Below are positions 1 to 64,000 of a stretch of 64,000 nt of DNA, piece by piece (positions within the stretch are counted from its first letter, which is position 1; each line of letters opens with the position of its first letter). Origin of the DNA: Caulobacter henricii. Its GTDB lineage: Bacteria; Pseudomonadota; Alphaproteobacteria; Caulobacterales; Caulobacteraceae. The stretch lies in contig NZ_CP013002.1 of the NCBI RefSeq assembly GCF_001414055.1, positions 2,232,001-2,296,000 of the forward strand, in the 5' to 3' direction. The notes under the pieces were generated by a model. It saw only the letters and a list, made by a program, of their open reading frames with translations. It had not been told where the DNA came from and searched no databases. A program made the position numbers and the translations under genes.

Positions 1-1380
1 CCGAGGGCCATACTGGCCATCGCCGGGTTCGCCTTCCTGACGGCCGGCAGCACCACAACGGGCCATGGTCCGATCGCCGCCCAGTACGAAGATATCTCCA
101 GCCGGATTCTGGCCTTGCAGACCTATCTGGCCGCCATTCAGTTCTGCGCTCTGGCGATCATCAGCGTGATGTCGGAGCGAACACGGGCCCAGAATGGGTT
201 GAGCCGCGCCCTCTCGGCCGCCCGCGCAGCCCGGCGAGAAGCCGAGGCCGCCGCCATCGCCAAGAGCCGGTTCCTGGCGGTGATGAGCCATGAGATGCGC
301 ACGCCGCTGAACGGCATCAGCGGTCATGTTCAGTTGCTCAGCGCCAAGCGCGCTCTTCCCAGATCCACGCGCGAGCCGCTGGCAGCTATCGAAGCCTCGT
401 GCGGCGTCCTGGTCTCGCTGATTGACGACGTGCTCGACTATTCCAGCGTGGGGGACGGACAGCGGCAGAGGCAGCTGAACCTCGCGCCAGTCTCGATCCC
501 GACTCTCGTCGAGCGCGTCATGACCCTGATCCTGCCACTGCTTGGCGACCGGCCGATAGCCATGCGGGTCGAGATCAGCGCCCAGGCCGAGTCCCTGCAC
601 AGAGCCGACGAAAATCGCCTAGCCCAGATCCTGTTCAAGCTGCTCAGCAACGCCGCCAAGTTCACCCAGCGCGGTCACATCACCCTGTCAGTCGAAATCA
701 AGTCGAGCGATGTCGAGGGCGTGGACGAGGTCACGTTTTGCGTGGCCGATACGGGCATGGGGATCGCGCCGGACGATCTTCCGCTGCTGTTCCGGCCGTT
801 CTCCCAGATCGACAGTACCCCGACCCGGAAGTTCTCCGGCGCAGGCCTGGGCCTGGCCATATCGCGCGCCCTCGTCGAAATGATGGGCGGCAGCCTGACC
901 GTCGAAAGTACGGTCGGCCTGGGGTCCCGCTTCACCTTCAGCCTGCTGATGACGCGCGTTGACCACCTGGAGCCAGCCTTGGCTGCACCGGCCCTGCCCC
1001 AGGATCTTCGCCTGCTTGTTGTGGACGACCACCCCATGAACCGGCAGATCGCCAGCCAGATGCTGGAGGCGGCAGGCTTCAAGGTCGATACGGCCGAGAA
1101 CGGCGAGGACGCCGTACAGCGCGCCCGTGAGACCCCGTATCATGCCATCTTCATGGACCTGCACATGCCCGTGATGGATGGGCTGACGGCCTGTCGCCAG
1201 ATCAAGGCCCTTGGCGGCGCGGTCGGGCGGACGCCGATCATCGCCATGACCGCCGCCACCTCGACAGACGATATTGCCGCCTGCCTGGCGGCCGGAATGG
1301 CGGACCACATCGCCAAGCCGATCCAGCTGATGACCCTGATTGCCGCAGCCACCAACGCCGTGCCGAACGGGGCGGCCTAA
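1..1380 (+). CDS. Hybrid sensor histidine kinase, MASE1-like membrane end (5' truncated by window)
   Basis: The frame is open from base 1, so the true start lies outside the window. Numbering codons from base 1, the first ~60 codons end a hydrophobic sensor region; its last helix and trailing ER pair resemble the end of a MASE1 domain (inference). A HisKA domain follows with phosphoacceptor H97 in FLAVMSHEMRTPL, then a HATPase_c domain (N-box with LLSNAAKF, G1 box DTGMGI, G2 GAGLGLAIS), then a C-terminal receiver domain with phospho-acceptor D386 in FMDLHMP and a KP pair near the end. Such proteins autophosphorylate on His and pass the phosphate to their own receiver; the partner is not visible here. 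The stop overlaps the convergent HIT gene by 4 bases. The signal sensed is unknown. Confidence 0.93.
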   Translation, partial: PRAILAIAGFAFLTAGSTTTGHGPIAAQYEDISSRILALQTYLAAIQFCALAIISVMSERTRAQNGLSRALSAARAARREAEAAAIAKSRFLAVMSHEMRTPLNGISGHVQLLSAKRALPRSTREPLAAIEASCGVLVSLIDDVLDYSSVGDGQRQRQLNLAPVSIPTLVERVMTLILPLLGDRPIAMRVEISAQAESLHRADENRLAQILFKLLSNAAKFTQRGHITLSVEIKSSDVEGVDEVTFCVADTGMGIAPDDLPLLFRPFSQIDSTPTRKFSGAGLGLAISRALVEMMGGSLTVESTVGLGSRFTFSLLMTRVDHLEPALAAPALPQDLRLLVVDDHPMNRQIASQMLEAAGFKVDTAENGEDAVQRARETPYHAIFMDLHMPVMDGLTACRQIKALGGAVGRTPIIAMTAATSTDDIAACLAAGMADHIAKPIQLMTLIAAATNAVPNGAA

Positions 1381-1808
1381 AGCGCCGCCGCGATCTTCTC
1401 GGCCAGCACCTTGAGCTCCTCGACATCGGCCATGCCCTCGGCGTGCCGGCCCATCGCTTCACCCTCATAGCGGGGGATGACGTGGAAGTGCAGGTGGAAC
1501 ACGGTCTGGCCGGCCGGGGCACCGTTGAACTGGGTGACAATCACGCCGTCAGGCTTCAGCGCGGCGGTGACGGCGGCGGCAGCCTTCTGGGTGGCACCGA
1601 TCAGGCGGCCCAGAGTCTTGGCCTCGGCTTCCAGCAGATTGCGGGCTTTTGAGGTCCTGGAGATCACCAGCATGTGACCCCGCGCTTGCGGGAAGACGTC
1701 CATGAAGCAGAGGACCTGATCGTCCTCGAACACCTTTACGGCCGGCATTTCGCCCCGGATGATCTTGGCGAAGATGTTGTCGGGATCGTAGGTTCCGTGA
1801 AGGCTCAT
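1377..1808 (-). CDS. HIT family (histidine triad) protein
   Basis: This is a 143-residue histidine-triad nucleotide-binding protein, which in this family hydrolyses nucleoside phosphoramidates or related adenosine nucleotides. The active-site triad H105-L-H107-F-H109-V-I is intact, and length and the N-terminal DNIFAKIIRGEMPA block match Hint-type proteins. The ATG at 1808 is chosen because AGGAGA lies 6 bases upstream; an open frame continues further 5' but antisense to the next gene. The gene is convergent with the kinase (4-base overlap) and divergent from the DUF4287 gene. Its physiological substrate cannot be told from sequence. Confidence 0.93.
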   Translation of the reverse strand: MSLHGTYDPDNIFAKIIRGEMPAVKVFEDDQVLCFMDVFPQARGHMLVISRTSKARNLLEAEAKTLGRLIGATQKAAAAVTAALKPDGVIVTQFNGAPAGQTVFHLHFHVIPRYEGEAMGRHAEGMADVEELKVLAEKIAAAL

Positions 1809-1861
1809 GGCCGTCTCCTGATGAGAGGGGTGTCGTAGCAAACCACAGGAGGCGTGCAAGC

Positions 1862-2443
1862 ATGGACACCAAGCCACAGGGCCTGACCGAGCAGCAGCAG
1901 ACGTGGTTCGCCTCGGTGCGGGCCAATCTGCAACGTGAAACCGGCAAGACTCTCGAGGAATGGGTCGAGATCGTGCGGCGCGAGTGCCAGGAAACGCGGC
2001 CAAAGGCCCGCACCGATTGGCTGAAGGCGACCTATGGCATCGGCCAGAACCGGGCCGCGACGATCCTCTCGGTCGCCTACCCGTCCGAGATGGGCTGGGA
2101 CGACGCCGAAGGGTTGCGCGCGGCGCTGTGGACCGATCCGGCCGCGCTTTCGATCCTCGTGGCCATCGAGGCTTCAGTCTCCGACCTGCGTGACGTCGTC
2201 ACAGGTCAGCGCAAGGGCTTCACGGCCTGGTCCCGCAAGAGCCAGTTCGCGGCCCTGAAACCCGTAAAGGGCGGGGGTGCCGTCCTTGGCCTCGCAGTGT
2301 CGCCTGAGGCCGACCCACGCCTCCTGGAGCCGCGCAACGAGGGCTGGTCCGAGCGGCTTAAGGCCAAACTCCCCCTCACCTCGCCCACGGATGTCGATGA
2401 CGGAGTGCTGGCGCATCTCAAGGCCGCCTGGGAGCGATCCTGA
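1862..2443 (+). CDS. DUF4287/DUF5655-type protein
   Basis: A 193-residue soluble protein. The N-terminal ~65 residues (FASVRANLQRETGKTLEEWV, then a conserved WLK-TYGIGQN stretch) match DUF4287, and the remainder resembles the DUF5655 transport-associated fold often fused to it. The function of both domains is unknown. The ATG has an AGGAGG at 1847-1852 with 9-base spacing. It is followed by the pyridoxamine-oxidase-like gene 48 bases downstream on the same strand, so the two may be co-transcribed. Confidence 0.8.
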   Translation: MDTKPQGLTEQQQTWFASVRANLQRETGKTLEEWVEIVRRECQETRPKARTDWLKATYGIGQNRAATILSVAYPSEMGWDDAEGLRAALWTDPAALSILVAIEASVSDLRDVVTGQRKGFTAWSRKSQFAALKPVKGGGAVLGLAVSPEADPRLLEPRNEGWSERLKAKLPLTSPTDVDDGVLAHLKAAWERS

Positions 2444-2491
2444 GGGAACGTATGGCGCGCTTTCCCGTTGGTTTCCCAAATGGAGGAAGCC

Positions 2492-2977
2492 ATGTCCGAT
2501 CAAGCCGATCTCGTTGCCCGGTTCTGGAAAACCCTGAAGGCCGACCGCACCGTCATGCTGGGCCTTTCCGAGGTCGAGGGTGGACATGCCCAGCCGATGA
2601 CCGCTCTTTTCGAAGGCGATCATAGCGGCCCGCTCTGGATCTTTACGTCATCCGAGACCAGCCTGGTGTCGGCACTAGGCAGCGAAACCCTCGACGGTAT
2701 CCTGAACTTCGTCTCGAAGGGACACGAGCTCTTTGCCACAGTCCAGGGGCGTTTGTGCCTCGACACTGACCGCGCCACAGTCGACCGGCTCTGGAACCCC
2801 GCCATCGCCGCCTGGTATGCCGGCCGGGAAGATCCCAAGCTGCGCCTGCTTCGCTTCGAGCCCGGTGCCGCCCAGATCTGGCTGAACGAACACAGCCTGA
2901 TGGCCGGCGTGAAAATGCTGCTCGGGGCCGACCCCAAGGCTGATTACAAGGACAAGGTCGCCGAAGTCCGGCTTTGA
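2492..2977 (+). CDS. Pyridoxamine 5'-phosphate oxidase-like (general stress) flavin-binding protein
   Basis: A 161-residue split-barrel protein of the general-stress/Pyridox_ox_2 type, which bind FMN, FAD or F420 and act as small reductases or oxidases. Family signs are VARFWKTLKADRTVMLGLSE at the N-terminus, the central PLWIFTSSET strand, and a C-terminal LWLNEHS-like strand (QIWLNEHSLMAG). I start at 2492, where GGAGGAAG sits 5 bases upstream, rather than at an in-frame upstream GTG that has no ribosome site. The substrate is unknown. Confidence 0.85.
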   Translation: MSDQADLVARFWKTLKADRTVMLGLSEVEGGHAQPMTALFEGDHSGPLWIFTSSETSLVSALGSETLDGILNFVSKGHELFATVQGRLCLDTDRATVDRLWNPAIAAWYAGREDPKLRLLRFEPGAAQIWLNEHSLMAGVKMLLGADPKADYKDKVAEVRL

Positions 2978-2986
2978 CCGTGCGGC

Positions 2987-4147
2987 TCAGCGTTCTACCC
3001 TGAACGGCGAATACTCCTCGCTGAGCATCCGCATGTCATGCTCCACCGCCTCGCGCTCGCGCTCGAGATAGCGGGCCACAGGCTCGCGCAGCATCGGGTC
3101 GGCGATCCAGTGGGCCGAATAGACCGGGCTGGGCAGATAGCCGCGGGCAATCTTGTGCTGGCCCTGGGCCCCGGCCTCGACGCGTGGCAGGCCAAGGCGG
3201 ATCGCCTGTTCGATGGCCTGGTAATAGCAGAGCTCGAAATGCAGGAACGGCACGTCCTCGGCGCAGCCCCAGTGGCGACCATAGAGGCAGTCGCGGCCCA
3301 GAAGGTTCAGGGCCCCCGCGATCCACGGGCCGCCGGGCCGGCGCGCCATCACCAGCAACACCTTGTCGGCCATCCGCTGGCCCAGCAGCGAATAGAAAGC
3401 GCGGTTGAGGTAGGGCCGGCCCCACTTGCGGCTGCCGGTGTCCATGTAGAAGCCGAAAAAGGCATCCCAGTGGGCTTCGGTCAGGTCGCTGCCGGTCAGG
3501 GCCACGATCTCCAGCCCCTCCTGGGCGTCGCGGCGTTCGCGGCGGATGGTCTTGCGGCGGTTGGACGACAGGGCCATCAGGAAGTCGTCAAAGGTCGCGT
3601 AGTCGGCGTTTTCCCAGTGATACTGCTGGTCCTGCCGCTGCAGCAGGCCGCGCTGACCCATCCAGTCCCACTCATCGGCCCTGGGGAAGGTCACGTGCAG
3701 GGATGAGGCCCCCATGCGCTCGCACAGGGTCAGGGCCCCGCCCAGCAGGGCCGAACGTCCGTCGTCGACATCCACATCCGGCCGCACGATCAGCCGTGAG
3801 CCGGTGACCGGCGAGAACGGCGAAGAGCACTGGAGCTTGGGATAGTAGCGCCCCCCGGCCCGCTCATAGGCGTCGGCCCAGGCATGGTCGAAGACATATT
3901 CGCCCTGGCTGTGGGACTTCAGATAGAGCGGCATGACGCCGGCGACCTGTCCGTCTTCGTCCTCGACCGACAGGTGCTGCGGTGCCCAGCCGGTGCGGGA
4001 CGCGACACACCCGCTCTCCTCCAGAATCGACAGGAAATCAAAGCTGACGAAGGGATCGCCGGTCGGGGCGGCGCAGGCGTCCCAGGCCTCACGCCCGATC
4101 TCGGCAATCTCGCGATGAACGCGAACCGCCGGCTTGACTGCCGTCAC
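2987..4147 (-). CDS. FemAB/GNAT-like N-acyltransferase (COG3146, DUF482)
   Basis: This 386-residue protein belongs to the DUF482 family (often labelled peptidoglycan biosynthesis or GNAT N-acetyltransferase). Recognisable blocks are DPFVSFDFLSILEESGC, the KLQCSSPFSPVTGSRL stretch, SSNRRKTIRRERR, and near the end GAQGQHKIARGYLP. No activity is established for the family. The GTG start at 4147 gives a 4-base GTGA overlap with the stop of the phosphodiesterase gene, so it is the last gene of a ridA-GDPD-DUF482 operon. A longer frame exists upstream but would run through the preceding gene. Confidence 0.85.
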   Translation of the reverse strand: MTAVKPAVRVHREIAEIGREAWDACAAPTGDPFVSFDFLSILEESGCVASRTGWAPQHLSVEDEDGQVAGVMPLYLKSHSQGEYVFDHAWADAYERAGGRYYPKLQCSSPFSPVTGSRLIVRPDVDVDDGRSALLGGALTLCERMGASSLHVTFPRADEWDWMGQRGLLQRQDQQYHWENADYATFDDFLMALSSNRRKTIRRERRDAQEGLEIVALTGSDLTEAHWDAFFGFYMDTGSRKWGRPYLNRAFYSLLGQRMADKVLLVMARRPGGPWIAGALNLLGRDCLYGRHWGCAEDVPFLHFELCYYQAIEQAIRLGLPRVEAGAQGQHKIARGYLPSPVYSAHWIADPMLREPVARYLEREREAVEHDMRMLSEEYSPFRVER

Positions 4148-4917
4148 GCGTGATAGCCCTCGAAGATCAGGTTGTCGCAATGATCGCGGACGGCGTCCCA
4201 CTGCTCGGGCGAGCGGACGGTCCAGGCGACGACGGGCATGCCCCGGGCCCGATAGATATCGGCCCGCGCGCTGGGCAGCATGTCGAGCCCCAGGGCCAGG
4301 AAGTCAGGACGGGCGATCTCGACATGTTCGAGAGCCGCAAAGGCCTTGCGCTGCTCGGGGGCCAGCTTGGCCGGCTTGCCGTCGGCATAGCTGTAGGAAT
4401 CCAGCCCCCGCAGGATCTGCGGATGGTGGTCGGCGAACCAGGCATGGGAATAGGGATTGAATCCGATCACCGCGATCGGGCCGTTGTGATCGAGCAGAAT
4501 CTCACTGACCCGCTTCTCAAGGGGACCGACCTCGCCGAATGGGGTCTTTAGCTCGATGTGAACCATGGCCCGGTGACCGATCAGGGTCAGGGTCTCGGCC
4601 AGGGTCGGGATGGTCTCGTCCGAATTCGCCAGCCGGATCGTGGCCAGCTCGGCGGCGGTGTGGTCCTTCACCCGACCGGACTGCGTCGTCATCCGGTCGA
4701 GGCTGTAGTCGTGAAAGACCACCGCGTCGCCATCGGACGTCAGTTGCACGTCCAGCTCAATGCCGTAGCCGTGGGCGCAGGCCGCCTGGAAAGCCGCCAG
4801 CGAGTTTTCCGGAGCACCGCCCGGCGTCCACAGTCCCCGGTGGGCGATGGCGGGCTCGAACAGTCGCTCCCAGGACTCGCCGAACACTTCGGTAGACGGA
4901 CGCTCGGGCGTGCGCAT
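4144..4917 (-). CDS. Glycerophosphodiester phosphodiesterase
   Basis: A 257-residue GDPD-family TIM barrel that hydrolyses glycerophosphodiesters to glycerol 3-phosphate and an alcohol. The catalytic/metal set is visible: H26-R27 in AHRG, E37 in the PEN motif, E54 and D56 in the ELDVQLTSDG stretch, and H69 in VVFHDYSLDR. There is no signal peptide, so it is probably cytoplasmic. Its ATG overlaps the upstream ridA stop by one base (TGATG), and its own stop overlaps the next start by 4 bases; the three genes are translationally coupled. Confidence 0.92.
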   Translation of the reverse strand: MRTPERPSTEVFGESWERLFEPAIAHRGLWTPGGAPENSLAAFQAACAHGYGIELDVQLTSDGDAVVFHDYSLDRMTTQSGRVKDHTAAELATIRLANSDETIPTLAETLTLIGHRAMVHIELKTPFGEVGPLEKRVSEILLDHNGPIAVIGFNPYSHAWFADHHPQILRGLDSYSYADGKPAKLAPEQRKAFAALEHVEIARPDFLALGLDMLPSARADIYRARGMPVVAWTVRSPEQWDAVRDHCDNLIFEGYHA

Positions 4918-5378
4918 CAGACGATCTCCACCACCGCATCGACCTCGACCGCAAAGCCCAGAGGCAGGCGATAGACGCCGACCGCCGAGCGGGCGTGGCG
5001 GCCGGCATCGCCGAACACCTCGACCATCAGGTCCGAACAGCCGTTGATGACCTTGGGAATGTCGATGAAGTCCGGGCCGGCCTGAACGAAACCGCCCAGC
5101 TTGACCACCCGCACCACCCGGTCCAGGTCGCCATCGCAGGCGGCCTTCATCTGGGCCAGCAGATTGATCCCGCACAGTCGCGCGGCACCCTGGGCAGTCT
5201 CAAGGTCGACATCGACCCCGACCGTCCCCTTGATGCCACCCGAGGCGTCGAGCGAGATCTGGCCGGAAATGTGGATCAGGGACCCTGACCGCACGAACGG
5301 CACATAGTTGGCGACCGGGGCCACAGGCTGCGGCAGGACAAGGCCAAGCTCGTTCAGACGGTCTTCGATCTTCGACAT
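4917..5378 (-). CDS. RidA family protein (YjgF/YER057c/UK114)
   Basis: A 153-residue RidA-like protein, in a superfamily that includes enamine/imine deaminases protecting against 2-aminoacrylate. It has the long-form N-terminus (RLNELGLVLPQPVAPVANYV) of the subgroup resembling chorismate-mutase-like proteins. The conserved Arg is present in GRHARSAVGV, but the usual C-terminal Glu of EIEAIA is replaced here by VEVDAVV, so deaminase activity is uncertain. The start at 5378 has GGAG 8 bases upstream. First gene of a tightly overlapping three-gene operon; it lies downstream of the phasin terminator. Confidence 0.88.
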   Translation of the reverse strand: MSKIEDRLNELGLVLPQPVAPVANYVPFVRSGSLIHISGQISLDASGGIKGTVGVDVDLETAQGAARLCGINLLAQMKAACDGDLDRVVRVVKLGGFVQAGPDFIDIPKVINGCSDLMVEVFGDAGRHARSAVGVYRLPLGFAVEVDAVVEIV

Positions 5379-5436
5379 CGGGCACTCCATTCACGCGCCG
5401 CAATGCTTAACGCCACCCGGGTCAGGTACAAGAAAA

Positions 5437-5466
5437 AAGGCCCGAACCGTCACCGGTTCGGGCCTT
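5437..5466 (-). terminator. Rho-independent terminator of the phasin gene
   Basis: A perfect 13-bp inverted repeat (arms 5437-5449 and 5454-5466, 4-base loop) is followed on the minus strand by six T residues. It lies 48 bases after the phasin stop and separates that unit from the ridA operon transcribed in the same direction. Confidence 0.9.
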
Positions 5467-5513
5467 CATTTCAGGTGTGCAGAGCCGCGCCGGGCGCAGC
5501 CCCGCAGGTCGCC

Positions 5514-5948
5514 TTAGCGGGCGGCCTGGAACTTTTCGACGGCGGCGCTGACGCGCTCGTTCAGGGGCTTCATCGAGTCCTTGATCGAGGCCGAGACGAT
5601 CTCCGAAGCCTTGGTCATCTGGGCGATATAGGCTTCCAGAGCCGACTTGGCGAAGGTCGTCTGCAGTTCCATGGCTTCCTGGACGCTCTTGGCGCCAGCC
5701 AGCGACTTGGCAGCGGCGACCTGGTCTTCAGCGGCCTTCTTGGAATAGGCGAAGGTCTCGGCGCCCAGGGCTTCGGCACCCTTGGTGGCGGCGGTCACCG
5801 AAGCGACGACGGCTTCGAGGTTCTTCTTGGAAAGGGTGTTGGCTTCGGACAGAGCGGCCAGGGACTTTTCGACGCCGTCCTTGAACGCTTGGTTCGAGGC
5901 GGTGCTGAACTGCTCGACGGTCTTCTTCATCGTTTCGGCGGCGGCCAT
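5514..5948 (-). CDS. Phasin family protein
   Basis: A 144-residue, Lys/Glu/Ala-rich helical protein of the Phasin_2 type. Phasins coat polyhydroxyalkanoate granules and control their size. Signs are the N-terminal MKKTVEQFSTASNQAFKDGV stretch, AEALGAETFAYSKKAAEDQ in the middle, and the amphipathic C-terminal half. The ATG at 5948 has AGGAGA 9 bases upstream; a longer open frame to 6140 has different composition and crosses the promoter. Its own terminator follows at 5437-5466. Two CTGC-N3-GCAG-like dyads lie 80-120 bases upstream (see separate entries), suggesting control by the PHB-responsive repressor PhaR. Confidence 0.9.
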   Translation of the reverse strand: MAAAETMKKTVEQFSTASNQAFKDGVEKSLAALSEANTLSKKNLEAVVASVTAATKGAEALGAETFAYSKKAAEDQVAAAKSLAGAKSVQEAMELQTTFAKSALEAYIAQMTKASEIVSASIKDSMKPLNERVSAAVEKFQAAR

Positions 5949-6029
5949 GGGGAGTCTCCTGGCAATGTGGCGGGGCATGGCGAAGCTGTGCGAGCAGCCC
6001 CATGCGCTTGGGACAACGACGATTTGCCA

Positions 6030-6044
6030 TGCTGCAGTGCAGCA
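6030..6044. promoter_or_regulatory. Putative PhaR operator of the phasin gene
   Basis: The perfect dyad TGCTGCA-G-TGCAGCA contains CTGC-N3-GCAG, the binding motif reported for PhaR of Rhodobacter sphaeroides. A second, weaker dyad GTGC-AGC-GCAC lies at 6057-6067. Both sit 82-119 bases upstream of the phasin start codon. The assignment is by motif and position only. Confidence 0.6.
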
Positions 6045-6050
6045 GTCAAG

Positions 6051-6114
6051 AAAATTGTGCAGCGCACCATGACCTAGGGTCAGTCTGCAACCCGGCCGCA
6101 ACGCGCACAATTTT
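6051..6114. repeat. 10-bp inverted repeat upstream of phasin gene
   Basis: AAAATTGTGC at 6051-6060 is the exact reverse complement of GCACAATTTT at 6105-6114. The dyad overlaps the second PhaR-like site. It may be an extended operator or chance in an A/T-rich promoter. Confidence 0.45.
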
Positions 6115-6234
6115 TCCGCACTCGCGACAACATCGCTCACCGGTTGTTTACTTTGGCTAAAGGCGGGTCAGTTCATGCTAGGCTCACGCGTGTGGCGGTG
6201 CGGAACCGCTTTGTTCAAGTGACGGACGTCATTC

Positions 6235-7533
6235 ATGTTCGCCAAGATTCGGTCCGCCCGAGCCCTCCTCGCCACCGTAGGCCTCGTGCTGTCCTGCATT
6301 CTTGGTGCCCTCGTCCCGACCACGAGCGCCTCGGCCCAGATCCCTTATCTGCAGCTGAACGCCACCGAACCGAAATATGCGTCCATCGTCATCGACGCCA
6401 ATTCCGGCGAAGTTCTCTATGACAAGCGCGCCGACAGCCCGCGCTATCCCGCCTCCGTGACCAAGGTCATGACCCTCTACCTGGCTTTCGAAGCGCTGAG
6501 CGAGGGCCGGATGAAGGCCACCGACCGGGTGGTGATTACGCCCCGGGCCGCTGCCCAGGCTCCGACCAAGCTCGGCCTACCCGCCGGCGACAGCATCAGT
6601 GTCGACGAGGCCATCCGGGCCATGACCGTCAAGTCTGCCAATGACGTGGCCGTGGCCATGGCCGAGAAGCTGGCCGGAAGCGAGGCGCGATTCGCCGCCC
6701 TGATGACCCTGCGCGGCCAGGAACTGGGCATGCGCAATACCCGCTTCGTCAATGCCTCGGGCCTGCCCGACAGCCGCCAGATCAGCACGGCCCGCGATCT
6801 GGCCATCCTGTCGCGCGCCACCATGCGCGACTTCCCGCAGTACTACAGCTATTTCAGCGTCAAATCCTTTGCCTTCCGGGGCAATACGATCCGCGGCCAC
6901 AACCGCCTGCTCGACAGCATGAACGGCTTTGACGGCCTGAAGACCGGCTACACCAATGCCTCGGGCTACAATCTCGCCGGCTCGGCCGTGCGCGACGGCC
7001 GTCGCCTGATCGCCGTGGTTCTGGGCGGATCCTCGACCGCCTGGCGCGACAACAACATGGAAGACCTGCTGCTGACCGGTTTCGAGGTCCTCAAGCGCCG
7101 GGCCCATGGCGACCGCACAACCATTGCCGCCAACCTCTATGAAAGCGAACCGACCGGCCCGATCATGCGCCCCTCGATCGAACAGGGCGACGGCGAGCAG
7201 TCGAGCCTGCAGATCATGCTGACCGACACCCCCCGAGCCCAGCCGGTCAAGGCTGCGCCGACCCTGAAGGCTGCCAAGGCCGTCAAGACGTCCAAGGGCA
7301 ACTGGGCGATCCAGGTCGGGGCCTTCAAGTCCAAGAGCCTGGCCAAGCAGCAGCTGACCCTGGTGCGCGGCCGCTTCGCCCGGTTCGTGGCCGATGCCGA
7401 GGGCGCGGTCGAAGGGGCCGCCGGCGGGGCCTTCCGGGCCCAGTTCCAGGGCCTGACTGCCGAGGCCGCCCGCGCCACCTGCGCGGCCATTACAGCCAAG
7501 CGCCAGCCCTGCATGGTCCTGTCGCCCCGCTAG
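6235..7533 (+). CDS. D-alanyl-D-alanine carboxypeptidase with SPOR domain
   Basis: A 432-residue periplasmic penicillin-binding protein of the DacA/DacF (S11) type, which trims the terminal D-Ala from peptidoglycan stem peptides. A signal peptide covers residues 1-34 (TTSASA then Q). All three active-site motifs are present: S74-V-T-K77, S134-A-N136 and K236-T-G238. After an Ala/Pro/Lys-rich linker near residue 330, the C-terminal ~80 residues (GNWAIQVGAFKSKSLAKQQL onward) form a SPOR domain, which binds denuded septal glycan, so the enzyme is expected at division sites. No strong Shine-Dalgarno is visible, but the signal peptide fixes the start. Confidence 0.94.
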   Translation: MFAKIRSARALLATVGLVLSCILGALVPTTSASAQIPYLQLNATEPKYASIVIDANSGEVLYDKRADSPRYPASVTKVMTLYLAFEALSEGRMKATDRVVITPRAAAQAPTKLGLPAGDSISVDEAIRAMTVKSANDVAVAMAEKLAGSEARFAALMTLRGQELGMRNTRFVNASGLPDSRQISTARDLAILSRATMRDFPQYYSYFSVKSFAFRGNTIRGHNRLLDSMNGFDGLKTGYTNASGYNLAGSAVRDGRRLIAVVLGGSSTAWRDNNMEDLLLTGFEVLKRRAHGDRTTIAANLYESEPTGPIMRPSIEQGDGEQSSLQIMLTDTPRAQPVKAAPTLKAAKAVKTSKGNWAIQVGAFKSKSLAKQQLTLVRGRFARFVADAEGAVEGAAGGAFRAQFQGLTAEAARATCAAITAKRQPCMVLSPR

Positions 7534-7535
7534 GC

Positions 7536-7550
7536 CGGCGGTTACCGCCG
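7536..7550 (+). terminator. Small hairpin after the carboxypeptidase gene
   Basis: CGGCGG-TTA-CCGCCG forms a 6-bp GC stem three bases after the stop codon. There is no T-tract, so it is at best a weak or Rho-assisted terminator between two convergent genes. Confidence 0.35.
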
Positions 7551-7620
7551 ATCTAAGACGCCAGCAGGTGCGACTTGCGTGCACTGACAGCCAAGTTCCG
7601 CGGTGGTTCGGTCCGCCACT

Positions 7621-8517
7621 CTAATTCTGAGGGCCTGGAACTCCGGCTCCGATCCCCAACACAAAGCCATGAAAGGCCGCGTTGAAGGCCTCCGGATCTT
7701 CCAGGAAGGCCGAATGTCCGCCTTGGAACATCTGCACTTCGGCACCCGGAATTCGGCGGACGGCCTGCTTGGCAAAGCGCCAGGCCACAATCTGGTCGTG
7801 TCTGGCCCAGGCGAAAAGAACGGGGACTGCAAGACCTGTTGAGGCCTTGCGGAGGTCCGCCTCGGGCTGGCGGAAACTGTCCCAGGCCTGTTTCAACAGC
7901 GATGCCATCTCAGGCCCGGCTGCGATGATCCGGGCACGTTGTAGGGCGGCCCGCTTTCCGGACAGAACCAGCCGATAATAGGCTGCAAATGACCGGGCAA
8001 ACCAACCGGCACCCCGCTCCCCTGCCGCGAAGAATCCCACCATCCCGGCAATCACAGCCCTGGTGAGAGCACTGGGCGGCGCAAGCCCGCCGGGATTGCA
8101 GAGGACGAGTCCCCTCACCTTGCCGGGATGGCGTAGGGCAAAGGACAGCGCCGCCGCGCCACCAATGGAATTGCCCAGCAGGATTGGACGCTCGTCGCCA
8201 CAGAGAGCCGGGATCAGATCGTCAAGCAGCGCGGCATAACGTTCGGCACTGGCCGTTCGGCCTGTCGTCTCTGCAGGGCTCGATCCATGCCCGGGCCAAT
8301 CCACGGCGATGACCTCATAGCCCAGCGGCGCGATCGCGGCGGCAAAGCCTTCATAGTCCCTCCCGCCGTGGCCCGTGGCGTGAAGGCAGATTACAGGAAC
8401 CCCTTTGCCAGACCGGCTCACCGCAAGAACGGCACCATCTGCCGGTACCAGAGCCGACGGCGGCTGGACGCCGATGAGGCTGCGGAGCGTTTGCGATAGA
8501 TCGGGATTTTTGATCAT
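7621..8517 (-). CDS. Alpha/beta hydrolase
   Basis: A 298-residue alpha/beta-hydrolase fold protein. The nucleophile elbow G-N-S117-I-G-G, the oxyanion region VICLHATGHGGRDYEGF and AVDWPGHGSS, a C-terminal acid (ARHDQIVAW) and a catalytic His in QGGHSAFLEDP are all visible. A cap domain lies between about residues 150 and 220. The substrate is unknown; esterases, lactonases and C-C hydrolases share this layout. It is divergently transcribed from a TetR regulator, with a palindrome 8 bases from its start codon, so it is very probably the regulator's target. Confidence 0.88.
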   Translation of the reverse strand: MIKNPDLSQTLRSLIGVQPPSALVPADGAVLAVSRSGKGVPVICLHATGHGGRDYEGFAAAIAPLGYEVIAVDWPGHGSSPAETTGRTASAERYAALLDDLIPALCGDERPILLGNSIGGAAALSFALRHPGKVRGLVLCNPGGLAPPSALTRAVIAGMVGFFAAGERGAGWFARSFAAYYRLVLSGKRAALQRARIIAAGPEMASLLKQAWDSFRQPEADLRKASTGLAVPVLFAWARHDQIVAWRFAKQAVRRIPGAEVQMFQGGHSAFLEDPEAFNAAFHGFVLGIGAGVPGPQN

Positions 8518-8524
8518 GCGACGG

Positions 8525-8544
8525 AAGTGATATATAAATCACTT
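8525..8544. promoter_or_regulatory. TetR-type operator between divergent hydrolase and regulator genes
   Basis: The 20-base dyad AAGTGATATATAAATCACTT has perfect 7-base arms around a 6-base A/T spacer. It lies 8 bases upstream of the hydrolase ATG and 48 bases upstream of the TetR ATG, where a bound repressor would block both promoters. Confidence 0.75.
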
Positions 8545-8591
8545 AGAGTCAACGCAGTTGGATTCTCTGCCCTGGTTCCCGGGAGGTCATC

Positions 8592-9131
8592 ATGAAGAAA
8601 CGCGGACAAGGGCGTGAGGCGCTGATCGAGGCGGCCCGGCTCGAGTTTGAGGACCACGGCTTTGAGGGCACCAACAGCAATGTTATCGCCCGACGCGCCG
8701 GCTATGCGCCCCAGACCTTCTACCGGCACTTCGAGGGCAAGCGGGCCGTCTTCCTGGCGGTCTACCAGGCCTGGGCGGCGGCCGAGGCGCGCGACCTGTC
8801 GGTAGCCGACTCGGCCGAGGCCGTGGCCGACGCCCTGATCCGTCATCACAAGACCCACCGGGTGTTTCGACAGTCTCTGCGGGCCCTGACCGTGAGTGAT
8901 CCCGAGGTTGGCCAGGCCCGCGCAAGCGCGCGGCAGGCGCAAATGCTGGCCCTCGCCGCCCGCACGGGCCTGACTCACCCTGCCCGCTGTCTCACGGCCA
9001 TCTTCAACATTGAAAGAGTTTCCGACGCCATCGCTGACGGGGAGTTTCAGGCTTGCGGCGTGAGCGAGGAGAGGGCCCGTGAAGAGCTCATCGCCGTCAT
9101 CAGCAACCTGTTTGACGCGGGATTACGGTGA
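8592..9131 (+). CDS. TetR/AcrR family transcriptional regulator
   Basis: A 179-residue repressor. The N-terminal helix-turn-helix is clear (residues ~8-55: AARLEFEDHGFEGTNSNVIA, then RRAGYAPQTFYRHFEGK, with the YRHF signature). The C-terminal ligand domain is divergent. GGGAGG lies 5 bases before the ATG. It is divergent from the alpha/beta hydrolase with a 20-base palindrome between, which points to autoregulation and control of the hydrolase. The ligand is unknown. Confidence 0.9.
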   Translation: MKKRGQGREALIEAARLEFEDHGFEGTNSNVIARRAGYAPQTFYRHFEGKRAVFLAVYQAWAAAEARDLSVADSAEAVADALIRHHKTHRVFRQSLRALTVSDPEVGQARASARQAQMLALAARTGLTHPARCLTAIFNIERVSDAIADGEFQACGVSEERAREELIAVISNLFDAGLR

Positions 9132-9374
9132 CGTGCGGTGACAGTGCACCCTATTCCCGCTTCGGTTTGAGATCCGCGCGGCAGGCGGCGTGCGGTGCCA
9201 GTCAAGTGCACGGTCAGCCTAGCCCCATCACCGTGGTCGGCCGCATCCGTCGTCCAGAGTTTCGGGCTCAAGGCCGAGGCCGAGCTTGACGACACTCACC
9301 CCACGTTCAAGAACGTCGATGCAGAGCACGCTGTCCGCGACCGCAAAGGATGGCCGAACCAAGTCGGGGATAGA

Positions 9375-10427
9375 ATGCCTCTCGTTGCCGGTTCACCCGC
9401 GCCGATGTTCACCGCCAAAACGCATAGTCGCCCCGACTTCGCGTTCGGCAGCCTGGGCGGCATGTGTATCCTGCTGGCCTTCCTGCCGTCTGACGCCGAG
9501 GTCCGGAACAGGGCTATCAGCTTCCTTCAGGCCAGGCTTGATCTCTTTGACGACAGCGCCCGAACAGCCTTTTGCGTCCTTCGTGAGGAGGCCGAATTCG
9601 CCTCGCGCAAACCGCATATTCCAGGTCTGCGCTATTTCCACGATCAGGATGGCCTGATCGCCGACCAGTTCGGCCTCCTGGGTGATAGCGGTGAAACCCT
9701 GGGTCAATGGGTGCTGCTGGATCCCTCACTCCGACTCATCCACTCGGCACCGCTGGACCAGGCTGAGAGCGTCTTCGCGATGGCGAAAGCCTTCGACAGT
9801 CCGGACGATCACGCCGGTGTGCCCCTGCATGCGCCCGTGCTGATTGTGCCCCGGATCTTTGAGCCGGCATTTTGCAAGGACTTGATCGCGGTCTACGAGC
9901 GCGATGGAGGCTGCGCTTCCGGCGTGATGCGTGACATCGGTGGCAAGACCGTTGGGGTCATGGATGACTTCAAGCGGCGTCGGGATGCAACGATCGAGGA
10001 CGAAGACCTCAAACGTCAAATACAAAGCCGCATCATTGCGAGGCTTCTTCCCGAGATCGCCAAAGCCTTCGTATTTCAGGTCACGCGCATGGAGCGCTAC
10101 ATTGTGGCGCGGTACGACGCTGAGGAAGGTGGCTACTTTCGCCCCCATCGGGACAACACCTCCAAAGCCACCGCCCACCGGCAGTTTGCCTGTTCCATCA
10201 ATCTGAATGCCGAGGATTTCGAAGGGGGCGACTTGCGGTTCCCTGAGTTTGGACGGCGCACCTATCGCCCACCAACCGGTGGAGCGGTGGTTTTTTCGTG
10301 TTCCCTGCTGCATGAAGCCACGCCGGTCACTCGAGGGACGCGCTACGCCTTCTTGCCGTTTCTCTACAACGATGAGGCCGCCCGGATTCGACAAGAAACC
10401 GAGCAATTCCTTGCGACAACGACCTAG
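9375..10427 (+). CDS. Redoxin-like / 2OG-Fe(II) dioxygenase fusion protein
   Basis: A 350-residue protein with two parts. Residues 1-155 resemble an AhpC/redoxin fold (GSPAPMFTAKTHSRPDFAFG, a GMCILLAFLPSDAE strand, then HDQDGLIADQFGLLG), but no peroxidatic Cys is seen at the usual TxxC position. Residues ~160-350 are a prolyl-4-hydroxylase-type 2-oxoglutarate/Fe(II) oxygenase with the H-x-D pair in FRPHRDN, a distal His in SLLHEATPVTRG, and the 2OG-binding Arg in GTRYAFLPF. The start is taken at 9375 because the domain begins there; the open frame extends 60 codons upstream with no domain. Ribosome site weak (GGGGA). Substrate unknown. Confidence 0.82.
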   Translation: MPLVAGSPAPMFTAKTHSRPDFAFGSLGGMCILLAFLPSDAEVRNRAISFLQARLDLFDDSARTAFCVLREEAEFASRKPHIPGLRYFHDQDGLIADQFGLLGDSGETLGQWVLLDPSLRLIHSAPLDQAESVFAMAKAFDSPDDHAGVPLHAPVLIVPRIFEPAFCKDLIAVYERDGGCASGVMRDIGGKTVGVMDDFKRRRDATIEDEDLKRQIQSRIIARLLPEIAKAFVFQVTRMERYIVARYDAEEGGYFRPHRDNTSKATAHRQFACSINLNAEDFEGGDLRFPEFGRRTYRPPTGGAVVFSCSLLHEATPVTRGTRYAFLPFLYNDEAARIRQETEQFLATTT

Positions 10428-10470
10428 TTCGGACCGCCTGAGCCGCCACTGACGCGCCCTCGCCCATGTC

Positions 10471-10896
10471 CTAGCGCTGAAGCAGCCTGTCTCGCGCGGC
10501 GTTGAGCTGGGCTGCCAGGCCGGTGGTGCCGCCCTTGTCCGGATGGGCCAGACGGATCAGGCGGGCATGGGCCGAGCGGATCTCCTCGGCGGTCGCCTCC
10601 GGACCGACCCCCAGGATCGAGCGGGCCTCGGTCAGGCTGGGCCCGCTGACCGCCGGGGCTGGTGCCTTGCCGGTGGCGGGGCGGCGGCGCGCCTCCGAGG
10701 CGGTCCACAGGCCAATGACGCCCAGCACAATGCCGGTGCCCCAGCCGCCGCGAATCGTTGTGTAGGCCGCACCCGCAAAGGCCACCAGGGCCGCGACCCC
10801 GGCACCAATCCGCCAGCCGTCACCCTTCAGGAAGGGTTTGCGTCCACCCCAGAACACCAGGGCCAGTACCAGGCCGCCAAGCAGCAGATAGATCAT
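10471..10896 (-). CDS. Membrane-anchored J-domain protein
   Basis: A 141-residue protein with two or three N-terminal hydrophobic segments (residues 1-16, ~30-45 and ~52-65) and a short C-terminal J domain (residues ~85-141). The J domain carries the essential HPD followed by KGG in LAHPDKGG, which stimulates DnaK-type ATPases. The layout resembles DjlA/Tim14-type co-chaperones that recruit Hsp70 to the membrane. It lies 39 bases downstream of mipZ on the same strand and could be its operon partner. Confidence 0.87.
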   Translation of the reverse strand: MIYLLLGGLVLALVFWGGRKPFLKGDGWRIGAGVAALVAFAGAAYTTIRGGWGTGIVLGVIGLWTASEARRRPATGKAPAPAVSGPSLTEARSILGVGPEATAEEIRSAHARLIRLAHPDKGGTTGLAAQLNAARDRLLQR

Positions 10897-10935
10897 CGCC
10901 GTTCCGGTCGCGCCCGGCTGGCCCCCAATGGGCCC

Positions 10936-11772
10936 CTACTGGGCAGCGAGCAGAGTTTCCCCGGAATAGGCCGAAAGACCAAGCGAATGCATCAAGGCCC
11001 GCAGTTCCTGGCGCGCGGCCAGGTGCTGGAGCGACACCGGCACCGGGCGAACCTGGGGCGACAGGTCCGCGATGGTCAGGCCGAAGGGGAACAGTTCGCG
11101 ATAGATGACGCGGTCGCGCAGGCCAGGCCCCATGCGGAAGCCGACCCGCTTGGCCAGGGCGGCCAGACGGTCTTCTAGGCGCTTGCGATTGCGGGCCTCG
11201 GTGGTGGCCAGGCGGTTCCGCAGCACGACCCAGTCGAGCGCCTTGCGCTGTCCGCTCAGGGCCCGCGCCTTGCGGGCCTCCCAGACGGACTCTGAATAGA
11301 GGCTGGGCGAGGTCAGTTCCATGGTCACGGGGTCGACATGGCCCAGCATGTCGAAGTCGACAAAGCTGTCATTCATCGGGGTGACGATCAGGTCGGCCCG
11401 GCCATGGGCGATGCGGGAAATGGCGGTGTCGCCACCGGGGGTGTCGATCAGGACGAAGTCGGCCTCTTCGAGCGCGCGGGCGAACACGGCTTCAAAGCGC
11501 TCGACCTGCTCGCTTTCCGGAGCGGCGGCCAGGGCGACGTCGTCATCGCTGAGGCGCAACTGCAGGGGCTCGGGCAGGTTCAGCTTCTTGTCTTCCAGCC
11601 AGGCCCGGCGGTTCTCGAAGAAGCGCATGGAGGTGCACTGACGCAGGTCCAGGTCGATCACCGCCACCCTGGCGCCGCCATAGAGCAGGGCCGTCACGAG
11701 GTGCACGGCGATGGTGGACTTGCCCGCCCCGCCCTTTTCGTTACCGACCACGATCACGCGCGTATCAGCCAT
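10936..11772 (-). CDS. mipZ: Cell division inhibitor MipZ (ParA/MinD-type ATPase)
   Basis: A 278-residue ParA-superfamily ATPase. In Caulobacter it binds ParB at the poles, forms a gradient over the nucleoid and blocks FtsZ assembly away from midcell. The deviant Walker A K13-G-G-A-G-K18-S is exact, and D42 of the DLDLRQ motif is present. The long C-terminal stretch from WVVLRNRLATTEARNRKRLE through AARQELRALMHSLGLSAYSG closely matches the Caulobacter crescentus protein as I remember it. Divergent from panC across a 200-base intergenic region. Single-copy, essential and a good marker of the family. Confidence 0.96.
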   Translation of the reverse strand: MADTRVIVVGNEKGGAGKSTIAVHLVTALLYGGARVAVIDLDLRQCTSMRFFENRRAWLEDKKLNLPEPLQLRLSDDDVALAAAPESEQVERFEAVFARALEEADFVLIDTPGGDTAISRIAHGRADLIVTPMNDSFVDFDMLGHVDPVTMELTSPSLYSESVWEARKARALSGQRKALDWVVLRNRLATTEARNRKRLEDRLAALAKRVGFRMGPGLRDRVIYRELFPFGLTIADLSPQVRPVPVSLQHLAARQELRALMHSLGLSAYSGETLLAAQ

Positions 11773-11972
11773 GTGCTCGCTCCTTCATCCGCCGCGACTC
11801 GCACGGCCAATGAAAAGTTAACACGAGGTCCATAGGCCAACCGAGCGGTCATCGCTTTGTTCCACAGGCCCTTTTGTCGCAGGGGGTGTCGCACCTCGCC
11901 TCTTGTGCAGCGCAGTAGACGCCGTCGCGGCGCTCGGCCATAAGCCTCGCCTGTTTGTAAAGGAGGCCGTCC

Positions 11973-12833
11973 ATGCCCCCAGCTTCCCCTGCCATTGTTC
12001 GCACCGTCGCTGACCTGCGGGCCCAGGTCGCCGCCTGGAAGGCCGCCGGGGATCAGGTTGCCCTGGTTCCGACCATGGGCGCGCTGCATGACGGCCACCT
12101 GACCCTGGTCAAGCTAGGCCAGACCCGGGCCAGACGGACGGTGGCCAGCGTCTTCGTCAATCCCCGGCAGTTTGCACCGCACGAAGACTTCGACGCCTAT
12201 CCGCGCGGCGAGGCCCTGGACGCCGAGAAACTGGCCTCGGTCGGTTGTGACCTGATGTTCGCCCCCACACCCGAAGCCATGTACGGGCAGGGCTTTTCGA
12301 CCTCGATCCAGGTCGCCGGGGTTTCCGAACCGCTAGAGGGGGCCGCACGTCCGCAGTTCTTCGGCGGCGTTGCCACGGTCGTGGCCAAGCTGCTGATCCA
12401 GTGCCAGGCCGACTTCGCCGTGTTCGGCGAGAAAGACTACCAGCAGCTCCAGGTCATCAAGCGGCTGGTGGCTGATCTGGACCTGCCGGTCGAAATCATC
12501 GCAGCCCCGACCGCCCGGGCCGAGGACGGTCTGGCCCTGTCCTCACGCAATGCCTATCTCACGGTCGAGGAGCGGCAGATCGCCGCCACCCTGCCCCGCG
12601 TGCTGCACGAAGCGGCCCAGGCCGTCGCTCACGGGGGCCGCATCGACGAGGCCGAGGCCGCCGGCAAGGCCGCCCTGAGCGCCATCGGCTTTGGCCAGAT
12701 TGACTATCTTGAGGTGCGTCAGGCCCTGGATCTCTCAAGGCTGGGCCCGGGTCCGATGGGCCAGGCACAAGGCCGTATCCTGGTGGCCGCCTGGCTGGGC
12801 AAGACCCGCCTCATCGACAATATGGCGGTCTAG
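11973..12833 (+). CDS. panC: Pantoate--beta-alanine ligase (pantothenate synthetase)
   Basis: A 286-residue enzyme that joins pantoate and beta-alanine with ATP, the last step of pantothenate synthesis. It has the HIGH-like motif in VPTMGALHDGHLTLVK, the VNPRQF-PHEDF-YPR pantoate-binding block, FGEKDYQQLQVIKRLV, and the KMSKS-like LALSSRNAYL. A strong AAGGAGG sits 7 bases before the ATG. Divergent from mipZ; its stop lies one base from the convergent DUF1489 gene. No panB or panD is in the window. Confidence 0.96.
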   Translation: MPPASPAIVRTVADLRAQVAAWKAAGDQVALVPTMGALHDGHLTLVKLGQTRARRTVASVFVNPRQFAPHEDFDAYPRGEALDAEKLASVGCDLMFAPTPEAMYGQGFSTSIQVAGVSEPLEGAARPQFFGGVATVVAKLLIQCQADFAVFGEKDYQQLQVIKRLVADLDLPVEIIAAPTARAEDGLALSSRNAYLTVEERQIAATLPRVLHEAAQAVAHGGRIDEAEAAGKAALSAIGFGQIDYLEVRQALDLSRLGPGPMGQAQGRILVAAWLGKTRLIDNMAV

Positions 12834-12834
12834 C

Positions 12835-13233
12835 CTACCAGGCCCCCAGTTCGCGGAGCTGGCGGGCCAGATCCAGCGGCATCTCGGCGGCTTCGCTTTC
12901 GCTCAGATCGGCCGGGGCGTCTTCTGCCGGCAGGTAGCGCCAGCCCTGAAAGGCCCGACGAGGCTGGGGCACGACGCGGATGATCGGCGGATCGACGGTG
13001 ACCTCGCAGCGCTTGGCCGCGCCCTCGCCTACCGTGTCGATGGCCAGGATCTTCTGGCGGCACAGGACCTGGCCCTTGAACACGCGATAGAGCGAGCCAC
13101 CGTCCAGCACCTCGTCGATCCGCTTGGGCGTCATGCGGGTGTGCATGATCCAGGGCTCACCGGTCCGGTGCCAGGCGACAAGGTCGTCGATCGAGTCGCA
13201 ACCGACGACCAGCTTGATGATGTGCAGGGGCAT
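12835..13233 (-). CDS. DUF1489 family protein
   Basis: A 132-residue alphaproteobacterial protein of unknown function. Typical blocks are LHIIKLVVGCDSIDDL, the TRMTPKR motif, GSLYRVFKGQVLCRQ and the FQGWRYL stretch. It starts 20 bases after the liuD stop on the same strand, so it is probably transcribed with the leucine-degradation genes, although the family occurs in other settings too. Confidence 0.85.
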   Translation of the reverse strand: MPLHIIKLVVGCDSIDDLVAWHRTGEPWIMHTRMTPKRIDEVLDGGSLYRVFKGQVLCRQKILAIDTVGEGAAKRCEVTVDPPIIRVVPQPRRAFQGWRYLPAEDAPADLSESEAAEMPLDLARQLRELGAW

Positions 13234-13252
13234 GGGCGACTGTTAGCGCGGT

Positions 13253-15214
13253 TCAGGCCGCCGGTTCCAGCTTGACCAGCACCACACCTTCACTGACCTG
13301 CCCGCCGGCCACAGCCGACAGCTGCGCCACCACTCCGTCGAACGGCGCGGCAAGGGCATGCTCCATCTTCATGGCCTCCAGCGTCAGCAGGGTCTGGCCC
13401 TTGACGACGCTCTGACCGGCCTCGACGGCCACCGAGACGATCTTGCCCGGCATGGGCGACAGGATCGCCCCGTCCGAAGCCGCCGCATGGGCCCCACCAC
13501 CCTGGTAGTCGAACGCGAACTCCTGGACATCGCCGCCCTCGAAAACGCGCAGCGGCCCATCGCCATGCGCCCCCGGCAGGACGTCGACATCGTCCAGCGC
13601 CCGGCCGTCCTCGACCGTGATGTCCCAGGACCAGTCGTCACCCCGCCCGCCGGCCAGGGCCACGCGCAACGGGACCTTGCGGCCGTCGATGCTCATCGGC
13701 AGGTCCATGGCCGCGCGCGGCGCATTCATCCGGAAGCCCAGCAGGCGCGACGGTGCACTGGCAAAGGGGTCTGCCTTGGGCTGGTCGGACTCCATGAAGG
13801 CTTCAAGCCTCTGGCCGATGGCCGCCAGGGTCGGGGCGTCCGTAAAGGTCCGCTCGACCAGCTCGTCCAGATGCGCCTCGATGAAGCCGGTATCGATTCG
13901 GCCTTGGACGAAATCGGGATGGCTGGCGCACTTGGCCAGAAAGGCGGCATTGGTCTTGACCGGCCAGACCTCGACCAGAGCGCAGGCCTCGGCGAGACGC
14001 TGGGCGGCATCCTCGCGATCGGCGCCGTGGGCGATCAGCTTGGCGATCATCGGGTCGTAGAACGGCGTGACCTCGCCGCTCTCCTCCACCGCGCTGTCGA
14101 CGCGGACATCGCCCTCGGGCAGGCGGAAGTGCTTCAGCCTGCCGGTGCTGGGCAGGAAGCCGGTGACCGGGTTCTCGGCATAGAGACGGGCCTCCATGGC
14201 CCAGCCGTCCAGTTCGATCTCGTCCTGCTCCAGCGGCAGGGGCTCGCCCGAGGCGACGCGCAGCTGCCACTCGACCAGATCCTGGCCGGTGACCATCTCG
14301 GTGACCGGATGCTCGACCTGCAGGCGGGTGTTCATCTCCATGAACCAGATCCGGTCGGCGCGCAGGCCCTCGCTGGCATCGGCAATGAACTCGACCGTGC
14401 CGGCCCCGACATAGTTCACGGCCTTGGCGGCCTTGACCGCGGCGGCGCAGACGGCCTGACGGGTGGCCTCGTCCATGCCGGGGGCCGGGGCTTCCTCGAT
14501 GACCTTCTGGTGGCGGCGCTGCAGCGAGCAGTCGCGCTCGAACAGGTGGACGACATTGCCGAAGCTGTCGCCAAAGACCTGCACCTCGATGTGACGCGGC
14601 CGGGTGACATATTTCTCCAGCAGCACGCGCTGGTCGCCGAAGCTGGCGGCCGCCTCACGCTGGCATGAGGCCAGGGCCTCGGCAAAGTCCGCCGCTGCCA
14701 GCACCTTGCGCATGCCCTTGCCGCCGCCGCCGGCCACGGCCTTGATCAGGACCGGAAAGCCGATCGCGGCCGCTTCTTTGGTCAGGCGCTCGACCGACTG
14801 ATCGTCGCCCAGATAGCCCGGCGTGGTCGGCACCCCCGCCTCGATCATGAGTTTCTTGGCGGCGTCCTTCAGGCCCATGGCGCGGATCGCCGAAGGGGGC
14901 GGGCCGATCCAGACCAGACCGGCATCCAGAACCGCCTGGGCGAAGTCGGCATTTTCGGACAGGAAGCCATAGCCGGGATGGATCGCATCGGCCCCCATCT
15001 GGCGGGCCGCCGCCAGGATCTTCTCCGGCACCAGATAGCTCTCCCGCGCCGGAGCTGCGCCGATCAGGATGGCGCTGTCGGCCTCCATCACGAACGGCGC
15101 GTCGGCGTCGGCCTCGGAATAGACGGCGATGGTCCGCACGCCCAGCTCCCGGGCGGTGCGAATGATCCGGCGGGCGATTTCACCCCGGTTGGCGATGAGG
15201 ACGGAAGAGATCAC
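13253..15214 (-). CDS. liuD: Methylcrotonoyl-CoA carboxylase, biotin-containing alpha subunit
   Basis: A 653-residue biotin-dependent carboxylase subunit. Order: biotin carboxylase domain (residues 1-~445; starts VLIANRGEIARRIIRTAREL, ATP-grasp loop AGGGGKGMRKV, then EKYVTRPRHIEVQV and EMNTRLQVEHPVTE), linker, and C-terminal biotinyl domain with the biotinylated K616 in EAMKMEH. The enzyme carboxylates 3-methylcrotonyl-CoA in leucine breakdown. I assign MCC rather than PCC because the same strand carries a clear MCC beta subunit and a methylglutaconyl-CoA hydratase-type gene. GTG start with AGGAC upstream; 13 bases after the DUF3667 stop. Confidence 0.9.
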   Translation of the reverse strand: MISSVLIANRGEIARRIIRTARELGVRTIAVYSEADADAPFVMEADSAILIGAAPARESYLVPEKILAAARQMGADAIHPGYGFLSENADFAQAVLDAGLVWIGPPPSAIRAMGLKDAAKKLMIEAGVPTTPGYLGDDQSVERLTKEAAAIGFPVLIKAVAGGGGKGMRKVLAAADFAEALASCQREAAASFGDQRVLLEKYVTRPRHIEVQVFGDSFGNVVHLFERDCSLQRRHQKVIEEAPAPGMDEATRQAVCAAAVKAAKAVNYVGAGTVEFIADASEGLRADRIWFMEMNTRLQVEHPVTEMVTGQDLVEWQLRVASGEPLPLEQDEIELDGWAMEARLYAENPVTGFLPSTGRLKHFRLPEGDVRVDSAVEESGEVTPFYDPMIAKLIAHGADREDAAQRLAEACALVEVWPVKTNAAFLAKCASHPDFVQGRIDTGFIEAHLDELVERTFTDAPTLAAIGQRLEAFMESDQPKADPFASAPSRLLGFRMNAPRAAMDLPMSIDGRKVPLRVALAGGRGDDWSWDITVEDGRALDDVDVLPGAHGDGPLRVFEGGDVQEFAFDYQGGGAHAAASDGAILSPMPGKIVSVAVEAGQSVVKGQTLLTLEAMKMEHALAAPFDGVVAQLSAVAGGQVSEGVVLVKLEPAA

Positions 15215-15227
15215 GGAATGGACGGTC

Positions 15228-16502
15228 CTACATCTGGGAGAGAGAAAAGAGCAGCAGGAGGCTGAGCAACAGGGCGAAGGCGAACACGCTCATGAACCAG
15301 ACGACCAGGGTCTTGAACGCCGCCCCGACCATGGTGGAGCCATAGCCACCGCGAAGGGTCTGGAAGAGGTTGATGGGCGTCCAGAAGGCCAGGATCACGA
15401 ACCAGGGCACTGTCAGGGGCGACGGCAAAACCATGCCGATGGCGTTGGTCAGGAACGAGAACGACAGCAGATTGGTCGCGACCAGAAGGTGGTCATAGAT
15501 AAAGTACTGGCGCTTGTTGAGATAGACCAGCGCCAGGCTCAGCCCGATGATCGGCAACAGCAGCACGGCCAGACGGTGGGCCCAGCCGAACATCACCACC
15601 ATGTAGTATTCTGGGTTTTCGAGGGCCTTGGCGAGCCCTTCCTTGAACCAGGTTTCCGCTCCAAAATACGAGCGTACCTCGACTTTCGGTTCGCTGGTGG
15701 TGACGTTGACGGACGCGCCGCCGATCTCGCCCAGCTTGACGGCGTGCGCCTTGATCTCCTCGGAGCTGCCAGTCATCGGCATGGTGCGTACGGTCTCGGC
15801 GGCTTTCCGACGCATGGTTTCGTCCCGCGCCAGGAGCTCCTCTCCTGCCTTGGGGTTGCTTTGCAGCGCCAGGGCCTTGGCCATGGACGCGGCGTATACG
15901 GCCTGAACCTTCCGAACATTCTCTTCGTAGGCCTTGTTGATCCCGGCCCTGTCCCCATCCGGGTCTTTCAGATCACTGGCGCGCGTCGACGCCAGTTCTG
16001 CCAGGGCCTCGTCCCTTCCCTTTTGAGCTTCGGCACGCAGCTTGTTGGCCTCGATCAGCCGGCCTTGTGGCGTGGCCAGAACGGCGGCGCGCTCGCGATT
16101 CTGCTCCTCCTCGTGGTGCTTGAGGCTATGGATGGCGTGCTCGGCTGCGAAGATGAACAGCAGCAGGGCGACCAGAAAGGTGCGGAACGGCGGCACATGT
16201 CGCGCGATCCGGCCTTCCATATAGTCCTTGGCCAGGACACCTGGCTTGAAGAACATCAGCGGCAGTGTGCGCGCCAGACGGCCATCGAGGTGGAACATCC
16301 CCTCGATGGCTTCCCAGATCAGGTGCAGGATCGTGCGGCGATGATTGTCGGCGTTTTGCCCGCAGGCATGGCAGTACCAGCCTTCCAGCGTCGTGCCGCA
16401 GTTTGTGCAAGGCTGGCCCTGCCTGTCGAACGGCTTCTTTCGCTTAGGCCGAAAGACCCCCGTCAGACCATCCGCCGCCGCAGCTTCAAGTTCGCCTGTC
16501 AT
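15228..16502 (-). CDS. DUF3667 membrane protein with zinc ribbon
   Basis: A 424-residue DUF3667 protein. Near the N-terminus four cysteines form a zinc ribbon (C32-x2-C35 and C44-x2-C47). The GMFHLDGRLARTLPLMFFKP block, typical of the family, is followed by a membrane segment (~residues 115-135), a long Glu/Lys/Ala-rich probably extracytoplasmic helical region (~140-290), and a C-terminal group of four hydrophobic helices. Its function is unknown. It is embedded between liuC and liuD, 13 bases from the next gene, so it must be co-transcribed with them. Confidence 0.87.
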   Translation of the reverse strand: MTGELEAAAADGLTGVFRPKRKKPFDRQGQPCTNCGTTLEGWYCHACGQNADNHRRTILHLIWEAIEGMFHLDGRLARTLPLMFFKPGVLAKDYMEGRIARHVPPFRTFLVALLLFIFAAEHAIHSLKHHEEEQNRERAAVLATPQGRLIEANKLRAEAQKGRDEALAELASTRASDLKDPDGDRAGINKAYEENVRKVQAVYAASMAKALALQSNPKAGEELLARDETMRRKAAETVRTMPMTGSSEEIKAHAVKLGEIGGASVNVTTSEPKVEVRSYFGAETWFKEGLAKALENPEYYMVVMFGWAHRLAVLLLPIIGLSLALVYLNKRQYFIYDHLLVATNLLSFSFLTNAIGMVLPSPLTVPWFVILAFWTPINLFQTLRGGYGSTMVGAAFKTLVVWFMSVFAFALLLSLLLLFSLSQM

Positions 16503-16523
16503 CCTGCCCCCAGACTCTTGTGC

Positions 16524-17363
16524 CTATTCCGTCCAGGACGGTTTACGACGAGCGAGAAAGGCACGCACGCCCTCCTGGCCCTCTTCCGACACGCGACGGC
16601 GCGCGATGCGCTTGGCGGACTCTTCGATCAGCCCCTTGTCGATCTTCTGATCCACAAAGTCATTGACCAGGGCCTTGGCGTCGCCGATCGCGCCCGGGGC
16701 GCAGGCGGCCATTTCCTCGATCAGGGCATCGCGGGCGGCTTCCAGACCGGCCAGATCGTCGAACACCTCGTCGACCAGGCCATAGCTCCAGGCCACATCG
16801 GCATCGAACACCCGGCCGGTGGCAAACAGCAGCTTGGCCGTGCGCGGGCCCAGGGCGGCAATGACATAGGGGCTGATCGTCGCCGGGGTCAGACCAAGCT
16901 TGACCTCGGAAAAGCTGAACCGGGCATCGGCGGTGGCCATGGCGTGATCGCAGGCCGCCACCAGGCCGGCACCGCCGCCGAAGGCGGGGCCTTCAACCAG
17001 GGCCACGGTCAGGGCCGGCACATCGTGCAGGGCCTTCAGCATGTGGGCCAGTTCGAGCGCGTCGAGGCGGTTGTCGTCCTCGCTCCAGTCGACCGCATCG
17101 GCCATCCAGGTCAGGTCAGCGCCGGCGCTGAACGCCCCACCCGTGCCACGCAGGAACACCACGCGGACACCTTCGGCCCCGTGCAAGGTCTCGAAGGCCT
17201 CGCGCAGGGCCGCGATGGTCTCAGCGTTGAAGGCGTTCTTCTTTTCAGGTCGGTTGATCCAGACGGTCACCGCCCCTTCGGGCGTGCTCTCCAGGTGAAC
17301 CAGCGGGCTCACGGCGTCGGTGTCGGGCACCTCGACAAGGGGGTCGGCGATAGGGTTGGTCAT
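16524..17363 (-). CDS. liuC: Enoyl-CoA hydratase family, probable methylglutaconyl-CoA hydratase
   Basis: A 279-residue crotonase-fold enzyme. The oxyanion-hole regions GGAFSAGADLTWM and EGPAFGGGAGLVAACD, plus VKLGLTPATISPYVI, match 3-methylglutaconyl-CoA hydratases, which hydrate the MCC product to HMG-CoA. The specific role is inferred from its position between liuB and liuD. The start at 17363 (MTNPIADP) overlaps the GNAT stop by 4 bases (ATGA). An in-frame upstream codon would need a longer overlap. Confidence 0.88.
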   Translation of the reverse strand: MTNPIADPLVEVPDTDAVSPLVHLESTPEGAVTVWINRPEKKNAFNAETIAALREAFETLHGAEGVRVVFLRGTGGAFSAGADLTWMADAVDWSEDDNRLDALELAHMLKALHDVPALTVALVEGPAFGGGAGLVAACDHAMATADARFSFSEVKLGLTPATISPYVIAALGPRTAKLLFATGRVFDADVAWSYGLVDEVFDDLAGLEAARDALIEEMAACAPGAIGDAKALVNDFVDQKIDKGLIEESAKRIARRRVSEEGQEGVRAFLARRKPSWTE

Positions 17364-17902
17364 TGGTCTTGGCCTTCCTGGGGTCTGGCTAAGCAATACA
17401 TCACATGCGGTCGCAACGGATGATCCAGCGCAAGGTCGGGATGATCGAAGTCCCGACCTTCGTCGCGCGTAAGGCCTAGCCGTTGCATAACCGCCTGGGA
17501 CCGAACGTTCGAACGGGCCGTAAAGGCCAGAATCTCGTCAAGCGGCAGGCGCGCGAAGCCGTCGGCGAAGATCGACGGCATCACGCCGGAGACCAGACCC
17601 CGGCCGACAGCGCCGGTCCGCAGCCGCCACATGGCTTCGACGCCCTCAAGCCCGAACGCGCCGTCCAGGTCGTGAAGGCCCGCAGCGCCGACAGCCTCGC
17701 CCGTCTCGTCCAGGACCGCCCAAATGCCCCAGCCTTTATCGGCCACGCCTGCCGCCACCCGCGCGAAGGTCGCGCGGCTACGCTCGGAGTCCATTGCGCC
17801 GCCCAGCCACTGGGCGACCAGCGGATCGCGATTCAGCGCGTCCCAGGCCGGGAACAGAGCCTCCGTCCAGGGTGACAGACGAGGATGGGGCGAAGCACTC
17901 AT
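17360..17902 (-). CDS. GNAT family N-acetyltransferase (RimJ/RimL type)
   Basis: A 180-residue acetyltransferase of the RimJ/RimL (Acetyltransf_3) group. The pattern W-x3-D-ETGE-VGAAGLHDLDG, then AMWRLRTGAVGRGLVSGVMP and FTARSNVRSQAVMQRLGLTR (the N-xx-S-x-V-M-x-KLG signature), is typical. It starts 2 bases after the liuB stop and overlaps liuC by 4 bases, so it lies inside the leucine operon; whether it acts on a metabolite or a protein is unknown. Confidence 0.88.
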   Translation of the reverse strand: MSASPHPRLSPWTEALFPAWDALNRDPLVAQWLGGAMDSERSRATFARVAAGVADKGWGIWAVLDETGEAVGAAGLHDLDGAFGLEGVEAMWRLRTGAVGRGLVSGVMPSIFADGFARLPLDEILAFTARSNVRSQAVMQRLGLTRDEGRDFDHPDLALDHPLRPHVMYCLARPQEGQDQ

Positions 17903-17904
17903 GG

Positions 17905-19497
<1,593 letters not shown>

Positions 19498-19664
19498 GTG
19501 TGCGGCATAGCCTTTTACATTCAAACCCGAAAGGCGGTAATTTTAGCCTTCAGCCCTGTGAGATTTCGCGAAAACCCTCCGCCAAATCGGACAGGGCGGC
19601 GGGCGACAGTCGGACCGATCGCGTCCCGATGGTCAAGCCTCGGCATTCAAGCTAGCGTCCCTTC

Positions 19665-21449
19665 GTGGCAACGACTCTGAACGCCCCTGACGACTCGGCC
19701 CTGGCGCAACTGTTCGCCCGCGAGCAGCGCAGCGGCGGCGCGACCTGGTTTTCCCTGCCGGGTGGCGCGACGCTCTATGCCCCGGGAGAAAGCGCCGACC
19801 ATCTCTATTTCCTGCGCACCGGCCGCATGGGCGCATTCCGGCGTGAGGAGGGCCAGGAGCCGCAGTTCCTGGGAGTCATTCGGCCGGGCGAGCCGGCCGG
19901 CGAAATGGCCCTGATCGGCGGCACGTCCCATTCAGCCAATCTGGTCGCCTTGCGCGACAGCGAGATTCTGGCCCTGCCCCGAGCGGCTTTCTTCGAGGCC
20001 GCCGAAACCGATCCGACGGTCATGATCGAACTGTCGCGACTGATGATCCGCCGGGCCCGCCAGGCCCAGACCCACGCCGCGATCGGCGATCCGTCGGTTT
20101 TTGGCTTTATCGCAGTGGAACCCGGACCCGCTATCCGGCCCGTGGTCGAGCGTCTGGCGCGGAGCATGGTGGCTCTGGGCTACTCGGTGACCGTCGAGGG
20201 CGCGGAGTCGCAACTGGCCCCCACCGAGTGGTTCAGCAATGTCGAGCGCGAGCACGACTTCGTGCTGTATGTGGCCGAAGCCGACGAAACCCAGTGGAAG
20301 CACGTGGTCGGCAGACAGGTCGACCGCCTGTTCCGGATTGGGCGTGGCGAACGTCCGCCTCCGCCGACCATCCCGACCTATGCCTCTGGCCCCCTTCAGG
20401 CCCAGCGTCTCGTCGACCTGATTCTTCTGCAGTCCGGCAACCTGAAACAGCCCCAGGGTTCCGAAGCCTGGATGGAGGCCACCAAGGCGGCCCGCCTGTT
20501 CCATCTGCGCGAGAACGGCATGGCCGATGTCCAGAGACTGGCCCGGGTTCTGACCGGCCAGTCGGTGGGTCTGGTGCTCTCCGGCGGCGGTGCTCGGGCC
20601 TATGCCCATATCGGCGCCATCGAAGCCCTGCGCGAGCGCGGCATTCCCATCGACTTTGTCGGCGGGGCCTCCATGGGCGGGGTGATCGCGGCGGGCCTGG
20701 CCATGGGGTGGGACGATGGCGAGATGGAGGCCCGCATCCGCAAGGCCTTCGTCGAGTCGAGCCCCGTCGACGATATCGCCTTTCCGATGATCGCCATGAC
20801 GCGCGGCGACAAGGTCAAGGCCCGCCTGCAGGAACATTTCGGCGACGTACAGATCAGCGACCTGTGGCTGCCGTTCTTTTGCGTGTCCTCAAACCTGACC
20901 TCGGGTTCCTACCACCTCCACCGCCGGGGTCCGCTCCACAACGCCCTGCGGGCCTCGATCTCGCTGCCGGGTGTGCTGCCCCCGGTTTGCGAGAACGGCG
21001 CGGTCCTGGTCGATGGCGCGGTCATGAAGAACTTCCCCGCCGACGTCATGCGCGCCTTCCAGCTCGGCCCGATCGTCGGGGTGGATGTCACGCGTGGCCG
21101 CAGCATCACCGACGAGGACGTGGTCAGCCCCCCCTCGCTGTGGAAGTGGGTCCTGTCAGGGGAATGGCGCAAGGGGCCGCCGATCGTCGCCCTGTTGATG
21201 CGTGCTGCCACGGTCTCCACCGGGCGAGATCTTGCGGCCAGTCGTGAAGCCTCGGACGTGCTGATCACGCCGAAGCTGGACAAGATCGACATCCGTGACT
21301 GGCGCGCCTTTGAGCCCGCCGTGGCCGCCGGCAAGATCGCGGCCGCGATCGCCATCGACTCACTGGACCGTCCAGTCACCGACCTTCGCCGCCGTCCGAG
21401 CCTGGTCGAGCGCGCCCGCGAAGCGCTCAATCCCGTCGGGCGAGGATGA
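19665..21449 (+). CDS. Patatin-like phospholipase with N-terminal cyclic-nucleotide-binding domain
   Basis: A 594-residue protein of the NTE/RssA-like type. Residues ~25-145 form a cNMP-binding barrel (LYAPGESADHLYFLRTGRMG, then RPGEPAGEMALIGG). A middle P-loop-less region follows. The C-terminal patatin domain has the oxyanion SGGGARAYAHIG, nucleophile S336 in GGASMGG, and the Asp of the dyad D450 in VDGAVMKN. It is expected to hydrolyse phospholipid or lysophospholipid acyl chains, possibly under nucleotide control. The GTG start is the only plausible one. Its 3' end overlaps the convergent methyltransferase gene by 23 bases. Confidence 0.92.
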   Translation: MATTLNAPDDSALAQLFAREQRSGGATWFSLPGGATLYAPGESADHLYFLRTGRMGAFRREEGQEPQFLGVIRPGEPAGEMALIGGTSHSANLVALRDSEILALPRAAFFEAAETDPTVMIELSRLMIRRARQAQTHAAIGDPSVFGFIAVEPGPAIRPVVERLARSMVALGYSVTVEGAESQLAPTEWFSNVEREHDFVLYVAEADETQWKHVVGRQVDRLFRIGRGERPPPPTIPTYASGPLQAQRLVDLILLQSGNLKQPQGSEAWMEATKAARLFHLRENGMADVQRLARVLTGQSVGLVLSGGGARAYAHIGAIEALRERGIPIDFVGGASMGGVIAAGLAMGWDDGEMEARIRKAFVESSPVDDIAFPMIAMTRGDKVKARLQEHFGDVQISDLWLPFFCVSSNLTSGSYHLHRRGPLHNALRASISLPGVLPPVCENGAVLVDGAVMKNFPADVMRAFQLGPIVGVDVTRGRSITDEDVVSPPSLWKWVLSGEWRKGPPIVALLMRAATVSTGRDLAASREASDVLITPKLDKIDIRDWRAFEPAVAAGKIAAAIAIDSLDRPVTDLRRRPSLVERAREALNPVGRG

Positions 21450-22209
21450 ACATCCGGGTGAATGGAAACAGTGTCACGCCGTCCTCGCGGCGAGGATAGT
21501 CGCACGCCAGTCGCGCCCGCCAGGCGTCAAGGAACCCTGCCCTTTCCTCCGCGTCGGTCAGGGCGTCCAGATAGGGCAAAAGTGTCGTCCCCATTGTCCA
21601 GTCGACGATCGGATCCTGACCGTACAGGGCGTGCAGATAGGTGGTCGTCCAGATATCGATCTCGGGGCACAGCGGTGCCAGCCATGCGTAGTAGTCGCGC
21701 GCATCATGTGACGGCCGCACACCCTCGACGCCGGCCAGTCGCGGGGCCCAGGGGCCAGTCGCGGCGATCTCGCCCAGGGTCTTTCGCCAGGCTGCATCCG
21801 TCACCAGCGGCATCTGGCAGGCCAGCACGCCGCGGGGGGCCAGGGCGGACGCCAGACGCGGAAAGAGGACGGCATGGTCGTCGACCCATTGCAGTGCGGC
21901 GTTGGTGAACAGAAGATCGACCGGTTGCTCGGGCGCGAAGCAGGCAATATCGCCCAGAACCCAGTCCACCCGGGAGGAAAGTCCCCTCGCCCGCTCCAGC
22001 ATCTGGGGACTTGAATCCATTCCGTGCACGGTCGCAGAGGGGTGTCGCGCCGACAGCAGCGCCGCCTGCTCGCCCGCACCGCAGCCCAGATCCCAGATCT
22101 GAACTGGATCAATGTCACGCGGCAGCGCCGTCAAAAGATCGAGCGCGGGTCGTTCCCGATAGCTCCGATAGAGGGCGTAGATGTCGGGGTTCCAGACAGG
22201 CATAGGCAT
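21427..22209 (-). CDS. tam: Trans-aconitate 2-methyltransferase-like SAM methyltransferase
   Basis: A 260-residue class I SAM-dependent methyltransferase. The N-terminal VWNPDIYALYRSYRERPALD and motif I IWDLGCGAGEQAALL, followed by VHGMDSSPQMLERAR and a NAALQWVDDH motif, match the Tam family. Tam methylates trans-aconitate, an inhibitor of the TCA cycle. The start at 22209 (MPMPVW) has GAAG at the right distance. Identity as Tam rests on the N-terminal signature; another small-molecule methyltransferase cannot be excluded. Confidence 0.8.
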   Translation of the reverse strand: MPMPVWNPDIYALYRSYRERPALDLLTALPRDIDPVQIWDLGCGAGEQAALLSARHPSATVHGMDSSPQMLERARGLSSRVDWVLGDIACFAPEQPVDLLFTNAALQWVDDHAVLFPRLASALAPRGVLACQMPLVTDAAWRKTLGEIAATGPWAPRLAGVEGVRPSHDARDYYAWLAPLCPEIDIWTTTYLHALYGQDPIVDWTMGTTLLPYLDALTDAEERAGFLDAWRARLACDYPRREDGVTLFPFTRMFILARRD

Positions 22210-22263
22210 GGCCTTCACTTCGGGTGCGACAATTGGCGCGCGCCGGAGACAGCACAGCACTCG

Positions 22264-22289
22264 TTAACATCTTTGTTAATGCGCGATTC
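22264..22289. promoter_or_regulatory. Near-consensus CtrA-like boxes and a CcrM site
   Basis: Two TTAA boxes (22264-22267 and 22276-22279) are separated by 8 bases, one more than the CtrA consensus of 7, and a GANTC methylation site follows at 22285-22289. They lie between the tam gene and a small membrane-protein gene. The spacing is off, so cell-cycle control is only a possibility. Confidence 0.3.
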
Positions 22290-22345
22290 ACACTATATCT
22301 AATTCAGGTCTCCGGCAGTGAGACCTTAGGGAAGGACATGGAGCC

Positions 22346-22513
22346 ATGCCTCGACCGGCCAAGCGCACTATGGTCGTTGATCACCGCAAGGATGCGGTGG
22401 GATTGATGCCGCCACCGGCTCAAAGGCTTGATTTTCCCCGGCCCATGATGATCGCCGCGACCGTGCTGTTCTGGGCCGTGGTCATCATGACCCTGAAGAT
22501 GCTGCTCGCCTGA
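22346..22513 (+). CDS. Small single-pass membrane protein (55 aa)
   Basis: An ATG-started 55-codon frame with GGAAGGA and GGAG upstream. The product has a basic N-terminus (MPRPAKRTMV), a Pro-rich stretch (MPPPAQRLDFPRP), and one transmembrane helix at residues ~34-54 (MMIAATVLFWAVVIMTLK). The predicted topology is N-in. It does not match a family I recognise. It stands alone between tam and a structured transcript. Confidence 0.6.
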   Translation: MPRPAKRTMVVDHRKDAVGLMPPPAQRLDFPRPMMIAATVLFWAVVIMTLKMLLA

Positions 22514-22624
22514 TCCCCGATCGCTCTGCGGCAAATGGCCGTAGCTGAAATATCCGCTTTCCTTGCCCGGAATTTCGCGCCCATACTCTGCTTGTGTTGT
22601 TCAACAACTGAAAGGAGGTGACCA

Positions 22625-22693
22625 GTGTCTCATTGTCTCCAACCGAGGTCGCGCATCGTGACCTGGAGCCTGAAGATAGAGGTATCCGCCTAG
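22625..22693 (+). CDS. Possible 22-residue leader-like peptide
   Basis: A GTG codon lies 6 bases after GGAGG of an unusually strong Shine-Dalgarno (AAAGGAGGTGA). The frame encodes a basic peptide beginning VSHCLQPRSR and ending LKIEVSA, with its stop codon in the loop of a small hairpin. The ribosome site is much better than at most real genes in this window, but a 22-codon frame proves little. It could be a small protein, a regulatory leader, or a decoy for ribosomes. Confidence 0.45.
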   Translation: MSHCLQPRSRIVTWSLKIEVSA

Positions 22694-22750
22694 AGGCGTT
22701 GAATCGCTCCAGGTTTCAGTCACGCCGCGCACCGCGGCCACGACGATGGA

Positions 22751-22783
22751 GGGCCGTTCCGGGCGACCGGAACGGCCCTTTTT
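22751..22783 (+). terminator. Strong Rho-independent terminator
   Basis: Perfect 12-bp arms (22751-22762 and 22767-22778) around a GCGA loop are followed by five T residues on the plus strand. It ends the structured transcript 14 bases before the convergent liuA stop. Confidence 0.92.
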
Positions 22784-22796
22784 CATGGCGCGAAGG

Positions 22797-23948
22797 TCAG
22801 TTGCCGACCAGTTCGCGGCCGATCAGGAAACGCCGGATCTCGTTGGTGCCGGCGCCGATGTCATACAGCTTGGCGTCGCGCAGGAAGCGCTCGACCGGCC
22901 ATTCCCGCGTATAGCCGGCACCGCCCAGGGCCTGAATGGCCTCCAGACAGGTCTTCACGGCATTCTCCGAGGCCAGCAGGATCGCGCCGGCGGCGTCGAA
23001 ACGGGTGGTCTTGCCCGCATCGCAGGCCCGGGCCACGGCATAGACATAGGCCCTGGCCGAGTTCAGGGCGACATACATGTCCGCCACCTTGCCCTGCATC
23101 AGCTGGAATGAGCCAATGGCCTGGCCGAACTGCTTGCGTTCGCGGACATAGGGCAGGACGACGTCGATACAGGCCTGCATCAGGCCAAGCGGACCCGCCG
23201 CCAGTACGGCGCGCTCATAGTCCAGCCCGCTCATCAGAACGCCGACGCCACCGCCGACCGGGCCCATGACGTTCTCTACCGGGACTTCGCAGTCTTCAAA
23301 GACCAGCTCGGCGGTATCCGATCCGCGCATGCCCATCTTGTCGAGCTTCTTGCTGACGCTGAAACCCTTCATGCCCTTCTCGATCAGGAAGGCCGTGATG
23401 CCGCGATCACTGGTCTTGGCATAGACCACCAGGGTGTCGGCATGCGGGGCGTTGGTGATCCAGAATTTCGTGCCGTTGAGCACATAGTGGTCGCCCTTGA
23501 GCTCGGCCCGCAGCTTCATGGACACCACGTCCGAGCCCGATCCGACCTCGCTCATGGCCAGGGAGCCGACATGTTCACCGCTGATCAGCTTGGGCAGGTA
23601 GCGGGTCTTTTGCTCGGGCGTCGCCCAACGGCGGATCTGATTCACGCAGAGATTGGAGTGGGCCCCATAGGACAGGCCGACCGAGGCTGAGGCGCGGGAG
23701 ATCTCCTCCATGGCGACCACATGTTCCAGATAGCCGAGGCCCAGGCCGCCGAACTCCTCCTCGACCGTGATGCCGTGCAGGCCAAGGTCACCCATGGGCA
23801 CCCAGAGCTCGCGCGGAAAGCTGTTGGTCTCATCGATCTGAGCGGCGATCGGCGCGATCTTGTCGGCCGCGAACCGGGCAGTGGTGTCACGGATCGCGTC
23901 GGCCGTTTCGCCCAGCGCGAAGTCCATCGAGGGTGCGGAATTTGTCAT
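22797..23948 (-). CDS. liuA: Isovaleryl-CoA dehydrogenase
   Basis: A 383-residue FAD-dependent acyl-CoA dehydrogenase that oxidises isovaleryl-CoA to 3-methylcrotonyl-CoA, the step before MCC. The catalytic base E245 lies in GLDYERAVL, the position characteristic of isovaleryl-CoA dehydrogenase rather than the C-terminal Glu of short- and medium-chain enzymes. Also seen are [33 protein letters not shown] and the C-terminal [22 protein letters not shown] 23948 or the adjacent ATG 23951 could be used. Separated from liuBCD by three unrelated genes. Confidence 0.93.
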
Positions 23949-24028
23949 CATGCGCCACCCCATAGCACAAACGCCCGCAGATCAACGAGACCTGCGGGCG
24001 TTCATGCTCATCGGCTTTTCAGCCGGGA

Positions 24029-25300
24029 TCAGTCCTCGTCGCCCTCTTCGGGTCCACCCAGCTTGCGCAGCAGCAGATAGGCCGAGACGACAAAGCAGAT
24101 GGCCCCCACCATGCTGGCGCCGTAACCGAACATCTTGATCTGCGAGAAGCCCGGCCCCGAGGCCACGGTCAGGATCCACAGCACACCGCCGCCGAACATG
24201 GCCAGGCCCAGCACGCCGAGGCTGACCAGCAGGCTCAGATTGCCGAAGCGCGGGGCTTCCGGTTCGGTGAACGGCACGTCCATGGCGCTCAGGGTCACGT
24301 CCTCACTGGTCGAGAAACCATCGAGATTGAAGACCGAAGGCGAGGTTCGGGTTGCGGTTTCGAACAGGGTGGGCTCGACCACGAAGGGACGCGGGGCCGG
24401 GGTTTCGACCACCTCGACGACCGGCGTCGGCGTGACGGGAGCCACCGGCTCCGGGGTCAGGCGGAACGGGGCGCTGACGGTCTCCTCGAAGTCCTCATAG
24501 AGGACGGCCGCTGGCACGGCGGCAGCCGGCACCGGCGGCTCCGGCAGAACCAGGTCGTCCCGCGAGGCTAAAGGAGCCACAACGACCGGGGCCGGGGCCG
24601 GCGTATCCGGCAGGATGGCCTCAAGACGCGCGCCGACGGCTGCAGCAGCCTGCTCGCTGGCCGAAGGAGCCTCGTCCGCGGGGGCGACCAGGATCGGGGC
24701 AGGCCCTTCCTCGCGCTCGATGGTGGCGCGATCGCCTTCGAACCGGGCCATCACGGTGGCCGGAGTCTGTTTGGGCACGGCGCAGCTGGCATCGTAGTCG
24801 ACCTTGGGCCGCAGGATCGGGCTGGGTGCCGCAACCCAGACGCCATCCGCAGGCGTCAGGAACAGGGCCTTTTCCGCCGAGCGACGGCGGACCAGGGCGT
24901 CGATGACGATCCGTTCGCCTTCGAAGTCGGCCTTGCGCCACATCTCCATGGCGCAGGCGGCCTGCAGCAGCGAGCCCTCATTGATCCGGCGCAAAACCCC
25001 GGAGCGGATGAAATTGTCCAGACCGATATTGAAGGCGAAGCAGACCAGCGCATCGAACTGGTTCTGGTTCAACGGCGTATAGGTCTGTTCATTGACCGCA
25101 TGGGCGACCGCAATCAGGTCGTAGAGCAGCAGGGCCTCGGCGTCCTGTTCCGTGACGCTCGCCCCGCCGCGGGCGGTCAGGGTATGGCCGTAACCGATGG
25201 TCCAGCGCCCGTCCGGGAGCTGAGCGGCTTTCATCCGGTAGCCTTCGAATCTCTTGATGAGATCGACGGCGGCGCGGGAGACCTGATGACGCGGTTTCAT
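24029..25300 (-). CDS. spmX: Polar localisation muramidase homologue SpmX
   Basis: A 423-residue protein. Residues 1-~150 are a GH24 (phage-lysozyme) domain, followed by a Pro/Ala/Val-rich acidic linker (~170-345) and two transmembrane helices (~355-380 and ~388-410). In Caulobacter, SpmX marks the stalked pole and recruits and activates the kinase DivJ. The catalytic Glu is kept (E19 in KRFEGYR), and T34 of the WTIGYGHT motif is present, but the residue aligned with Asp20 of T4 lysozyme is L28. This loss is the known hallmark of repurposed SpmX proteins. The start MKPRHQVSR fits the family; no clear ribosome site. Confidence 0.93.
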   Translation of the reverse strand: MKPRHQVSRAAVDLIKRFEGYRMKAAQLPDGRWTIGYGHTLTARGGASVTEQDAEALLLYDLIAVAHAVNEQTYTPLNQNQFDALVCFAFNIGLDNFIRSGVLRRINEGSLLQAACAMEMWRKADFEGERIVIDALVRRRSAEKALFLTPADGVWVAAPSPILRPKVDYDASCAVPKQTPATVMARFEGDRATIEREEGPAPILVAPADEAPSASEQAAAAVGARLEAILPDTPAPAPVVVAPLASRDDLVLPEPPVPAAAVPAAVLYEDFEETVSAPFRLTPEPVAPVTPTPVVEVVETPAPRPFVVEPTLFETATRTSPSVFNLDGFSTSEDVTLSAMDVPFTEPEAPRFGNLSLLVSLGVLGLAMFGGGVLWILTVASGPGFSQIKMFGYGASMVGAICFVVSAYLLLRKLGGPEEGDED

Positions 25301-25403
25301 CGCGGAGAATGACCCAGTTTGAGACAGACGCAGGTGCGTTCGTCTCTCTCCCGGCAAGATAGGCGCCGCTTTGCCCGTTCCCGTGACGGGGGAGCTGATT
25401 TTT

Positions 25404-26858
25404 CTAGTTCAGCAGCAGGGCAGCGATCAGCAGAACCGCGAAGAAGCCCGTAAAATCGGTCAGGAAGGTCACGAAGATCGATGACGAGACCGCAGGGTCC
25501 CGGCCCATCTTCTCCAGGGCCAGAGGCGCCAGAATGCCGCCGACGGCGGCGGTGAAGATGTTGGTCACCAGGGCCAGACCCACGATGATCGCCAGCTTGC
25601 CGTGCTGATCCTCCGGGCCGAAGACCAGATAGGTGGCCCCGCCCATCACCAGGGCAAGACACAGGCCATTGACCAACCCCACGGAAACCTCGCGCAGCAC
25701 GATGCGGCGGGCGTTGGCTGTGGTCAGCTCCTTGCTGGCCAGGGCGCGCACGGCCACGGCCAGACTCTGGGTGCCTGCATTGCCGCCCAGGGACGAGACG
25801 ATGGGCATCAGGATGGCCAGGGCCACCAGCTGGGCGATCTGATCCTGGAACACCGCAACGCCGCTGACGGCGATGCTCGCGGTGACCAGGTTCAGCAGCA
25901 GCCACGGCAGGCGCGCGCGAACGATGTCGATCACGGTCGCGTCGCGACCGGCGTCAGACACGCCGGCCAGGGCGAGGATATCCGCCTCGGCCTCTTCGCG
26001 GATGACCTCGACGATGTCGTCGACCGTGATCTGCCCCACCAGCCGGCCGCCCGAGTCGACGACCGGGGCGCTGATCAAGTGATACTTGTCGAAGATATAG
26101 GCGACCTCTTCCTGGTCCATCTCGACCTGGATTTCGGTCACCGCCTCCATCAGGTCGGCCAGCCGCGTCTCGCGGCGGCTGCGCAGCAACAGACTGATCG
26201 GAATGGCGCCGACGGGCTTGTAGGTCGGATCTACCACATAGACGTCGAAGAACAGCTCGGGCAGGGAGTCGCCGGCCTCGCGCACGTGGTCGATGGTGTG
26301 GCCGGCGGTCCAGAACTCGGGCGCCGCCAGGAACTCGCGCTGCATCAGGCGGCCGGCGGTCTCGTCCTCATAGGACAGGGTGGTCTCGATCGCGGCGCGA
26401 TCGATCTCGCCCATGGCGGCCAGCACCTGGTAGCGCTTGGTGTCGTCCAGATCGTCGATGACGTCGGCGGCGTCGTCGGTGTCGAGTTCTTCCAGCGCGC
26501 GGGCCAGGGTCACCGAGGGCGTGGCCTCAAGGATCTCCTCGCGAAGATTCTCGTCCATCTCCGAGATGATCTCGCCCAGCGCCTCGGGATCGAGGAGCGG
26601 AATGACCTCTTCGCGATAGGCCGAGGACAGAAAGCCCATCAGGTCGGCGACGTCGGCGGGCTCCAGAGCCCCGACCAGCTCGCGCAGGCGCTCGGTATTG
26701 CCGCTATCGGCGGCGTCGATCACCATCTCGACATATTCGGGATTGAGCGCGTAGTCATCGCCGAGGGCGAGGTCTTCAAGGTCCTCGGGAAGGGCGGCCT
26801 GGGAGAGCAGAGCCTTGTCCAGCGCGTCGTCGGTCAGTTCGGCGATGTCCCGGGTCAT
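25404..26858 (-). CDS. mgtE: Magnesium transporter MgtE
   Basis: A 484-residue Mg2+ channel/transporter. The N-terminal helical MgtE_N superhelix (residues ~25-150, with the DDAADVIDDL motif), a pair of CBS domains (~160-280) and five C-terminal membrane helices (~300-484, with GGNAGTQSLAV, the conserved pore motif) are in canonical order. The N and CBS domains act as the Mg2+ sensor. AGGAGG lies 6 bases before the ATG. No M-box riboswitch is visible upstream. Confidence 0.95.
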   Translation of the reverse strand: MTRDIAELTDDALDKALLSQAALPEDLEDLALGDDYALNPEYVEMVIDAADSGNTERLRELVGALEPADVADLMGFLSSAYREEVIPLLDPEALGEIISEMDENLREEILEATPSVTLARALEELDTDDAADVIDDLDDTKRYQVLAAMGEIDRAAIETTLSYEDETAGRLMQREFLAAPEFWTAGHTIDHVREAGDSLPELFFDVYVVDPTYKPVGAIPISLLLRSRRETRLADLMEAVTEIQVEMDQEEVAYIFDKYHLISAPVVDSGGRLVGQITVDDIVEVIREEAEADILALAGVSDAGRDATVIDIVRARLPWLLLNLVTASIAVSGVAVFQDQIAQLVALAILMPIVSSLGGNAGTQSLAVAVRALASKELTTANARRIVLREVSVGLVNGLCLALVMGGATYLVFGPEDQHGKLAIIVGLALVTNIFTAAVGGILAPLALEKMGRDPAVSSSIFVTFLTDFTGFFAVLLIAALLLN

Positions 26859-26952
26859 GGGGGCCTCCTGAGCTCAAAGGGCTTGGCGTCGCTGGCGTGT
26901 TCCGAAGGTTGGCTGGCCCGCTTCCCCAGGGAAAGTCAGGCCTGAAAACGAT

Positions 26953-27000
26953 TAGAGCGCGCCCGGCGAGTCGGAAACCGATTTCGCCAAGCGCGCTCTA
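26953..27000 (-). terminator. Large palindrome downstream of tRNA-Leu, terminator-like
   Basis: Perfect 10-bp arms TAGAGCGCGC (26953-26962) and GCGCGCTCTA (26991-27000) enclose a second stem (GGCGA/TCGCC) and a CGG-AAA-CCG tip, giving an almost fully paired ~48-base hairpin. On the minus strand it starts 13 bases after the tRNA CCA end and is followed by a TTTT tract, so it could end the tRNA transcript. The same form is also typical of dispersed palindromic intergenic repeats. Confidence 0.6.
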
Positions 27001-27012
27001 GTCAGTTTCACC

Positions 27013-27099
27013 TGGTGCGGTCGAGAAGACTCGAACTTCCACGCCCTTTCGGGCACAGCGACCTCAACGCTGCGCGTCTACCAATTCCGCCACGACCGC
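27013..27099 (-). tRNA. tRNA-Leu (anticodon GAG)
   Basis: The 87-base minus-strand sequence folds as a class II tRNA: acceptor stem GCGGTCG/CGACCGC, D-loop AATTGGTAGAC, anticodon stem CAGCG/CGCTG with loop TTGAGGT (anticodon GAG), a long variable arm (GCCC-GAAA-GGGC) and a T-loop TTCGAGT. A CCA end is encoded. Confidence 0.96.
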
Positions 27100-27189
27100 A
27101 CGTGGTGAGGGGCGGCTGGTAGCAAACTGAATCTGGTTTGGAAAGGGCTGAGTTGCGACTCTCTTGTCTGTGCGAAGGCTCGACCTAGC

Positions 27190-27585
27190 TCAGTGGGCTT
27201 TCGCACGCCGTATGCGAAGTAGTTCCGGCGGCGCATCGCCAACTTTCAACATCACGCCGCGCCTCACAAAACGCCCCGAGACGGGGATTGCGTTTGCCCC
27301 AGCAGTGCCAGCTTGGTCGGTCCAACGAGACAGATACGTGAAATGAATCTGGTCGCCCAGGATCGTGGCCGGGAAAACCTCAGCCCCATTGCACCAGCCC
27401 TCGCAGAGCTCGAACTCAACTGTCGGATTGGGACCGTCGCGCACATCAAGGCGTGCACCGACGTAGTCGTCAGCCTCTTCTATGTATCGGAGATTGTCAT
27501 AGAATCCGGAACGACTGGCCTTGCCGGACCAAGCAGTGACCGGCAGTACCGTCAGAAAAATGGCGATGCCAAGCACTCGGATCAT
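27190..27585 (-). CDS. Secreted hypothetical protein
   Basis: A 131-residue protein with an N-terminal signal peptide (residues 1-~20, MIRVLGIAIFLTVLPVTAWS) and a beta-rich mature part containing two cysteines in ELCEGWCNG that could form a disulphide. It resembles no family I recognise. Base composition is slightly lower in GC than neighbours. It is preceded by no strong ribosome site and stands between the tRNA and the FliN-like gene. Confidence 0.7.
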   Translation of the reverse strand: MIRVLGIAIFLTVLPVTAWSGKASRSGFYDNLRYIEEADDYVGARLDVRDGPNPTVEFELCEGWCNGAEVFPATILGDQIHFTYLSRWTDQAGTAGANAIPVSGRFVRRGVMLKVGDAPPELLRIRRAKAH

Positions 27586-27623
27586 GGCCTAGCTAGCCAC
27601 AACCCTAGTGCGAATGGCTAGAC

Positions 27624-27875
27624 CTAAACGCCGCCGGCCATGTAGTCATAGACATCAGCGGCGCGCGTGACCTGGATGGCGATGCGATCGTCGCTGATCT
27701 GGATCTCGCCGCGAGCGATCGGGTGATTGTTGGCCAGGATCCAGACCTCGTCATTGGTCTTGGCGTCCAGCGGGATCACCGCGCCGCGGCCCATGCGCAG
27801 CAGCTGCTGCATGGGGAGGATCGAGCGCCCCAAAAGAACGGAGATCTCGACATTGACGGCGTTGACCTGGCTCAC
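27624..27875 (-). CDS. FliM/FliN (SpoA domain) family protein
   Basis: An 83-residue protein that is a single SpoA domain: VEISVLLGRSILPMQQLLRM, then the GAVIPLD strand and HPIARGEIQ, the core of FliN and of the FliM C-terminus. FliN forms the bottom of the flagellar C-ring switch. No other flagellar gene is nearby, so whether this is the switch FliN or a stand-alone paralogue is unresolved. The GTG start has AGGGGCC upstream and lies 70 bases from the divergent lipB. Confidence 0.85.
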   Translation of the reverse strand: MSQVNAVNVEISVLLGRSILPMQQLLRMGRGAVIPLDAKTNDEVWILANNHPIARGEIQISDDRIAIQVTRAADVYDYMAGGV

Positions 27876-27901
27876 GAACTAAGGCCCCTGAAATCGACTC
27901 T

Positions 27902-27916
27902 CGACCAGACTGGTCG
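27902..27916. promoter_or_regulatory. 15-bp perfect dyad between fliN-like gene and lipB
   Basis: CGACCAG-A-CTGGTCG is a perfect inverted repeat 26 bases upstream of the FliN-like start and 29 bases before lipB. Outer TCTCGA/TCGAGA arms extend the symmetry. It could be an operator for one or both divergent genes; the binding protein is unknown. Confidence 0.4.
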
Positions 27917-27945
27917 CGCCATCGAGATTGCAAGAATAGGGCCGT

Positions 27946-28671
27946 ATGCTTGATCGCCCGTTAAGCCTTGAAAATAAAGGAAACCCGCGCCTGGGACGCA
28001 GCGACGGCGCGCCCGTGGGGTGGGCGGTTTCGACCGGTTACGTCCCCTACCCGGCAGCCGTTGCCGCCATGGAAGCGCGTGCCGCCGCCATTGCCGAGGG
28101 CACGGCGGGCGAACTGGTCTGGCTGCTGGAGCATCCGCCGCTCTATACCGCCGGCATTTCGGCCAAGGGCTCCGACCTGATCGAACCCGACCGCTTCCCG
28201 GTCTTCGAGAGCGGGCGCGGCGGCCAGTACACCTATCATGGCCCCGGCCAGAGGGTGGCCTATGTGATGCTGGACATGACCCGGCGCGGCCGCGACGTCC
28301 GGGCCTTTGTCGAGGCTCTGGAGGCCTGGATCATCGACGCCCTGGCCAGCTTCAATGTGGTCGGCGAGATGCGCGAGGGCCGGGTCGGGGTCTGGGTCGA
28401 GCGCAAGGGGCCGGGCTGGTCACGCGAGGACAAGATCGCCGCCATCGGCGTCAAGCTGCGCAAATGGGTCAGCTTTCACGGCATCAGCCTGAATGTGGAA
28501 CCCGACCTTGGCCATTTCTCGGGCATCGTGCCCTGCGGCCAGACCGAGCACGGCGTCACCAGCCTGGTCGATCTGGGCTTGCCGGTGACCCTGGACGAGG
28601 CCGACGCGGCCCTGAAGGCCAGCTTCCAGCGGATGTTCGGGGCGGTGGAGGACGCGGACGCGCCGGTCTAG
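27946..28671 (+). CDS. lipB: Lipoyl(octanoyl) transferase LipB
   Basis: A 241-residue enzyme that moves octanoate from acyl carrier protein to the lipoyl domains of 2-oxoacid dehydrogenases and GcvH. The signatures are present: [24 protein letters not shown], the lysine K170 in AAIGVKL, and acyl-accepting C197 in [14 protein letters not shown]. The ATG at 27946 fits the family N-terminus in Caulobacter. Its stop overlaps the convergent DUF805 gene by 4 bases. Confidence 0.96.
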
Positions 28672-29057
28672 GCTGCGCGAACGCCGGCAGAATCCTTTGA
28701 GGGCCAAGAACAGAGCGCTATCCAGAACAGGATCTGAACGCCGGGAATGAGCGAAAGCCCGGCCCACCAGCCCGCATGCCCCATGTCATGCAGACGCTTC
28801 GACGACAGCGCCGCCATAGCCCACACCTGCGCTAGCCACAAGGCCAAGGCCACGGCGGCGAGAGGCGGCCCCATTGCGGCGAGGGCCTCGGGGCGATGAT
28901 CGATCATGCGGCCAAAGGCGGCAAAGCTGTAGACCGGGGCCTTCGCCAGGAAATAGGCCAGGAAACCCAGGTTGCCGATTAGCCAGGTCACAGTGGTGTC
29001 CATCAGGAAGCGTTCCCGCTCCACCGCGCCACGCGCATCAAACCACCGCCGGATCAT
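28668..29057 (-). CDS. DUF805-like membrane protein
   Basis: A 129-residue protein with three or four hydrophobic helices and the family hallmark [15 protein letters not shown]-x-LIPGVQ between the last two. DUF805 proteins are inner-membrane proteins of unknown function. The ATG at 29057 is preceded by GGTGAGG. It follows another DUF805 gene with a 43-base gap on the same strand, evidently a tandem paralogue pair. Confidence 0.82.
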
Positions 29058-29100
29058 GCCTGACCTCACCTTTTTCGGCGAAAGACTGCAGGACTGAACC

Positions 29101-29505
29101 TTAGATCGAAATCGCCTTCAAGGGATTGGGGCCATAACGATTGGCCCCCTGCTCGCTGCCCATGACGCCCAGCTCGACAATGGCCCAAAGGATGGCGATC
29201 GAGAACACGAAGTCGAGGAAGTGCTCGGGCTGCGGCCACACGGCCACGACAGCCACCAGGATCAGGGCGGCGAACCACCCCGACCGACCACGGTCGTGCA
29301 GGCGCTTGGACAGCACGCAGGCTCCTGAAAACAGCAGGGCCGGATAGACCAGCCAGCCGGTCAGCCAGTGCAGGGTATAGCCGGCGATGGCCTCATAGAT
29401 CACGGTGAAGCCGATCAGCACGGCCGCAGCGATCAGGAACGGTGTGCGCGACAGCCTGCCGTTCGACGACAGGAACAGCTCCGCCCATTCACTCTGACCG
29501 TTCAT
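29101..29505 (-). CDS. DUF805 family membrane protein
   Basis: A 134-residue protein with four predicted membrane helices. The N-terminal SSNGRLSRTPFLIA and central VLSKRLHDRGRSGWFA blocks define DUF805, and the C-terminal GANRYGPNPL is the usual ending of the family. Function unknown. Upstream member of the tandem pair. Confidence 0.9.
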   Translation of the reverse strand: MNGQSEWAELFLSSNGRLSRTPFLIAAAVLIGFTVIYEAIAGYTLHWLTGWLVYPALLFSGACVLSKRLHDRGRSGWFAALILVAVVAVWPQPEHFLDFVFSIAILWAIVELGVMGSEQGANRYGPNPLKAISI

Positions 29506-29607
29506 GCTTGCAAGCTCCAGCGACTCTCGAAGCCGAACCTAGGCCGACGGCAGGGCCAGTGGAAGTCGTCGAACGGCCACAGGGGCGGCGAAATGTCTTC
29601 CGCTGCC

Positions 29608-31602
29608 CTAGGCGAACTCGACAAGCACCTCATCGGCCGCGACCGGGTCACCGCCCTTGGCGTTGACGGCCTTGACCACGCCGTCGCGCTCGGCACGGAT
29701 GATGTTCTGCATCTTCATGGCCTCAAGCACGCAGACCACCTCGCCCTCGCGGACCTGCTGGCCGGCGGCGACGTCCATCGAGACTACCAGGCCCGGCATC
29801 GGCGACAGCACCAGCTTGGAGGTGTCGGCGGCCTGTTTCTCGGGCAGCATGTCATGCAGCTCGGCGGAACGCGGGGTCAGAACCAGCACTCGCGCCTTGG
29901 CGGCGCGGTGGCGGATGGTGAAGCCCTCGGCCGCCGGCGCGACCTGAACGGTGAAGGCGGCACCACCCAGCACGCCGCGGAACACGGGCTTGCCGGGACG
30001 CCAGTCGATGTCGCTCAGGATCAGGGCGCGGCCCTCGTCGAGCAGGTCGACGGTCAGATCCTCGTCGCCTGACAGCTTCACGCGACGCTTGGCGTGGCCG
30101 ACAGCCACCACCCACTCGTCACGCACGGTGCCATTGAGGCCCGCGACATTGGTCCGGGCCCGGGCGGCATAGACCCGCTGCATGGCCGCGCCGACGGCGG
30201 TGAGGATGTCGATCTGGGCCGGGGTCGGCTCGGTGCCGGCAAAGCCATCCGGGAACTCGTCCTTGATGTAGTTGGTCGACAGCTGGCCCGAGCGGAACCG
30301 CTCCTGGTCCATGACGGCATTCAGGAACGGGATGTTCTGGCCAAGACCCTCGATGTGGAAGTCCTCCAGGGCCCGGCCCATGCCGTCGACTGCGGCGATC
30401 CGCGTCGGCGCCCAGGTGCAGAGCTTGGAGATCATCGGGTCGTAGAACATCGAGATCTCGTCGCCCTCGCGCACCCCGGCGTCATTGCGAACCTTATAGC
30501 CTTCCCGCTGTCCCTCCTCCGGAGGGGCGTAGCGGACCAGACGGCCGATGCTGGGCAGGAACTTGCGGTAGGGATCCTCGGCATAGATCCGGCTCTCGAT
30601 GGCCCAGCCGTTGATCTTCAGGTCCTTCTGTTCGAAGGCCAGTTTCTCACCCCAGGCGCTGCGGATCATCTGCTCGACCAGATCCAGGCCCGTGATCAGC
30701 TCGGTGACCGGGTGTTCGACCTGCAGGCGGGTGTTCATCTCCAGGAAGAAGAAGCTCTTGTCCTGGCCGGCCACGAACTCGACCGTACCGGCGCTGTCAT
30801 AGTTGACGGCCTTGGCCAGGGCCACGGCCTGGGCCCCCATGGCGTTGCGGGTGGCCTCGTCGAGCAGCGGGCTCGGCGCCTCCTCGATGACCTTCTGGTT
30901 GCGGCGCTGGATCGAGCATTCGCGCTCGAACAGGTGGACCACGTTGCCGTGCTTGTCGCCCAGCACCTGGATCTCGATATGGCGCGGGCTGACGATGAAC
31001 TTCTCGATGAAGATCCGGTCGTCGCCAAAGCTGGCCTTGGCCTCGGCGCGGACGGCCGGGAAGCCCTCCTCGACGTCCTGCTGCGTCCAGGCCACCCGGA
31101 TGCCCTTGCCGCCACCGCCGGCCGAGGCCTTGATCATCACCGGATATCCGATCTGCTCGGAAATCCTGATCGCGTGGGCGGTGTCGTCGATCTCGCCGAT
31201 ATGGCCCGGCACGCAGGAGACCCCGGCGGCCTGGGCGAACTTCTTGCTCTCGATCTTGTCGCCCATGGCGCTGATCGCGCCGGGATTGGGACCGATGAAC
31301 ACGATGCCCTCATCGGCGCAGCGCTGGGCGAAGCCGGCATTCTCCGACAGGAAGCCAAAGCCCGGGTGCACGGCCTGGGCCCCGGTCTGCCGACAGGCGT
31401 CGATGATCTTGTCAGCCACCAGGTAGGACTGGTTGGCTGGCGACGGGCCGATGTGAACCGACTCGTCGGCCATCTCGACGGCGAGGCTGCCTGCGTCCGC
31501 ATCGGAATAGACCACCACGGTCGCAATCCCCAGCCGGCGACACGTCTTGATGACGCGAACGGCGATTTCGCCCCGGTTGGCGATCAGGATCTTGCTGAAC
31601 AT
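29608..31602 (-). CDS. pccA: Propionyl/acetyl-CoA carboxylase, biotin-containing alpha subunit
   Basis: A 664-residue biotin-dependent acyl-CoA carboxylase subunit: biotin carboxylase domain (residues 1-~450; KILIANRGEIAVRVIKTC, KASAGGGGKGIRV, FFLEMNTRLQVEHPVTE), a central BT domain linking to the carboxyltransferase (~500-590), and a C-terminal biotinyl domain with K630 in EAMKMQN. The VHPGFGFLSEN and SYLVADKIIDAC forms and the BT region favour propionyl-CoA carboxylase. The beta subunit (pccB) is not in the window. ATG 31602 has AGGGGG upstream; the open frame extends 41 codons further without domain content. Confidence 0.9.
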   Translation of the reverse strand: MFSKILIANRGEIAVRVIKTCRRLGIATVVVYSDADAGSLAVEMADESVHIGPSPANQSYLVADKIIDACRQTGAQAVHPGFGFLSENAGFAQRCADEGIVFIGPNPGAISAMGDKIESKKFAQAAGVSCVPGHIGEIDDTAHAIRISEQIGYPVMIKASAGGGGKGIRVAWTQQDVEEGFPAVRAEAKASFGDDRIFIEKFIVSPRHIEIQVLGDKHGNVVHLFERECSIQRRNQKVIEEAPSPLLDEATRNAMGAQAVALAKAVNYDSAGTVEFVAGQDKSFFFLEMNTRLQVEHPVTELITGLDLVEQMIRSAWGEKLAFEQKDLKINGWAIESRIYAEDPYRKFLPSIGRLVRYAPPEEGQREGYKVRNDAGVREGDEISMFYDPMISKLCTWAPTRIAAVDGMGRALEDFHIEGLGQNIPFLNAVMDQERFRSGQLSTNYIKDEFPDGFAGTEPTPAQIDILTAVGAAMQRVYAARARTNVAGLNGTVRDEWVVAVGHAKRRVKLSGDEDLTVDLLDEGRALILSDIDWRPGKPVFRGVLGGAAFTVQVAPAAEGFTIRHRAAKARVLVLTPRSAELHDMLPEKQAADTSKLVLSPMPGLVVSMDVAAGQQVREGEVVCVLEAMKMQNIIRAERDGVVKAVNAKGGDPVAADEVLVEFA

Positions 31603-31758
31603 GGTGTGGCCCCCTGCAAGCTTATTGTCTTGTTGGACACCGGTTATCAGGCCCGCGCCTGTTTGCAACCTTGCCCCTACGGCGGTACACCGGGGACAGG
31701 GCATGACACCGGTTTCCAAAAACAAGGCCCACGACGTCTGGTTAGGGGAGAAGCAGCC

Positions 31759-34700
31759 GTGATCAAGGCAATGATTCTGGGCTGGATGGGCGGTGCCCTC
31801 CTCCTGGCCGGCACGGCCACGGCCGCCTCCAAAGAGCAGCCGGCCCTGCTATTCCATCTGTCGGGCGACCAGGGACTGGTCGCTGATACGGCCGCCGGCG
31901 ACGCCATCCCCAATTTCAGCGACAAGGTGACGCCGATCGCCGACGGCGCGTTCGGCAAGGGCTTTCATGCCGAGGACGACGGAGTCGTCGCCTGGAACGC
32001 GCCCGGCAATATTCAGGCCCAGCGCGGGTCCCTCGCCTTCTTCTGGCGCTCGGGCTACCCGGTCGGCCAGGCCCCGTTCGTGATCTTCCGGGTCGGTTTC
32101 GCCGACCACAGCAGCTGGGACATGGCCTTCCTGCGGATCGACTGGAACGGCGCGGGCTTTGACGCCTTCGTCACCGACAACGGTCTGGCGCGCACCCGCG
32201 TCTCGTTCAAGCTGGACAAGGCCCCGAAGGCTGACGCCTGGACCCATCTGGCCTTCACCTGGGATGAAACCACCGGCGTTCAGCTGTTTGTCGACGGCAA
32301 GCCGGCCGCGCGCCGCGATCGCAAGGCGATCTATGATGCCGGCCTGGACCAGTTCGGCGTCGCGGCGCGGGTGATCGCGCCGCACCAGGTCCAAAGCCGC
32401 TACAACTTCCTGCGCGGCGGAGACCTGGATGAGCTCCGCGTCTATGACCGCCCGCTGGAGGCGGCCAATATCGCTGCCCTGGCCCGGAACGCGCCGACCG
32501 AAACGCCGGCCCCGGTCGCCCTGCTCAGCGATCCGGCGACGCGCGCGGCCTGGCGCCTGCGTTATGGCTGGAACCGCGAGAAGGACCTGCCGCCCTATCT
32601 GGCCGCGCCCTCGACGCGCATCCGCAAGGTCGAGTTCACCGACGCCAAGGACATCAAGCAGTGGATGTGGCGGGCCAATGACGGGATTCCTGAAACCACC
32701 TGGCCCGGTGTCTATAACCGCTCGCGTCTGGAAGGCCGCAACGACTACTTCCAGCTGCCGGACTGGAACGTCTATGTCGAGGGCGGCAAGACGCTGAAGC
32801 TGTCCCTGCCCGACGAGCTCATCAACCGCCTCGAGATCCAGGGCCCGGCCTATGGCGAGCTGACCTGGACGCCCGCAGGCGGCGGCGAGACAACGACGCT
32901 GGGCCGCCGCGACAGGAACCAGGGCCGCACCGTCACCACCCTGGCCACCGCCTTGAAGGGTGGCGTGATCAGCTTCACCAATACGGCCCAGGAAACCCCG
33001 ATCCAGGAGCTCTGGGCCTATAATGTGTCGGAGGGCCTCGAGCCGGCCGGTGCCTTCAAGATGAGCTACACGGTTCGCGCCGATGCAGAGCCCGACTATC
33101 TGAACCTGGCGGATCTCAAGCGCTACATTGCCGGCCGCCATCCGGTTGCGGAGCGCGCCACCGTGGTGGCCCTGCCTGAAGGGGCCCCCAGCCGCAAACG
33201 AAGCACAGCCAAGGGCCCGGTCGCAGGCCTGCCGATTGTGCACGTGCTGATCCCGTCGAATTTCGGCGACGCGCCGGCCAATCTGCCGCTTGCCCGCAAC
33301 TGGGCCTATGGCTGGGAAAATGTGCGCGACGGCCTCGACGGTATCGCCATCGACATTCCGGCGCTCAACATCGCCACCTCAGACGGCGAACTCGTGCCGC
33401 TGAACATTCAGATCAAGGATCCGATCTGGCCCGGCCGCAACATGATCGACGTCAGCGTTTCGGTGAAGCCGGGCGAGGCCCGCACCGTCTGGCTGGACCT
33501 GCGCGACCGCATCCTGACCGCCGACAGTCTCTATCTGACCCTGGCCTCCGCCAGCGACGCGTTCGGCCCCCAGGCGCTGGACGGAACGAAGATCCGGCTG
33601 GTCTTCAAGGATCGCAATCTGGCCAAGGCCGAACACGTCGCCGACCGCTTCAACCAGATGAAGGACAACTGGGCCTTCCTGGTCGAGGAGCACACCACCT
33701 CCAAGCGTCAGGGCCTCTACCGCCGCCTGGATGCCGACATGTCCGACCTGCTGCGGGTCGATCCTGATCACCAGCAGGGCCGCGAATACTGGGGCGACAT
33801 CACCTATGGCAGCCAGGGCTGGCCGAGCTTCGAGCAACCCAGGGCCCCGGAAGGCACGCCACTCTGGGCCTTCCGCCAGTCGCAGGACCTGAAACGGGTC
33901 AGTCAGTTCGTCAACTGGTGGATCGACGAGCGTCAGTCTGAATATGGCGACTTCGGGGGCGGGATTTCCGACGATACCGACCTGACACAGCAGTGGCCGG
34001 GCCTCGCCCTGATGGGTGTCGAGCCTGACAAGATCCGAAGTTCCCTGAACTGTCTTGCGGACGCCGCCCATCGCAACGGCATGTTCACCGATGGCCTGCC
34101 GACCATCACCACCGACGAGCTTCACGTCTATGAGGAAGGCATCAATTCAGATGCTGAATCCCTGTACCTGAACTACGGCGACCCGCTGGCCGTCGAGCGG
34201 ATGATGACCACCGTTCGTGGCCTGCAGCGGGTGGTGGAGACCAACCCGGCCGGCCACCTGCATTTCAATTCCAACTGGTTTGGCGGCAAGACCATTTATC
34301 GCGAAGGCCCCTGGGAATGGTCCAAGCCCTATTCCTACCTGATCCTGCACCCCGCCATCCTGCTGGGGACCTATAATGGCGATCCGCAGTCGCGGGCCAT
34401 GATCATCGGTCTTGCCGACGGCTATCTGGCCCATCAGGCCAAGGACGGCAGCTATCCCAATGAGATCAACTGGCGCAGCGATGCCGAACGCGGCGGCACC
34501 ATGCTGCAGGGCTCGGGTGCCGGTTCGCCGATGCAGATCTTCTGGGCGGCCTATCGCTTCACCGGCGACGCCCGGTATCTCAAGCCCATTTTCTGGCGCG
34601 TCGACAAGAATGGCCCGCGATCGGTCGCGGACCTGAACGAGAATGTCCTGGACGCGCTCGACAAACGCGCCGCGTGGGGCGAGACCCTGACCCGGCGCGC

Positions 34701-35556
34701 CGAGACCGGGGGTGATTTCGAGCGCTTCGCCGCCTGGCAAATAACCGGGGACAAGGCCCATCTCGAGCGGCTCTATGCCGATGAGATCAAGTGGAACAGC
34801 CAGCACATGGCGATGCTGACGGAAGGCCACTGGTGGTCGGATCGCGTCGAGCTGCCCAGTGACCTGCTGCAGCGCTCGCGCCTCGGCGGGACCGCCCTGA
34901 AGCGCAACCTGCTCTATCCGGGTCACCTGGTCAGCTGGCGCTTCGACGGCGAGACCCGCGGCGAAGACGTGGCGATCCTGATCCAGGACGCGACGCCCGG
35001 GCGCTTCAAGGTTCTGGCCCATAACCTGACCGGCAAGCCGGTACAGGCCGACATGACCGGCTGGGGGATTGCCCCCGGTCAGTGGACCCTGCGGCAGGGC
35101 CTCGACACCAATGGCGATGATGCCCTCGATGGCACAGCCGAGACGCGTGACCTGACGTTCGAACGAACGCGGACGGTTCGCCTGACCCTGCCACCCGGCC
35201 AGACCAGCGTCATCGAGATGGCCCTGAAAACGCCGGGCGATGACCCGGCAGGGCGCGCCGATCTGGGCGTGGGGCGTGGCGATGTCACTGTCAAGGACTC
35301 CAGGGTCAGCGTCGCGATCCACAGCCTGGGGGCCAAGGACGCCCTGGCGGCCCGGCTTGATCTGATCGATGCCGCCGGCCAGGTCATCGCCTCAACGCCG
35401 ACGCCGGCGCTCAAGGCCCCCGCGGACCTCAAGCCGAAGGTGGGGCGCGTGACCCTGACCGCGCCTGCCGCCCTGAAGCCGTCAGGCCTGCGCCTGCGCC
35501 TTGTCACCGACCAGCCCCAGATCACGAGCCTCAATGACGAGGTTGGCGTGCCATGA
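31759..35556 (+). CDS. Large secreted LamG-domain protein, probable polysaccharide-active
   Basis: A 1265-residue protein beginning with a signal peptide (residues ~5-23, ending TATAAS). Residues ~30-240 form a LamG/concanavalin-A-like jelly roll (GSLAFFWRSGYPVG, WTHLAFTWDETTGVQLFVDG, GGDLDELRVYDRPL). The region ~640-1020 is Trp/Tyr-rich and helical, with repeated NWW/EYGDFGGG and LADGYLAHQAKDGSYPNE elements like the alpha/alpha-toroid of lyases and GH families. I cannot name a CAZy family. GTG 31759 has AGGGGAG upstream; ATG 31771 is an alternative. The frame stays open far upstream, but only antisense to pccA. Its stop overlaps the next frame (ATGA). Confidence 0.8.
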   Translation: MIKAMILGWMGGALLLAGTATAASKEQPALLFHLSGDQGLVADTAAGDAIPNFSDKVTPIADGAFGKGFHAEDDGVVAWNAPGNIQAQRGSLAFFWRSGYPVGQAPFVIFRVGFADHSSWDMAFLRIDWNGAGFDAFVTDNGLARTRVSFKLDKAPKADAWTHLAFTWDETTGVQLFVDGKPAARRDRKAIYDAGLDQFGVAARVIAPHQVQSRYNFLRGGDLDELRVYDRPLEAANIAALARNAPTETPAPVALLSDPATRAAWRLRYGWNREKDLPPYLAAPSTRIRKVEFTDAKDIKQWMWRANDGIPETTWPGVYNRSRLEGRNDYFQLPDWNVYVEGGKTLKLSLPDELINRLEIQGPAYGELTWTPAGGGETTTLGRRDRNQGRTVTTLATALKGGVISFTNTAQETPIQELWAYNVSEGLEPAGAFKMSYTVRADAEPDYLNLADLKRYIAGRHPVAERATVVALPEGAPSRKRSTAKGPVAGLPIVHVLIPSNFGDAPANLPLARNWAYGWENVRDGLDGIAIDIPALNIATSDGELVPLNIQIKDPIWPGRNMIDVSVSVKPGEARTVWLDLRDRILTADSLYLTLASASDAFGPQALDGTKIRLVFKDRNLAKAEHVADRFNQMKDNWAFLVEEHTTSKRQGLYRRLDADMSDLLRVDPDHQQGREYWGDITYGSQGWPSFEQPRAPEGTPLWAFRQSQDLKRVSQFVNWWIDERQSEYGDFGGGISDDTDLTQQWPGLALMGVEPDKIRSSLNCLADAAHRNGMFTDGLPTITTDELHVYEEGINSDAESLYLNYGDPLAVERMMTTVRGLQRVVETNPAGHLHFNSNWFGGKTIYREGPWEWSKPYSYLILHPAILLGTYNGDPQSRAMIIGLADGYLAHQAKDGSYPNEINWRSDAERGGTMLQGSGAGSPMQIFWAAYRFTGDARYLKPIFWRVDKNGPRSVADLNENVLDALDKRAAWGETLTRRAETGGDFERFAAWQITGDKAHLERLYADEIKWNSQHMAMLTEGHWWSDRVELPSDLLQRSRLGGTALKRNLLYPGHLVSWRFDGETRGEDVAILIQDATPGRFKVLAHNLTGKPVQADMTGWGIAPGQWTLRQGLDTNGDDALDGTAETRDLTFERTRTVRLTLPPGQTSVIEMALKTPGDDPAGRADLGVGRGDVTVKDSRVSVAIHSLGAKDALAARLDLIDAAGQVIASTPTPALKAPADLKPKVGRVTLTAPAALKPSGLRLRLVTDQPQITSLNDEVGVP

Positions 35557-35591
35557 CTGACCCGATCCAGCCGCCCGAGGAATCCGAAGCC

Positions 35592-36089
35592 ATGAAATCC
35601 ACTGCTCTTGCCGCTGCCCTGGCCGTGGCCCTTGTCTCTCCCGCCATGGCGCAGACCGCCACGCCGCCCTCGGCACCGCCCGTCTATCCGCCCTACGGCC
35701 GCTCGGTGACCCTGGCCGAGGCCAAGATCGCCGTCGCCGCCGCCCAGGCCGAAGCCGTCAAGAACGGCTGGTTCATGGTCATCACCGTGGTCGAGCCCAA
35801 TGGCGCGCTGGTGGTGAGTGAAAAGATGGACGGCACGCAGTACGGTTCAAACGATGTGGCGCGTCGCAAGGCCGAAACCGCCGCCAACTTCCGTCGACCG
35901 ACGCTCTTTTTCCAGGACGCGGTCAAGGGCGGGACGCTGAACGCCATCTTCACCGGGGCCCTGGCCATCGAGGGCGGCGAACTGCTGATTGTCGACAACC
36001 GCATCATTGGTGCCATCGGCGCGTCGGGCGGAACGGGTGCCCAGGACGGCGTGGTGGCCCGTGCCGGCGCGGCGGCCCTGGCCAAATAG
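35592..36089 (+). CDS. GlcG/HbpS family protein, secreted
   Basis: A 165-residue protein with a signal peptide (residues 1-~21, ending PAMAQ) and one GlcG/HbpS domain (LAEAKIAVAAAQAEAVKNG, VVEPNGALVVSEKMDG, ending IGAIGASGGTGAQDGVVARA). HbpS binds haem in Streptomyces; other members are of unknown function. I start at 35592 so that the signal peptide is N-terminal; an in-frame ATG at 35553 overlaps the LamG stop. Translational coupling to the LamG gene is likely either way. Confidence 0.88.
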   Translation: MKSTALAAALAVALVSPAMAQTATPPSAPPVYPPYGRSVTLAEAKIAVAAAQAEAVKNGWFMVITVVEPNGALVVSEKMDGTQYGSNDVARRKAETAANFRRPTLFFQDAVKGGTLNAIFTGALAIEGGELLIVDNRIIGAIGASGGTGAQDGVVARAGAAALAK

Positions 36090-36097
36090 ACGACTCC

Positions 36098-36130
36098 GGA
36101 AGGGCGGGGTCGGCAACACCCCGCCTTTCC
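36098..36130. terminator. Hairpin between convergent GlcG and DJ-1 genes
   Basis: Arms 36098-36110 and 36118-36130 pair over 13 bp with one G-U wobble, around a 7-base loop. It sits 9 bases after the GlcG stop and 9 bases from the DJ-1 gene stop. No long T-tract, but position and stem strength suggest a bidirectional terminator. Confidence 0.6.
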
Positions 36131-36138
36131 ACGGGTCG

Positions 36139-36717
36139 TCAGGCCGGAGCGAACTCCCTGGCGAACATGGCCTCGTAGCCGCTGATCAGCGCTTCGGACT
36201 CCGGTGCGATCAGGCGCGCGATTCCGGCCGCGAAGCTGACCGGCGCGATACCGGCGGCACTCACGATCCTGCCGGAGGTCACGGCCCTGGCCTGATCGAC
36301 GTACCGGGTGCCGCCCCCATAGCCGGGAGCCTGCTCCCCCAGCCAGTCCTTGCCATTGGAGGTATGGTCGCGACCGTCAAAAAGCCTCGCTCGGGCCGCG
36401 GCGACGGTGCCCGCGCAGATCGCGCCGACGATCTTGCCGTCGGCGACGGCCTGCCGCAGCAGCCCAAACACCGCCTCATCGTCAAAGCCTGTCCAGGCTT
36501 CCGAACCGATCAGCAGGAAGACGTCGGCATCAGACAGGACCGGATCATCGAACCTGTAGTCCGCGGCAGCCAGCAGGCCGCCGATTGAGGTCTGGGGCTC
36601 GCCATCCGGCGTGGCGACCTCGATCTGGACGCCCAGATGCTCACGCAGAAGCGCCAGGACCGGCCCAGCCTCCCAATCGGCCCAGCCCGGTTGCAGAAAT
36701 GCGACGGCAACAGTCAT
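36139..36717 (-). CDS. DJ-1/PfpI family protein
   Basis: A 192-residue class I glutamine-amidotransferase-like protein of the DJ-1/PfpI group. The nucleophile elbow has C101 in VGAICAGTVAAA, and E73 in LIGSEAW takes the place of the conserved acidic residue. Members include glyoxalases, amidases and protein deglycases; the subgroup is not clear. It begins 9 bases after the UPF0145 stop on the same strand. Confidence 0.88.
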   Translation of the reverse strand: MTVAVAFLQPGWADWEAGPVLALLREHLGVQIEVATPDGEPQTSIGGLLAAADYRFDDPVLSDADVFLLIGSEAWTGFDDEAVFGLLRQAVADGKIVGAICAGTVAAARARLFDGRDHTSNGKDWLGEQAPGYGGGTRYVDQARAVTSGRIVSAAGIAPVSFAAGIARLIAPESEALISGYEAMFAREFAPA

Positions 36718-36726
36718 CGGCCTCCC

Positions 36727-37047
36727 CTAACGCAGCTTCACGGCGGTGCCGGCGGCGGTGACCATCAGCATGCCGCCGTCAGGGCCCAGCGACTCATAGT
36801 CGAGATCCACCCCCACCACGGCGTCGGCGCCCAGGCGGCGGGCCTCATCGTTCATTTCCTGCAGGGCGATGTCGCGCGCCTCGCGCAGGGCCTTCTCGTA
36901 ACCGCCCGCGCGCCCGCCGATGATGTTGGTAATGCCGGCGAAGATGTCGCGGAAGATGTGCGCGCCGATGATCGCCTCTCCCGACACCACACCCAGGGTG
37001 GCAGCGGTTTCGCGCTCGGCGATCGAGGGGGTGGTAGAGTTCAACAT
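36727..37047 (-). CDS. UPF0145 (YbjQ) family protein
   Basis: A 106-residue protein with the YbjQ signature [35 protein letters not shown] and [12 protein letters not shown]. It is sometimes called a putative heavy-metal-binding protein; no function is proven. Probably co-transcribed with the DJ-1 gene; divergent from msrB with 70 bases between. Confidence 0.93.
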
Positions 37048-37117
37048 CGGCTCGTTCCTTCCTGATGGGCGTCTTCGACTCTACCCGATTGGCTCCGGGC
37101 ACCCTACACTGGGTGTC

Positions 37118-37600
37118 ATGACAGACGCCGCACTCCGATCTACCGCCGGTTTTGACCTGACCCCGCCCAACGAGGCCGAACGCGCGCGCCTCGAGGGCGA
37201 CCTCACCGCCGAAGAGGCGCGGGTTCTGCTGCAGCACGGCACCGAGGCCCCCTTCTGCGGCGGTCTGCTGGGCGAGAAAAGCCCGGGTGTCTATGGCTGC
37301 CGCCTGTGCGGCCTGCCCCTGTTCCGCCACCAGACCAAGTTTGAGAGCGGCACCGGCTGGCCCAGCTTCTATGCGCCCTTTGCCGAAGATCATGTCCGGG
37401 CGATCAAGGACAGCTCCTATGGCATGACCCGCATCGAAACCCGTTGCGCCCGTTGTGACAGCCACCAGGGACACGTCTTTCCGGATGGCCCGCCGCCCAC
37501 GCGCCTGCGTTACTGCATCAATTCGGTGTCCCTGCAGTTCGTGAAGACCGGCGATCCCCTGCCCGATCCCCTGCATCGCGGCGATCCTGCGGGCGACTGA
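37118..37600 (+). CDS. msrB: Peptide-methionine (R)-S-oxide reductase MsrB
   Basis: A 160-residue enzyme that reduces methionine-R-sulphoxide. The zinc site C61-x2-C64 and C110-x2-C113, the substrate motif GTGWPSF and catalytic C133 in RYCINS are all in place; C47 in FCGG may act as resolving cysteine. There is no signal peptide, so it is cytoplasmic. ATG 37118 (MTDAAL) is chosen although the frame is open 66 codons upstream; the Shine-Dalgarno is weak. Confidence 0.95.
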   Translation: MTDAALRSTAGFDLTPPNEAERARLEGDLTAEEARVLLQHGTEAPFCGGLLGEKSPGVYGCRLCGLPLFRHQTKFESGTGWPSFYAPFAEDHVRAIKDSSYGMTRIETRCARCDSHQGHVFPDGPPPTRLRYCINSVSLQFVKTGDPLPDPLHRGDPAGD

Positions 37601-37987
37601 TCCGGGCCTTCAGGTTCTCGGGATTCCTGCTCTTTTGATCAGGGTCAGGCTGGCCCGATCGGTATCGCCACGGGCTATGGCCCGTGGATCAAGGGCCGGG
37701 CCGTGCTCTTGGACCTGATCCGTGAGACCAAGGCCACCCGCCTCTGCTGACTAGAGGCAAAGATCGCACTGCATCTCTCAGACTGACGCAGAGGACGCAT
37801 GTTAATCGTTACCTCGAAGCATAATAATATGCAGCCATACCAGTCAGATGAGGCGGTTGTTCAGCGTCACCTTCAAACTCGTCACCAAAAGCGACCGCTG
37901 CCATAGGCCGTGAGTACAGATTTCAGCAGATTGTTATTGTAACTGCCAAACATCACAGGCTCGGTATGCCAAATTTCGCTCCCGACA
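37601..37987. other. 387-base intergenic region with a short open frame and low GC
   Basis: The first 149 bases continue the msrB reading frame for 49 more codons after its TGA (ending RAVLLDLIRETKATRLC), with coding-like composition but no start codon. The remaining ~240 bases are A/T-rich (TAATAATATG, TTGTTATTGTAAC) and contain no frame or strong hairpin. It may be a gene remnant followed by foreign-looking DNA at the edge of the glycosyltransferase patch. Confidence 0.4.
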
Positions 37988-39127
37988 CTAGCCGCCCTTA
38001 TGCGCATCAGTAGCCTCTGCCAGGGCCAGCTTGGTCTTCGAAAGCTCGTCTTCCAACTGACTCACGCGCATCTCCAGGTCCTGGCACTCCTTGATCCAGG
38101 GCCACCGATCATTAGCGCGTGGACTCGGAAGGCTGAGCTTCAAGAACTTGAATAGGGCCTGCGCCTTTTCGCGCTCGTCAGGCAATGGCTGCGCCATGGC
38201 CTCTTCATAAATCCCCACGAGACGGTCCAGCATGGGTTCCAGAGAGGCCATTTGACGCGCCTGGTCTGAAACCTGACGCGCATCATCGGGATCGTAACGC
38301 TCGATCTCTGCTGAAATCAAAGCTTGGGTCAACATCGGCGAAAGTGACCTCAGCCCAAAGTTCAGATCCCTCAACCGGGGCAGGTTGGTCGTCGTGACCA
38401 TGCCGCCCAGACCCCGAGCATCAAGAAGAATTACTGCGCAACCGGCACAGAGGGCTTCCAACGCCATCCGCGCCGTCGCGAACACGAGATCGTACTTGAG
38501 GAGCTCGAATTCGGGGTGAGCGATAACCTTGTCGCCGACACCGATCACATCGAGTTGCATGCCGAATTTTCGGCATACAGCTTCGAGCATGGGAACATGG
38601 GTCTGGAACTTCGTGAAGGCCAGGGCCTTCAAAGGCTTGACTGGTAGAGGCACAGAGCGCGGGACGTATCGCGAAAGATCGACACTATTGTGTAGGATCT
38701 CGACGCGCTTCTTGGCTATGCCTTCGCTATGGACCAGGCGATCATGGACGGCCTGATCTACAGCAAGATAGCGATAGACCTGCGGGAAATCGGCAGGCTT
38801 TTCTTGCCAGAACGCCCAGGCGTGGCACATCTGAACGGCAGGCACCTCCGGGAAGTGGATTAATGCCTCTGCCGTCTGAATGAAATGTTGGCCGTGAATC
38901 ACATCCGGCGGGTCAGTGATGAGAGAGAGATCATTGACAACGGCGACACCTCTTTCTCGCAATTCTGCAGCAGGCGTCCCCAACACCGGTGAGTAAACAA
39001 TTGGCCTGTGGCCGCGCTTCAACAAACCCAGAGAGATATCGCGTATCACCGTTTCAGTACCGCCACGACGCTGTAGCCAAACGTTGGTGAGCAGAACTTT
39101 TAAAGGTCGTTGGGCCGTACCGGTCAC
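37988..39127 (-). CDS. Glycosyltransferase (GT4-like) with C-terminal coiled coil
   Basis: A 379-residue GT-B-type glycosyltransferase. The N-terminal KVLLTNVWLQRRGGTETVIR with its G-G-x-E motif, then a ILHNSVDLSRY linker, and an acceptor/donor region MALEALCAGCAVILLDARGL (the E-x7-E-like area) match GT4 enzymes. Residues ~345-375 form a heptad-like coiled coil (CQDLEMRVSQLEDELSKTK). The sugar is unknown. It overlaps the upstream PIG-L-like gene by 4 bases (ATGA). Lower GC than the window average and next to a tRNA suggest acquisition. Confidence 0.85.
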   Translation of the reverse strand: MTGTAQRPLKVLLTNVWLQRRGGTETVIRDISLGLLKRGHRPIVYSPVLGTPAAELRERGVAVVNDLSLITDPPDVIHGQHFIQTAEALIHFPEVPAVQMCHAWAFWQEKPADFPQVYRYLAVDQAVHDRLVHSEGIAKKRVEILHNSVDLSRYVPRSVPLPVKPLKALAFTKFQTHVPMLEAVCRKFGMQLDVIGVGDKVIAHPEFELLKYDLVFATARMALEALCAGCAVILLDARGLGGMVTTTNLPRLRDLNFGLRSLSPMLTQALISAEIERYDPDDARQVSDQARQMASLEPMLDRLVGIYEEAMAQPLPDEREKAQALFKFLKLSLPSPRANDRWPWIKECQDLEMRVSQLEDELSKTKLALAEATDAHKGG

Positions 39128-39900
39128 GCTCTGACATCCCTTGATTGATATGCGACAAGGCCACTAACTAACGGACCAATATGGTCCCTGTAGGTAATAA
39201 GTGTCTTGAAAACGCCGGAAGCCACCAAGGGAGCGGCGGCGATCTCGTATTGCGGGGTGACGCTCGGAGCCTTCAAGGCCTCAAGACCACTTGGCCGGTC
39301 ATATAAAGCTTCACGATCAAGCAAACCGGGATCAATCTGGAGCAGTCGGTTGACCTCAAAGCTCAGTTCCGTCGCGCCGGCAACAGCCGACGCTTTGCGC
39401 TCAAGCTGGGCCGGACTCAGGACTATGGCTTCGAGCGGCTGCTGCACCCTGGTGCGAGATCCTCGAAATTCGATATCAAAGTCGAGGTGCCTGATTTCAC
39501 GCTTCAGGATGCGGCCCGCTCGCTGCGCCGCTAGCGTTGAAATCATGCTGCAGAGGTCATGGACCGGGGAGTATTCTTCGATCGGATCACTGACAATTTG
39601 CTCTGCCAAATTGTCGACGAGGGCCGACGTCATGACGTCGAGCAGGCGGGTGAAAAAGCCCAGATCCTGGGCAAGGATCGCTGAATAGAACTCTCGATCA
39701 CCGGCAAGACCGAACAGCGGCCCCGGCGTAGCACCGGCCGCCTTGATAAGCCTTCTGGATGCCTCGAGCCTGGGCGGCGCAGCCCGGCTTCCGGAACCAT
39801 CCGTCCAGATCAGGACCAGGGGCTTTTCACGTTCCATCCAGCAATGGAGCAGAAGTTCATGGCCGGGATGGGCTACGGCAAGGACAGTGCTGGGCGGCAT
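39124..39900 (-). CDS. PIG-L-like protein with altered metal motif
   Basis: A 258-residue protein whose N-terminal 140 residues resemble PIG-L (LmbE) deacetylases, Zn enzymes that remove N-acetyl groups from sugars: TVLAVAHPGHELLLHCW, VLIWTDGSGS, then EASRRLIKAAGATPGPLFGLAGD and EEYSPVHDLCSMIS. The usual metal-binding HPDDE reads HPGHE, and the HPDHD-type motif reads SPVHD, so activity is doubtful or the assignment is wrong. The C-terminal 110 residues are unrecognised. Coupled to the glycosyltransferase by a 4-base overlap; both may act on one glycan. Confidence 0.6.
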   Translation of the reverse strand: MPPSTVLAVAHPGHELLLHCWMEREKPLVLIWTDGSGSRAAPPRLEASRRLIKAAGATPGPLFGLAGDREFYSAILAQDLGFFTRLLDVMTSALVDNLAEQIVSDPIEEYSPVHDLCSMISTLAAQRAGRILKREIRHLDFDIEFRGSRTRVQQPLEAIVLSPAQLERKASAVAGATELSFEVNRLLQIDPGLLDREALYDRPSGLEALKAPSVTPQYEIAAAPLVASGVFKTLITYRDHIGPLVSGLVAYQSRDVRA

Positions 39901-40072
39901 TTCAGAGCTCTAATCTGTAGTAATCTACCAAAAAATCTAAGCAGTTTTAGAGCTGAAATCACACGTGCGGATTGCCTTCAATGCAAAACTTCTCAACAAA
40001 AAATTACTGCAGATTCGCTTCAGAACTCATACTGAACAAATATTGAAATATTCAGGTCGTTACCAAGGTGGA

Positions 40073-40091
40073 AAACTTGAGTTTCAAGTTT
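40073..40091 (-). terminator. Hairpin downstream of tRNA-Leu(CAA)
   Basis: AAACTTGA and TCAAGTTT form an 8-bp stem with a 3-base loop one base after the tRNA CCA end; on the minus strand the stem runs into TTTT. The A/T-rich stem is modest but correctly placed. Confidence 0.5.
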
Positions 40092-40092
40092 C

Positions 40093-40177
40093 TGGTGCGG
40101 GCGGTCGGGGTCGAACCGACACTCCTTTCGGAACCGGATTTTGAGTCCGGCGCGTCTACCAGTTTCACCACGCCCGC
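40093..40177 (-). tRNA. tRNA-Leu (anticodon CAA)
   Basis: The 85-base class II tRNA has acceptor stem GCGGGCG/CGCCCGC, D-loop AAACTGGTAGAC, anticodon stem CCGGA/TCCGG with loop CTCAAAA (anticodon CAA), a long variable arm and T-loop TTCGACC. CCA is encoded. The lower-GC glycosyltransferase patch begins directly at its 3' end. Confidence 0.96.
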
Positions 40178-40279
40178 AGACTTCGCACGTCGCGAAGGGC
40201 CGTCTCTCTAGCAGGCGTCCGAGGTGAATTCCAGTGGCGAGACGACTGGCCTAGGGTTGGCCACCAGGAGATTCTCGCC

Positions 40280-41288
40280 ATGCCTCGACCCGGCCCTCGA
40301 AACCTGATCACGGACGTGCCGGGACTGACCGTTGGGTCCGCACAGGACGAGTCCATCCGGACCGGCGTCACCGTGATTCTCTGCCCTGAGGGCTGGAACG
40401 CGGCCGTCGATGTTCGCGGCGGTGGCCCAGGCGTGCGCGAAACCGACACCCTTGCGCCAAAAAAGCAGCTTCAGCCGGGCCCATGCCGTCTGCCTGTCGG
40501 GCGGTTCGGTCTTTGGCCTTGGCGCAGCGGACGGAGTTGCCAGCTACCTGTCGGTCAAGGGAATCGGAGTGCGCCTGGCGGCCGGGCCGGTGGCCATCCC
40601 CATTGTGCCGGCCGCCGTCCTTCACGACCTGGCCAACGGCGGCGACAAGTCATGGGGCCTGACGCCCCCCTACCGAGAGCTGGGCCAGGCCGCTGCTGCC
40701 GCCGCCGATCACAGCTTTGAACTCGGCGCAGTCGGAGCCGGTCGCGGGGCCAGGGCCGGCCTCGTCAAGGGCGGGCTGGGCTCAGCCTCGATCGACCTCG
40801 GCGGCGGCCTGATCGTCGGCGCTCTGGTCGCGGCAAACCCCATCGGCGCGGTCTATATGCCGGACGGCGAAACCTTCTGGGCCTGGCCGTTCGAGATCGA
40901 TGGCGAGTTCGGCGGGCGCTCACCACAAGGGCCCGTATCCGCGACGGAACCCCTGCCCGACGAATCGAAACTCGGCACCGCCGGCCGCCTGCGGGCGGGA
41001 GCCAACACGACTTTGGCGGTCATTGCGGTCACAGCAGACCTGTCTACGGCCGAGGCCAAGAGAGTGGCGATGATGGCCCATGACGGCATGGGTCGCGCCG
41101 TCAGGCCGGCCCATACCAGTTTCGATGGGGATGTAGTCTTCGCCCTGGCCTCAGGTGAGGTTGAACTACCCCGCGACCCTGGCACCCGGCCCGTGGAGGT
41201 TTCACGCCTGGGATCAGCGGCGGCGGATTGCCTGGCCCGTGCGATCGCCCGCGCTGTCTATGAAGCGCGGGATTTCAGGGAATTATAG
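40280..41288 (+). pseudogene. P1 family peptidase (DmpA/NylC-type), interrupted by a frameshift
   Basis: Two overlapping frames together encode one P1/S58 aminopeptidase. The first (from ATG 40280) gives ITDVPGLTVGSAQDESIRTG and VDVRGGGPGVRETDTLAP; the second continues from AHAVCLSGGSVFGLGAADGV to the stop. The switch is at the A6 run 40459-40464: with five A residues the protein reads through as ~335 residues. The autocleavage region GANTTLAVIAV (Asn-Thr, as in NylC) and later motifs are intact. The defect may be a true mutation, a sequencing error or a slippage site. It converges on the marR gene with a 14-base overlap. Confidence 0.85.
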
Positions 41289-41781
41289 TCTCGCCGCCCG
41301 CCAGTTGGGTCGCTGTGACCTCAAGCCGGCCCAGGAGGCGCTTCAGGGTCACCACCTCGCTGGGGGCAAGGCCTGACAGCAGGGCCGCTTCATAGGCCAG
41401 GGCCATGGGAGCGATCTCGGCGAACAGGCGCCGGCCTGCGGCGGTCAGTTCCAGCCGGTGGGATCGACGATCCGCCCTGACCGTCGTGCGATTGACCAAC
41501 CGCCTTTCCACCAGATCCTGGGCCGCGCGACTGACCCGGACCTTGTCCATGGCCGTGCGGGTTACGGCGGCGTGGGGCGTCAGACCCCCTTCAGCCAGAA
41601 CAGACATCAGCCGCCATTGTGGAATGGTCAGGCCGAACCGGTCCTCATAGGCGCGCGCGATCAGCCGGCTGACCGCCGCCGCCGCCGTCACCAGGCGATA
41701 CGGGACATAGTCGGCGAGGCTCAGCGCCTCTTCGGGTGCCACAGGCACCGCCGTCGTCAGGGAAGAGACCGTTGCGGTCAT
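41275..41781 (-). CDS. MarR family transcriptional regulator
   Basis: A 168-residue winged-helix regulator. DNA-binding part: LTIPQWRLMSVLAEGGLTPH, TAMDKVRVSRAAQDLVERRL, then the wing VRADRRSHRLELTAAGRRL. The ATG at 41781 has AAGGA upstream; an in-frame extension lacks a ribosome site. No divergent partner is present. A GTTGTGC-N7-GCACAAC palindrome lies 188 bases upstream and might be its operator. Confidence 0.9.
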   Translation of the reverse strand: MTATVSSLTTAVPVAPEEALSLADYVPYRLVTAAAAVSRLIARAYEDRFGLTIPQWRLMSVLAEGGLTPHAAVTRTAMDKVRVSRAAQDLVERRLVNRTTVRADRRSHRLELTAAGRRLFAEIAPMALAYEAALLSGLAPSEVVTLKRLLGRLEVTATQLAGGETIIP

Positions 41782-41968
41782 GACCCGTTCCTTTCGTCCT
41801 CCCGGGCGTGGTCGCCCATTGGAAGACGATCCTTCGCCAATCCTTGCGTCGTCACGACGACCCGCCGGGTCTCCGTGCATCTCGCGGCAACCTGATGTCA
41901 CGCCCTGGCGGCGAGAACCACAATCGTCGAATCCCCCGTTCGACACAATCGGCGCATTTCGTGCGTCG

Positions 41969-41989
41969 GTTGTGCATTCGCGGCACAAC
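41969..41989. promoter_or_regulatory. Palindrome upstream of marR
   Basis: GTTGTGC (41969-41975) and GCACAAC (41983-41989) form a perfect inverted repeat with a 7-base spacer. Another CACAA box lies 25 bases to its left. It is in the only intergenic region of the marR gene, but is rather far from the start codon. Confidence 0.35.
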
Positions 41990-42018
41990 TCGCCCGTGCC
42001 GTGGGCAGAGACCCGTCC

Positions 42019-42882
42019 CTAGTGGTGTGAGAGATCTTTCAGCTTGTTGTCCGGAAACGGTGTCGTGCTGGTCAGGGCCGCCTGGCAACGCTCGAGCTCC
42101 AGAAGGCAGTCGCCGCGGCTCCAGAAATCCGAGAACTCGACCACCGCCATCCGCACCTGCTTGGAAAAATCCTTGTGATCCAGAACCTTGGGTTCCGGCT
42201 CGGCATGGTGATCGTCCGCAGGCTTGGGCGGGCTGGGAGGATTGGAAATCACTACGGTCTGGCCACCGATCCGTGGGCCCAGAATCGTGACGTTTGGCGC
42301 GGCCGCTTCGATCACCGCAACGACACAGCGCTCGCACTGGCAGGTGGGATCATGGCCGCCATGCCCCACCGTCCCGTGTCCACCATGGTCGGCAACGCCA
42401 TGGGCATGCGGCTGGCCATGCCCATGGCCACCATGCCCGTGACCATGACCATGACCATGACCATGACCATGGGCGTCCTTGCCACCCTTGTCCTTTTCCT
42501 CAGCCGGCTCGCCTTTCAGCGCCTCGGCCAGGCCCTTCATGGCCTTGGCGCAGGGACCGCCAAAATGCAGGAGCGGTCCGATACGCCTTTGTACTTCCTC
42601 GACCAGTTCCTGGGTCTTGGAGACCAGTTCGCCCGAAGGCGCGCTCGTCGCTGCGACGCACTTGGCCTTGATCGCATCATGGATGGTCTTGGCGACGCCG
42701 CGCGACTGCTCACCCCTGTCCTTGCGGCCCAGGTTTCGCCCCACGGCAAAGGCCAGGGCCGCTATGACCACGGCGGCCAGCACCAGACCCGCCAGCAGGG
42801 TCGGGTCAAAGATCGGGATGGGCTGATCGACCGGAAACTCTGACTGGTACACCAACCCCTCCCCATACTGCGGCGACACCAT
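42019..42882 (-). CDS. Histidine-rich membrane-anchored protein
   Basis: A 287-residue protein with one N-terminal membrane helix (residues ~28-48, LLAGLVLAAVVIAALAFAVG), a helical region with two cysteines, then a His/Gly tract at ~135-185 (seven HG units, followed by further HGG and HAHG units), a DPTCQCERC cluster, and a Pro/His-rich stretch before a conserved-looking C-terminus (EFSDFWSRGDCLLELERCQ). His and Cys clusters suggest metal binding (Zn, Ni or Cu) but no family is recognised. The repeats come from a tandem ATGACC hexamer (42438-42470) that could vary in number. Confidence 0.75.
   Translation of the reverse strand: MVSPQYGEGLVYQSEFPVDQPIPIFDPTLLAGLVLAAVVIAALAFAVGRNLGRKDRGEQSRGVAKTIHDAIKAKCVAATSAPSGELVSKTQELVEEVQRRIGPLLHFGGPCAKAMKGLAEALKGEPAEEKDKGGKDAHGHGHGHGHGHGHGGHGHGQPHAHGVADHGGHGTVGHGGHDPTCQCERCVVAVIEAAAPNVTILGPRIGGQTVVISNPPSPPKPADDHHAEPEPKVLDHKDFSKQVRMAVVEFSDFWSRGDCLLELERCQAALTSTTPFPDNKLKDLSHH
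42438..42470. repeat. Tandem hexamer repeat (ATGACC/GGTCAT)
   Basis: About five tandem copies of the hexamer encode the HGHG repeats of the overlapping His-rich protein. Because the unit is a multiple of three, copy-number change would lengthen or shorten the His tract without a frameshift. Confidence 0.8.
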
Positions 42883-42936
42883 GATGGCGCGCCCTATGGT
42901 TAACGCAAGCCAAGACCACTTGCACCCTGAAGCTTG

Positions 42937-43203
42937 TCACCCTTTGCGGGAAATCACGCCCCTGGCCCGCGCGCCCTGATCATATCGTGACGGCCCGCCA
43001 TAGACGGCGACCTCACAGAGGATGTCGCCACCCTCATCGACGGCCCACAGATAGTTCCGCTCAACCTCGACATCGCGGCCGGCCGGTGAAATGCCCTCGA
43101 ACGTGTCGCCCCAGGGAATCACCTTGGACAGGTCGCGCCAGCTGAGGGTCATGGCGCGGCTCAGCTCATCGGCCGCCATGGCGTCAAGATCGGGGTCGCT
43201 CAT
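42937..43203 (-). CDS. Conserved-looking hypothetical protein (88 aa)
   Basis: An 88-residue soluble, acidic protein (MSDPDLDAMAADELSRAM..., then GDTFEGISPAGRDVEVERNY and GGDILCEVAVYGG). It has no membrane segment or motif I know. The ATG at 43203 is preferred over a longer open frame because upstream codons are atypical. Divergent from the DUF3606 gene. Confidence 0.65.
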   Translation of the reverse strand: MSDPDLDAMAADELSRAMTLSWRDLSKVIPWGDTFEGISPAGRDVEVERNYLWAVDEGGDILCEVAVYGGPSRYDQGARARGVISRKG

Positions 43204-43314
43204 CGGTCGGCCAGGCTCTGAAACGGAGGAATCGCGCAAAAAGATGCGCCGCGGGCGTCGCCTCGACAACTGTTGGAGCGCAGGATAGGTCGCGGAACAA
43301 GGCAGGAGACCAAG

Positions 43315-43497
43315 ATGGGCGTTCCCAAGGGCAAGCGCGACTTTCGTGACGAAGACCGACTCGATCCCCGCGAACGTCACCAGGTCGAGTACTGGATGAA
43401 GCGCTGGGGCGTGACCAAGGACCAGATCGTCGCCGCCCACCGCAAGGTCGGCAACTCGATCAAGGATATCGGCACCGAACTGGGCAAGAAGCGCTAG
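43315..43497 (+). CDS. DUF3606 domain protein
   Basis: A 60-residue basic protein. RLDPRERHQVEYWMKRWGVT and IVAAHRKVGNSIKDIGTELG match the short DUF3606 family, typical of alphaproteobacteria and of unknown function. The ATG has AGGAGA 6 bases upstream. Its stop is directly adjacent to the stop of the next convergent gene. Confidence 0.88.
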   Translation: MGVPKGKRDFRDEDRLDPRERHQVEYWMKRWGVTKDQIVAAHRKVGNSIKDIGTELGKKR

Positions 43498-43920
43498 CTA
43501 GCGCTTGTCCCGCTGGAAGGCCTTGGCTTCCGCCGCCAGGGACGTCAGGGCCGGATCGGTCGCATCCGGCTCAGGCGCGAACGGCAGGGTGCCGGCCACG
43601 CCGCGCAGGGCCAGCCAGAGCGGATGGCTGAAATGGCCCAGAATCCGCAGCGGCCGCCGCTTGTCGTCGGTCACATCCCAGCCTTCCCGTTCGAACTGGT
43701 CGGCCTGATCGCGCATCGACTTGATGTCGATGCCGTCCCAGCCTTCCGGATCCGGAATCTGGGCGGCCTCGTCGGCGGTCAGTCCGAAGGTGTCCCGCGC
43801 CAGTTGATCGATCTCCGGGAACTCCCGCCGCGCCTCGGGATCGGCGAAGGCAGGCTTCATCAGGGCCCTGTGTTCAAGGTCGGCAAAGCCGGGCAGATCG
43901 ATCAGGCGACGCAGGGTCAC
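43498..43920 (-). CDS. Hypothetical protein downstream of DUF3297 gene
   Basis: A 140-residue acidic protein containing LPGFADLEHRALMKPAFADP, FGLTADEAAQIPDPEGWDG and ILGHFSHPLWLALRGVAG. No family is recognised. I use a GTG at 43920, two bases after the DUF3297 stop, implying translational coupling; a later ATG would lose the first ~19 residues. Confidence 0.6.
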   Translation of the reverse strand: MTLRRLIDLPGFADLEHRALMKPAFADPEARREFPEIDQLARDTFGLTADEAAQIPDPEGWDGIDIKSMRDQADQFEREGWDVTDDKRRPLRILGHFSHPLWLALRGVAGTLPFAPEPDATDPALTSLAAEAKAFQRDKR

Positions 43921-43922
43921 GT

Positions 43923-44171
43923 TCAGGACTCGGCGATATCGCGGAAATAGGGAACCACTTCGCCCTGCAGCTTGATGGTCATTGGATTGCCCTTGCGGTC
44001 GAGAGTCTTGCCGGCCGTGACCCGGACCCAGCCTTCGCTGACGCAATACTCGTCAACATTGGTCTTCTCGACCCCCTTGAAGCGGATGCCCACGCCGCGT
44101 TCGAGAAGCTCGGCATTGTAGAAGGGGCTGTCGGGATTGGTGGCCAGACGGTCAGGAGGGGTATCGCTCAT
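43923..44171 (-). CDS. DUF3297 family protein
   Basis: An 82-residue protein with the DUF3297 pattern: LATNPDSPFYNAELLERGVG, the IRFKGVEKTNVDEYCVSEGW stretch, then GNPMTIKLQGEVVPYF. Function unknown; common in Proteobacteria. First gene of a two-gene unit. Confidence 0.9.
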   Translation of the reverse strand: MSDTPPDRLATNPDSPFYNAELLERGVGIRFKGVEKTNVDEYCVSEGWVRVTAGKTLDRKGNPMTIKLQGEVVPYFRDIAES

Positions 44172-44385
44172 CGGATCGGCTTTCGAAGATGTCGTGGGCG
44201 CAAGCCCTTGAACGCGGGTGATAACCATCCGCCACCGGAAATCCAAGCGCCGCGACGCCAGCCCGACCCATGGCGCCCGTTCCCGGTGGGAGATGGGCAT
44301 CATTCTTGTGCCGGGAAATCGATCATGGCTGGGGACAATGGCCGCGCCCCCTGCTAGCTAAAGGCGTCACCAAACCGGAGTTCGC

Positions 44386-44991
44386 ATGCTGCGTCGCCTG
44401 TACGATTGGGTCATGGGACTGGCCGCCTCGCGCCACGCCCCGAAGAGCCTGTTCGCCATCTCCTTTGCCGAAAGCTCATTCTTCCCCATTCCGCCAGACG
44501 TGATGCTGGCCCCAATGGTTCTGGCGCGCCCTGACCGGGCCTGGTCCTATGCCACGATCTGCACCCTGGCCTCGGTTCTGGGGGGTGTCCTCGGCTACGC
44601 GATCGGATTCTTCCTGCAAGATTTCGGCATCTGGCTGATGGCTGCGACCGGCCACGCCGGCGGCCTGGCCGAGTTCCAGTGCTGGTATGACAAGTACGGG
44701 GTCTGGGTCATTCTGGCCAAGGGCGTGACGCCCATTCCCTACAAGCTGGTGACCATTGCCTCCGGTCTGGCGGCCTTCAGCTTCCCGATGTTCATCATCG
44801 CCTCGGTGATCACGCGCGGCGCACGCTTCTTCCTGGTCGCCTGGGTGGTCAAGAAGTTCGGCCCTGCCCTGCTCCCGGTGATCGAACGCCGCCTGGCCCT
44901 TTTTGCCGGCGGCCTGTTCGTGCTGCTTGTGATTGGCCTGATGGCGAGCCATTTCCTGGGCGGCAGCAGCGGCGGTGCCTGCGCGGTATGA
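44386..44991 (+). CDS. YqaA/DedA-like (VTT domain) membrane protein
   Basis: A 201-residue polytopic membrane protein of the YqaA branch of the DedA/SNARE-associated (VTT) superfamily, thought to move lipids or maintain membrane potential. Key regions are FAESSFFPIPPDVMLAPMVL, a GGVLGYAIGF helix and KGVTPIPYKLVTIASG with the conserved Pro/Lys. First gene of yqaA-dsbB-coq7, linked to dsbB by a 4-base overlap (ATGA). Confidence 0.9.
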   Translation: MLRRLYDWVMGLAASRHAPKSLFAISFAESSFFPIPPDVMLAPMVLARPDRAWSYATICTLASVLGGVLGYAIGFFLQDFGIWLMAATGHAGGLAEFQCWYDKYGVWVILAKGVTPIPYKLVTIASGLAAFSFPMFIIASVITRGARFFLVAWVVKKFGPALLPVIERRLALFAGGLFVLLVIGLMASHFLGGSSGGACAV

Positions 44992-45617
44992 CCAGCGACC
45001 TCAACGATCCCAAGGCGACAGCCGTCGGCCTCGCGCCGGCGGAAGCCCCCGTCCTTGAGCCCGTGCGCGGTCCTTTGCCGGCCGAGGCCGTCGCGCCGGT
45101 CAGGGCCACGATCATCGCAAAGGCCCTCGACGCCTGGCCGTTGGTTGCCCTGGTGGCCAGCGCCAGCCTGCTGGCGACCGCCCATGCCTTCGAGACCTTC
45201 GGCAAGCTCTATCCCTGCACCCTGTGCCTGAAACAGCGCGAGGTCCTCTGGGTGGCGGGCACCGTCGCCCTGGTCGCCCTGGCCGCACGCTACAGCCCGT
45301 GGGCCGCGAAGCTGCGTCAGCCGTTCGACCTACTGCTCGCCGCGGTCTTTCTCTACGCGGCCGGGCTCGCGGCCTTTCATGCCGGGGTCGAGTGGAAGTG
45401 GTGGCCCGGCCCTACCACCTGCAGCGGCGGCACGGTCGCGGCCGCCGGCGACCTGGTGGCCATGCTCAAGGGCGACAAGATCAAGCCCCCCGCCTGCGAC
45501 AAGGCCGCCTGGGTCTTTCTGGGCCTGTCCATGGCCGGCTGGAACGCCCTGATTTCGCTGGGTCTCTCGGGTGCCAGCCTCGCGGCCGGCCTGCGCAAGT
45601 CAAAGGCAACCTCGTGA
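44988..45617 (+). CDS. Disulfide bond formation protein B (DsbB family)
   Basis: A 209-residue membrane protein of the DsbB family, which reoxidises periplasmic DsbA and passes electrons to quinone. After a 45-residue cytoplasmic extension, four helices are present; the redox pair is in LYPCTLCLKQRE, and the second periplasmic loop holds two more cysteines (TTCSGG and PPACDKAAW). It lies between yqaA and a ubiquinone-synthesis gene with overlaps on both sides; the quinone link may be more than chance. Confidence 0.9.
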   Translation: MTSDLNDPKATAVGLAPAEAPVLEPVRGPLPAEAVAPVRATIIAKALDAWPLVALVASASLLATAHAFETFGKLYPCTLCLKQREVLWVAGTVALVALAARYSPWAAKLRQPFDLLLAAVFLYAAGLAAFHAGVEWKWWPGPTTCSGGTVAAAGDLVAMLKGDKIKPPACDKAAWVFLGLSMAGWNALISLGLSGASLAAGLRKSKATS

Positions 45618-46174
45618 GCGGACCCGCGCCGCGTCGACCGGGGGCCGGGGCTGCGCGCGCGCGCCTGGCCGAGATTCTCCGCGTTGATCAGGCCGGGGAA
45701 CTGGCCGCAGTCCATATCTATCGGGGCCAGGCTGCGGTCATGCGCGCCAGTCCCGGCCGCGAGCGGCTGGCAGAACAGCTGCAGGAGATGGAAGGCCATG
45801 AACAAGTCCATCTCACTCGCTTCGACCAGCTTTTGACCGAGCGCGGGGTTCGTCCGACCTTGATGTCGCCGGTCTGGCGGGCGGCCGCCTTCGCCCTCGG
45901 AGCGGGCACGGCCCTGCTGGGCGACAAAGCGGCCCACGCCTGCACCGAGGCCGTCGAAACGGTCATCGAAAAGCACTATGCCGCCCAGATCACCGAACTG
46001 GCCGATCGCGATCCCGACCTCGCCGCTGAACTCTCGAAGTTTCGCGACGACGAGTTGGCACACCGGGACCTGGCCGTTGAGGAAGGTGCCCATGACGCCG
46101 TGGCCTATCCCCTGCTGACGGCCGTGATCCAGGCCGGTTGTCGGGCGGCGATCAAGATCAGCGAGAAAATCTGA
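45614..46174 (+). CDS. coq7: Demethoxyubiquinone hydroxylase Coq7
   Basis: A 186-residue ferritin-like di-iron monooxygenase that hydroxylates demethoxyubiquinone in the penultimate step of ubiquinone synthesis. Metal-ligand motifs are visible: E in VDQAGELAAVHIYRGQ, E-x2-H in MEGHEQVHL, E in CTEAVETVIEKHYAAQ and E-x2-H in RDDELAHRDLA. The GTG start overlaps the dsbB stop by 4 bases (GTGA). Confidence 0.94.
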   Translation: MSGPAPRRPGAGAARARLAEILRVDQAGELAAVHIYRGQAAVMRASPGRERLAEQLQEMEGHEQVHLTRFDQLLTERGVRPTLMSPVWRAAAFALGAGTALLGDKAAHACTEAVETVIEKHYAAQITELADRDPDLAAELSKFRDDELAHRDLAVEEGAHDAVAYPLLTAVIQAGCRAAIKISEKI

Positions 46175-46207
46175 CCCCCTTGGCGTGACGTCCGCTCGGG
46201 CCTACCC

Positions 46208-48049
46208 ATGGCGGCCATCATGCCGTGCCGAGGGTCCTGCTTGTCCTGCTCATCCAATCCGCTGTTCGCCGTCGCCCTGGCCACTGTCCTGATGCTCGGC
46301 AGTGATCTGGCAACAGCCGAGGTTCGGCACGCGTCCCCCAAGACCACCGCCCTCACTCTCGGGACCGGCGGCGAGGTTCCGGCCGAGCAGCGCGACATGA
46401 GCCTCGAGCATGTCGATCTGAGCCTCAGGGTGATCCCCGCCCGCAAGGCGATCGAGGGCGATGCCACCCTGACGATCAAGGCGCGGGGTCCGCTGAGCCG
46501 ACTGGTCCTCGACCTTGACCGGAACCTGCCGGTCAGCCTGCTGGCCCTCGACGGCAAGCCCCTGGCCGCCGGCGCCTGGAGCAATCCCGAAGGCCGGCTC
46601 ACCATCACCTTGCCAGCCCCCCTGGCCAAGGACGAGACGGTCAAGCTCCGAATTCGCTATGCCGGGGTCCCGCATGAGGCGAAACGCGCGCCCTGGGATG
46701 GCGGCTTTGTCTGGAAGACGACGAAGTCTGGCGAACCCTGGATTGCGACCGCCGTCCAGGGCGACGGCTGCGATCTCTTCTGGCCCTGCATCGACCAACC
46801 GATGGGTGAACCCCGACTGGTCGACCTGCACATTTCCGTCCCTGCCCCGCTGGTCGCGCCGGCCAATGGCCAGTTCCTCGGCATGACCGAGCAGGACGGC
46901 TGGCGAACCTATAACTGGCGCGCCAGGTCGCCGAATACCTATGCCATCGCCCTGAACATCGGGCCCTATGTCGAACTGGCGGACAGCTACAGGAGCCGCT
47001 TCGGGGACAGTTTTCCGATCCGGTACTGGCACCTGAAGGGGCGAGAGGTCGAGGCCAAGGCGCTGTTTGCTGAGTTTGCGCCCATGCTCGACTTCTATGA
47101 AGCGATGATCGGCCCCTATCCTTTTCGGGACGAGAAGATGGGCGTCGTCGAAACTCCTCACCTCGGCATGGAGCACCAGACCATCAATGCCTACGGCAAT
47201 GGCTATGCCAAAGATGTCTATGGCTATGACTGGCTGCTGCAGCACGAACTGGCGCACGAATGGTTCGGCAACCAGCTGACCAATGCCGACTGGGACGACA
47301 TGTGGCTACACGAGGGGCTGGGCACCTACATGCAGCCGCTCTACTCCCAGTGGCTGCATGGCGACATGGAATACATGGCGCGGCTCAATACCCAGCGCGC
47401 CGCGATCAGGAACCAGTTCCCGATCGTGGCCGGAAAGGTCATGGCGGAAGATCAGGTCTATGATGCCAAGGTCGGACCGGGCAACGACATCTATTACAAG
47501 GGTGCCAACGCCCTGCACACCTTGCGGAGCCTGATCGGCGACGAGGCATTCTTCAAGGCGGTCCGTATCATCGTCTACGGTCGGGCGGACCCCCGGCCCG
47601 GCAATTTCGCACCGCGCTATGCCACGACCCGGGACTTCATCAATGCCGTCAATGACGTGACGGGCCAGGATTATGGCTGGTTCTTCAACGTCTATCTCTA
47701 CGAAGCCGCTGCGCCGGAACTGGTGCAGAGCCATGAGGGCGAAGATCTCGTCCTGAGCTGGAAGGTTCCGGGAAACAAACCCTTCCCGATGCCGATCGAG
47801 GTAAAGGTCGGAAGCCAGGTCGTTACCCTGCCGATGACGGGCGGAACGGGCCGGGTCCCGGTCGGAACAGTGACGCCGGTCATCGTGGATCCCGCCTCGA
47901 AGATCCTGCGTCGCCAGCCTCATGTCGAAGCCTATCAGGCCTGGAAAAAGTCCAAGGACGAGGCCGCAAAGGCCGAGGCCGAAGCTCAAAAGAAGGCCGC
48001 CGCCAAGACCGCCAAGGCCAAGCGCAGGGCTAAGACTGCCAAGCCCTGA
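46208..48049 (+). CDS. M1 family zinc metallopeptidase (aminopeptidase N-like), secreted
   Basis: A 613-residue gluzincin. The N-terminus is a signal-type sequence (hydrophobic segment ~residues 19-37). The beta-saddle domain ends near residue 250, and the catalytic domain holds the exopeptidase motif LGMEHQTIN, the zinc site H346-E347-x2-H350 in QHELAHEWFGN and third ligand E369. It lacks the large C-terminal helical domain of full aminopeptidase N, and ends with a Lys/Ala-rich tail (~residues 580-613). Start could lie a few codons downstream. Substrate presumably small peptides. Confidence 0.92.
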   Translation: MAAIMPCRGSCLSCSSNPLFAVALATVLMLGSDLATAEVRHASPKTTALTLGTGGEVPAEQRDMSLEHVDLSLRVIPARKAIEGDATLTIKARGPLSRLVLDLDRNLPVSLLALDGKPLAAGAWSNPEGRLTITLPAPLAKDETVKLRIRYAGVPHEAKRAPWDGGFVWKTTKSGEPWIATAVQGDGCDLFWPCIDQPMGEPRLVDLHISVPAPLVAPANGQFLGMTEQDGWRTYNWRARSPNTYAIALNIGPYVELADSYRSRFGDSFPIRYWHLKGREVEAKALFAEFAPMLDFYEAMIGPYPFRDEKMGVVETPHLGMEHQTINAYGNGYAKDVYGYDWLLQHELAHEWFGNQLTNADWDDMWLHEGLGTYMQPLYSQWLHGDMEYMARLNTQRAAIRNQFPIVAGKVMAEDQVYDAKVGPGNDIYYKGANALHTLRSLIGDEAFFKAVRIIVYGRADPRPGNFAPRYATTRDFINAVNDVTGQDYGWFFNVYLYEAAAPELVQSHEGEDLVLSWKVPGNKPFPMPIEVKVGSQVVTLPMTGGTGRVPVGTVTPVIVDPASKILRRQPHVEAYQAWKKSKDEAAKAEAEAQKKAAAKTAKAKRRAKTAKP

Positions 48050-48148
48050 CGGCTCAAGGCGAGACGAATTCAGACTTGATTGACGATATTCCTTAACGGA
48101 ACTGGTGTGAGGCTGGGGCTAGAGATCAGCCTTGCCGAGAGCTGGACC

Positions 48149-48661
48149 ATGCTGACGCCCAACCATGTCGTGATCGCCGCTCGCGCCGTTCTGGCCCTTG
48201 GGGCCGCGACGGCCACGATCCTGATGCTGGGACCGTTCCAGGGTCTGGAGGCAGTCCTTGGTCTTACGGACAAGAGCGCCCACGCCCTTGCTTTCGGCGC
48301 TCTGACGGCCGTGTCCTTCGCAGCTTTTCCACGGCTTCGCCGCAGCGATCTAGCCCAGGCCGCCCTGATCCTGGGCGGCGCTGCCGAGATCGCTCAGATG
48401 TTTGGGGGGCGAACCGCAAGCCTGGCGGACTGGGCCGCAGATGCGGTCGGCATTGGCACCGTCTATGGGGCCAGCCTGATCGAAAGCGCCCGCAAGATGG
48501 CCCGCGACCATGGCCATCTGCCCCTCTCGACGATCATCGCCCTGGATCGCCGCAAGGCCGGGGGCCCCAAGCACCAGCCGATCGCACCCGGTGCAGAGGC
48601 CATGCCGGACCGCTTCGCAGAACGGGCCAGCCGGCACTTTCCGCGTCGTCCCGCCGCCTAG
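48149..48661 (+). CDS. VanZ-like membrane protein
   Basis: A 170-residue protein. The first ~115 residues carry the VanZ pattern: a helix, then GLTDKSAHALAFGALTAVSF, a RRSDLAQAALILGGAAEIAQ helix and SLADWAADAVGIGTVYGASL. The C-terminal 50 residues are polar. VanZ proteins are linked to glycopeptide tolerance, but most members have no known role. The ATG at 48149 fits the family; an open frame upstream is not needed. Confidence 0.82.
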   Translation: MLTPNHVVIAARAVLALGAATATILMLGPFQGLEAVLGLTDKSAHALAFGALTAVSFAAFPRLRRSDLAQAALILGGAAEIAQMFGGRTASLADWAADAVGIGTVYGASLIESARKMARDHGHLPLSTIIALDRRKAGGPKHQPIAPGAEAMPDRFAERASRHFPRRPAA

Positions 48662-48662
48662 C

Positions 48663-48848
48663 TCAGGTCGCCGCAGCGAGGGCCTCCAGGCCCTCCGGCG
48701 TGATCTTCCAGCCCACGCGGTCACGTTGTGCGAAGCCGAGATCGGTCAGGGCCCGGGCGTGGCTGATGTTGATCCAGTCGACATCCTCGCCGGCCTGCTT
48801 GCGCGCCAGGTTTTTCAGCGCCTCCAACTGACCGTCGGACAGGGCCAT
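48663..48848 (-). CDS. Small hypothetical protein (61 aa), winged-helix-like
   Basis: A 61-residue protein: LSDGQLEALKNLARKQAGED, then ALTDLGFAQRDRVGWKITPE and GLEALAA. The ARALTDLG...W-ITPEG pattern resembles the recognition helix and wing of small winged-helix proteins, but there is no family match. The ATG directly follows the TAG of the upstream small gene, so the two are coupled. Confidence 0.7.
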   Translation of the reverse strand: MALSDGQLEALKNLARKQAGEDVDWINISHARALTDLGFAQRDRVGWKITPEGLEALAAAT

Positions 48849-49067
48849 CTAGAGGGCGTCCAGGGCGGGTACATCGCTCGTCTCAGCCGGCCGCGCCGCT
48901 TCGCATAGCTTGCGCAGTTGCTTGAGCATGGACGGACCACTGATCTGGCTGGGGGCATCGGAGTAGCCCTCGATCTTCAGCTGCCGCCGGATATCGGAAA
49001 TGTTGCCGTATTCACCGGACCGCGCCAGCTGGAAGGCGCGTTCGAGAGTGGTTGGTCTGTGGGTCAT
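48849..49067 (-). CDS. Small hypothetical protein (72 aa)
   Basis: A 72-residue protein starting MTHRPTTLERAFQLARSGEY and containing SDIRRQLKIEGYSDAPSQIS. This resembles short alphaproteobacterial proteins with a helix-turn-helix-like core, of unknown function. First gene of a two-gene unit with the 61-residue protein. Confidence 0.72.
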   Translation of the reverse strand: MTHRPTTLERAFQLARSGEYGNISDIRRQLKIEGYSDAPSQISGPSMLKQLRKLCEAARPAETSDVPALDAL

Positions 49068-49174
49068 GGGACACCGTACAGGAGACCACCCCCGACAGCG
49101 AGGCCTTGTTCCGGCGGTTGGCGGGAACAGGCCGGTCCGGCGAACGTTGTTCATCCTCACCAGAGGACATGACC

Positions 49175-49483
49175 ATGACTGACAACAAGCAGAGTCCAGC
49201 CAACTCAGCGCCCGGTGTTCTTGGCGACTGGTCCCAGGCCCAGGACCTTGGACAGGCAGGCCATCCCGAGGATCGGGTCAGCGAAACCGACGTCAAGGAA
49301 GCCTTCCAGACCGAAGCCTCCCCAACCAGCCGGTTGGTTGCCCCGTTGCCGGACGGCGAAACCCACGACCAACTCGCCGAGCATGTCGATCAGGCCGAGG
49401 ATCGCCAGGAAGCCCTGCTGGACGAAGGCCTGGAAGAAAGCTTCCCGGCCAGCGACCCCGTCAGCGTCAAACGCATCACCTGA
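49175..49483 (+). CDS. Small acidic hydrophilic protein
   Basis: A 102-residue, Asp/Glu/Gln-rich protein without hydrophobic segments, probably disordered. The C-terminal LEESFPASDPVS motif recurs in small stress-related proteins of alphaproteobacteria; function unknown. I choose the second of two close ATG codons (49175), because AGAGGA then has proper spacing; 49169 is the alternative. Confidence 0.7.
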   Translation: MTDNKQSPANSAPGVLGDWSQAQDLGQAGHPEDRVSETDVKEAFQTEASPTSRLVAPLPDGETHDQLAEHVDQAEDRQEALLDEGLEESFPASDPVSVKRIT

Positions 49484-50007
49484 CATCCGGCTCGCCGCCG
49501 GTCTGCCTCACGCCTCTAGTCCAATGCCCCAGTAGAGGACATTAAGAACCGCCAAAACTTCCACGTAAATATCTGTTTTAATTAAATTCTTGGTCGATGA
49601 CCGAGCCTCAGATCAAGGCTCGGTCACCACTGGGTCATCACTGACTTAGGCTACGAACTGACTCCACACTGGACTTTGCAAAAATCGAGAAGGCTTACAT
49701 TTCGAGCTTCGGCACGAGATGGCCAACGGACCGGCGTGACCCCCATTTCTTATCCAGCCATAACGAGAGTCCTGGGTTGATTTGAGCCCTGGTCGTGGTA
49801 GGTGGCAAGAGGCCGGTGCGCAGAGCTATCAGCCAGGCCCCGCCCTATCCAGGGGCAACGGGACAGGCTGGCCTTGCAAGCCCACGGGGCATTGGCAGCC
49901 AAGGTTGGGAGCCGGCAGGATTCCGGGAGAACAGGTTTGGCCGCGTGGTCGCCGGCGAGATCTGCCGAAGGCGGGGCCGGCGGATGAAGGCCTTCTGTCC
50001 TTACGCA
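49484..50007. other. 524-base intergenic region, low-GC patch
   Basis: Bases ~49530-49600 are A/T-rich (TGTTTTAATTAAATTC). A perfect 9-bp hairpin, GACCGAGCC/GGCTCGGTC, lies at 49599-49625, without a good T-tract. From 49750 onward the base composition returns to high GC, but no frame there has a ribosome site or recognisable product. It forms the left border of the sugar-utilisation block. Confidence 0.5.
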
Positions 50008-50880
50008 TCATTTGGCGTCAGCTTTGAGATCGACCGCGCGCCGGTACTCTCGTGGAGACACGCCGATCCGGCGACGGAACTGAACATTGAAGTTGGAGAG
50101 CGTGGGCAAGCCGCACGCGAAAGCGACGTCAATGATGGGCTGATCCGTTCGCCGCAGAAGCAGGCAGGCTTCAGCGATGCGCAGGTCGTTGACATAGTCC
50201 GTGAAAGACCGCCCGACGAGGCGCTTGAAAGCGCGGCTGAAAGCCGCTGGCGTGACGTGAAGATGTTGCGCGGCGGTGGCAGCGCAGAGGTCCTCATGGA
50301 AGTGGGCGCCGACCCAGGTCAGCAGCCTGTCGATTCTTCGCGCATCCGCAGCTGCGGTCCCTTCGTGGCGAGGAGACTGCAGGCCTAGAGGGCGTCGCAA
50401 CGCCAGGTCGTTGGTGCCGGAAATCAGGTCCAGGATGGACAGGCCCACCGCCAGTTGCGCCAGTCCGCGCGATTGCAATAGCTGCGGCATAGCCCGACGC
50501 ACCTCTTCGGCGACGCCTCCGCCAAGGATCCAAGCCGAAACCGGTTCGTTGATCAAGCGACCGATCCCGTCAGCCCATTCCGGCAATGACGTCAGGCTCG
50601 CCGTGGGCCGAACCTGCATCACCATGGCTTTCACGCCACTGGGCTGCGGCCCCCATGACAACCAGGCGTGTGCTGCGTTTGGCGCAACGAGAACCAGGTC
50701 ACCGGTATCGAAGGGCTCGACCGAACCGCCCACAAAACGCAAGCCGGACCCCTGAGAGATCCAGGTCAATTCGATCAGGGGATGGGCGTGCACGGCCCCG
50801 GCAAAGGCAGGGAGCGCCAAGTCCAGAACCCGCAGCGTCTTTCCTTCGGCAAACGGAACCGCCTCTTGCACGACCTTCAT
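50008..50880 (-). CDS. AraC family transcriptional regulator
   Basis: A 290-residue regulator with an N-terminal cupin sensor (HAHPLIELTWISQGSG, then GDLVLVAPNAAHAWLSWG) and a C-terminal pair of helix-turn-helix motifs (AAQHLHVTPAAFSRAFKRLV; IIDVAFACGLPTLSNFNVQF followed by RRRIGVSPREYRR). I start at ATG 50880 because GGAGGAG lies 9 bases upstream; the frame could extend 41 codons to 51003 without a ribosome site. Divergent from the GH13-GH92 operon, which it probably controls in response to a sugar. Confidence 0.9.
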   Translation of the reverse strand: MKVVQEAVPFAEGKTLRVLDLALPAFAGAVHAHPLIELTWISQGSGLRFVGGSVEPFDTGDLVLVAPNAAHAWLSWGPQPSGVKAMVMQVRPTASLTSLPEWADGIGRLINEPVSAWILGGGVAEEVRRAMPQLLQSRGLAQLAVGLSILDLISGTNDLALRRPLGLQSPRHEGTAAADARRIDRLLTWVGAHFHEDLCAATAAQHLHVTPAAFSRAFKRLVGRSFTDYVNDLRIAEACLLLRRTDQPIIDVAFACGLPTLSNFNVQFRRRIGVSPREYRRAVDLKADAK

Positions 50881-51012
50881 CGACAGGAACTCCTCCGAGC
50901 CAAAGCGGCAGATGCTCTGGCGTTCTGCCCAGGGCAGAGGCCAGCCGTGCAGGGCACGGCACACAAGGGCATCCAGATCGTGCTGCCAAATGTCCGCGCT
51001 CACAGCATTCTA

Positions 51013-51088
51013 ACGCCAACAGGCGTCATAAAACAGTCAGTATGGGTCGACCACAGGTTAGAACCCCGCTGCGCTCCACCGCATACTG
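51013..51088. promoter_or_regulatory. Dyads in the araC/GH13 divergent promoter region
   Basis: Two inverted repeats lie upstream of the GH13 start codon: ACGCC-AACA-GGCGT (51013-51026), and CAGTATG (51038-51044) with CATACTG (51082-51088) 37 bases apart. They are candidate sites for the AraC regulator or for a repressor, and the inner arms would span the GH13 promoter. Confidence 0.35.
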
Positions 51089-51093
51089 AGGCC

Positions 51094-52773
51094 ATGCACC
51101 CTGGCCCTCCAACCAACGAAAGCAGCCGGATCCAAGAGGCGCCCTGGTGGCGCGGCGCGGTGCTTTATCAGGTCTATCCGCGGTCGTTTCAGGACAGCAA
51201 TGGCGACGGCATCGGCGACCTAGCCGGGCTCGGCCAACGTCTGCCCTATATCGCAAGCCTCGGGGTCGACGGCCTGTGGATCTGCCCCTTCTTTCCAAGC
51301 CCTATGCGGGATTTCGGCTACGACGTGTCAGACTACCGCGACGTCGACCCGCGGTTCGGCACGCTGGCCGACTTCGACCATGTCGTGCGCCAGGCTCACG
51401 CCCTCGGCCTGAAGGTGATCATCGACCAGGTCTGGAGCCACACGGCGGTAGAGCACCCTTGGTTCACGGAAAGCCGTTCCAGCCGGGACAACCCCAAGGC
51501 CGACTGGTACGTCTGGGCCGATCCCAGACCAGACGGCGGCCCGCCGAACAACTGGCTAAGCTGGATGGACGGGCCAGCCTGGCGCTGGGAGCCGCGGCGG
51601 CGGCAGTACTACCTGCACAACTTCCTGCCCCAGATGCCGGACATCAATTTCCATTGCGAGGCGGCCCAGCAGGAAATCCTGGCCATCGCCCGCTTCTGGC
51701 TGGACCGGGGGGTGGACGGCTTTCGGCTCGATACCGCCAACCTCTACGCCCACGATCTTCAAATGCGCGACAACCCGCCCGCGCCACCTGACCAGCGCGG
51801 CGACAGCCCGGTGCTGATGCAGCGCCATGCCTTCACCATGGATCAGCCCGAATCCCTGGCCTTCCTGCAGCGCCTGCGCACCGAGATGGATGTCTATCCC
51901 GGACGCATGGCCGTGGGCGAGATCGGCGGCGCGGACGGGCTGACGACGATGCTGGCCTATACGCGCGGCGGCACTGCGCTGCACACGGCCTATGCCTTCG
52001 CCTTCCTCGGCGCGCGGCCTGACGCCCCGGCGGTGGCTCGCCAACTTGCTCCCTGGGCCGAGGGCGAGGGCGAGGGCTGGCCGGCCTGGGCCTTCTCCAA
52101 CCACGACGCCCCCAGGGTGGCCACCCGGTGGGCGGGTGGTGACGCGGCGACGTTTGCTTTCGGCGGCCCGGCCAGTGCGGCTGCGGCGGGCGCGGGTCCG
52201 CTCACCTGGATGGCCCTGCTGATGGCCTTGCGCGGCACGATCTTCATCTACCAGGGCGAGGAACTGGGCCTGCCGCAAAGCGATGTTCCCTTCGAGCAGA
52301 TGCAGGATCCGTTCGGCCTCGCCAACTGGCCGCTCATTCCCAGTCGTGACGGCTGCCGGACACCCATGCCCTGGGCGCACGCAGCCGCACACGCCGGCTT
52401 CAGCACCGCCCAGCCCTGGCTGCCGGTGGACCCCGCCCATGTGGATCGCGCCGTGGACCGGCAGGAGGCCGATCCGGAGTCGATGCTGCAGCAGACCCGC
52501 CGGCTTCTGGCGCTGCGTCGCGCAAACCCTGCCCTGCAGTCCGGTGCCTGCCGCGTGCTTTGGGCCGAGGGTGAGGTGCTCCTTTTGCAGCGCGGCGACG
52601 GACCGGACGCCATCCTTGCGCTCTTCAACCTGGGCGCAGGGGAGGCTCCCCTGCCCCCCATACTTGCCCCTGAGGCGGTCAGTCAAAGCCCGCTGCTATG
52701 GGCCAGTCACACGGACCTGACCCAGGCGTCTCGTCTTCCCGGCGGTGCCGCCCTTTTCCTTCGCGCGACCTGA
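51094..52773 (+). CDS. GH13 alpha-glucosidase
   Basis: A 559-residue alpha-amylase-superfamily enzyme of the oligo-1,6-/alpha-glucosidase group (YQVYPRSFQDSNGDGIGDLA). The catalytic triad is present: nucleophile D213 in DGFRLDTAN, acid/base E276 in VGEIGG and D338 in SNHDAPR. C-terminal beta domain present. There is no signal peptide, so it is cytoplasmic and would act on imported alpha-glucosides. First gene of the five-gene operon, starting 90 bases after the araC start region. Confidence 0.93.
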   Translation: MHPGPPTNESSRIQEAPWWRGAVLYQVYPRSFQDSNGDGIGDLAGLGQRLPYIASLGVDGLWICPFFPSPMRDFGYDVSDYRDVDPRFGTLADFDHVVRQAHALGLKVIIDQVWSHTAVEHPWFTESRSSRDNPKADWYVWADPRPDGGPPNNWLSWMDGPAWRWEPRRRQYYLHNFLPQMPDINFHCEAAQQEILAIARFWLDRGVDGFRLDTANLYAHDLQMRDNPPAPPDQRGDSPVLMQRHAFTMDQPESLAFLQRLRTEMDVYPGRMAVGEIGGADGLTTMLAYTRGGTALHTAYAFAFLGARPDAPAVARQLAPWAEGEGEGWPAWAFSNHDAPRVATRWAGGDAATFAFGGPASAAAAGAGPLTWMALLMALRGTIFIYQGEELGLPQSDVPFEQMQDPFGLANWPLIPSRDGCRTPMPWAHAAAHAGFSTAQPWLPVDPAHVDRAVDRQEADPESMLQQTRRLLALRRANPALQSGACRVLWAEGEVLLLQRGDGPDAILALFNLGAGEAPLPPILAPEAVSQSPLLWASHTDLTQASRLPGGAALFLRAT

Positions 52774-52778
52774 ACACC

Positions 52779-53585
52779 ATGATCGACATCGACAGCCACT
52801 ATCCGCTCTCCGCCCAGCAGATCGCGCAGTTCCGCCGCGATGGCTTCATCAAGCTCAAGGACGTGCTCAGCGCCGATGCCCTGGCCCATTTCGGCAACGA
52901 GATCACCCGCCTGACCATCGATCTCAACACCGAGCAACGTCCGCTGGAGGAGCGCAGCACCTATGACCGCGCGTTCCTGCAGGTGATGAACCTCTGGGAA
53001 AAAAGCCCCCTCGTGGGTCGCTTCGTCATGGGCCAGAGGCTGGCGCGCATCGCCGCCGAGCTGCTCGAGGTGGCAGGCGTGCGCCTCTACCATGACCAGT
53101 CCCTGTACAAGGAGCCGGGCGGCGGCATCACGCCCGCTCACGCCGACCAGTATTACTGGCCCCTGGGATCCGACCGCACCGTCACCGCCTGGATTCCGCT
53201 GCAGGCGGTGCCGGAGGAGATGGGCCCGCTGGGCTTCTATGCGCGCAGCCAGTCTGTGGCCTTTGGGCGAGACCTCGGCATCTCGGACGAAAGCGAGGAA
53301 AAGATCAGCGCCAACATGGCCCTGCACGGCTTCGAGTTCTGCACCGGTGCCTTTGATCTTGGTGATGTCAGCTTTCACCTGGGCTGGACCTTCCACAAGG
53401 CCGGTTCCAACGTCAGTCCGAGACCGCGATCGGTCATGACGATCATCTATATGGACGCAGACCAGCGCCTGGCACCCGCCCTCAACCCTGTGCAGAGCAA
53501 CGATCGCGACCAGTGGTGCCCCGGTGCCCGCGAGGGTGAGGTGATCGCCACGCGGAAGAATCCGGTGATCTGGAGGCGCGCGTGA
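52779..53585 (+). CDS. Phytanoyl-CoA dioxygenase (PhyH) family protein
   Basis: A 268-residue non-haem Fe(II)/2-oxoglutarate oxygenase. Iron ligands H121-x-D123 (PAHADQYYW) and H206 (TFHKAG) are in place. The FRRDGFIKLKDVLSADAL N-terminus is typical of PhyH proteins. It starts 5 bases after the GH13 stop. PhyH enzymes hydroxylate many small molecules, so here it may oxidise a sugar or sugar derivative, but this is inference from context only. Confidence 0.9.
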   Translation: MIDIDSHYPLSAQQIAQFRRDGFIKLKDVLSADALAHFGNEITRLTIDLNTEQRPLEERSTYDRAFLQVMNLWEKSPLVGRFVMGQRLARIAAELLEVAGVRLYHDQSLYKEPGGGITPAHADQYYWPLGSDRTVTAWIPLQAVPEEMGPLGFYARSQSVAFGRDLGISDESEEKISANMALHGFEFCTGAFDLGDVSFHLGWTFHKAGSNVSPRPRSVMTIIYMDADQRLAPALNPVQSNDRDQWCPGAREGEVIATRKNPVIWRRA

Positions 53586-53649
53586 TCTTTCTGGCGCAGA
53601 CAGGCTTGATCCAGGGCCAGCCGCTCCAGCGCCCAAGCCACGCCCGGCC

Positions 53650-54597
53650 ATGACCCAACCCGTCGATCACAGTCACGATGGTCTGGCCGGGGAGCCGCGG
53701 CTGCGTCGCGACCTCAACCTCGGCACCCTGGCCGGCCTGCCCCGCGCCTCTCGCGGCTGGCGGGCCACGCTGCGCGAACAATTGGCGCTGCTGAAAGCCG
53801 ACGGCTATGAGGCGGTACAGATCTGGACGCCCGACGATGCGGCCTGCGACGCCGCCCGTGAGGCGGGCCTGGCCCTGACCGGCATGGGCAGCGCGCGCGC
53901 ACCGGTCGAAGTGGCACCCCTGGTGAAGCACCAGCTCGACCTGGGTTGCGGCATCACCACCCTTCACCTGGGCGATAGCTTCGAGTCCGACGCGGAGATG
54001 GACGCCTTCGCGGCCGCAGTGCTGGACGCCTCGGCCCGGCACGCCCAGCCCGTCTATGTGGAAACCCATCGCGGCACCCTGACCCAGGACATCCGCCGGA
54101 CCCTGGACTGGGTAAGGCGCTGGCCCGCCCTGCGGTTCAATGCCGACCTGTCACATTGGTATACGGGCCATGAGCTGACCTATGGCGGCGAGTTCCAGAC
54201 CCGCCTCGCGCGGTTGCAGCCGGTGCTCGACCGCGTGCGGTTCCTGCATGCGCGGGTGGGTAATCCGGGCTGCATCCAGACGGCGCTGGACGAGCCCGGG
54301 GACAGCCTGGGCCACTTCCGGGAGATGTGGACCCGCTGCTTTGCCGGATTCCTGCGGAGCGCGCGGCCAGGCGATTTTCTCAGCATCACCCCAGAGCTCC
54401 TGCCCCAGCGTCTCGGCGAGGGCGCGGGTGCTTCCTGGCTGCACTACGCGCAACCGCGCGCCGACAGCCGCCGACGGGCCTTCGGCGGGGAACCGAGTGA
54501 TCGCTACGACGACGCCGCACGCCTGTGGGACATCGCCAGCGAGTGCTTTGTCGTCGCGCGCCAAGACCTGACCCCGGGGCAAAGCCATGCATGTTGA
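53650..54597 (+). CDS. Xylose isomerase-like TIM-barrel protein
   Basis: A 315-residue AP-endonuclease-2/sugar isomerase-type TIM barrel. The canonical metal ligands can be placed: E138 (VYVETH), D166 (NADLSHW), H200 (FLHARVG) and E249 (ITPELLP). This suggests a functional divalent-metal enzyme, such as a ketose epimerase or isomerase. It lies 64 bases after the PhyH gene and overlaps the transporter gene by 11 bases. The substrate is unknown. Confidence 0.85.
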   Translation: MTQPVDHSHDGLAGEPRLRRDLNLGTLAGLPRASRGWRATLREQLALLKADGYEAVQIWTPDDAACDAAREAGLALTGMGSARAPVEVAPLVKHQLDLGCGITTLHLGDSFESDAEMDAFAAAVLDASARHAQPVYVETHRGTLTQDIRRTLDWVRRWPALRFNADLSHWYTGHELTYGGEFQTRLARLQPVLDRVRFLHARVGNPGCIQTALDEPGDSLGHFREMWTRCFAGFLRSARPGDFLSITPELLPQRLGEGAGASWLHYAQPRADSRRRAFGGEPSDRYDDAARLWDIASECFVVARQDLTPGQSHAC

Positions 54598-56074
54598 TCC
54601 ATCTCGCCACAGCACCGGCTTTCTCATTCTGCTGAGCCTTCCCACGGCAGCGATCGGCTTCTCGCTATCGGCCGCCGTGGCATCGACCACCTGGTTGCTC
54701 AGCACCCGCTACGGCCTGCACCTGGACAATATTGCGCTGATCTGGCTTGCGGGTCCGCTGATGGGCCTGTTTGTCCAGCCCCTGGTCGGTGCCCTGAGCG
54801 ACCGAACGTGGCTGCTGGGCGGACGCCGTCGGCTCTACCTGCTGATCGGGGGCACGGCCGGGGCGATATCGATGTACGCCCTGCTTCATCTGGACCAGCT
54901 TGCGGCCGTCACCACGCTGAGCCTGCTCTCGGTCGCCGTGGTCGTGACCCTGCTGCTGGATCTGAGCACCAATGTAACCTTCAACCCGGCGCGCTCGCTG
55001 GTGGCCGACCTGACCGCCGAGGGCCCGCAGCGGGTCCGGGGATATGCCTGGATGCAGACGGTTTCAGGCCTCTTCGGGGTCAGCGCCTATCTCGTGTCCA
55101 TCTTTCTGGGCAATGCCGTGCTGATCCAGGTGACCGTGGCGGTGACCTTTCTGTGTACTGTCGTGCCCACCCTGCTGATCCGCGAGCCGGCACCGGAGCA
55201 AGTCTCGCCCTCCCCCGGCGCGGCCGCCGCAGCGAGCAGGGCTGGCGGACACCCGTTTCGGGCGCTGCTCCCGATGGCCGGCTTAGGGGCTTACGGTCTC
55301 TACGTCGCCGTCGACAAGGTGCTGCTGAAGGGCGCGCTGTCCGGGTTCGCGGTGCCGCTATTCCTGCTCGCCGCCGCCAGCACGGTGGCCTGGGGCGTGA
55401 GCCTGGTCTGGCGGGATCGCGTCCGCGGCAGTGCAGCCCTGCGCCTTCGCAAGATCCTGCTTGCCCATGGTCTGGCCTGGCTGGGCGTTCAGGGCATGTT
55501 CGTGATGGCCTTCTTCTTCGTGCGCGATTTCATCGTGCCGGGCAGTCCCAGTCAGGAGGTCATGGCCAATGTCTTCCACCGCTGGATAAACGGCTCGACA
55601 CCCAGCGCGGCCGACACGGCGGGCAACATCCTCTCCATGGGCTTCCTGTTGATGAACATCGTCGGTGCCCTTTTGCCCGTAACACTTCTGGACCCCTTGT
55701 GCCGGCGATGGGGCAAGGTGGCGGTGCATCGCGCCGCGATGGGCCTCATGGCCCTGGGCTTCCTGTTCATCGCCTTGGCGGCCCGGTCAGAGGGCAGCTA
55801 CTATCTCGGCATGCTGCTCGTCGGCGTCGGCTGGTCGTCCCTGATTTCGATCGTGTTCGCGATCTTCTCCGAGTCCGTCGACCCGCGAGAAATGGGGGTC
55901 AGCATGGGGGTCTTCAATTCGAGCCTCGTCCTTCCGGCTCTGGCTGTACCCGGCCTCCTGCAGATCTCCGAGCACCTCGATCAGCACCGCTGGATTTTCG
56001 GCCTCTTCGCCGCCTGCCTGTCCCTGTCCTGGGCCTTCTGGCTCAGCGTCGCAGAGCGCCCTCAAACACCGTGA
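54587..56074 (+). CDS. MFS sugar transporter
   Basis: A 495-residue major facilitator with about 12 helices. The RTWLLGGRRRLYLLIGG loop between helices 2 and 3, and NVTFNPARSLVADLTAEGPQ, resemble the sucrose/maltose (GPH-like SUT) branch, consistent with import of a disaccharide or oligosaccharide released by the exoenzymes. A lower-case feature is the long periplasmic loop near residue 320 (PGSPSQEVMANVFHRWINGS). Start overlaps the isomerase gene by 11 bases. Confidence 0.87.
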   Translation: MHVDPSRHSTGFLILLSLPTAAIGFSLSAAVASTTWLLSTRYGLHLDNIALIWLAGPLMGLFVQPLVGALSDRTWLLGGRRRLYLLIGGTAGAISMYALLHLDQLAAVTTLSLLSVAVVVTLLLDLSTNVTFNPARSLVADLTAEGPQRVRGYAWMQTVSGLFGVSAYLVSIFLGNAVLIQVTVAVTFLCTVVPTLLIREPAPEQVSPSPGAAAAASRAGGHPFRALLPMAGLGAYGLYVAVDKVLLKGALSGFAVPLFLLAAASTVAWGVSLVWRDRVRGSAALRLRKILLAHGLAWLGVQGMFVMAFFFVRDFIVPGSPSQEVMANVFHRWINGSTPSAADTAGNILSMGFLLMNIVGALLPVTLLDPLCRRWGKVAVHRAAMGLMALGFLFIALAARSEGSYYLGMLLVGVGWSSLISIVFAIFSESVDPREMGVSMGVFNSSLVLPALAVPGLLQISEHLDQHRWIFGLFAACLSLSWAFWLSVAERPQTP

Positions 56075-56096
56075 GCCCTTTCCGGAGACCTCAAGG

Positions 56097-58316
56097 ATGA
56101 TCGACCTGCAAATTCGTCGGCTTCTGCGGTCATCCTGCAGTCTTTCGCACTGGCTGAAGGTGGAAGGTCGCCGCTGGGCGATAGCAATCTGGTGCGGAGC
56201 CCTGGCGGTTTCGACCGCGTCGGCTCAAACCTTCACCGATTGGGTCGACCCATTCATCGGGACACAGGGTACGGGGCACGTGACCCCGGGCGCTACCGTG
56301 CCCTTCGGCATGGTCTTCCCCGCACCAGACAATGCCGATCGCGGTTGGAGCTACAGCGCCGGATACCAGTATGGCGACCGCAGGATCCTCGGATTTTCCA
56401 ATACCCACCAGAGCGGAGCGGGCATCCCGGAATTGGGTGACGTTCTGCTCCTGCCCCGGGCCGGTACAGCCTGGTCCTCCGGCGACGGCGACTTTGGCGC
56501 TCTGAAATCGATCGAGCGCGCGCGACCCGGCTGGTACTCCGTGCGGTTGCAGGACTATGGCGTGACTGTGGAACTCACGGCCGCGCCCAAGGTCGCGCTG
56601 CAGCGCTACCGCTTTGACCGGCCCGGGCGCGTACAGGTCCTGGTGGACCTCCAGCATGGGTTGAACTACCTGGAGCAGCCCTCGGTGGTGGCCTCCAGTG
56701 TCACCTCCCGCCAAGATGGCCTGCAGGGCACGCTGCACCGGCGGAACTGGGTCACTCGCCAGGTGTCCTTCGTCGTGCGGTTCAGCCAGCCTGTGCTGCG
56801 CAGCCAGACCCTGCCCGCTCGGCCGGGCGACAAAGCCCCTCGCCTGCTGCTGGATTTCGATCTTGGCACCAGCCGCACGCTGGAGGCCCGGGTCGCCCTG
56901 TCGACGGTCGATGAGGCCGGCGCAGAGCGCAACCTGAACACTGTCGCGGGCCAGGATTTCCAAGCCGTGCGCCAGAACGCCGACCAGGCCTGGAATGCCC
57001 TGCTTGGCCGAATTCGCATCCAGGCCGACGCGCGCAAGAAGCGCCTCTTTTACTCGGCGCTCTATCGCACCCTGCAGCATCCCAGCGACATCGCCGATGC
57101 CAATGGCCAGGTCCGCGGCCCTCGCGGTGAAGTGCTCCAGGCTCCAGGCGGCGTCTATTACTCGACCCTGAGTCTCTGGGACACCTTCAGGGCTTCGCAC
57201 CCCCTTTTCACCCTGATTGTGCCCGAGCGCGTACCCGGCTTCGTCAACACCCTGCTCGCCCATCATCGCCAGATGGGCTACCTGCCCCTGTGGACCAGCT
57301 GGGGCCAGGAGACCTATTGCATGATCGGCAACCCGGCCTTGCCGGTGATCGCCGACGCACTCGTCAAGGGCTTTGGCGAGGGGGGACGCATCGACGAAGA
57401 GGCGGCTCTGGCGGCGATGTTGGAGACCAGCACCCGCGAGCGCCCAGACGCGCCCGAGTGGGCCCAGCGCGGCTGGGCGGTACTGGACCGCTACGGCTAC
57501 TTGCCTTTCGATCTGCAAAAGGGAGAGTCCGTCAGCATGACGGCCGAATACGGCTACGGTGACGCGGCTGTGGCCACCGTCGCCGAGCGCTTGGGCCGGC
57601 AGGACATCGCGAAGCGTTTCCGGGCCCGGTCACAGAGCTGGAACCAGCTGTTTGACGAAGAGACCCGCACCCTGCGCGGCAAGGACAGTTCGGGACGCTG
57701 GCGCACGCCCTTCGATCCTGTCGCGGCGACATCGCCCCTGAAGAACCCTGGCGACTATACGGAAGCCAATGCCTGGCAGTATACCGCGACGCCCGCGCTC
57801 CACGACGCTGCAGCATTCCGTGACCGGCTCGGCGGCGCGGAGGCCCTTGAAGCCTGGCTGGACCGCTTCTTCACCCTGCCCGTGCCCAACCCTGACAAGC
57901 ATCTCGGTCAGGAGGCGCTGATCGGCCAGTACGCTCATGCCAACGAGCCCAGCCATCACATTACCTGGCTCTACGCCCTGACCGGGTCGCCGGAGAGGGG
58001 CCAGAGGCTGCGTGAACAGATCGTACGCCGCTTCTATGGGACCGGACCCGACGGCCTTGTCGGCAATGACGATGTTGGCCAGATGAGTGCATGGCTGGTC
58101 TTCACCATGCTCGGCTTCTACCCTGCCGAGCCTTTCAGCGGCCGCTATGTCCTTGGACAGCCGCTCGTGTCAGGCGCTCAAATCCAGATACCTGGCGGCA
58201 GGATGGTCCGCATAAGCGGCACTGGCCCGCTGCCGATCCTGGATGAAAAGCCGCTTCCCAAGCATCAGGTATCGCACAAGGATCTCCTCGCTGCCCGTTC
58301 ATTGCGGTTCGAGTGA
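56097..58316 (+). CDS. GH92 alpha-mannosidase
   Basis: A 739-residue secreted glycoside hydrolase of family 92, calcium-dependent exo-acting alpha-mannosidases. A signal peptide covers residues ~28-43 (LAVSTASAQ). Family blocks: VDPFIGTQGTGHVTPGATVP, FSNTHQSGAGIPELGD, SLWDTFRASHPLFTL, HANEPSHHITWLYA and GNDDVGQMSAWLVFTMLGFY. Alpha-1,2-mannosidase specificity is the commonest, but is not proven. Last gene of the operon, 22 bases after the transporter. No TonB receptor is encoded nearby. Confidence 0.93.
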   Translation: MIDLQIRRLLRSSCSLSHWLKVEGRRWAIAIWCGALAVSTASAQTFTDWVDPFIGTQGTGHVTPGATVPFGMVFPAPDNADRGWSYSAGYQYGDRRILGFSNTHQSGAGIPELGDVLLLPRAGTAWSSGDGDFGALKSIERARPGWYSVRLQDYGVTVELTAAPKVALQRYRFDRPGRVQVLVDLQHGLNYLEQPSVVASSVTSRQDGLQGTLHRRNWVTRQVSFVVRFSQPVLRSQTLPARPGDKAPRLLLDFDLGTSRTLEARVALSTVDEAGAERNLNTVAGQDFQAVRQNADQAWNALLGRIRIQADARKKRLFYSALYRTLQHPSDIADANGQVRGPRGEVLQAPGGVYYSTLSLWDTFRASHPLFTLIVPERVPGFVNTLLAHHRQMGYLPLWTSWGQETYCMIGNPALPVIADALVKGFGEGGRIDEEAALAAMLETSTRERPDAPEWAQRGWAVLDRYGYLPFDLQKGESVSMTAEYGYGDAAVATVAERLGRQDIAKRFRARSQSWNQLFDEETRTLRGKDSSGRWRTPFDPVAATSPLKNPGDYTEANAWQYTATPALHDAAAFRDRLGGAEALEAWLDRFFTLPVPNPDKHLGQEALIGQYAHANEPSHHITWLYALTGSPERGQRLREQIVRRFYGTGPDGLVGNDDVGQMSAWLVFTMLGFYPAEPFSGRYVLGQPLVSGAQIQIPGGRMVRISGTGPLPILDEKPLPKHQVSHKDLLAARSLRFE

Positions 58317-58518
58317 ACTGCACTCAGGCCCCAAGGCGGCGGCGCTCCCGGAAATCGGAATGGCCGTCGTGCGAGATTTCCCCAGTACGGCCGCTGCCCC
58401 GAAAGCGGCCCCTCCCAAGGTCTGAGAAGAGTCAGAAGCGGCGGTTTGCGCCCAAGGTGCATTGCCGGAAATTTTCCGAGCAGATTTGGACCGGGTGGGG
58501 CCTCACCGGCACAACGAT

Positions 58519-60372
58519 CTAGGGTGCCGAGATCTCGAACCAGAGGTCGAAGCGGTCCAGGAGCGCCAGCAGGCTGATCAGGGCACCCGCGCCGGGCCCC
58601 TCCAGCGCGACCTCCTCGGGCGTCTTGGCGCCGTGCACCAGATCGACCAGAAGGTCCCGGGTCAGCTCGACCTGCGGCCCGCCCGCGCCAGGCCTATGGT
58701 GCAGAACAGCGTTCTCGAGGCTGACCGCGAAGCGCTCGCCGGTGTCGGTAAAGACCGCCGTGAACGCGATCTCCGTCGCCCCGGCCTTCTCGCCGTTCAG
58801 CCGCACCGAAAGGGAATCAAGCACATTGTCGGTGGGCATGGTCCGCAGCTGGCCGGCCGAGGCCTGGCGGGGCGTGGCGCTGGGCGGCCTAGGACATCGC
58901 AGTTCCTGGGCGCCGGTCAGGTAGAAGTCGCGCCAGGGCCCGGACTCCGCCTGAAATCCCATCTGCTCGAAGGCGTCGGCCTGCAGGGCACGGGCTTCCT
59001 GGTTGGCCGGATCGGCGAACACAAGATGGCCGACCAGTTCGGCGACCCAGCGGTAGTCGCCGGTCGCGAATGCCTCGCGCGCCTGCGCCAGCAGCCGCTC
59101 GGCCCCGCCCATCGCCGCGACATAGCGCCGGCCCGCAGCTTCGGGCGGATGCTTGTGCAGGTTGGCCGGGTTGCCGTCGAACCAGCCGAGGTAGCGCTGA
59201 TAGACCGCCTTGGCGTTGTGGCTGAGCGTTCCATAGTAACTGCGCGTGTGCCACTCGGCTTCCAGGGTCGGCGGCAGCCGCAGCACCTCGGCGATCTCGG
59301 TGGCGTTGAGCCCATGGTTGGCCATACGCAGCGTCTGGTCGTGGATGTACTTGTAGAGGTCGCGCTGCTGGGTCAGGAATCGGCGGATCGGACCGGCGTC
59401 CCACCGTGGCCAGTGGTGGCTCGCGAACATCACCCTCGTATCCGCGCCGAACAGCGCCAACGCCTCGTCGATGTAGAAACTCCAGGCCTTTGCGTCCCGC
59501 ACCTGGGCCCCGCGCGGCGTGTACAGATTGTGCAGGTGACAGGTACAGTTCTCCGCCATGCACAGCGCGCCGAACTTCGGGAAGAAGAAGTTCATCTCGG
59601 CCGGCGCTTCGGTGTCCGGAGTCACCTGGAAACGGATCTCGACCCCGTCAACCGTCAGGGTCTGGCCGGTGTGGGTAATGGACTCGGTGGGTGCCACCAG
59701 GGCGACACGGCCCGTGGACGTTCCCTTGCCGAGCCCGGAGTCCACGTGGCCCTGCGGATCCTTGGGCAGCAGGCCGCCATACATGTACGTCGCCCGGCGG
59801 CTCATCACATTGCCGGCCAGGACGTTCTCAGCGACGGCCGCCTGCAGAAAGCCCTCGGGGGCGATGATCCGCAGGCCGGCGGCGATCTCCTCCGGCGAGG
59901 CGACACCCAGGATGCCGCCGTAGTGGTCCACGTGGCTGTGGGTGTAGATAACCGCGCTGACCGGCCGGTCGCCCTTCTCGTCGCGCAGCAGCTTCAGCGC
60001 TGCTGCCGCCGGCTGGGCCGAGGTCAGCGGATCGATGACAATCCAGCCGGTCTCGCCTTCGATAAAGGTGATGTTGGAGATGTCGAAGCCGCGCACCTGG
60101 TAGACGCCGGGCGTCACCTCGAACAGGCCGTGATGGGCGTTGAGCCGCGCCTGCCGCCAGAGGCTGGGGTTCACGGTGTCGGGCCGCTCGCCCTCCAGAA
60201 AGGCGAAGGGACGTTGGCTCCAGGCGCCGGGCACGTCAGCGTCAGAGATCGAGCCGACGAAGCCACGCTTTGCCAGCACGAAGTCACCACCGTCATCGGC
60301 GGGTAGAGCCGCCGCCATGGCCGAATGCGCCGCCCGCGTCGCCTCGGTGGCGGTCTTCCGTGTCAGGTCCAT
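58519..60372 (-). CDS. Alkyl/aryl-sulfatase (SdsA1-like, metallo-beta-lactamase fold)
   Basis: A 617-residue class III sulfatase that hydrolyses alkyl sulfates such as SDS. The binuclear zinc motif THSHVDHYGG, the second ligand region with the AENCTCHLHNLYTPRGAQVR stretch, the dimerisation domain (RYLGWFDGNPANLHKHPP) and a C-terminal SCP2-like domain are all present. SdsA1 is secreted, but no signal peptide is seen here. ATG 60372 has GGGGGAG upstream. It is convergent with the GH92 gene and lies beside a broken integrase gene. Confidence 0.92.
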   Translation of the reverse strand: MDLTRKTATEATRAAHSAMAAALPADDGGDFVLAKRGFVGSISDADVPGAWSQRPFAFLEGERPDTVNPSLWRQARLNAHHGLFEVTPGVYQVRGFDISNITFIEGETGWIVIDPLTSAQPAAAALKLLRDEKGDRPVSAVIYTHSHVDHYGGILGVASPEEIAAGLRIIAPEGFLQAAVAENVLAGNVMSRRATYMYGGLLPKDPQGHVDSGLGKGTSTGRVALVAPTESITHTGQTLTVDGVEIRFQVTPDTEAPAEMNFFFPKFGALCMAENCTCHLHNLYTPRGAQVRDAKAWSFYIDEALALFGADTRVMFASHHWPRWDAGPIRRFLTQQRDLYKYIHDQTLRMANHGLNATEIAEVLRLPPTLEAEWHTRSYYGTLSHNAKAVYQRYLGWFDGNPANLHKHPPEAAGRRYVAAMGGAERLLAQAREAFATGDYRWVAELVGHLVFADPANQEARALQADAFEQMGFQAESGPWRDFYLTGAQELRCPRPPSATPRQASAGQLRTMPTDNVLDSLSVRLNGEKAGATEIAFTAVFTDTGERFAVSLENAVLHHRPGAGGPQVELTRDLLVDLVHGAKTPEEVALEGPGAGALISLLALLDRFDLWFEISAP

Positions 60373-60449
60373 GTCGCTGTCTCCCCCGGCATCGTCTTCC
60401 AGCGCCCATTCCGGACTGCCACCATACAACAGCGACTTTGGGTCGACAG

Positions 60450-60620
60450 GCAGGCCTTTAAGCGGACCAGGAATGTCTTGGTCCCTGTGGCCTCGACCCT
60501 CAGGCCGAGCCCCTTGAGCTCCGCGTCCTAAACCGTATAGCGCGCACCCTCCTTCTCGAAGGTGTCGATCGTGCGCTTGTTCAGGCGCGCGATGCGCACC
60601 CCGTCCCTATCGATAGCCAT
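60450..60620 (-). pseudogene. Decayed tyrosine recombinase/integrase, N-terminal fragment
   Basis: On the minus strand an ATG at 60620 starts a frame reading ARLNKRTIDTFEKEGARYTV, then TAG, then DAELKGLGLRVEATGTKTF and LVRLKA. This is the Arm DNA-binding domain of P4/tyrosine integrases, with the usual Trp of YTVWD replaced by a stop codon. The catalytic domain is missing: after about 56 codons the homology ends and the sulfatase gene begins. It marks a former mobile-element insertion. Confidence 0.78.
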
Positions 60621-60633
60621 AGCCGCCAAGCTC

Positions 60634-60667
60634 TTTGGTCACCACGGGTCACCATTTGGTCACCACG
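60634..60667. repeat. Direct repeats upstream of the integrase relic
   Basis: TTTGGTCACCACG occurs at 60634-60646 and 60655-60667, with a third GGTCACCA at 60647-60654 between them. The location just upstream of the integrase fragment suggests arm-type integrase binding sites or an attachment-site remnant. Confidence 0.55.
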
Positions 60668-60751
60668 CATCAGGTAACTGCCGAGAACCACCACCACCCA
60701 TGAGGCCGAAAAGCACAAGTTTTTCAATGCCTAGGCAACCTGACAAGCCCC

Positions 60752-61312
60752 TCAAGCCTCCAGTTCGATGTCCCAGTAGAGATAGTCGAGCCAGCTGGCG
60801 TGCAGGTGGCCCGGCGGGAAGCGGCGGCCGCGATCCTGGAGTTCGTGCATGCTGGGTCGTCGCGCCGAATGGAACGGCAGCATTCCCGCCTCGCGTAGCG
60901 TCCGGCCGCCCTTGCGCAGATTGCAGGGTGCGCAGGCGGTGACGATATTCTCCCAGGTCGTCCTGCCGCCGCGCGAGCGGGGAATGACATGGTCGAAGGT
61001 CAGGTCCTCCGGTGACGCGCAATACTGACAGCTGAAGGCGTCGCGCAGGAACAGGTTGAAGCGCGTGAAGGCCGGCGGCCGGTCCTGCGGGACATACTGC
61101 TTCAGCGACACGACACTGGGCAGTTTCATCTCGAAGGACGGCGAATGAACGACGTGATCATAGGTCGACACGACCTCGACACGCTCAAGGAACACCGCCT
61201 TGATCACATCCTGCCAAGGCCAGAGTGACAGAGGATAATAGCTGAGAGGCCGATAGTCGGCATTCAGCACAAGGGCCGGCATGCCTGACGGCGGACGGGA
61301 GAGGACCTGCAT
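60752..61312 (-). CDS. HNH endonuclease family protein
   Basis: A 186-residue protein with an HNH nuclease domain in its C-terminal half: zinc-knuckle cysteines in CQYCASP and CAPCNLRKG, the catalytic His in FDHVIPRSRGG, and the TTWENIV Asn. The N-terminal part (VLNADYRPLSYYPLSLWPWQ) is the form widely conserved in alphaproteobacteria, outside mobile elements, with unknown role. ATG 61312 has GGGAG 6 bases upstream; a longer frame lacks one. Confidence 0.9.
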   Translation of the reverse strand: MQVLSRPPSGMPALVLNADYRPLSYYPLSLWPWQDVIKAVFLERVEVVSTYDHVVHSPSFEMKLPSVVSLKQYVPQDRPPAFTRFNLFLRDAFSCQYCASPEDLTFDHVIPRSRGGRTTWENIVTACAPCNLRKGGRTLREAGMLPFHSARRPSMHELQDRGRRFPPGHLHASWLDYLYWDIELEA

Positions 61313-61478
61313 CAGGATCTCCCTCTGGAGCCTGAGAGACTCCTGAAAAGCGGATACGCGATCGGACTGAAGACGGGCCTCCTTCCTACGCATTCAAAGG
61401 GAATCGCCATTCATTCCCGAACGCACCGAAAGGATGATCCAACTCCGCGACGGAACCAAGACATCTGGCGGATAGCGA

Positions 61479-62132
61479 TCAGATTGGCGGAATTTCGCCC
61501 GTTTTGACCGCGCCATAGCAGCGCCAGAGCAAATGGGCCGCGACTCCGCGATACGGCTTCCAGGCTTCAGCCCTGGCATAGGCCTGTTTCTCGTTCGGGC
61601 GGACCTCGGCACGGTCGGCCCAGCGCATAGCTTCCTGCAAGGCGACGTCGCCCCCCGGAAACATGTCCAGCCGGCCTTCGCAGAACATCAGATAGGTCTC
61701 GGCGGTCCAGCGGCCGATGCCCTTGACGGCCATCAGAGCCGCGGCGGCCTCATCATCCGGCAAATTGCGCAGGGCGTTGAGGTCGCAAAGTCCTGTCACC
61801 TGGGCCTCGGCTATGGCGCGCGCATAGCGCACCTTGGGCCTGGAAAGTCCCAATCCCTGCAGATCGAGGTCCTCAAGCGCCAGAATGGCCGGAGCCGTGA
61901 TCTCTCCCAGTCCGGCCTCGACCCGGCGCCAGATCGAGGCGGCCGAAGCCAGGGACACCTGCTGGTAGACAATCAGCTTCAGAAGTCCGGCAAAGCCAGG
62001 CTCGGCCGATCGCCAGGCAAACGAGGGGGTCACGGCGTCAATGGCCGCAAGGGCCGGGTCAACAGCCGCCAGGTGGGCGCGAGCAACCTTAATCTGGTCA
62101 GGCGTGGGCGACGGATCGACAGACATGGCCAT
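61479..62132 (-). CDS. DNA-3-methyladenine glycosylase (AlkA-like, HhH-GPD)
   Basis: A 217-residue base-excision glycosylase. The helix-hairpin-helix LMAVKGIGRWTAETYLMF and the catalytic Asp in DMFPGGDVALQEA define the HhH-GPD superfamily; VYQQVSLASAASIWRR is the AlkA-type helix. It removes alkylated purines. ATG 62132 or 62126 may be used; the frame is open to a TTG at 62162. It is 42 bases downstream of the GreA/B gene, same strand. Confidence 0.9.
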   Translation of the reverse strand: MAMSVDPSPTPDQIKVARAHLAAVDPALAAIDAVTPSFAWRSAEPGFAGLLKLIVYQQVSLASAASIWRRVEAGLGEITAPAILALEDLDLQGLGLSRPKVRYARAIAEAQVTGLCDLNALRNLPDDEAAAALMAVKGIGRWTAETYLMFCEGRLDMFPGGDVALQEAMRWADRAEVRPNEKQAYARAEAWKPYRGVAAHLLWRCYGAVKTGEIPPI

Positions 62133-62173
62133 GGACAGACCATTGCCCCGCAAGGCCTGCAACCCGATCCTTG

Positions 62174-62653
62174 CTAGGCGACCGAGATGATCTCGACTTC
62201 ACCACCCGCCACCATGGCGGTGTCGCCGACCGTCTTGCCCAACAGGGCCCTGGCCAGGGGAGAAACATAGGAGACCGAACCCCCTGCAGGATCGGCTTCG
62301 TCCTCGCCGACGATGCGGAAAGTCTGGCGGCGGCCATCTTCGCGCTCAAAGGTCACCGCCTGGCCAAAATGGACCACATCAGCCGGACCGGTCGGTTCGG
62401 TCAGTTGGGCGCTGGCTCGCCGGGCCGCAAAGTAGCGCAGGTCTCGCGTCGCCCGGGCCATGGCCGTGCGATCCTCAGCCACGCCGCCCGTCGCCTGGGC
62501 GGCACCATAGGCAGCGCGGGCTGCAGCCAGGCTGGAGTCCAGCTGGGCAAGACCCCGGGCGGTCACCAGGTTGGGATTGGACGAGATAGGCCGATCGAGC
62601 AGGTCGGCGGCGAAGGCTTCGCTGTCGCCTTCCTTGGTGAAGGCGACGCTCAT
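62174..62653 (-). CDS. GreA/GreB family elongation factor
   Basis: A 159-residue protein. The C-terminal FKBP-like domain is clear (VDVVHFGQ-type strand in ADVVHFGQAVTFERE, then FRIVGEDEADPAGGSVSY and SPLARALLGKTVGD). The N-terminal part can form a coiled coil but is Ala-rich and poor in the tip acidic pair of true GreA, so it may be a GreA-like RNA polymerase secondary-channel factor rather than a cleavage factor. ATG 62653 (MSVAFTKEGDSEAF) fits the family. Confidence 0.85.
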   Translation of the reverse strand: MSVAFTKEGDSEAFAADLLDRPISSNPNLVTARGLAQLDSSLAAARAAYGAAQATGGVAEDRTAMARATRDLRYFAARRASAQLTEPTGPADVVHFGQAVTFEREDGRRQTFRIVGEDEADPAGGSVSYVSPLARALLGKTVGDTAMVAGGEVEIISVA

Positions 62654-62864
62654 CGGCAGACACTCTGGAAGTTCATCGACATCAGCTGGGAATCCGAAGA
62701 CCGGCGGTTCAGTCCCGGCGCGGGCCTGAAGTCCCAGGCGCATCGGCTCTCCGTGCTAGCGCCCGACCCAGGGGGATTCAAGGGCCGACAGGCGTGAAAG
62801 ACGGGGTCGCGATGGCGGAGCGGTCCTGACAGGCCCAGCTCCGCCGTTCACGGATAAGAGTCGC

Positions 62865-62975
62865 TTAGAGAACGATGCCTGCGACAGAGCCGGCGAGCGC
62901 CAGAGCGAGAACCAGGAAATAGCCACCAGCCAGGCGGTCGACGGCGTTTTCAAAGGCGTTAAGCGAACGGAGCAT
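62865..62975 (-). CDS. Small membrane protein (36 aa)
   Basis: A 36-codon frame with AAGGA 7 bases before its ATG. The peptide begins MLRSLNAFENAVDRLAGG and continues as one hydrophobic helix (YFLVLALALAGSVAGIVL) to its end. It is amphipathic then transmembrane, a layout frequent in small bacterial membrane proteins. It stands alone between greA-like and tetR genes. No known family. Confidence 0.6.
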   Translation of the reverse strand: MLRSLNAFENAVDRLAGGYFLVLALALAGSVAGIVL

Positions 62976-63129
62976 GGTGCAGATCCTTCTGTTTTTGCCT
63001 GGCCCAGCCGCTTGCCGGTCTGGCCCGCCCAATCTGGACAATGCTTAGATAGCATCGATCTAAACGCCGTCAAGATAATCTTGACATCGTTTGGATGAAA
63101 TTTAGGAAATCAGGCGTTAGAGTAGGACG

Positions 63130-63751
63130 ATGACCAGCGCAGCCAACGAATCCCGCCCCTACCACCATGGCGACCTGAGCCGAGCTTTGGTCGATGCCGC
63201 GCGCCGAATTCTTGAAAAAGAAGGGCCGGCGGCCCTGTCCCTGCGGGCCGTGGCCCGGGAAGCCGGCGTCAGCCCGGCCGCGCCCTATCACCACTTCAAG
63301 GACAAGGGCGAATTGCTCGAAGCGGTGGCCCATGAGGGCTGGGTCGCCCTCGACGCCGCCCTGACCGAGTCACGCGCCGCCGCCAAGGACGCCCGGCAGG
63401 GCATGACCAATATCGGCGTCACCTATGTGCAGTTTGCCCGCGAAAATCCGGCGCTCTACCGGGTCATGTATGACTGCTCGCGCGACAAGGACGCCCTTCC
63501 GGACCAGATGAAGGAGGAAGGGGCCTATTGCCAGGTGCGGGATTCGATCTCAGCCCAGTCCGACGGCCAGTACAGCGACATCGACCTCGAACTGGCCACG
63601 ATCGCCGCCTGGTGCGCCGGCCATGGCCTGGCCGAGATGACCAGCTTCAAGCAGTTTGCCCCCCCTGAAAGAACTGCTCGGCGGTGAGGAGGCCTTCCTG
63701 CGGGGCGTTCTGGAGCACCTCGGCATGTTCGCGAAGTTCGACAAGGCCTAG
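63130..63751 (+). pseudogene. TetR/AcrR regulator with a frameshift near its C-terminus
   Basis: The N-terminal helix-turn-helix is intact (PYHHGDLSRALVDAARRILE, LSLRAVAREAGVSPAAPYHH with F-K-D-K following), and the body matches the TetR_C_33-type domain. As written, the frame stops at 63687 after 185 residues with a tail ERTARR. If the C7 run 63659-63665 had six C residues, it would continue as LKELLGGEEAFLRGVLEHLG to a TAG at 63749-63751 (206 residues), directly in front of gluQ. This coding continuation shows a recent frameshift or a sequence error. Confidence 0.85.
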
Positions 63752-63755
63752 GCCC

Positions 63756-64000
63756 TTGGGCCTCGTCACCCGGTTCGCGCCATCGCCCACCGGCTACCTC
63801 CATCGCGGCCATGCCTATTCGGCCCTGACGGCTTTTGAAGCCGCCCGCGCGAGGTCCGGCAGGTTTCTGCTGCGGATCGAGGACATCGACGCCACCCGTT
63901 GTCGACCAGACTATGAGGCAGCGATCCTGGACGATCTGGCCTGGCTGGGCCTGACCTGGGAGGAACCCGTCCGCCGCCAGTCCGAGCACATGGCGACCTA
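63756..64000 (+). CDS. gluQ: Glutamyl-Q tRNA(Asp) synthetase (3' end outside window)
   Basis: The partial frame encodes a class I synthetase catalytic core: VTRFAPSPTGYLHRGHAYSA (HIGH-like signature) then FLLRIEDIDATRCRPDYEAA and ILDDLAWLGLTWEEPV. The immediate start at the signature, without the longer N-terminus of GluRS, is typical of GluQ-RS, which puts Glu on queuosine of tRNA-Asp. The only nearby start is TTG 63756, four bases after the corrected TetR stop. The gene is cut by the window end after 81 codons. Confidence 0.88.
   Translation, partial: MGLVTRFAPSPTGYLHRGHAYSALTAFEAARARSGRFLLRIEDIDATRCRPDYEAAILDDLAWLGLTWEEPVRRQSEHMAT

Follow-up and report, generated by a model that had tools for sequence, protein, structure and literature searches.

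The locus under study lies within a window of 64,000 nucleotides of Caulobacter henricii DNA, which is the whole stretch that was analyzed, and consists of a short structured RNA on the forward strand whose parts are listed in Table 1. Direct reading of the window copy gave AAAGGAGGTGA at 22611-22621 and AAAGGAGGTGACCAGTG at 22611-22627, and likewise bore out the GTG-started, 22-codon frame that a first-pass annotation of the letters had proposed; the peptide spelled by this frame is MSHCLQPRSRIVTWSLKIEVSA. The 5′ tail of the RNA is CAAC-rich in many relatives, as judged from column counts over 83 homologs and from the alignments A1 and A3 described below. On the 3′ side, the adjoining gene (22797-23963), which carries acyl-CoA dehydrogenase domains, is convergent with the RNA, and no same-strand gene directly follows, in agreement with the first reading of the sequence. 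Upstream of the RNA, the window holds a 55-codon frame (22346-22513, forward strand) that ends in a hydrophobic stretch, is without a Pfam match and may encode a small membrane protein, as well as a gene (19665-21449, forward strand) in which a cyclic-nucleotide-binding domain is joined to a patatin-like phospholipase domain.

Table 1 Positions in the window of the RNA and its component features
Feature	Position	Strand	Basis
-10-like hexamer CATACT (presumed own promoter)	22582-22587	+	direct reading
Whole RNA, Rfam RF01867 (CC2171)	22602-22778	+	116.2 bits, model 1-159 complete
Short 5′ tail CAACAACT	22602-22609	+	column counts over 83 homologs, alignments A1 and A3
Extended Shine-Dalgarno / 16S-tail complement GAAAGGAGGTGA(-)CCA	22610-22624	+	12 contiguous complementary bases
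Reading frame, 22 codons (GTG start 22625-22627, TAG stop 22691-22693)	22625-22693	+	
Helix P1, 5′ arm CATTGTC (codons 3, 4 and first base of 5)	22631-22637	+	82-homolog covariation
Inner rod, 5′ strand, CGTGAC + TGGAGCCTG	22657-22672	+	minimum-energy fold
Small hairpin CGCC-TAGA-GGCG, stop codon in loop	22687-22698	+	letters, folds, helix search
Inner rod, 3′ strand, CAGGTTTCA + GTCACG	22710-22724	+	minimum-energy fold
Helix P1, 3′ arm GACGATG, directly 5′ of terminator	22742-22748	+	covariation
Terminator-like G+C-rich hairpin with T run, stacked directly on P1	22750-22783	+	folds

A strict consensus and sigma-70 scan of the locus picked up no promoter and no terminator. By a looser test of our own, which excluded 12 of 123 homologs, a terminator-like hairpin was present in the remaining 111. 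Between -46 and -18 upstream of GGAGG, 16.8% of 197 homologs carried the motif [CT]ATANT, a share that fell to 2.7% in shuffled sequences, and 31 among these 197 homologs had -10-like matches at -28 to -32. The nearest downstream ORF in the scored loci lay on the same strand in 33 cases and on the opposite strand in 32; the largest downstream-ORF clusters had seven same-strand and seven opposite-strand members, and the largest neighbor cluster common to the loci, with nine members, was upstream. Thus, no conserved co-directional downstream gene, and indeed no downstream gene common to the family loci, was found. The terminator-like end, the lack of a common downstream gene and the -10-like element seen in some homologs are all in line with the proposal that the locus specifies a stand-alone small RNA.

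Family identity and distribution

Scanning the window against Rfam returned RF01867 (CC2171) and two tRNAs, and nothing else. The covariance model of this family (159 positions) covers the RNA from end to end, at a score that compares with a gathering score of 75, and a search of the genome with the same model yielded the window copy as its single match. The statement that the RNA fits no known family therefore falls. The observation as a whole proved real, as attested by this score, by a fold at z -5.2 and by an 11-mer met once in the readable genome.

The family is catalogued already, and its Rfam description mentions only a Caulobacter small RNA; the small transcript is said to have been reported in Caulobacter by Landt in 2008. 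MH_s33 of Mesorhizobium huakuii, detected by sequencing, is listed as an RF01867 member with an extent of 215 nt (PMC5596092), and the Rfam 15 paper places RF01867 among the families that gained one covarying pair (PMC11701678). Searches of the open-licence literature found no text on the breadth of RF01867, its 16S complement or its frame, no paper pairing CC2171 with Caulobacter, and none containing the six peptide strings. What is added here is the class-wide spread, the 16S complement, the covariation of helix P1 and a kept frame whose peptide is near-neutral.

Of 299 Caulobacterales genomes, 148 gave an RF01867 match at E <= 0.001, and 41 of these exceeded the family cut-off. Some of these genomes (e.g. 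G007, G027, G121, G206, G225, G235 and G260) carried a second, weaker match, possibly to a paralogue. To look further afield, sequence signatures were used. The signature AAAGGAGGTGATCCANTG was found in 35 of 385 genomes sampled class-wide, with no match to its backwards control, and a longer one, at a tolerance of three mismatches, in 63 of the 385 (one control match). The 5′ signature GAAAGGAGGTGATCCNRTGTC, allowing up to two mismatches, was present in 52 of 86 alphaproteobacterial genomes compared to 4 of 213 others of the phylum, a split which, like the count of exact places, we tallied from the phylum-wide search table. Within the class, 41 of 53 places were exact and one genome had two places; outside it, all four matches carried two mismatches. 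The backwards control gave three places in the whole phylum sample, two of them inside the class. The genome of the window itself was missed by the GAAAGGAGGTGATCCNRTGTC search because its copy lacks one T, and the signature counts are therefore lower bounds.

At least 119 named contigs carried the signature, and among the 80 shown nearly all bear alphaproteobacterial names, including Sphingomonas, Novosphingobium, Paracoccus, Methylobacterium, Bradyrhizobium, Mesorhizobium, Bosea, Ancylobacter and Roseococcus. The exceptions among these 80 were three contigs titled only Proteobacteria and one Gemmatimonadota title (L189), a match that we estimate to be at chance level. Of 20 class-wide loci, six scored over the RF01867 cut-off. 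Judging from these sequence matches, the RNA family is not confined to Caulobacter and has relatives widespread across the Alphaproteobacteria.

The Caulobacterales loci used for comparison (L001-L030 and L092-L151, 90 in all) were the best 30 plus 60 hand-chosen from a longer match list. From a total of 150 loci, 147 were reduced to 123 non-redundant sequences; L103, L110 and L120, all three of which possess GGAGGTG and a start codon, were left out as their Shine-Dalgarno (SD) missed the search pattern. Removal of one truncated locus left the 122 sequences in which frame lengths were scored.

16S-tail complement and conserved fold

The first-pass annotation had singled out a full match to the anti-SD. 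Against the 16S rRNA 3′ tail, which we take to be CTGGATCACCTCCTTTC, the window copy indeed presents 12 contiguous complementary bases, having lost one T of the consensus GAAAGGAGGTGATCCA and, with it, one base of the complement. In 83 non-redundant Caulobacterales copies, found by the covariance model and also anchored on GGAGG by pattern, the contiguous complement spans 10-17 bases (14-17 in 62 of them), and it sits at normal spacing before ATG, GTG or TTG. The TG after GGAGG is invariant in all 83; three A residues precede GGAGG in at least 81, and a G occupies -4 in 75. The complement exceeds the length needed for initiation. Class-wide sets of homologs found by SD patterns cannot prove conservation of the SD, because they were selected on it. 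The alternative that the RNA acts as an anti-anti-SD able to bind ribosomes, also raised in the first reading, is thus borne out as a capacity of the sequence. The 11-mer AAAGGAGGTGA occurred once in the readable 3.96-Mb assembly. Since no 16S motif was found in that same assembly, its rRNA genes seem unreadable there, and an antisense copy in 16S would go uncounted.

A strong SD near the 5′ end, with the 5′ end itself predicted, recalls STAB-SD elements, in which a strong SD can stabilize a transcript without productive translation (PMC7509114). STAB-SD elements, as described there, sit in the leaders of longer mRNAs and do not need a start codon, whereas the RF01867 RNA keeps its start, frame and stop and ends after about 180 bases. 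In three homologs (L032, L063 and L045), the long SD precedes frames of 56-58 codons that, unlike those of other homologs, have a hydrophobic N-terminal stretch and perhaps encode secreted peptides.

The predicted fold of the RNA reaches -99.5 kcal/mol (z -5.2), a value equaled by none of 200 shuffles. Helix P1 pairs the beginning of the reading frame with the segment adjoining the terminator. In alignment A3, comprising all 82 aligned homologs, 95.4% of P1 cells were paired, compared to 25-60% when the partner was slid, and five of the seven pairs showed double changes; the covariation score was reached by 0 of 500 shuffles, and the number of double-changed pairs by 7 of 500. Representative pairs of arms include CATTGTC/GACAATG, CATAGTT/GACTATG, CACCAAA/TTTGGTG and ATGAGATT/AATCTCAT. 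The count had been made on alignment A1 (63 of the 82 references, thinned by eye), with 95.0% of cells paired and 0 of 500 shuffles reaching the score; because about half of the 19 rows dropped in the thinning were divergent, it was repeated on all 82, with the same result. Across 32 arm types, the cognate helix averaged 6.1 versus 5.1 for non-cognate 3′ arms (Wilcoxon p = 3e-6), although only six of the 32 types individually beat 90% of non-cognate arms. Conserved secondary structure in RF01867 is thus found in P1. Looking in homologs for a loss of the stems or of the frame, as the first-pass annotation had suggested, gave the opposite: P1 covaries and the stop codons are kept.

Eight copies from the genus form a similar rod in which P1 adjoins the terminator. 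Their SD core is unpaired at 0.56-0.85, a figure that falls to 0.40 for isolated folds of 107 more widely drawn homologs. The stop codon had been placed in a hairpin loop nested in a 9-bp stem, ACCTGGAGC/GCTCCAGGT. The loop is confirmed, and the letters of the stem are present, but the minimum-energy fold pairs the same strands in another register, as TGGAGCCTG/CAGGTTTCA, and this register is the one found in relatives. A TGGAGCC-type inner-rod helix is also seen in relatives L001, L002, L006 and L007. Over the 107 homologs, the stop codon was unpaired at 0.53 compared to 0.31 for body triplets, and it lay at 0.60 (sd 0.09) of the distance to the terminator; we accordingly do not claim that it marks the midpoint or apex of the rod.

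Two further pairings were discarded. RNAalifold proposed an SD hairpin (columns 13-20 with 30-37), but it showed no double changes, and the second subfamily (alignment A2, 21 of 24 sequences) has other letters there. An internal mimic of the 16S tail (letters such as CTGGATCGTCGCCTCC or GGATCACCTC, present in many homologs) that would pair with the RNA's own SD was left out of the mechanism as inconsistent across lineages. Its signal averaged z -1.32 in the first set of 123 homologs, with several genus copies near zero, and -0.90 in 197 homologs versus -0.35 for a reversed-SD control; it was absent from Sphingomonadales-type copies (-0.30 vs -0.47 in the control), and in Bradyrhizobium-type copies the control was equally strong (-1.93 against -1.90). 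An initial fold-based search for an SD partner was confounded by fixed windows that extended past the terminator. Exact 16S-tail letters, GGATCACCTC and GGATCACCTCC, do occur within the RNA body in L135 (208-362) and, downstream of its signature, in L239, where they could pair with the RNA's own SD; these letters vary by lineage. Separately, a motif like GGAGCAGCCTCC is common to a second group of loci (L141, L143, L146-L151, L047, L051 and L053-L055). Since the frame crosses this motif in another phase in L149 and L039, and a GCAGCC motif lies 3′ of the stop in L059 and L060, the GGAGCAGCCTCC-like motif seems to belong to the RNA rather than to a peptide.

Reading frame and encoded peptide

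A frame of 19-30 codons followed the SD in 115 of 122 homologs, compared to 13% after dinucleotide shuffling, and frames of this length were found in 12 and 37 of the 122 in the other two phases. In an enlarged set, 194 of 198 homologs had a frame of 14-31 codons, a band that was widened after the data had been seen and carries no shuffle control. Frame length follows the lineage given in the contig titles, with 14 codons in Bradyrhizobium, 22-23 in Mesorhizobium and relatives and 18 in many Rhodobacterales and Sphingomonadales. Of 78 copies on named contigs, 35 fell within 19-30 codons and 37 had exactly 18, the latter mostly under Rhodobacterales and Sphingomonadales titles.

Stop codons of all three kinds occur (95 TGA, 65 TAA and 38 TAG over 198 homologs). 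Among 68 pairs of homologs at least 75% identical, taken without restriction on frame length, the stop was identical in 42, replaced by another stop in 15, lost in six and out of frame in five, and frame length was equal in 52. Against our own estimate of 0.22 for a mutated stop remaining a stop under neutrality, stop-to-stop swaps made up 15 of 21 changes (p = 2e-6), or 15 of 26 when the out-of-frame cases were included (p = 8e-5). More distant pairs, likewise taken regardless of frame length, gave 50 identical stops, 20 stop-to-stop swaps, 17 lost or moved and three out of frame (p = 1e-4). All p-values given here overstate independence, because the sequences are related. The frame, together with its start and stop, is thus kept by selection.

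Insertions and deletions in the frame were multiples of three in 19 of 63 cases in the 68-pair set aligned as DNA, which is not above chance and, taken alone, does not look coding; the figure for more distant pairs was 46 of 130, and the gaps that alignment A1 places inside the frame differ, for the most part, by multiples of three. Given that frame length remained equal in 52 of the 68 pairs, these indels fit compensating shifts, with a contribution of alignment error. A compensated frameshift is carried by L103 and L120, in which a base inserted after the start codon is followed by a later compensating change, so that the first residues read VISLS... versus VSHCH..., whereas the P1 letters TCTCATTGTC and the later frame are unchanged and the frame, at 21 codons, equals that of the related L013.

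Whether the locus is a micro-protein gene, as the first-pass annotation had also entertained, was assessed from 57 pairs of equal frame length. Their dN/dS was 0.97 (bootstrap 0.76-1.30), not below that of the two wrong frames (0.77 and 0.55), and substitutions by codon position (153/186/150) showed no third-position excess. The same method applied to flanking ORFs (18 pairs) gave a dN/dS of 0.19 and substitutions of 956/579/1759. In a first, smaller set of 33 pairs, again of equal frame length, dN/dS had been 0.69 (p = 0.05). When 50 of the 57 pairs were grouped into lineages by frame length and start codon, rather than by taxonomy, dN/dS was 0.56 for Rhodobacterales-type pairs (9 pairs, true frame), 2.16 for Sphingomonadales-type pairs (7) and 1.02 for longer frames (34). 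Purifying selection on the peptide was thus not detected overall, the one group of nine pairs at 0.56 being the exception, nor did this indirect test point to a functional encoded peptide. Pfam and NCBIfam held no family match for eight peptides.

These data bear on the most serious rival explanation, namely that the transcript serves as a small mRNA, its product being a functional micro-protein of about 14-30 residues, and that the RNA structure only tunes translation. The kept frame, start and stop would suit such a product, as would the likeness of peptides within lineages (VSRVILERGVGTVRG... in many Rhodobacterales titles, SHCHxxR...TW in others) and the value obtained for Rhodobacterales-type pairs; the overall dN/dS, the compensated frameshifts and the differences in length and sequence between orders argue against it. 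As the frame is kept but the peptide is without overall constraint, a conserved micro-protein is, in our estimation, unlikely. The earlier suggestion of a micro-protein gene consequently holds for the frame and fails for the peptide as a whole.

In this respect the RNA differs from rnTrpL/peTrpL of Sinorhizobium, whose peTrpL peptide has 14 amino acids (PMC10117765), and from Spot 42/SpfP: all are regulatory-sized RNAs with a very short frame, but the peptides of the latter two function. A point against translation of the frame is that Schrader et al. (2014) describe the intergenic non-coding RNA regions of Caulobacter as untranslated by ribosome profiling, although they also count two earlier non-coding RNAs as translated (PMC4117421).

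Candidate functions

Selection keeps the tail that would load ribosomes, the start codon, the distance from it to the stop and the fold, but overall not the residues. We therefore tentatively favor, at somewhat less than even confidence, the view that this CC2171 family member is a regulatory RNA that stands alone, ends in a terminator and depends for its job on engagement by the ribosome and not on the peptide. Translation would then probably switch the fold or the lifetime of the RNA. The 10-17-base complement (12 bases here), set at normal spacing, would afford high-priority loading of 30S subunits. The loaded ribosome would translate the 14-31 codons and stop at the kept position, often in a loop, as the evolutionary evidence suggests. 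Because the 5′ strand of P1 coincides with codons 3-5, a loading ribosome would have to open the rod, P1 being known from comparison and its movement conjectural. Two states may be envisaged, one closed when no ribosome loads and one open upon loading, and the state adopted would set either the lifetime of the RNA or the exposure of its 3′ strand. Such a riboregulator could read the availability of initiation-ready 30S subunits. That the family serves class-wide as a sensor of initiation-ready ribosomes, its complement reading the intact 16S 3′ tail and peptide-independent translation of a frame of fixed length opening the rod to switch regulatory output, is a bolder proposition that we consider possible but rather doubtful.

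The same complement could instead make the RNA a pure 30S decoy that ties up initiation-ready subunits, the frame merely offering an exit that avoids non-stop ribosomes. A complement longer than initiation needs and an 11-mer unique in the readable genome fit this idea, and an exit of this kind would call for just what is seen, a stop but no conserved peptide. Cells contain thousands of ribosomes, for which reason one small RNA would need extreme abundance to act in this way, and on numbers a pure decoy is doubtful. The kept start codon and spacing also speak against it, as does a stop position tighter than the avoidance of non-stop ribosomes needs (the 37 of 78 named-contig copies at exactly 18 codons). 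We thus regard a decoy as quite unlikely.

Capture of small RNAs with anti-SD seeds by the SD tail, for instance those of the alphaR8 family (SisA-D in Caulobacter), would make the RNA a sponge. Both families are alphaproteobacterial, and SisA-D are reported to share a 10-mer bearing an anti-SD signature and to be sponged already by another RNA, CrfA (PMC12559287). What the two families have in common is that they are small RNAs of Alphaproteobacteria centered on letters resembling the SD or the anti-SD; the polarity of the SisA-D motif is opposite to that of the RF01867 RNA, no frame is described for SisA-D in that text (PMC12559287), and Rfam gave the window RF01867 and the two tRNAs. The complement moreover extends along most of the 16S tail, with GATCC and the G at -4 included, which exceeds the needs of a CCUCC seed, and a sponge would need no start, stop or frame; we hold this explanation to be improbable. 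A cis-acting leader or attenuator with an overlooked downstream gene has in its favor the classic layout of short frame and terminator and some neighbors common within the family, but is very improbable in view of the convergent next gene in the window, the even strand split of the downstream ORFs and the upstream position of the largest common neighbor cluster.

Returning to the regulatory RNA dependent on ribosome engagement, the RNA catalogued as a Caulobacter small RNA proves to be a widespread alphaproteobacterial one that offers among the longest 16S pairings available to a transcript. If the sensor reading were true, translation would here be a mechanical signal rather than a route to a product. 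With a conserved frame and an unconserved peptide, the act of translation is uncoupled from what it makes, and a clean genetic system may thus be at hand for studying how cells gauge their free ribosomal subunits. A further lesson is that a short frame on a small RNA is no guarantee of a functional peptide.
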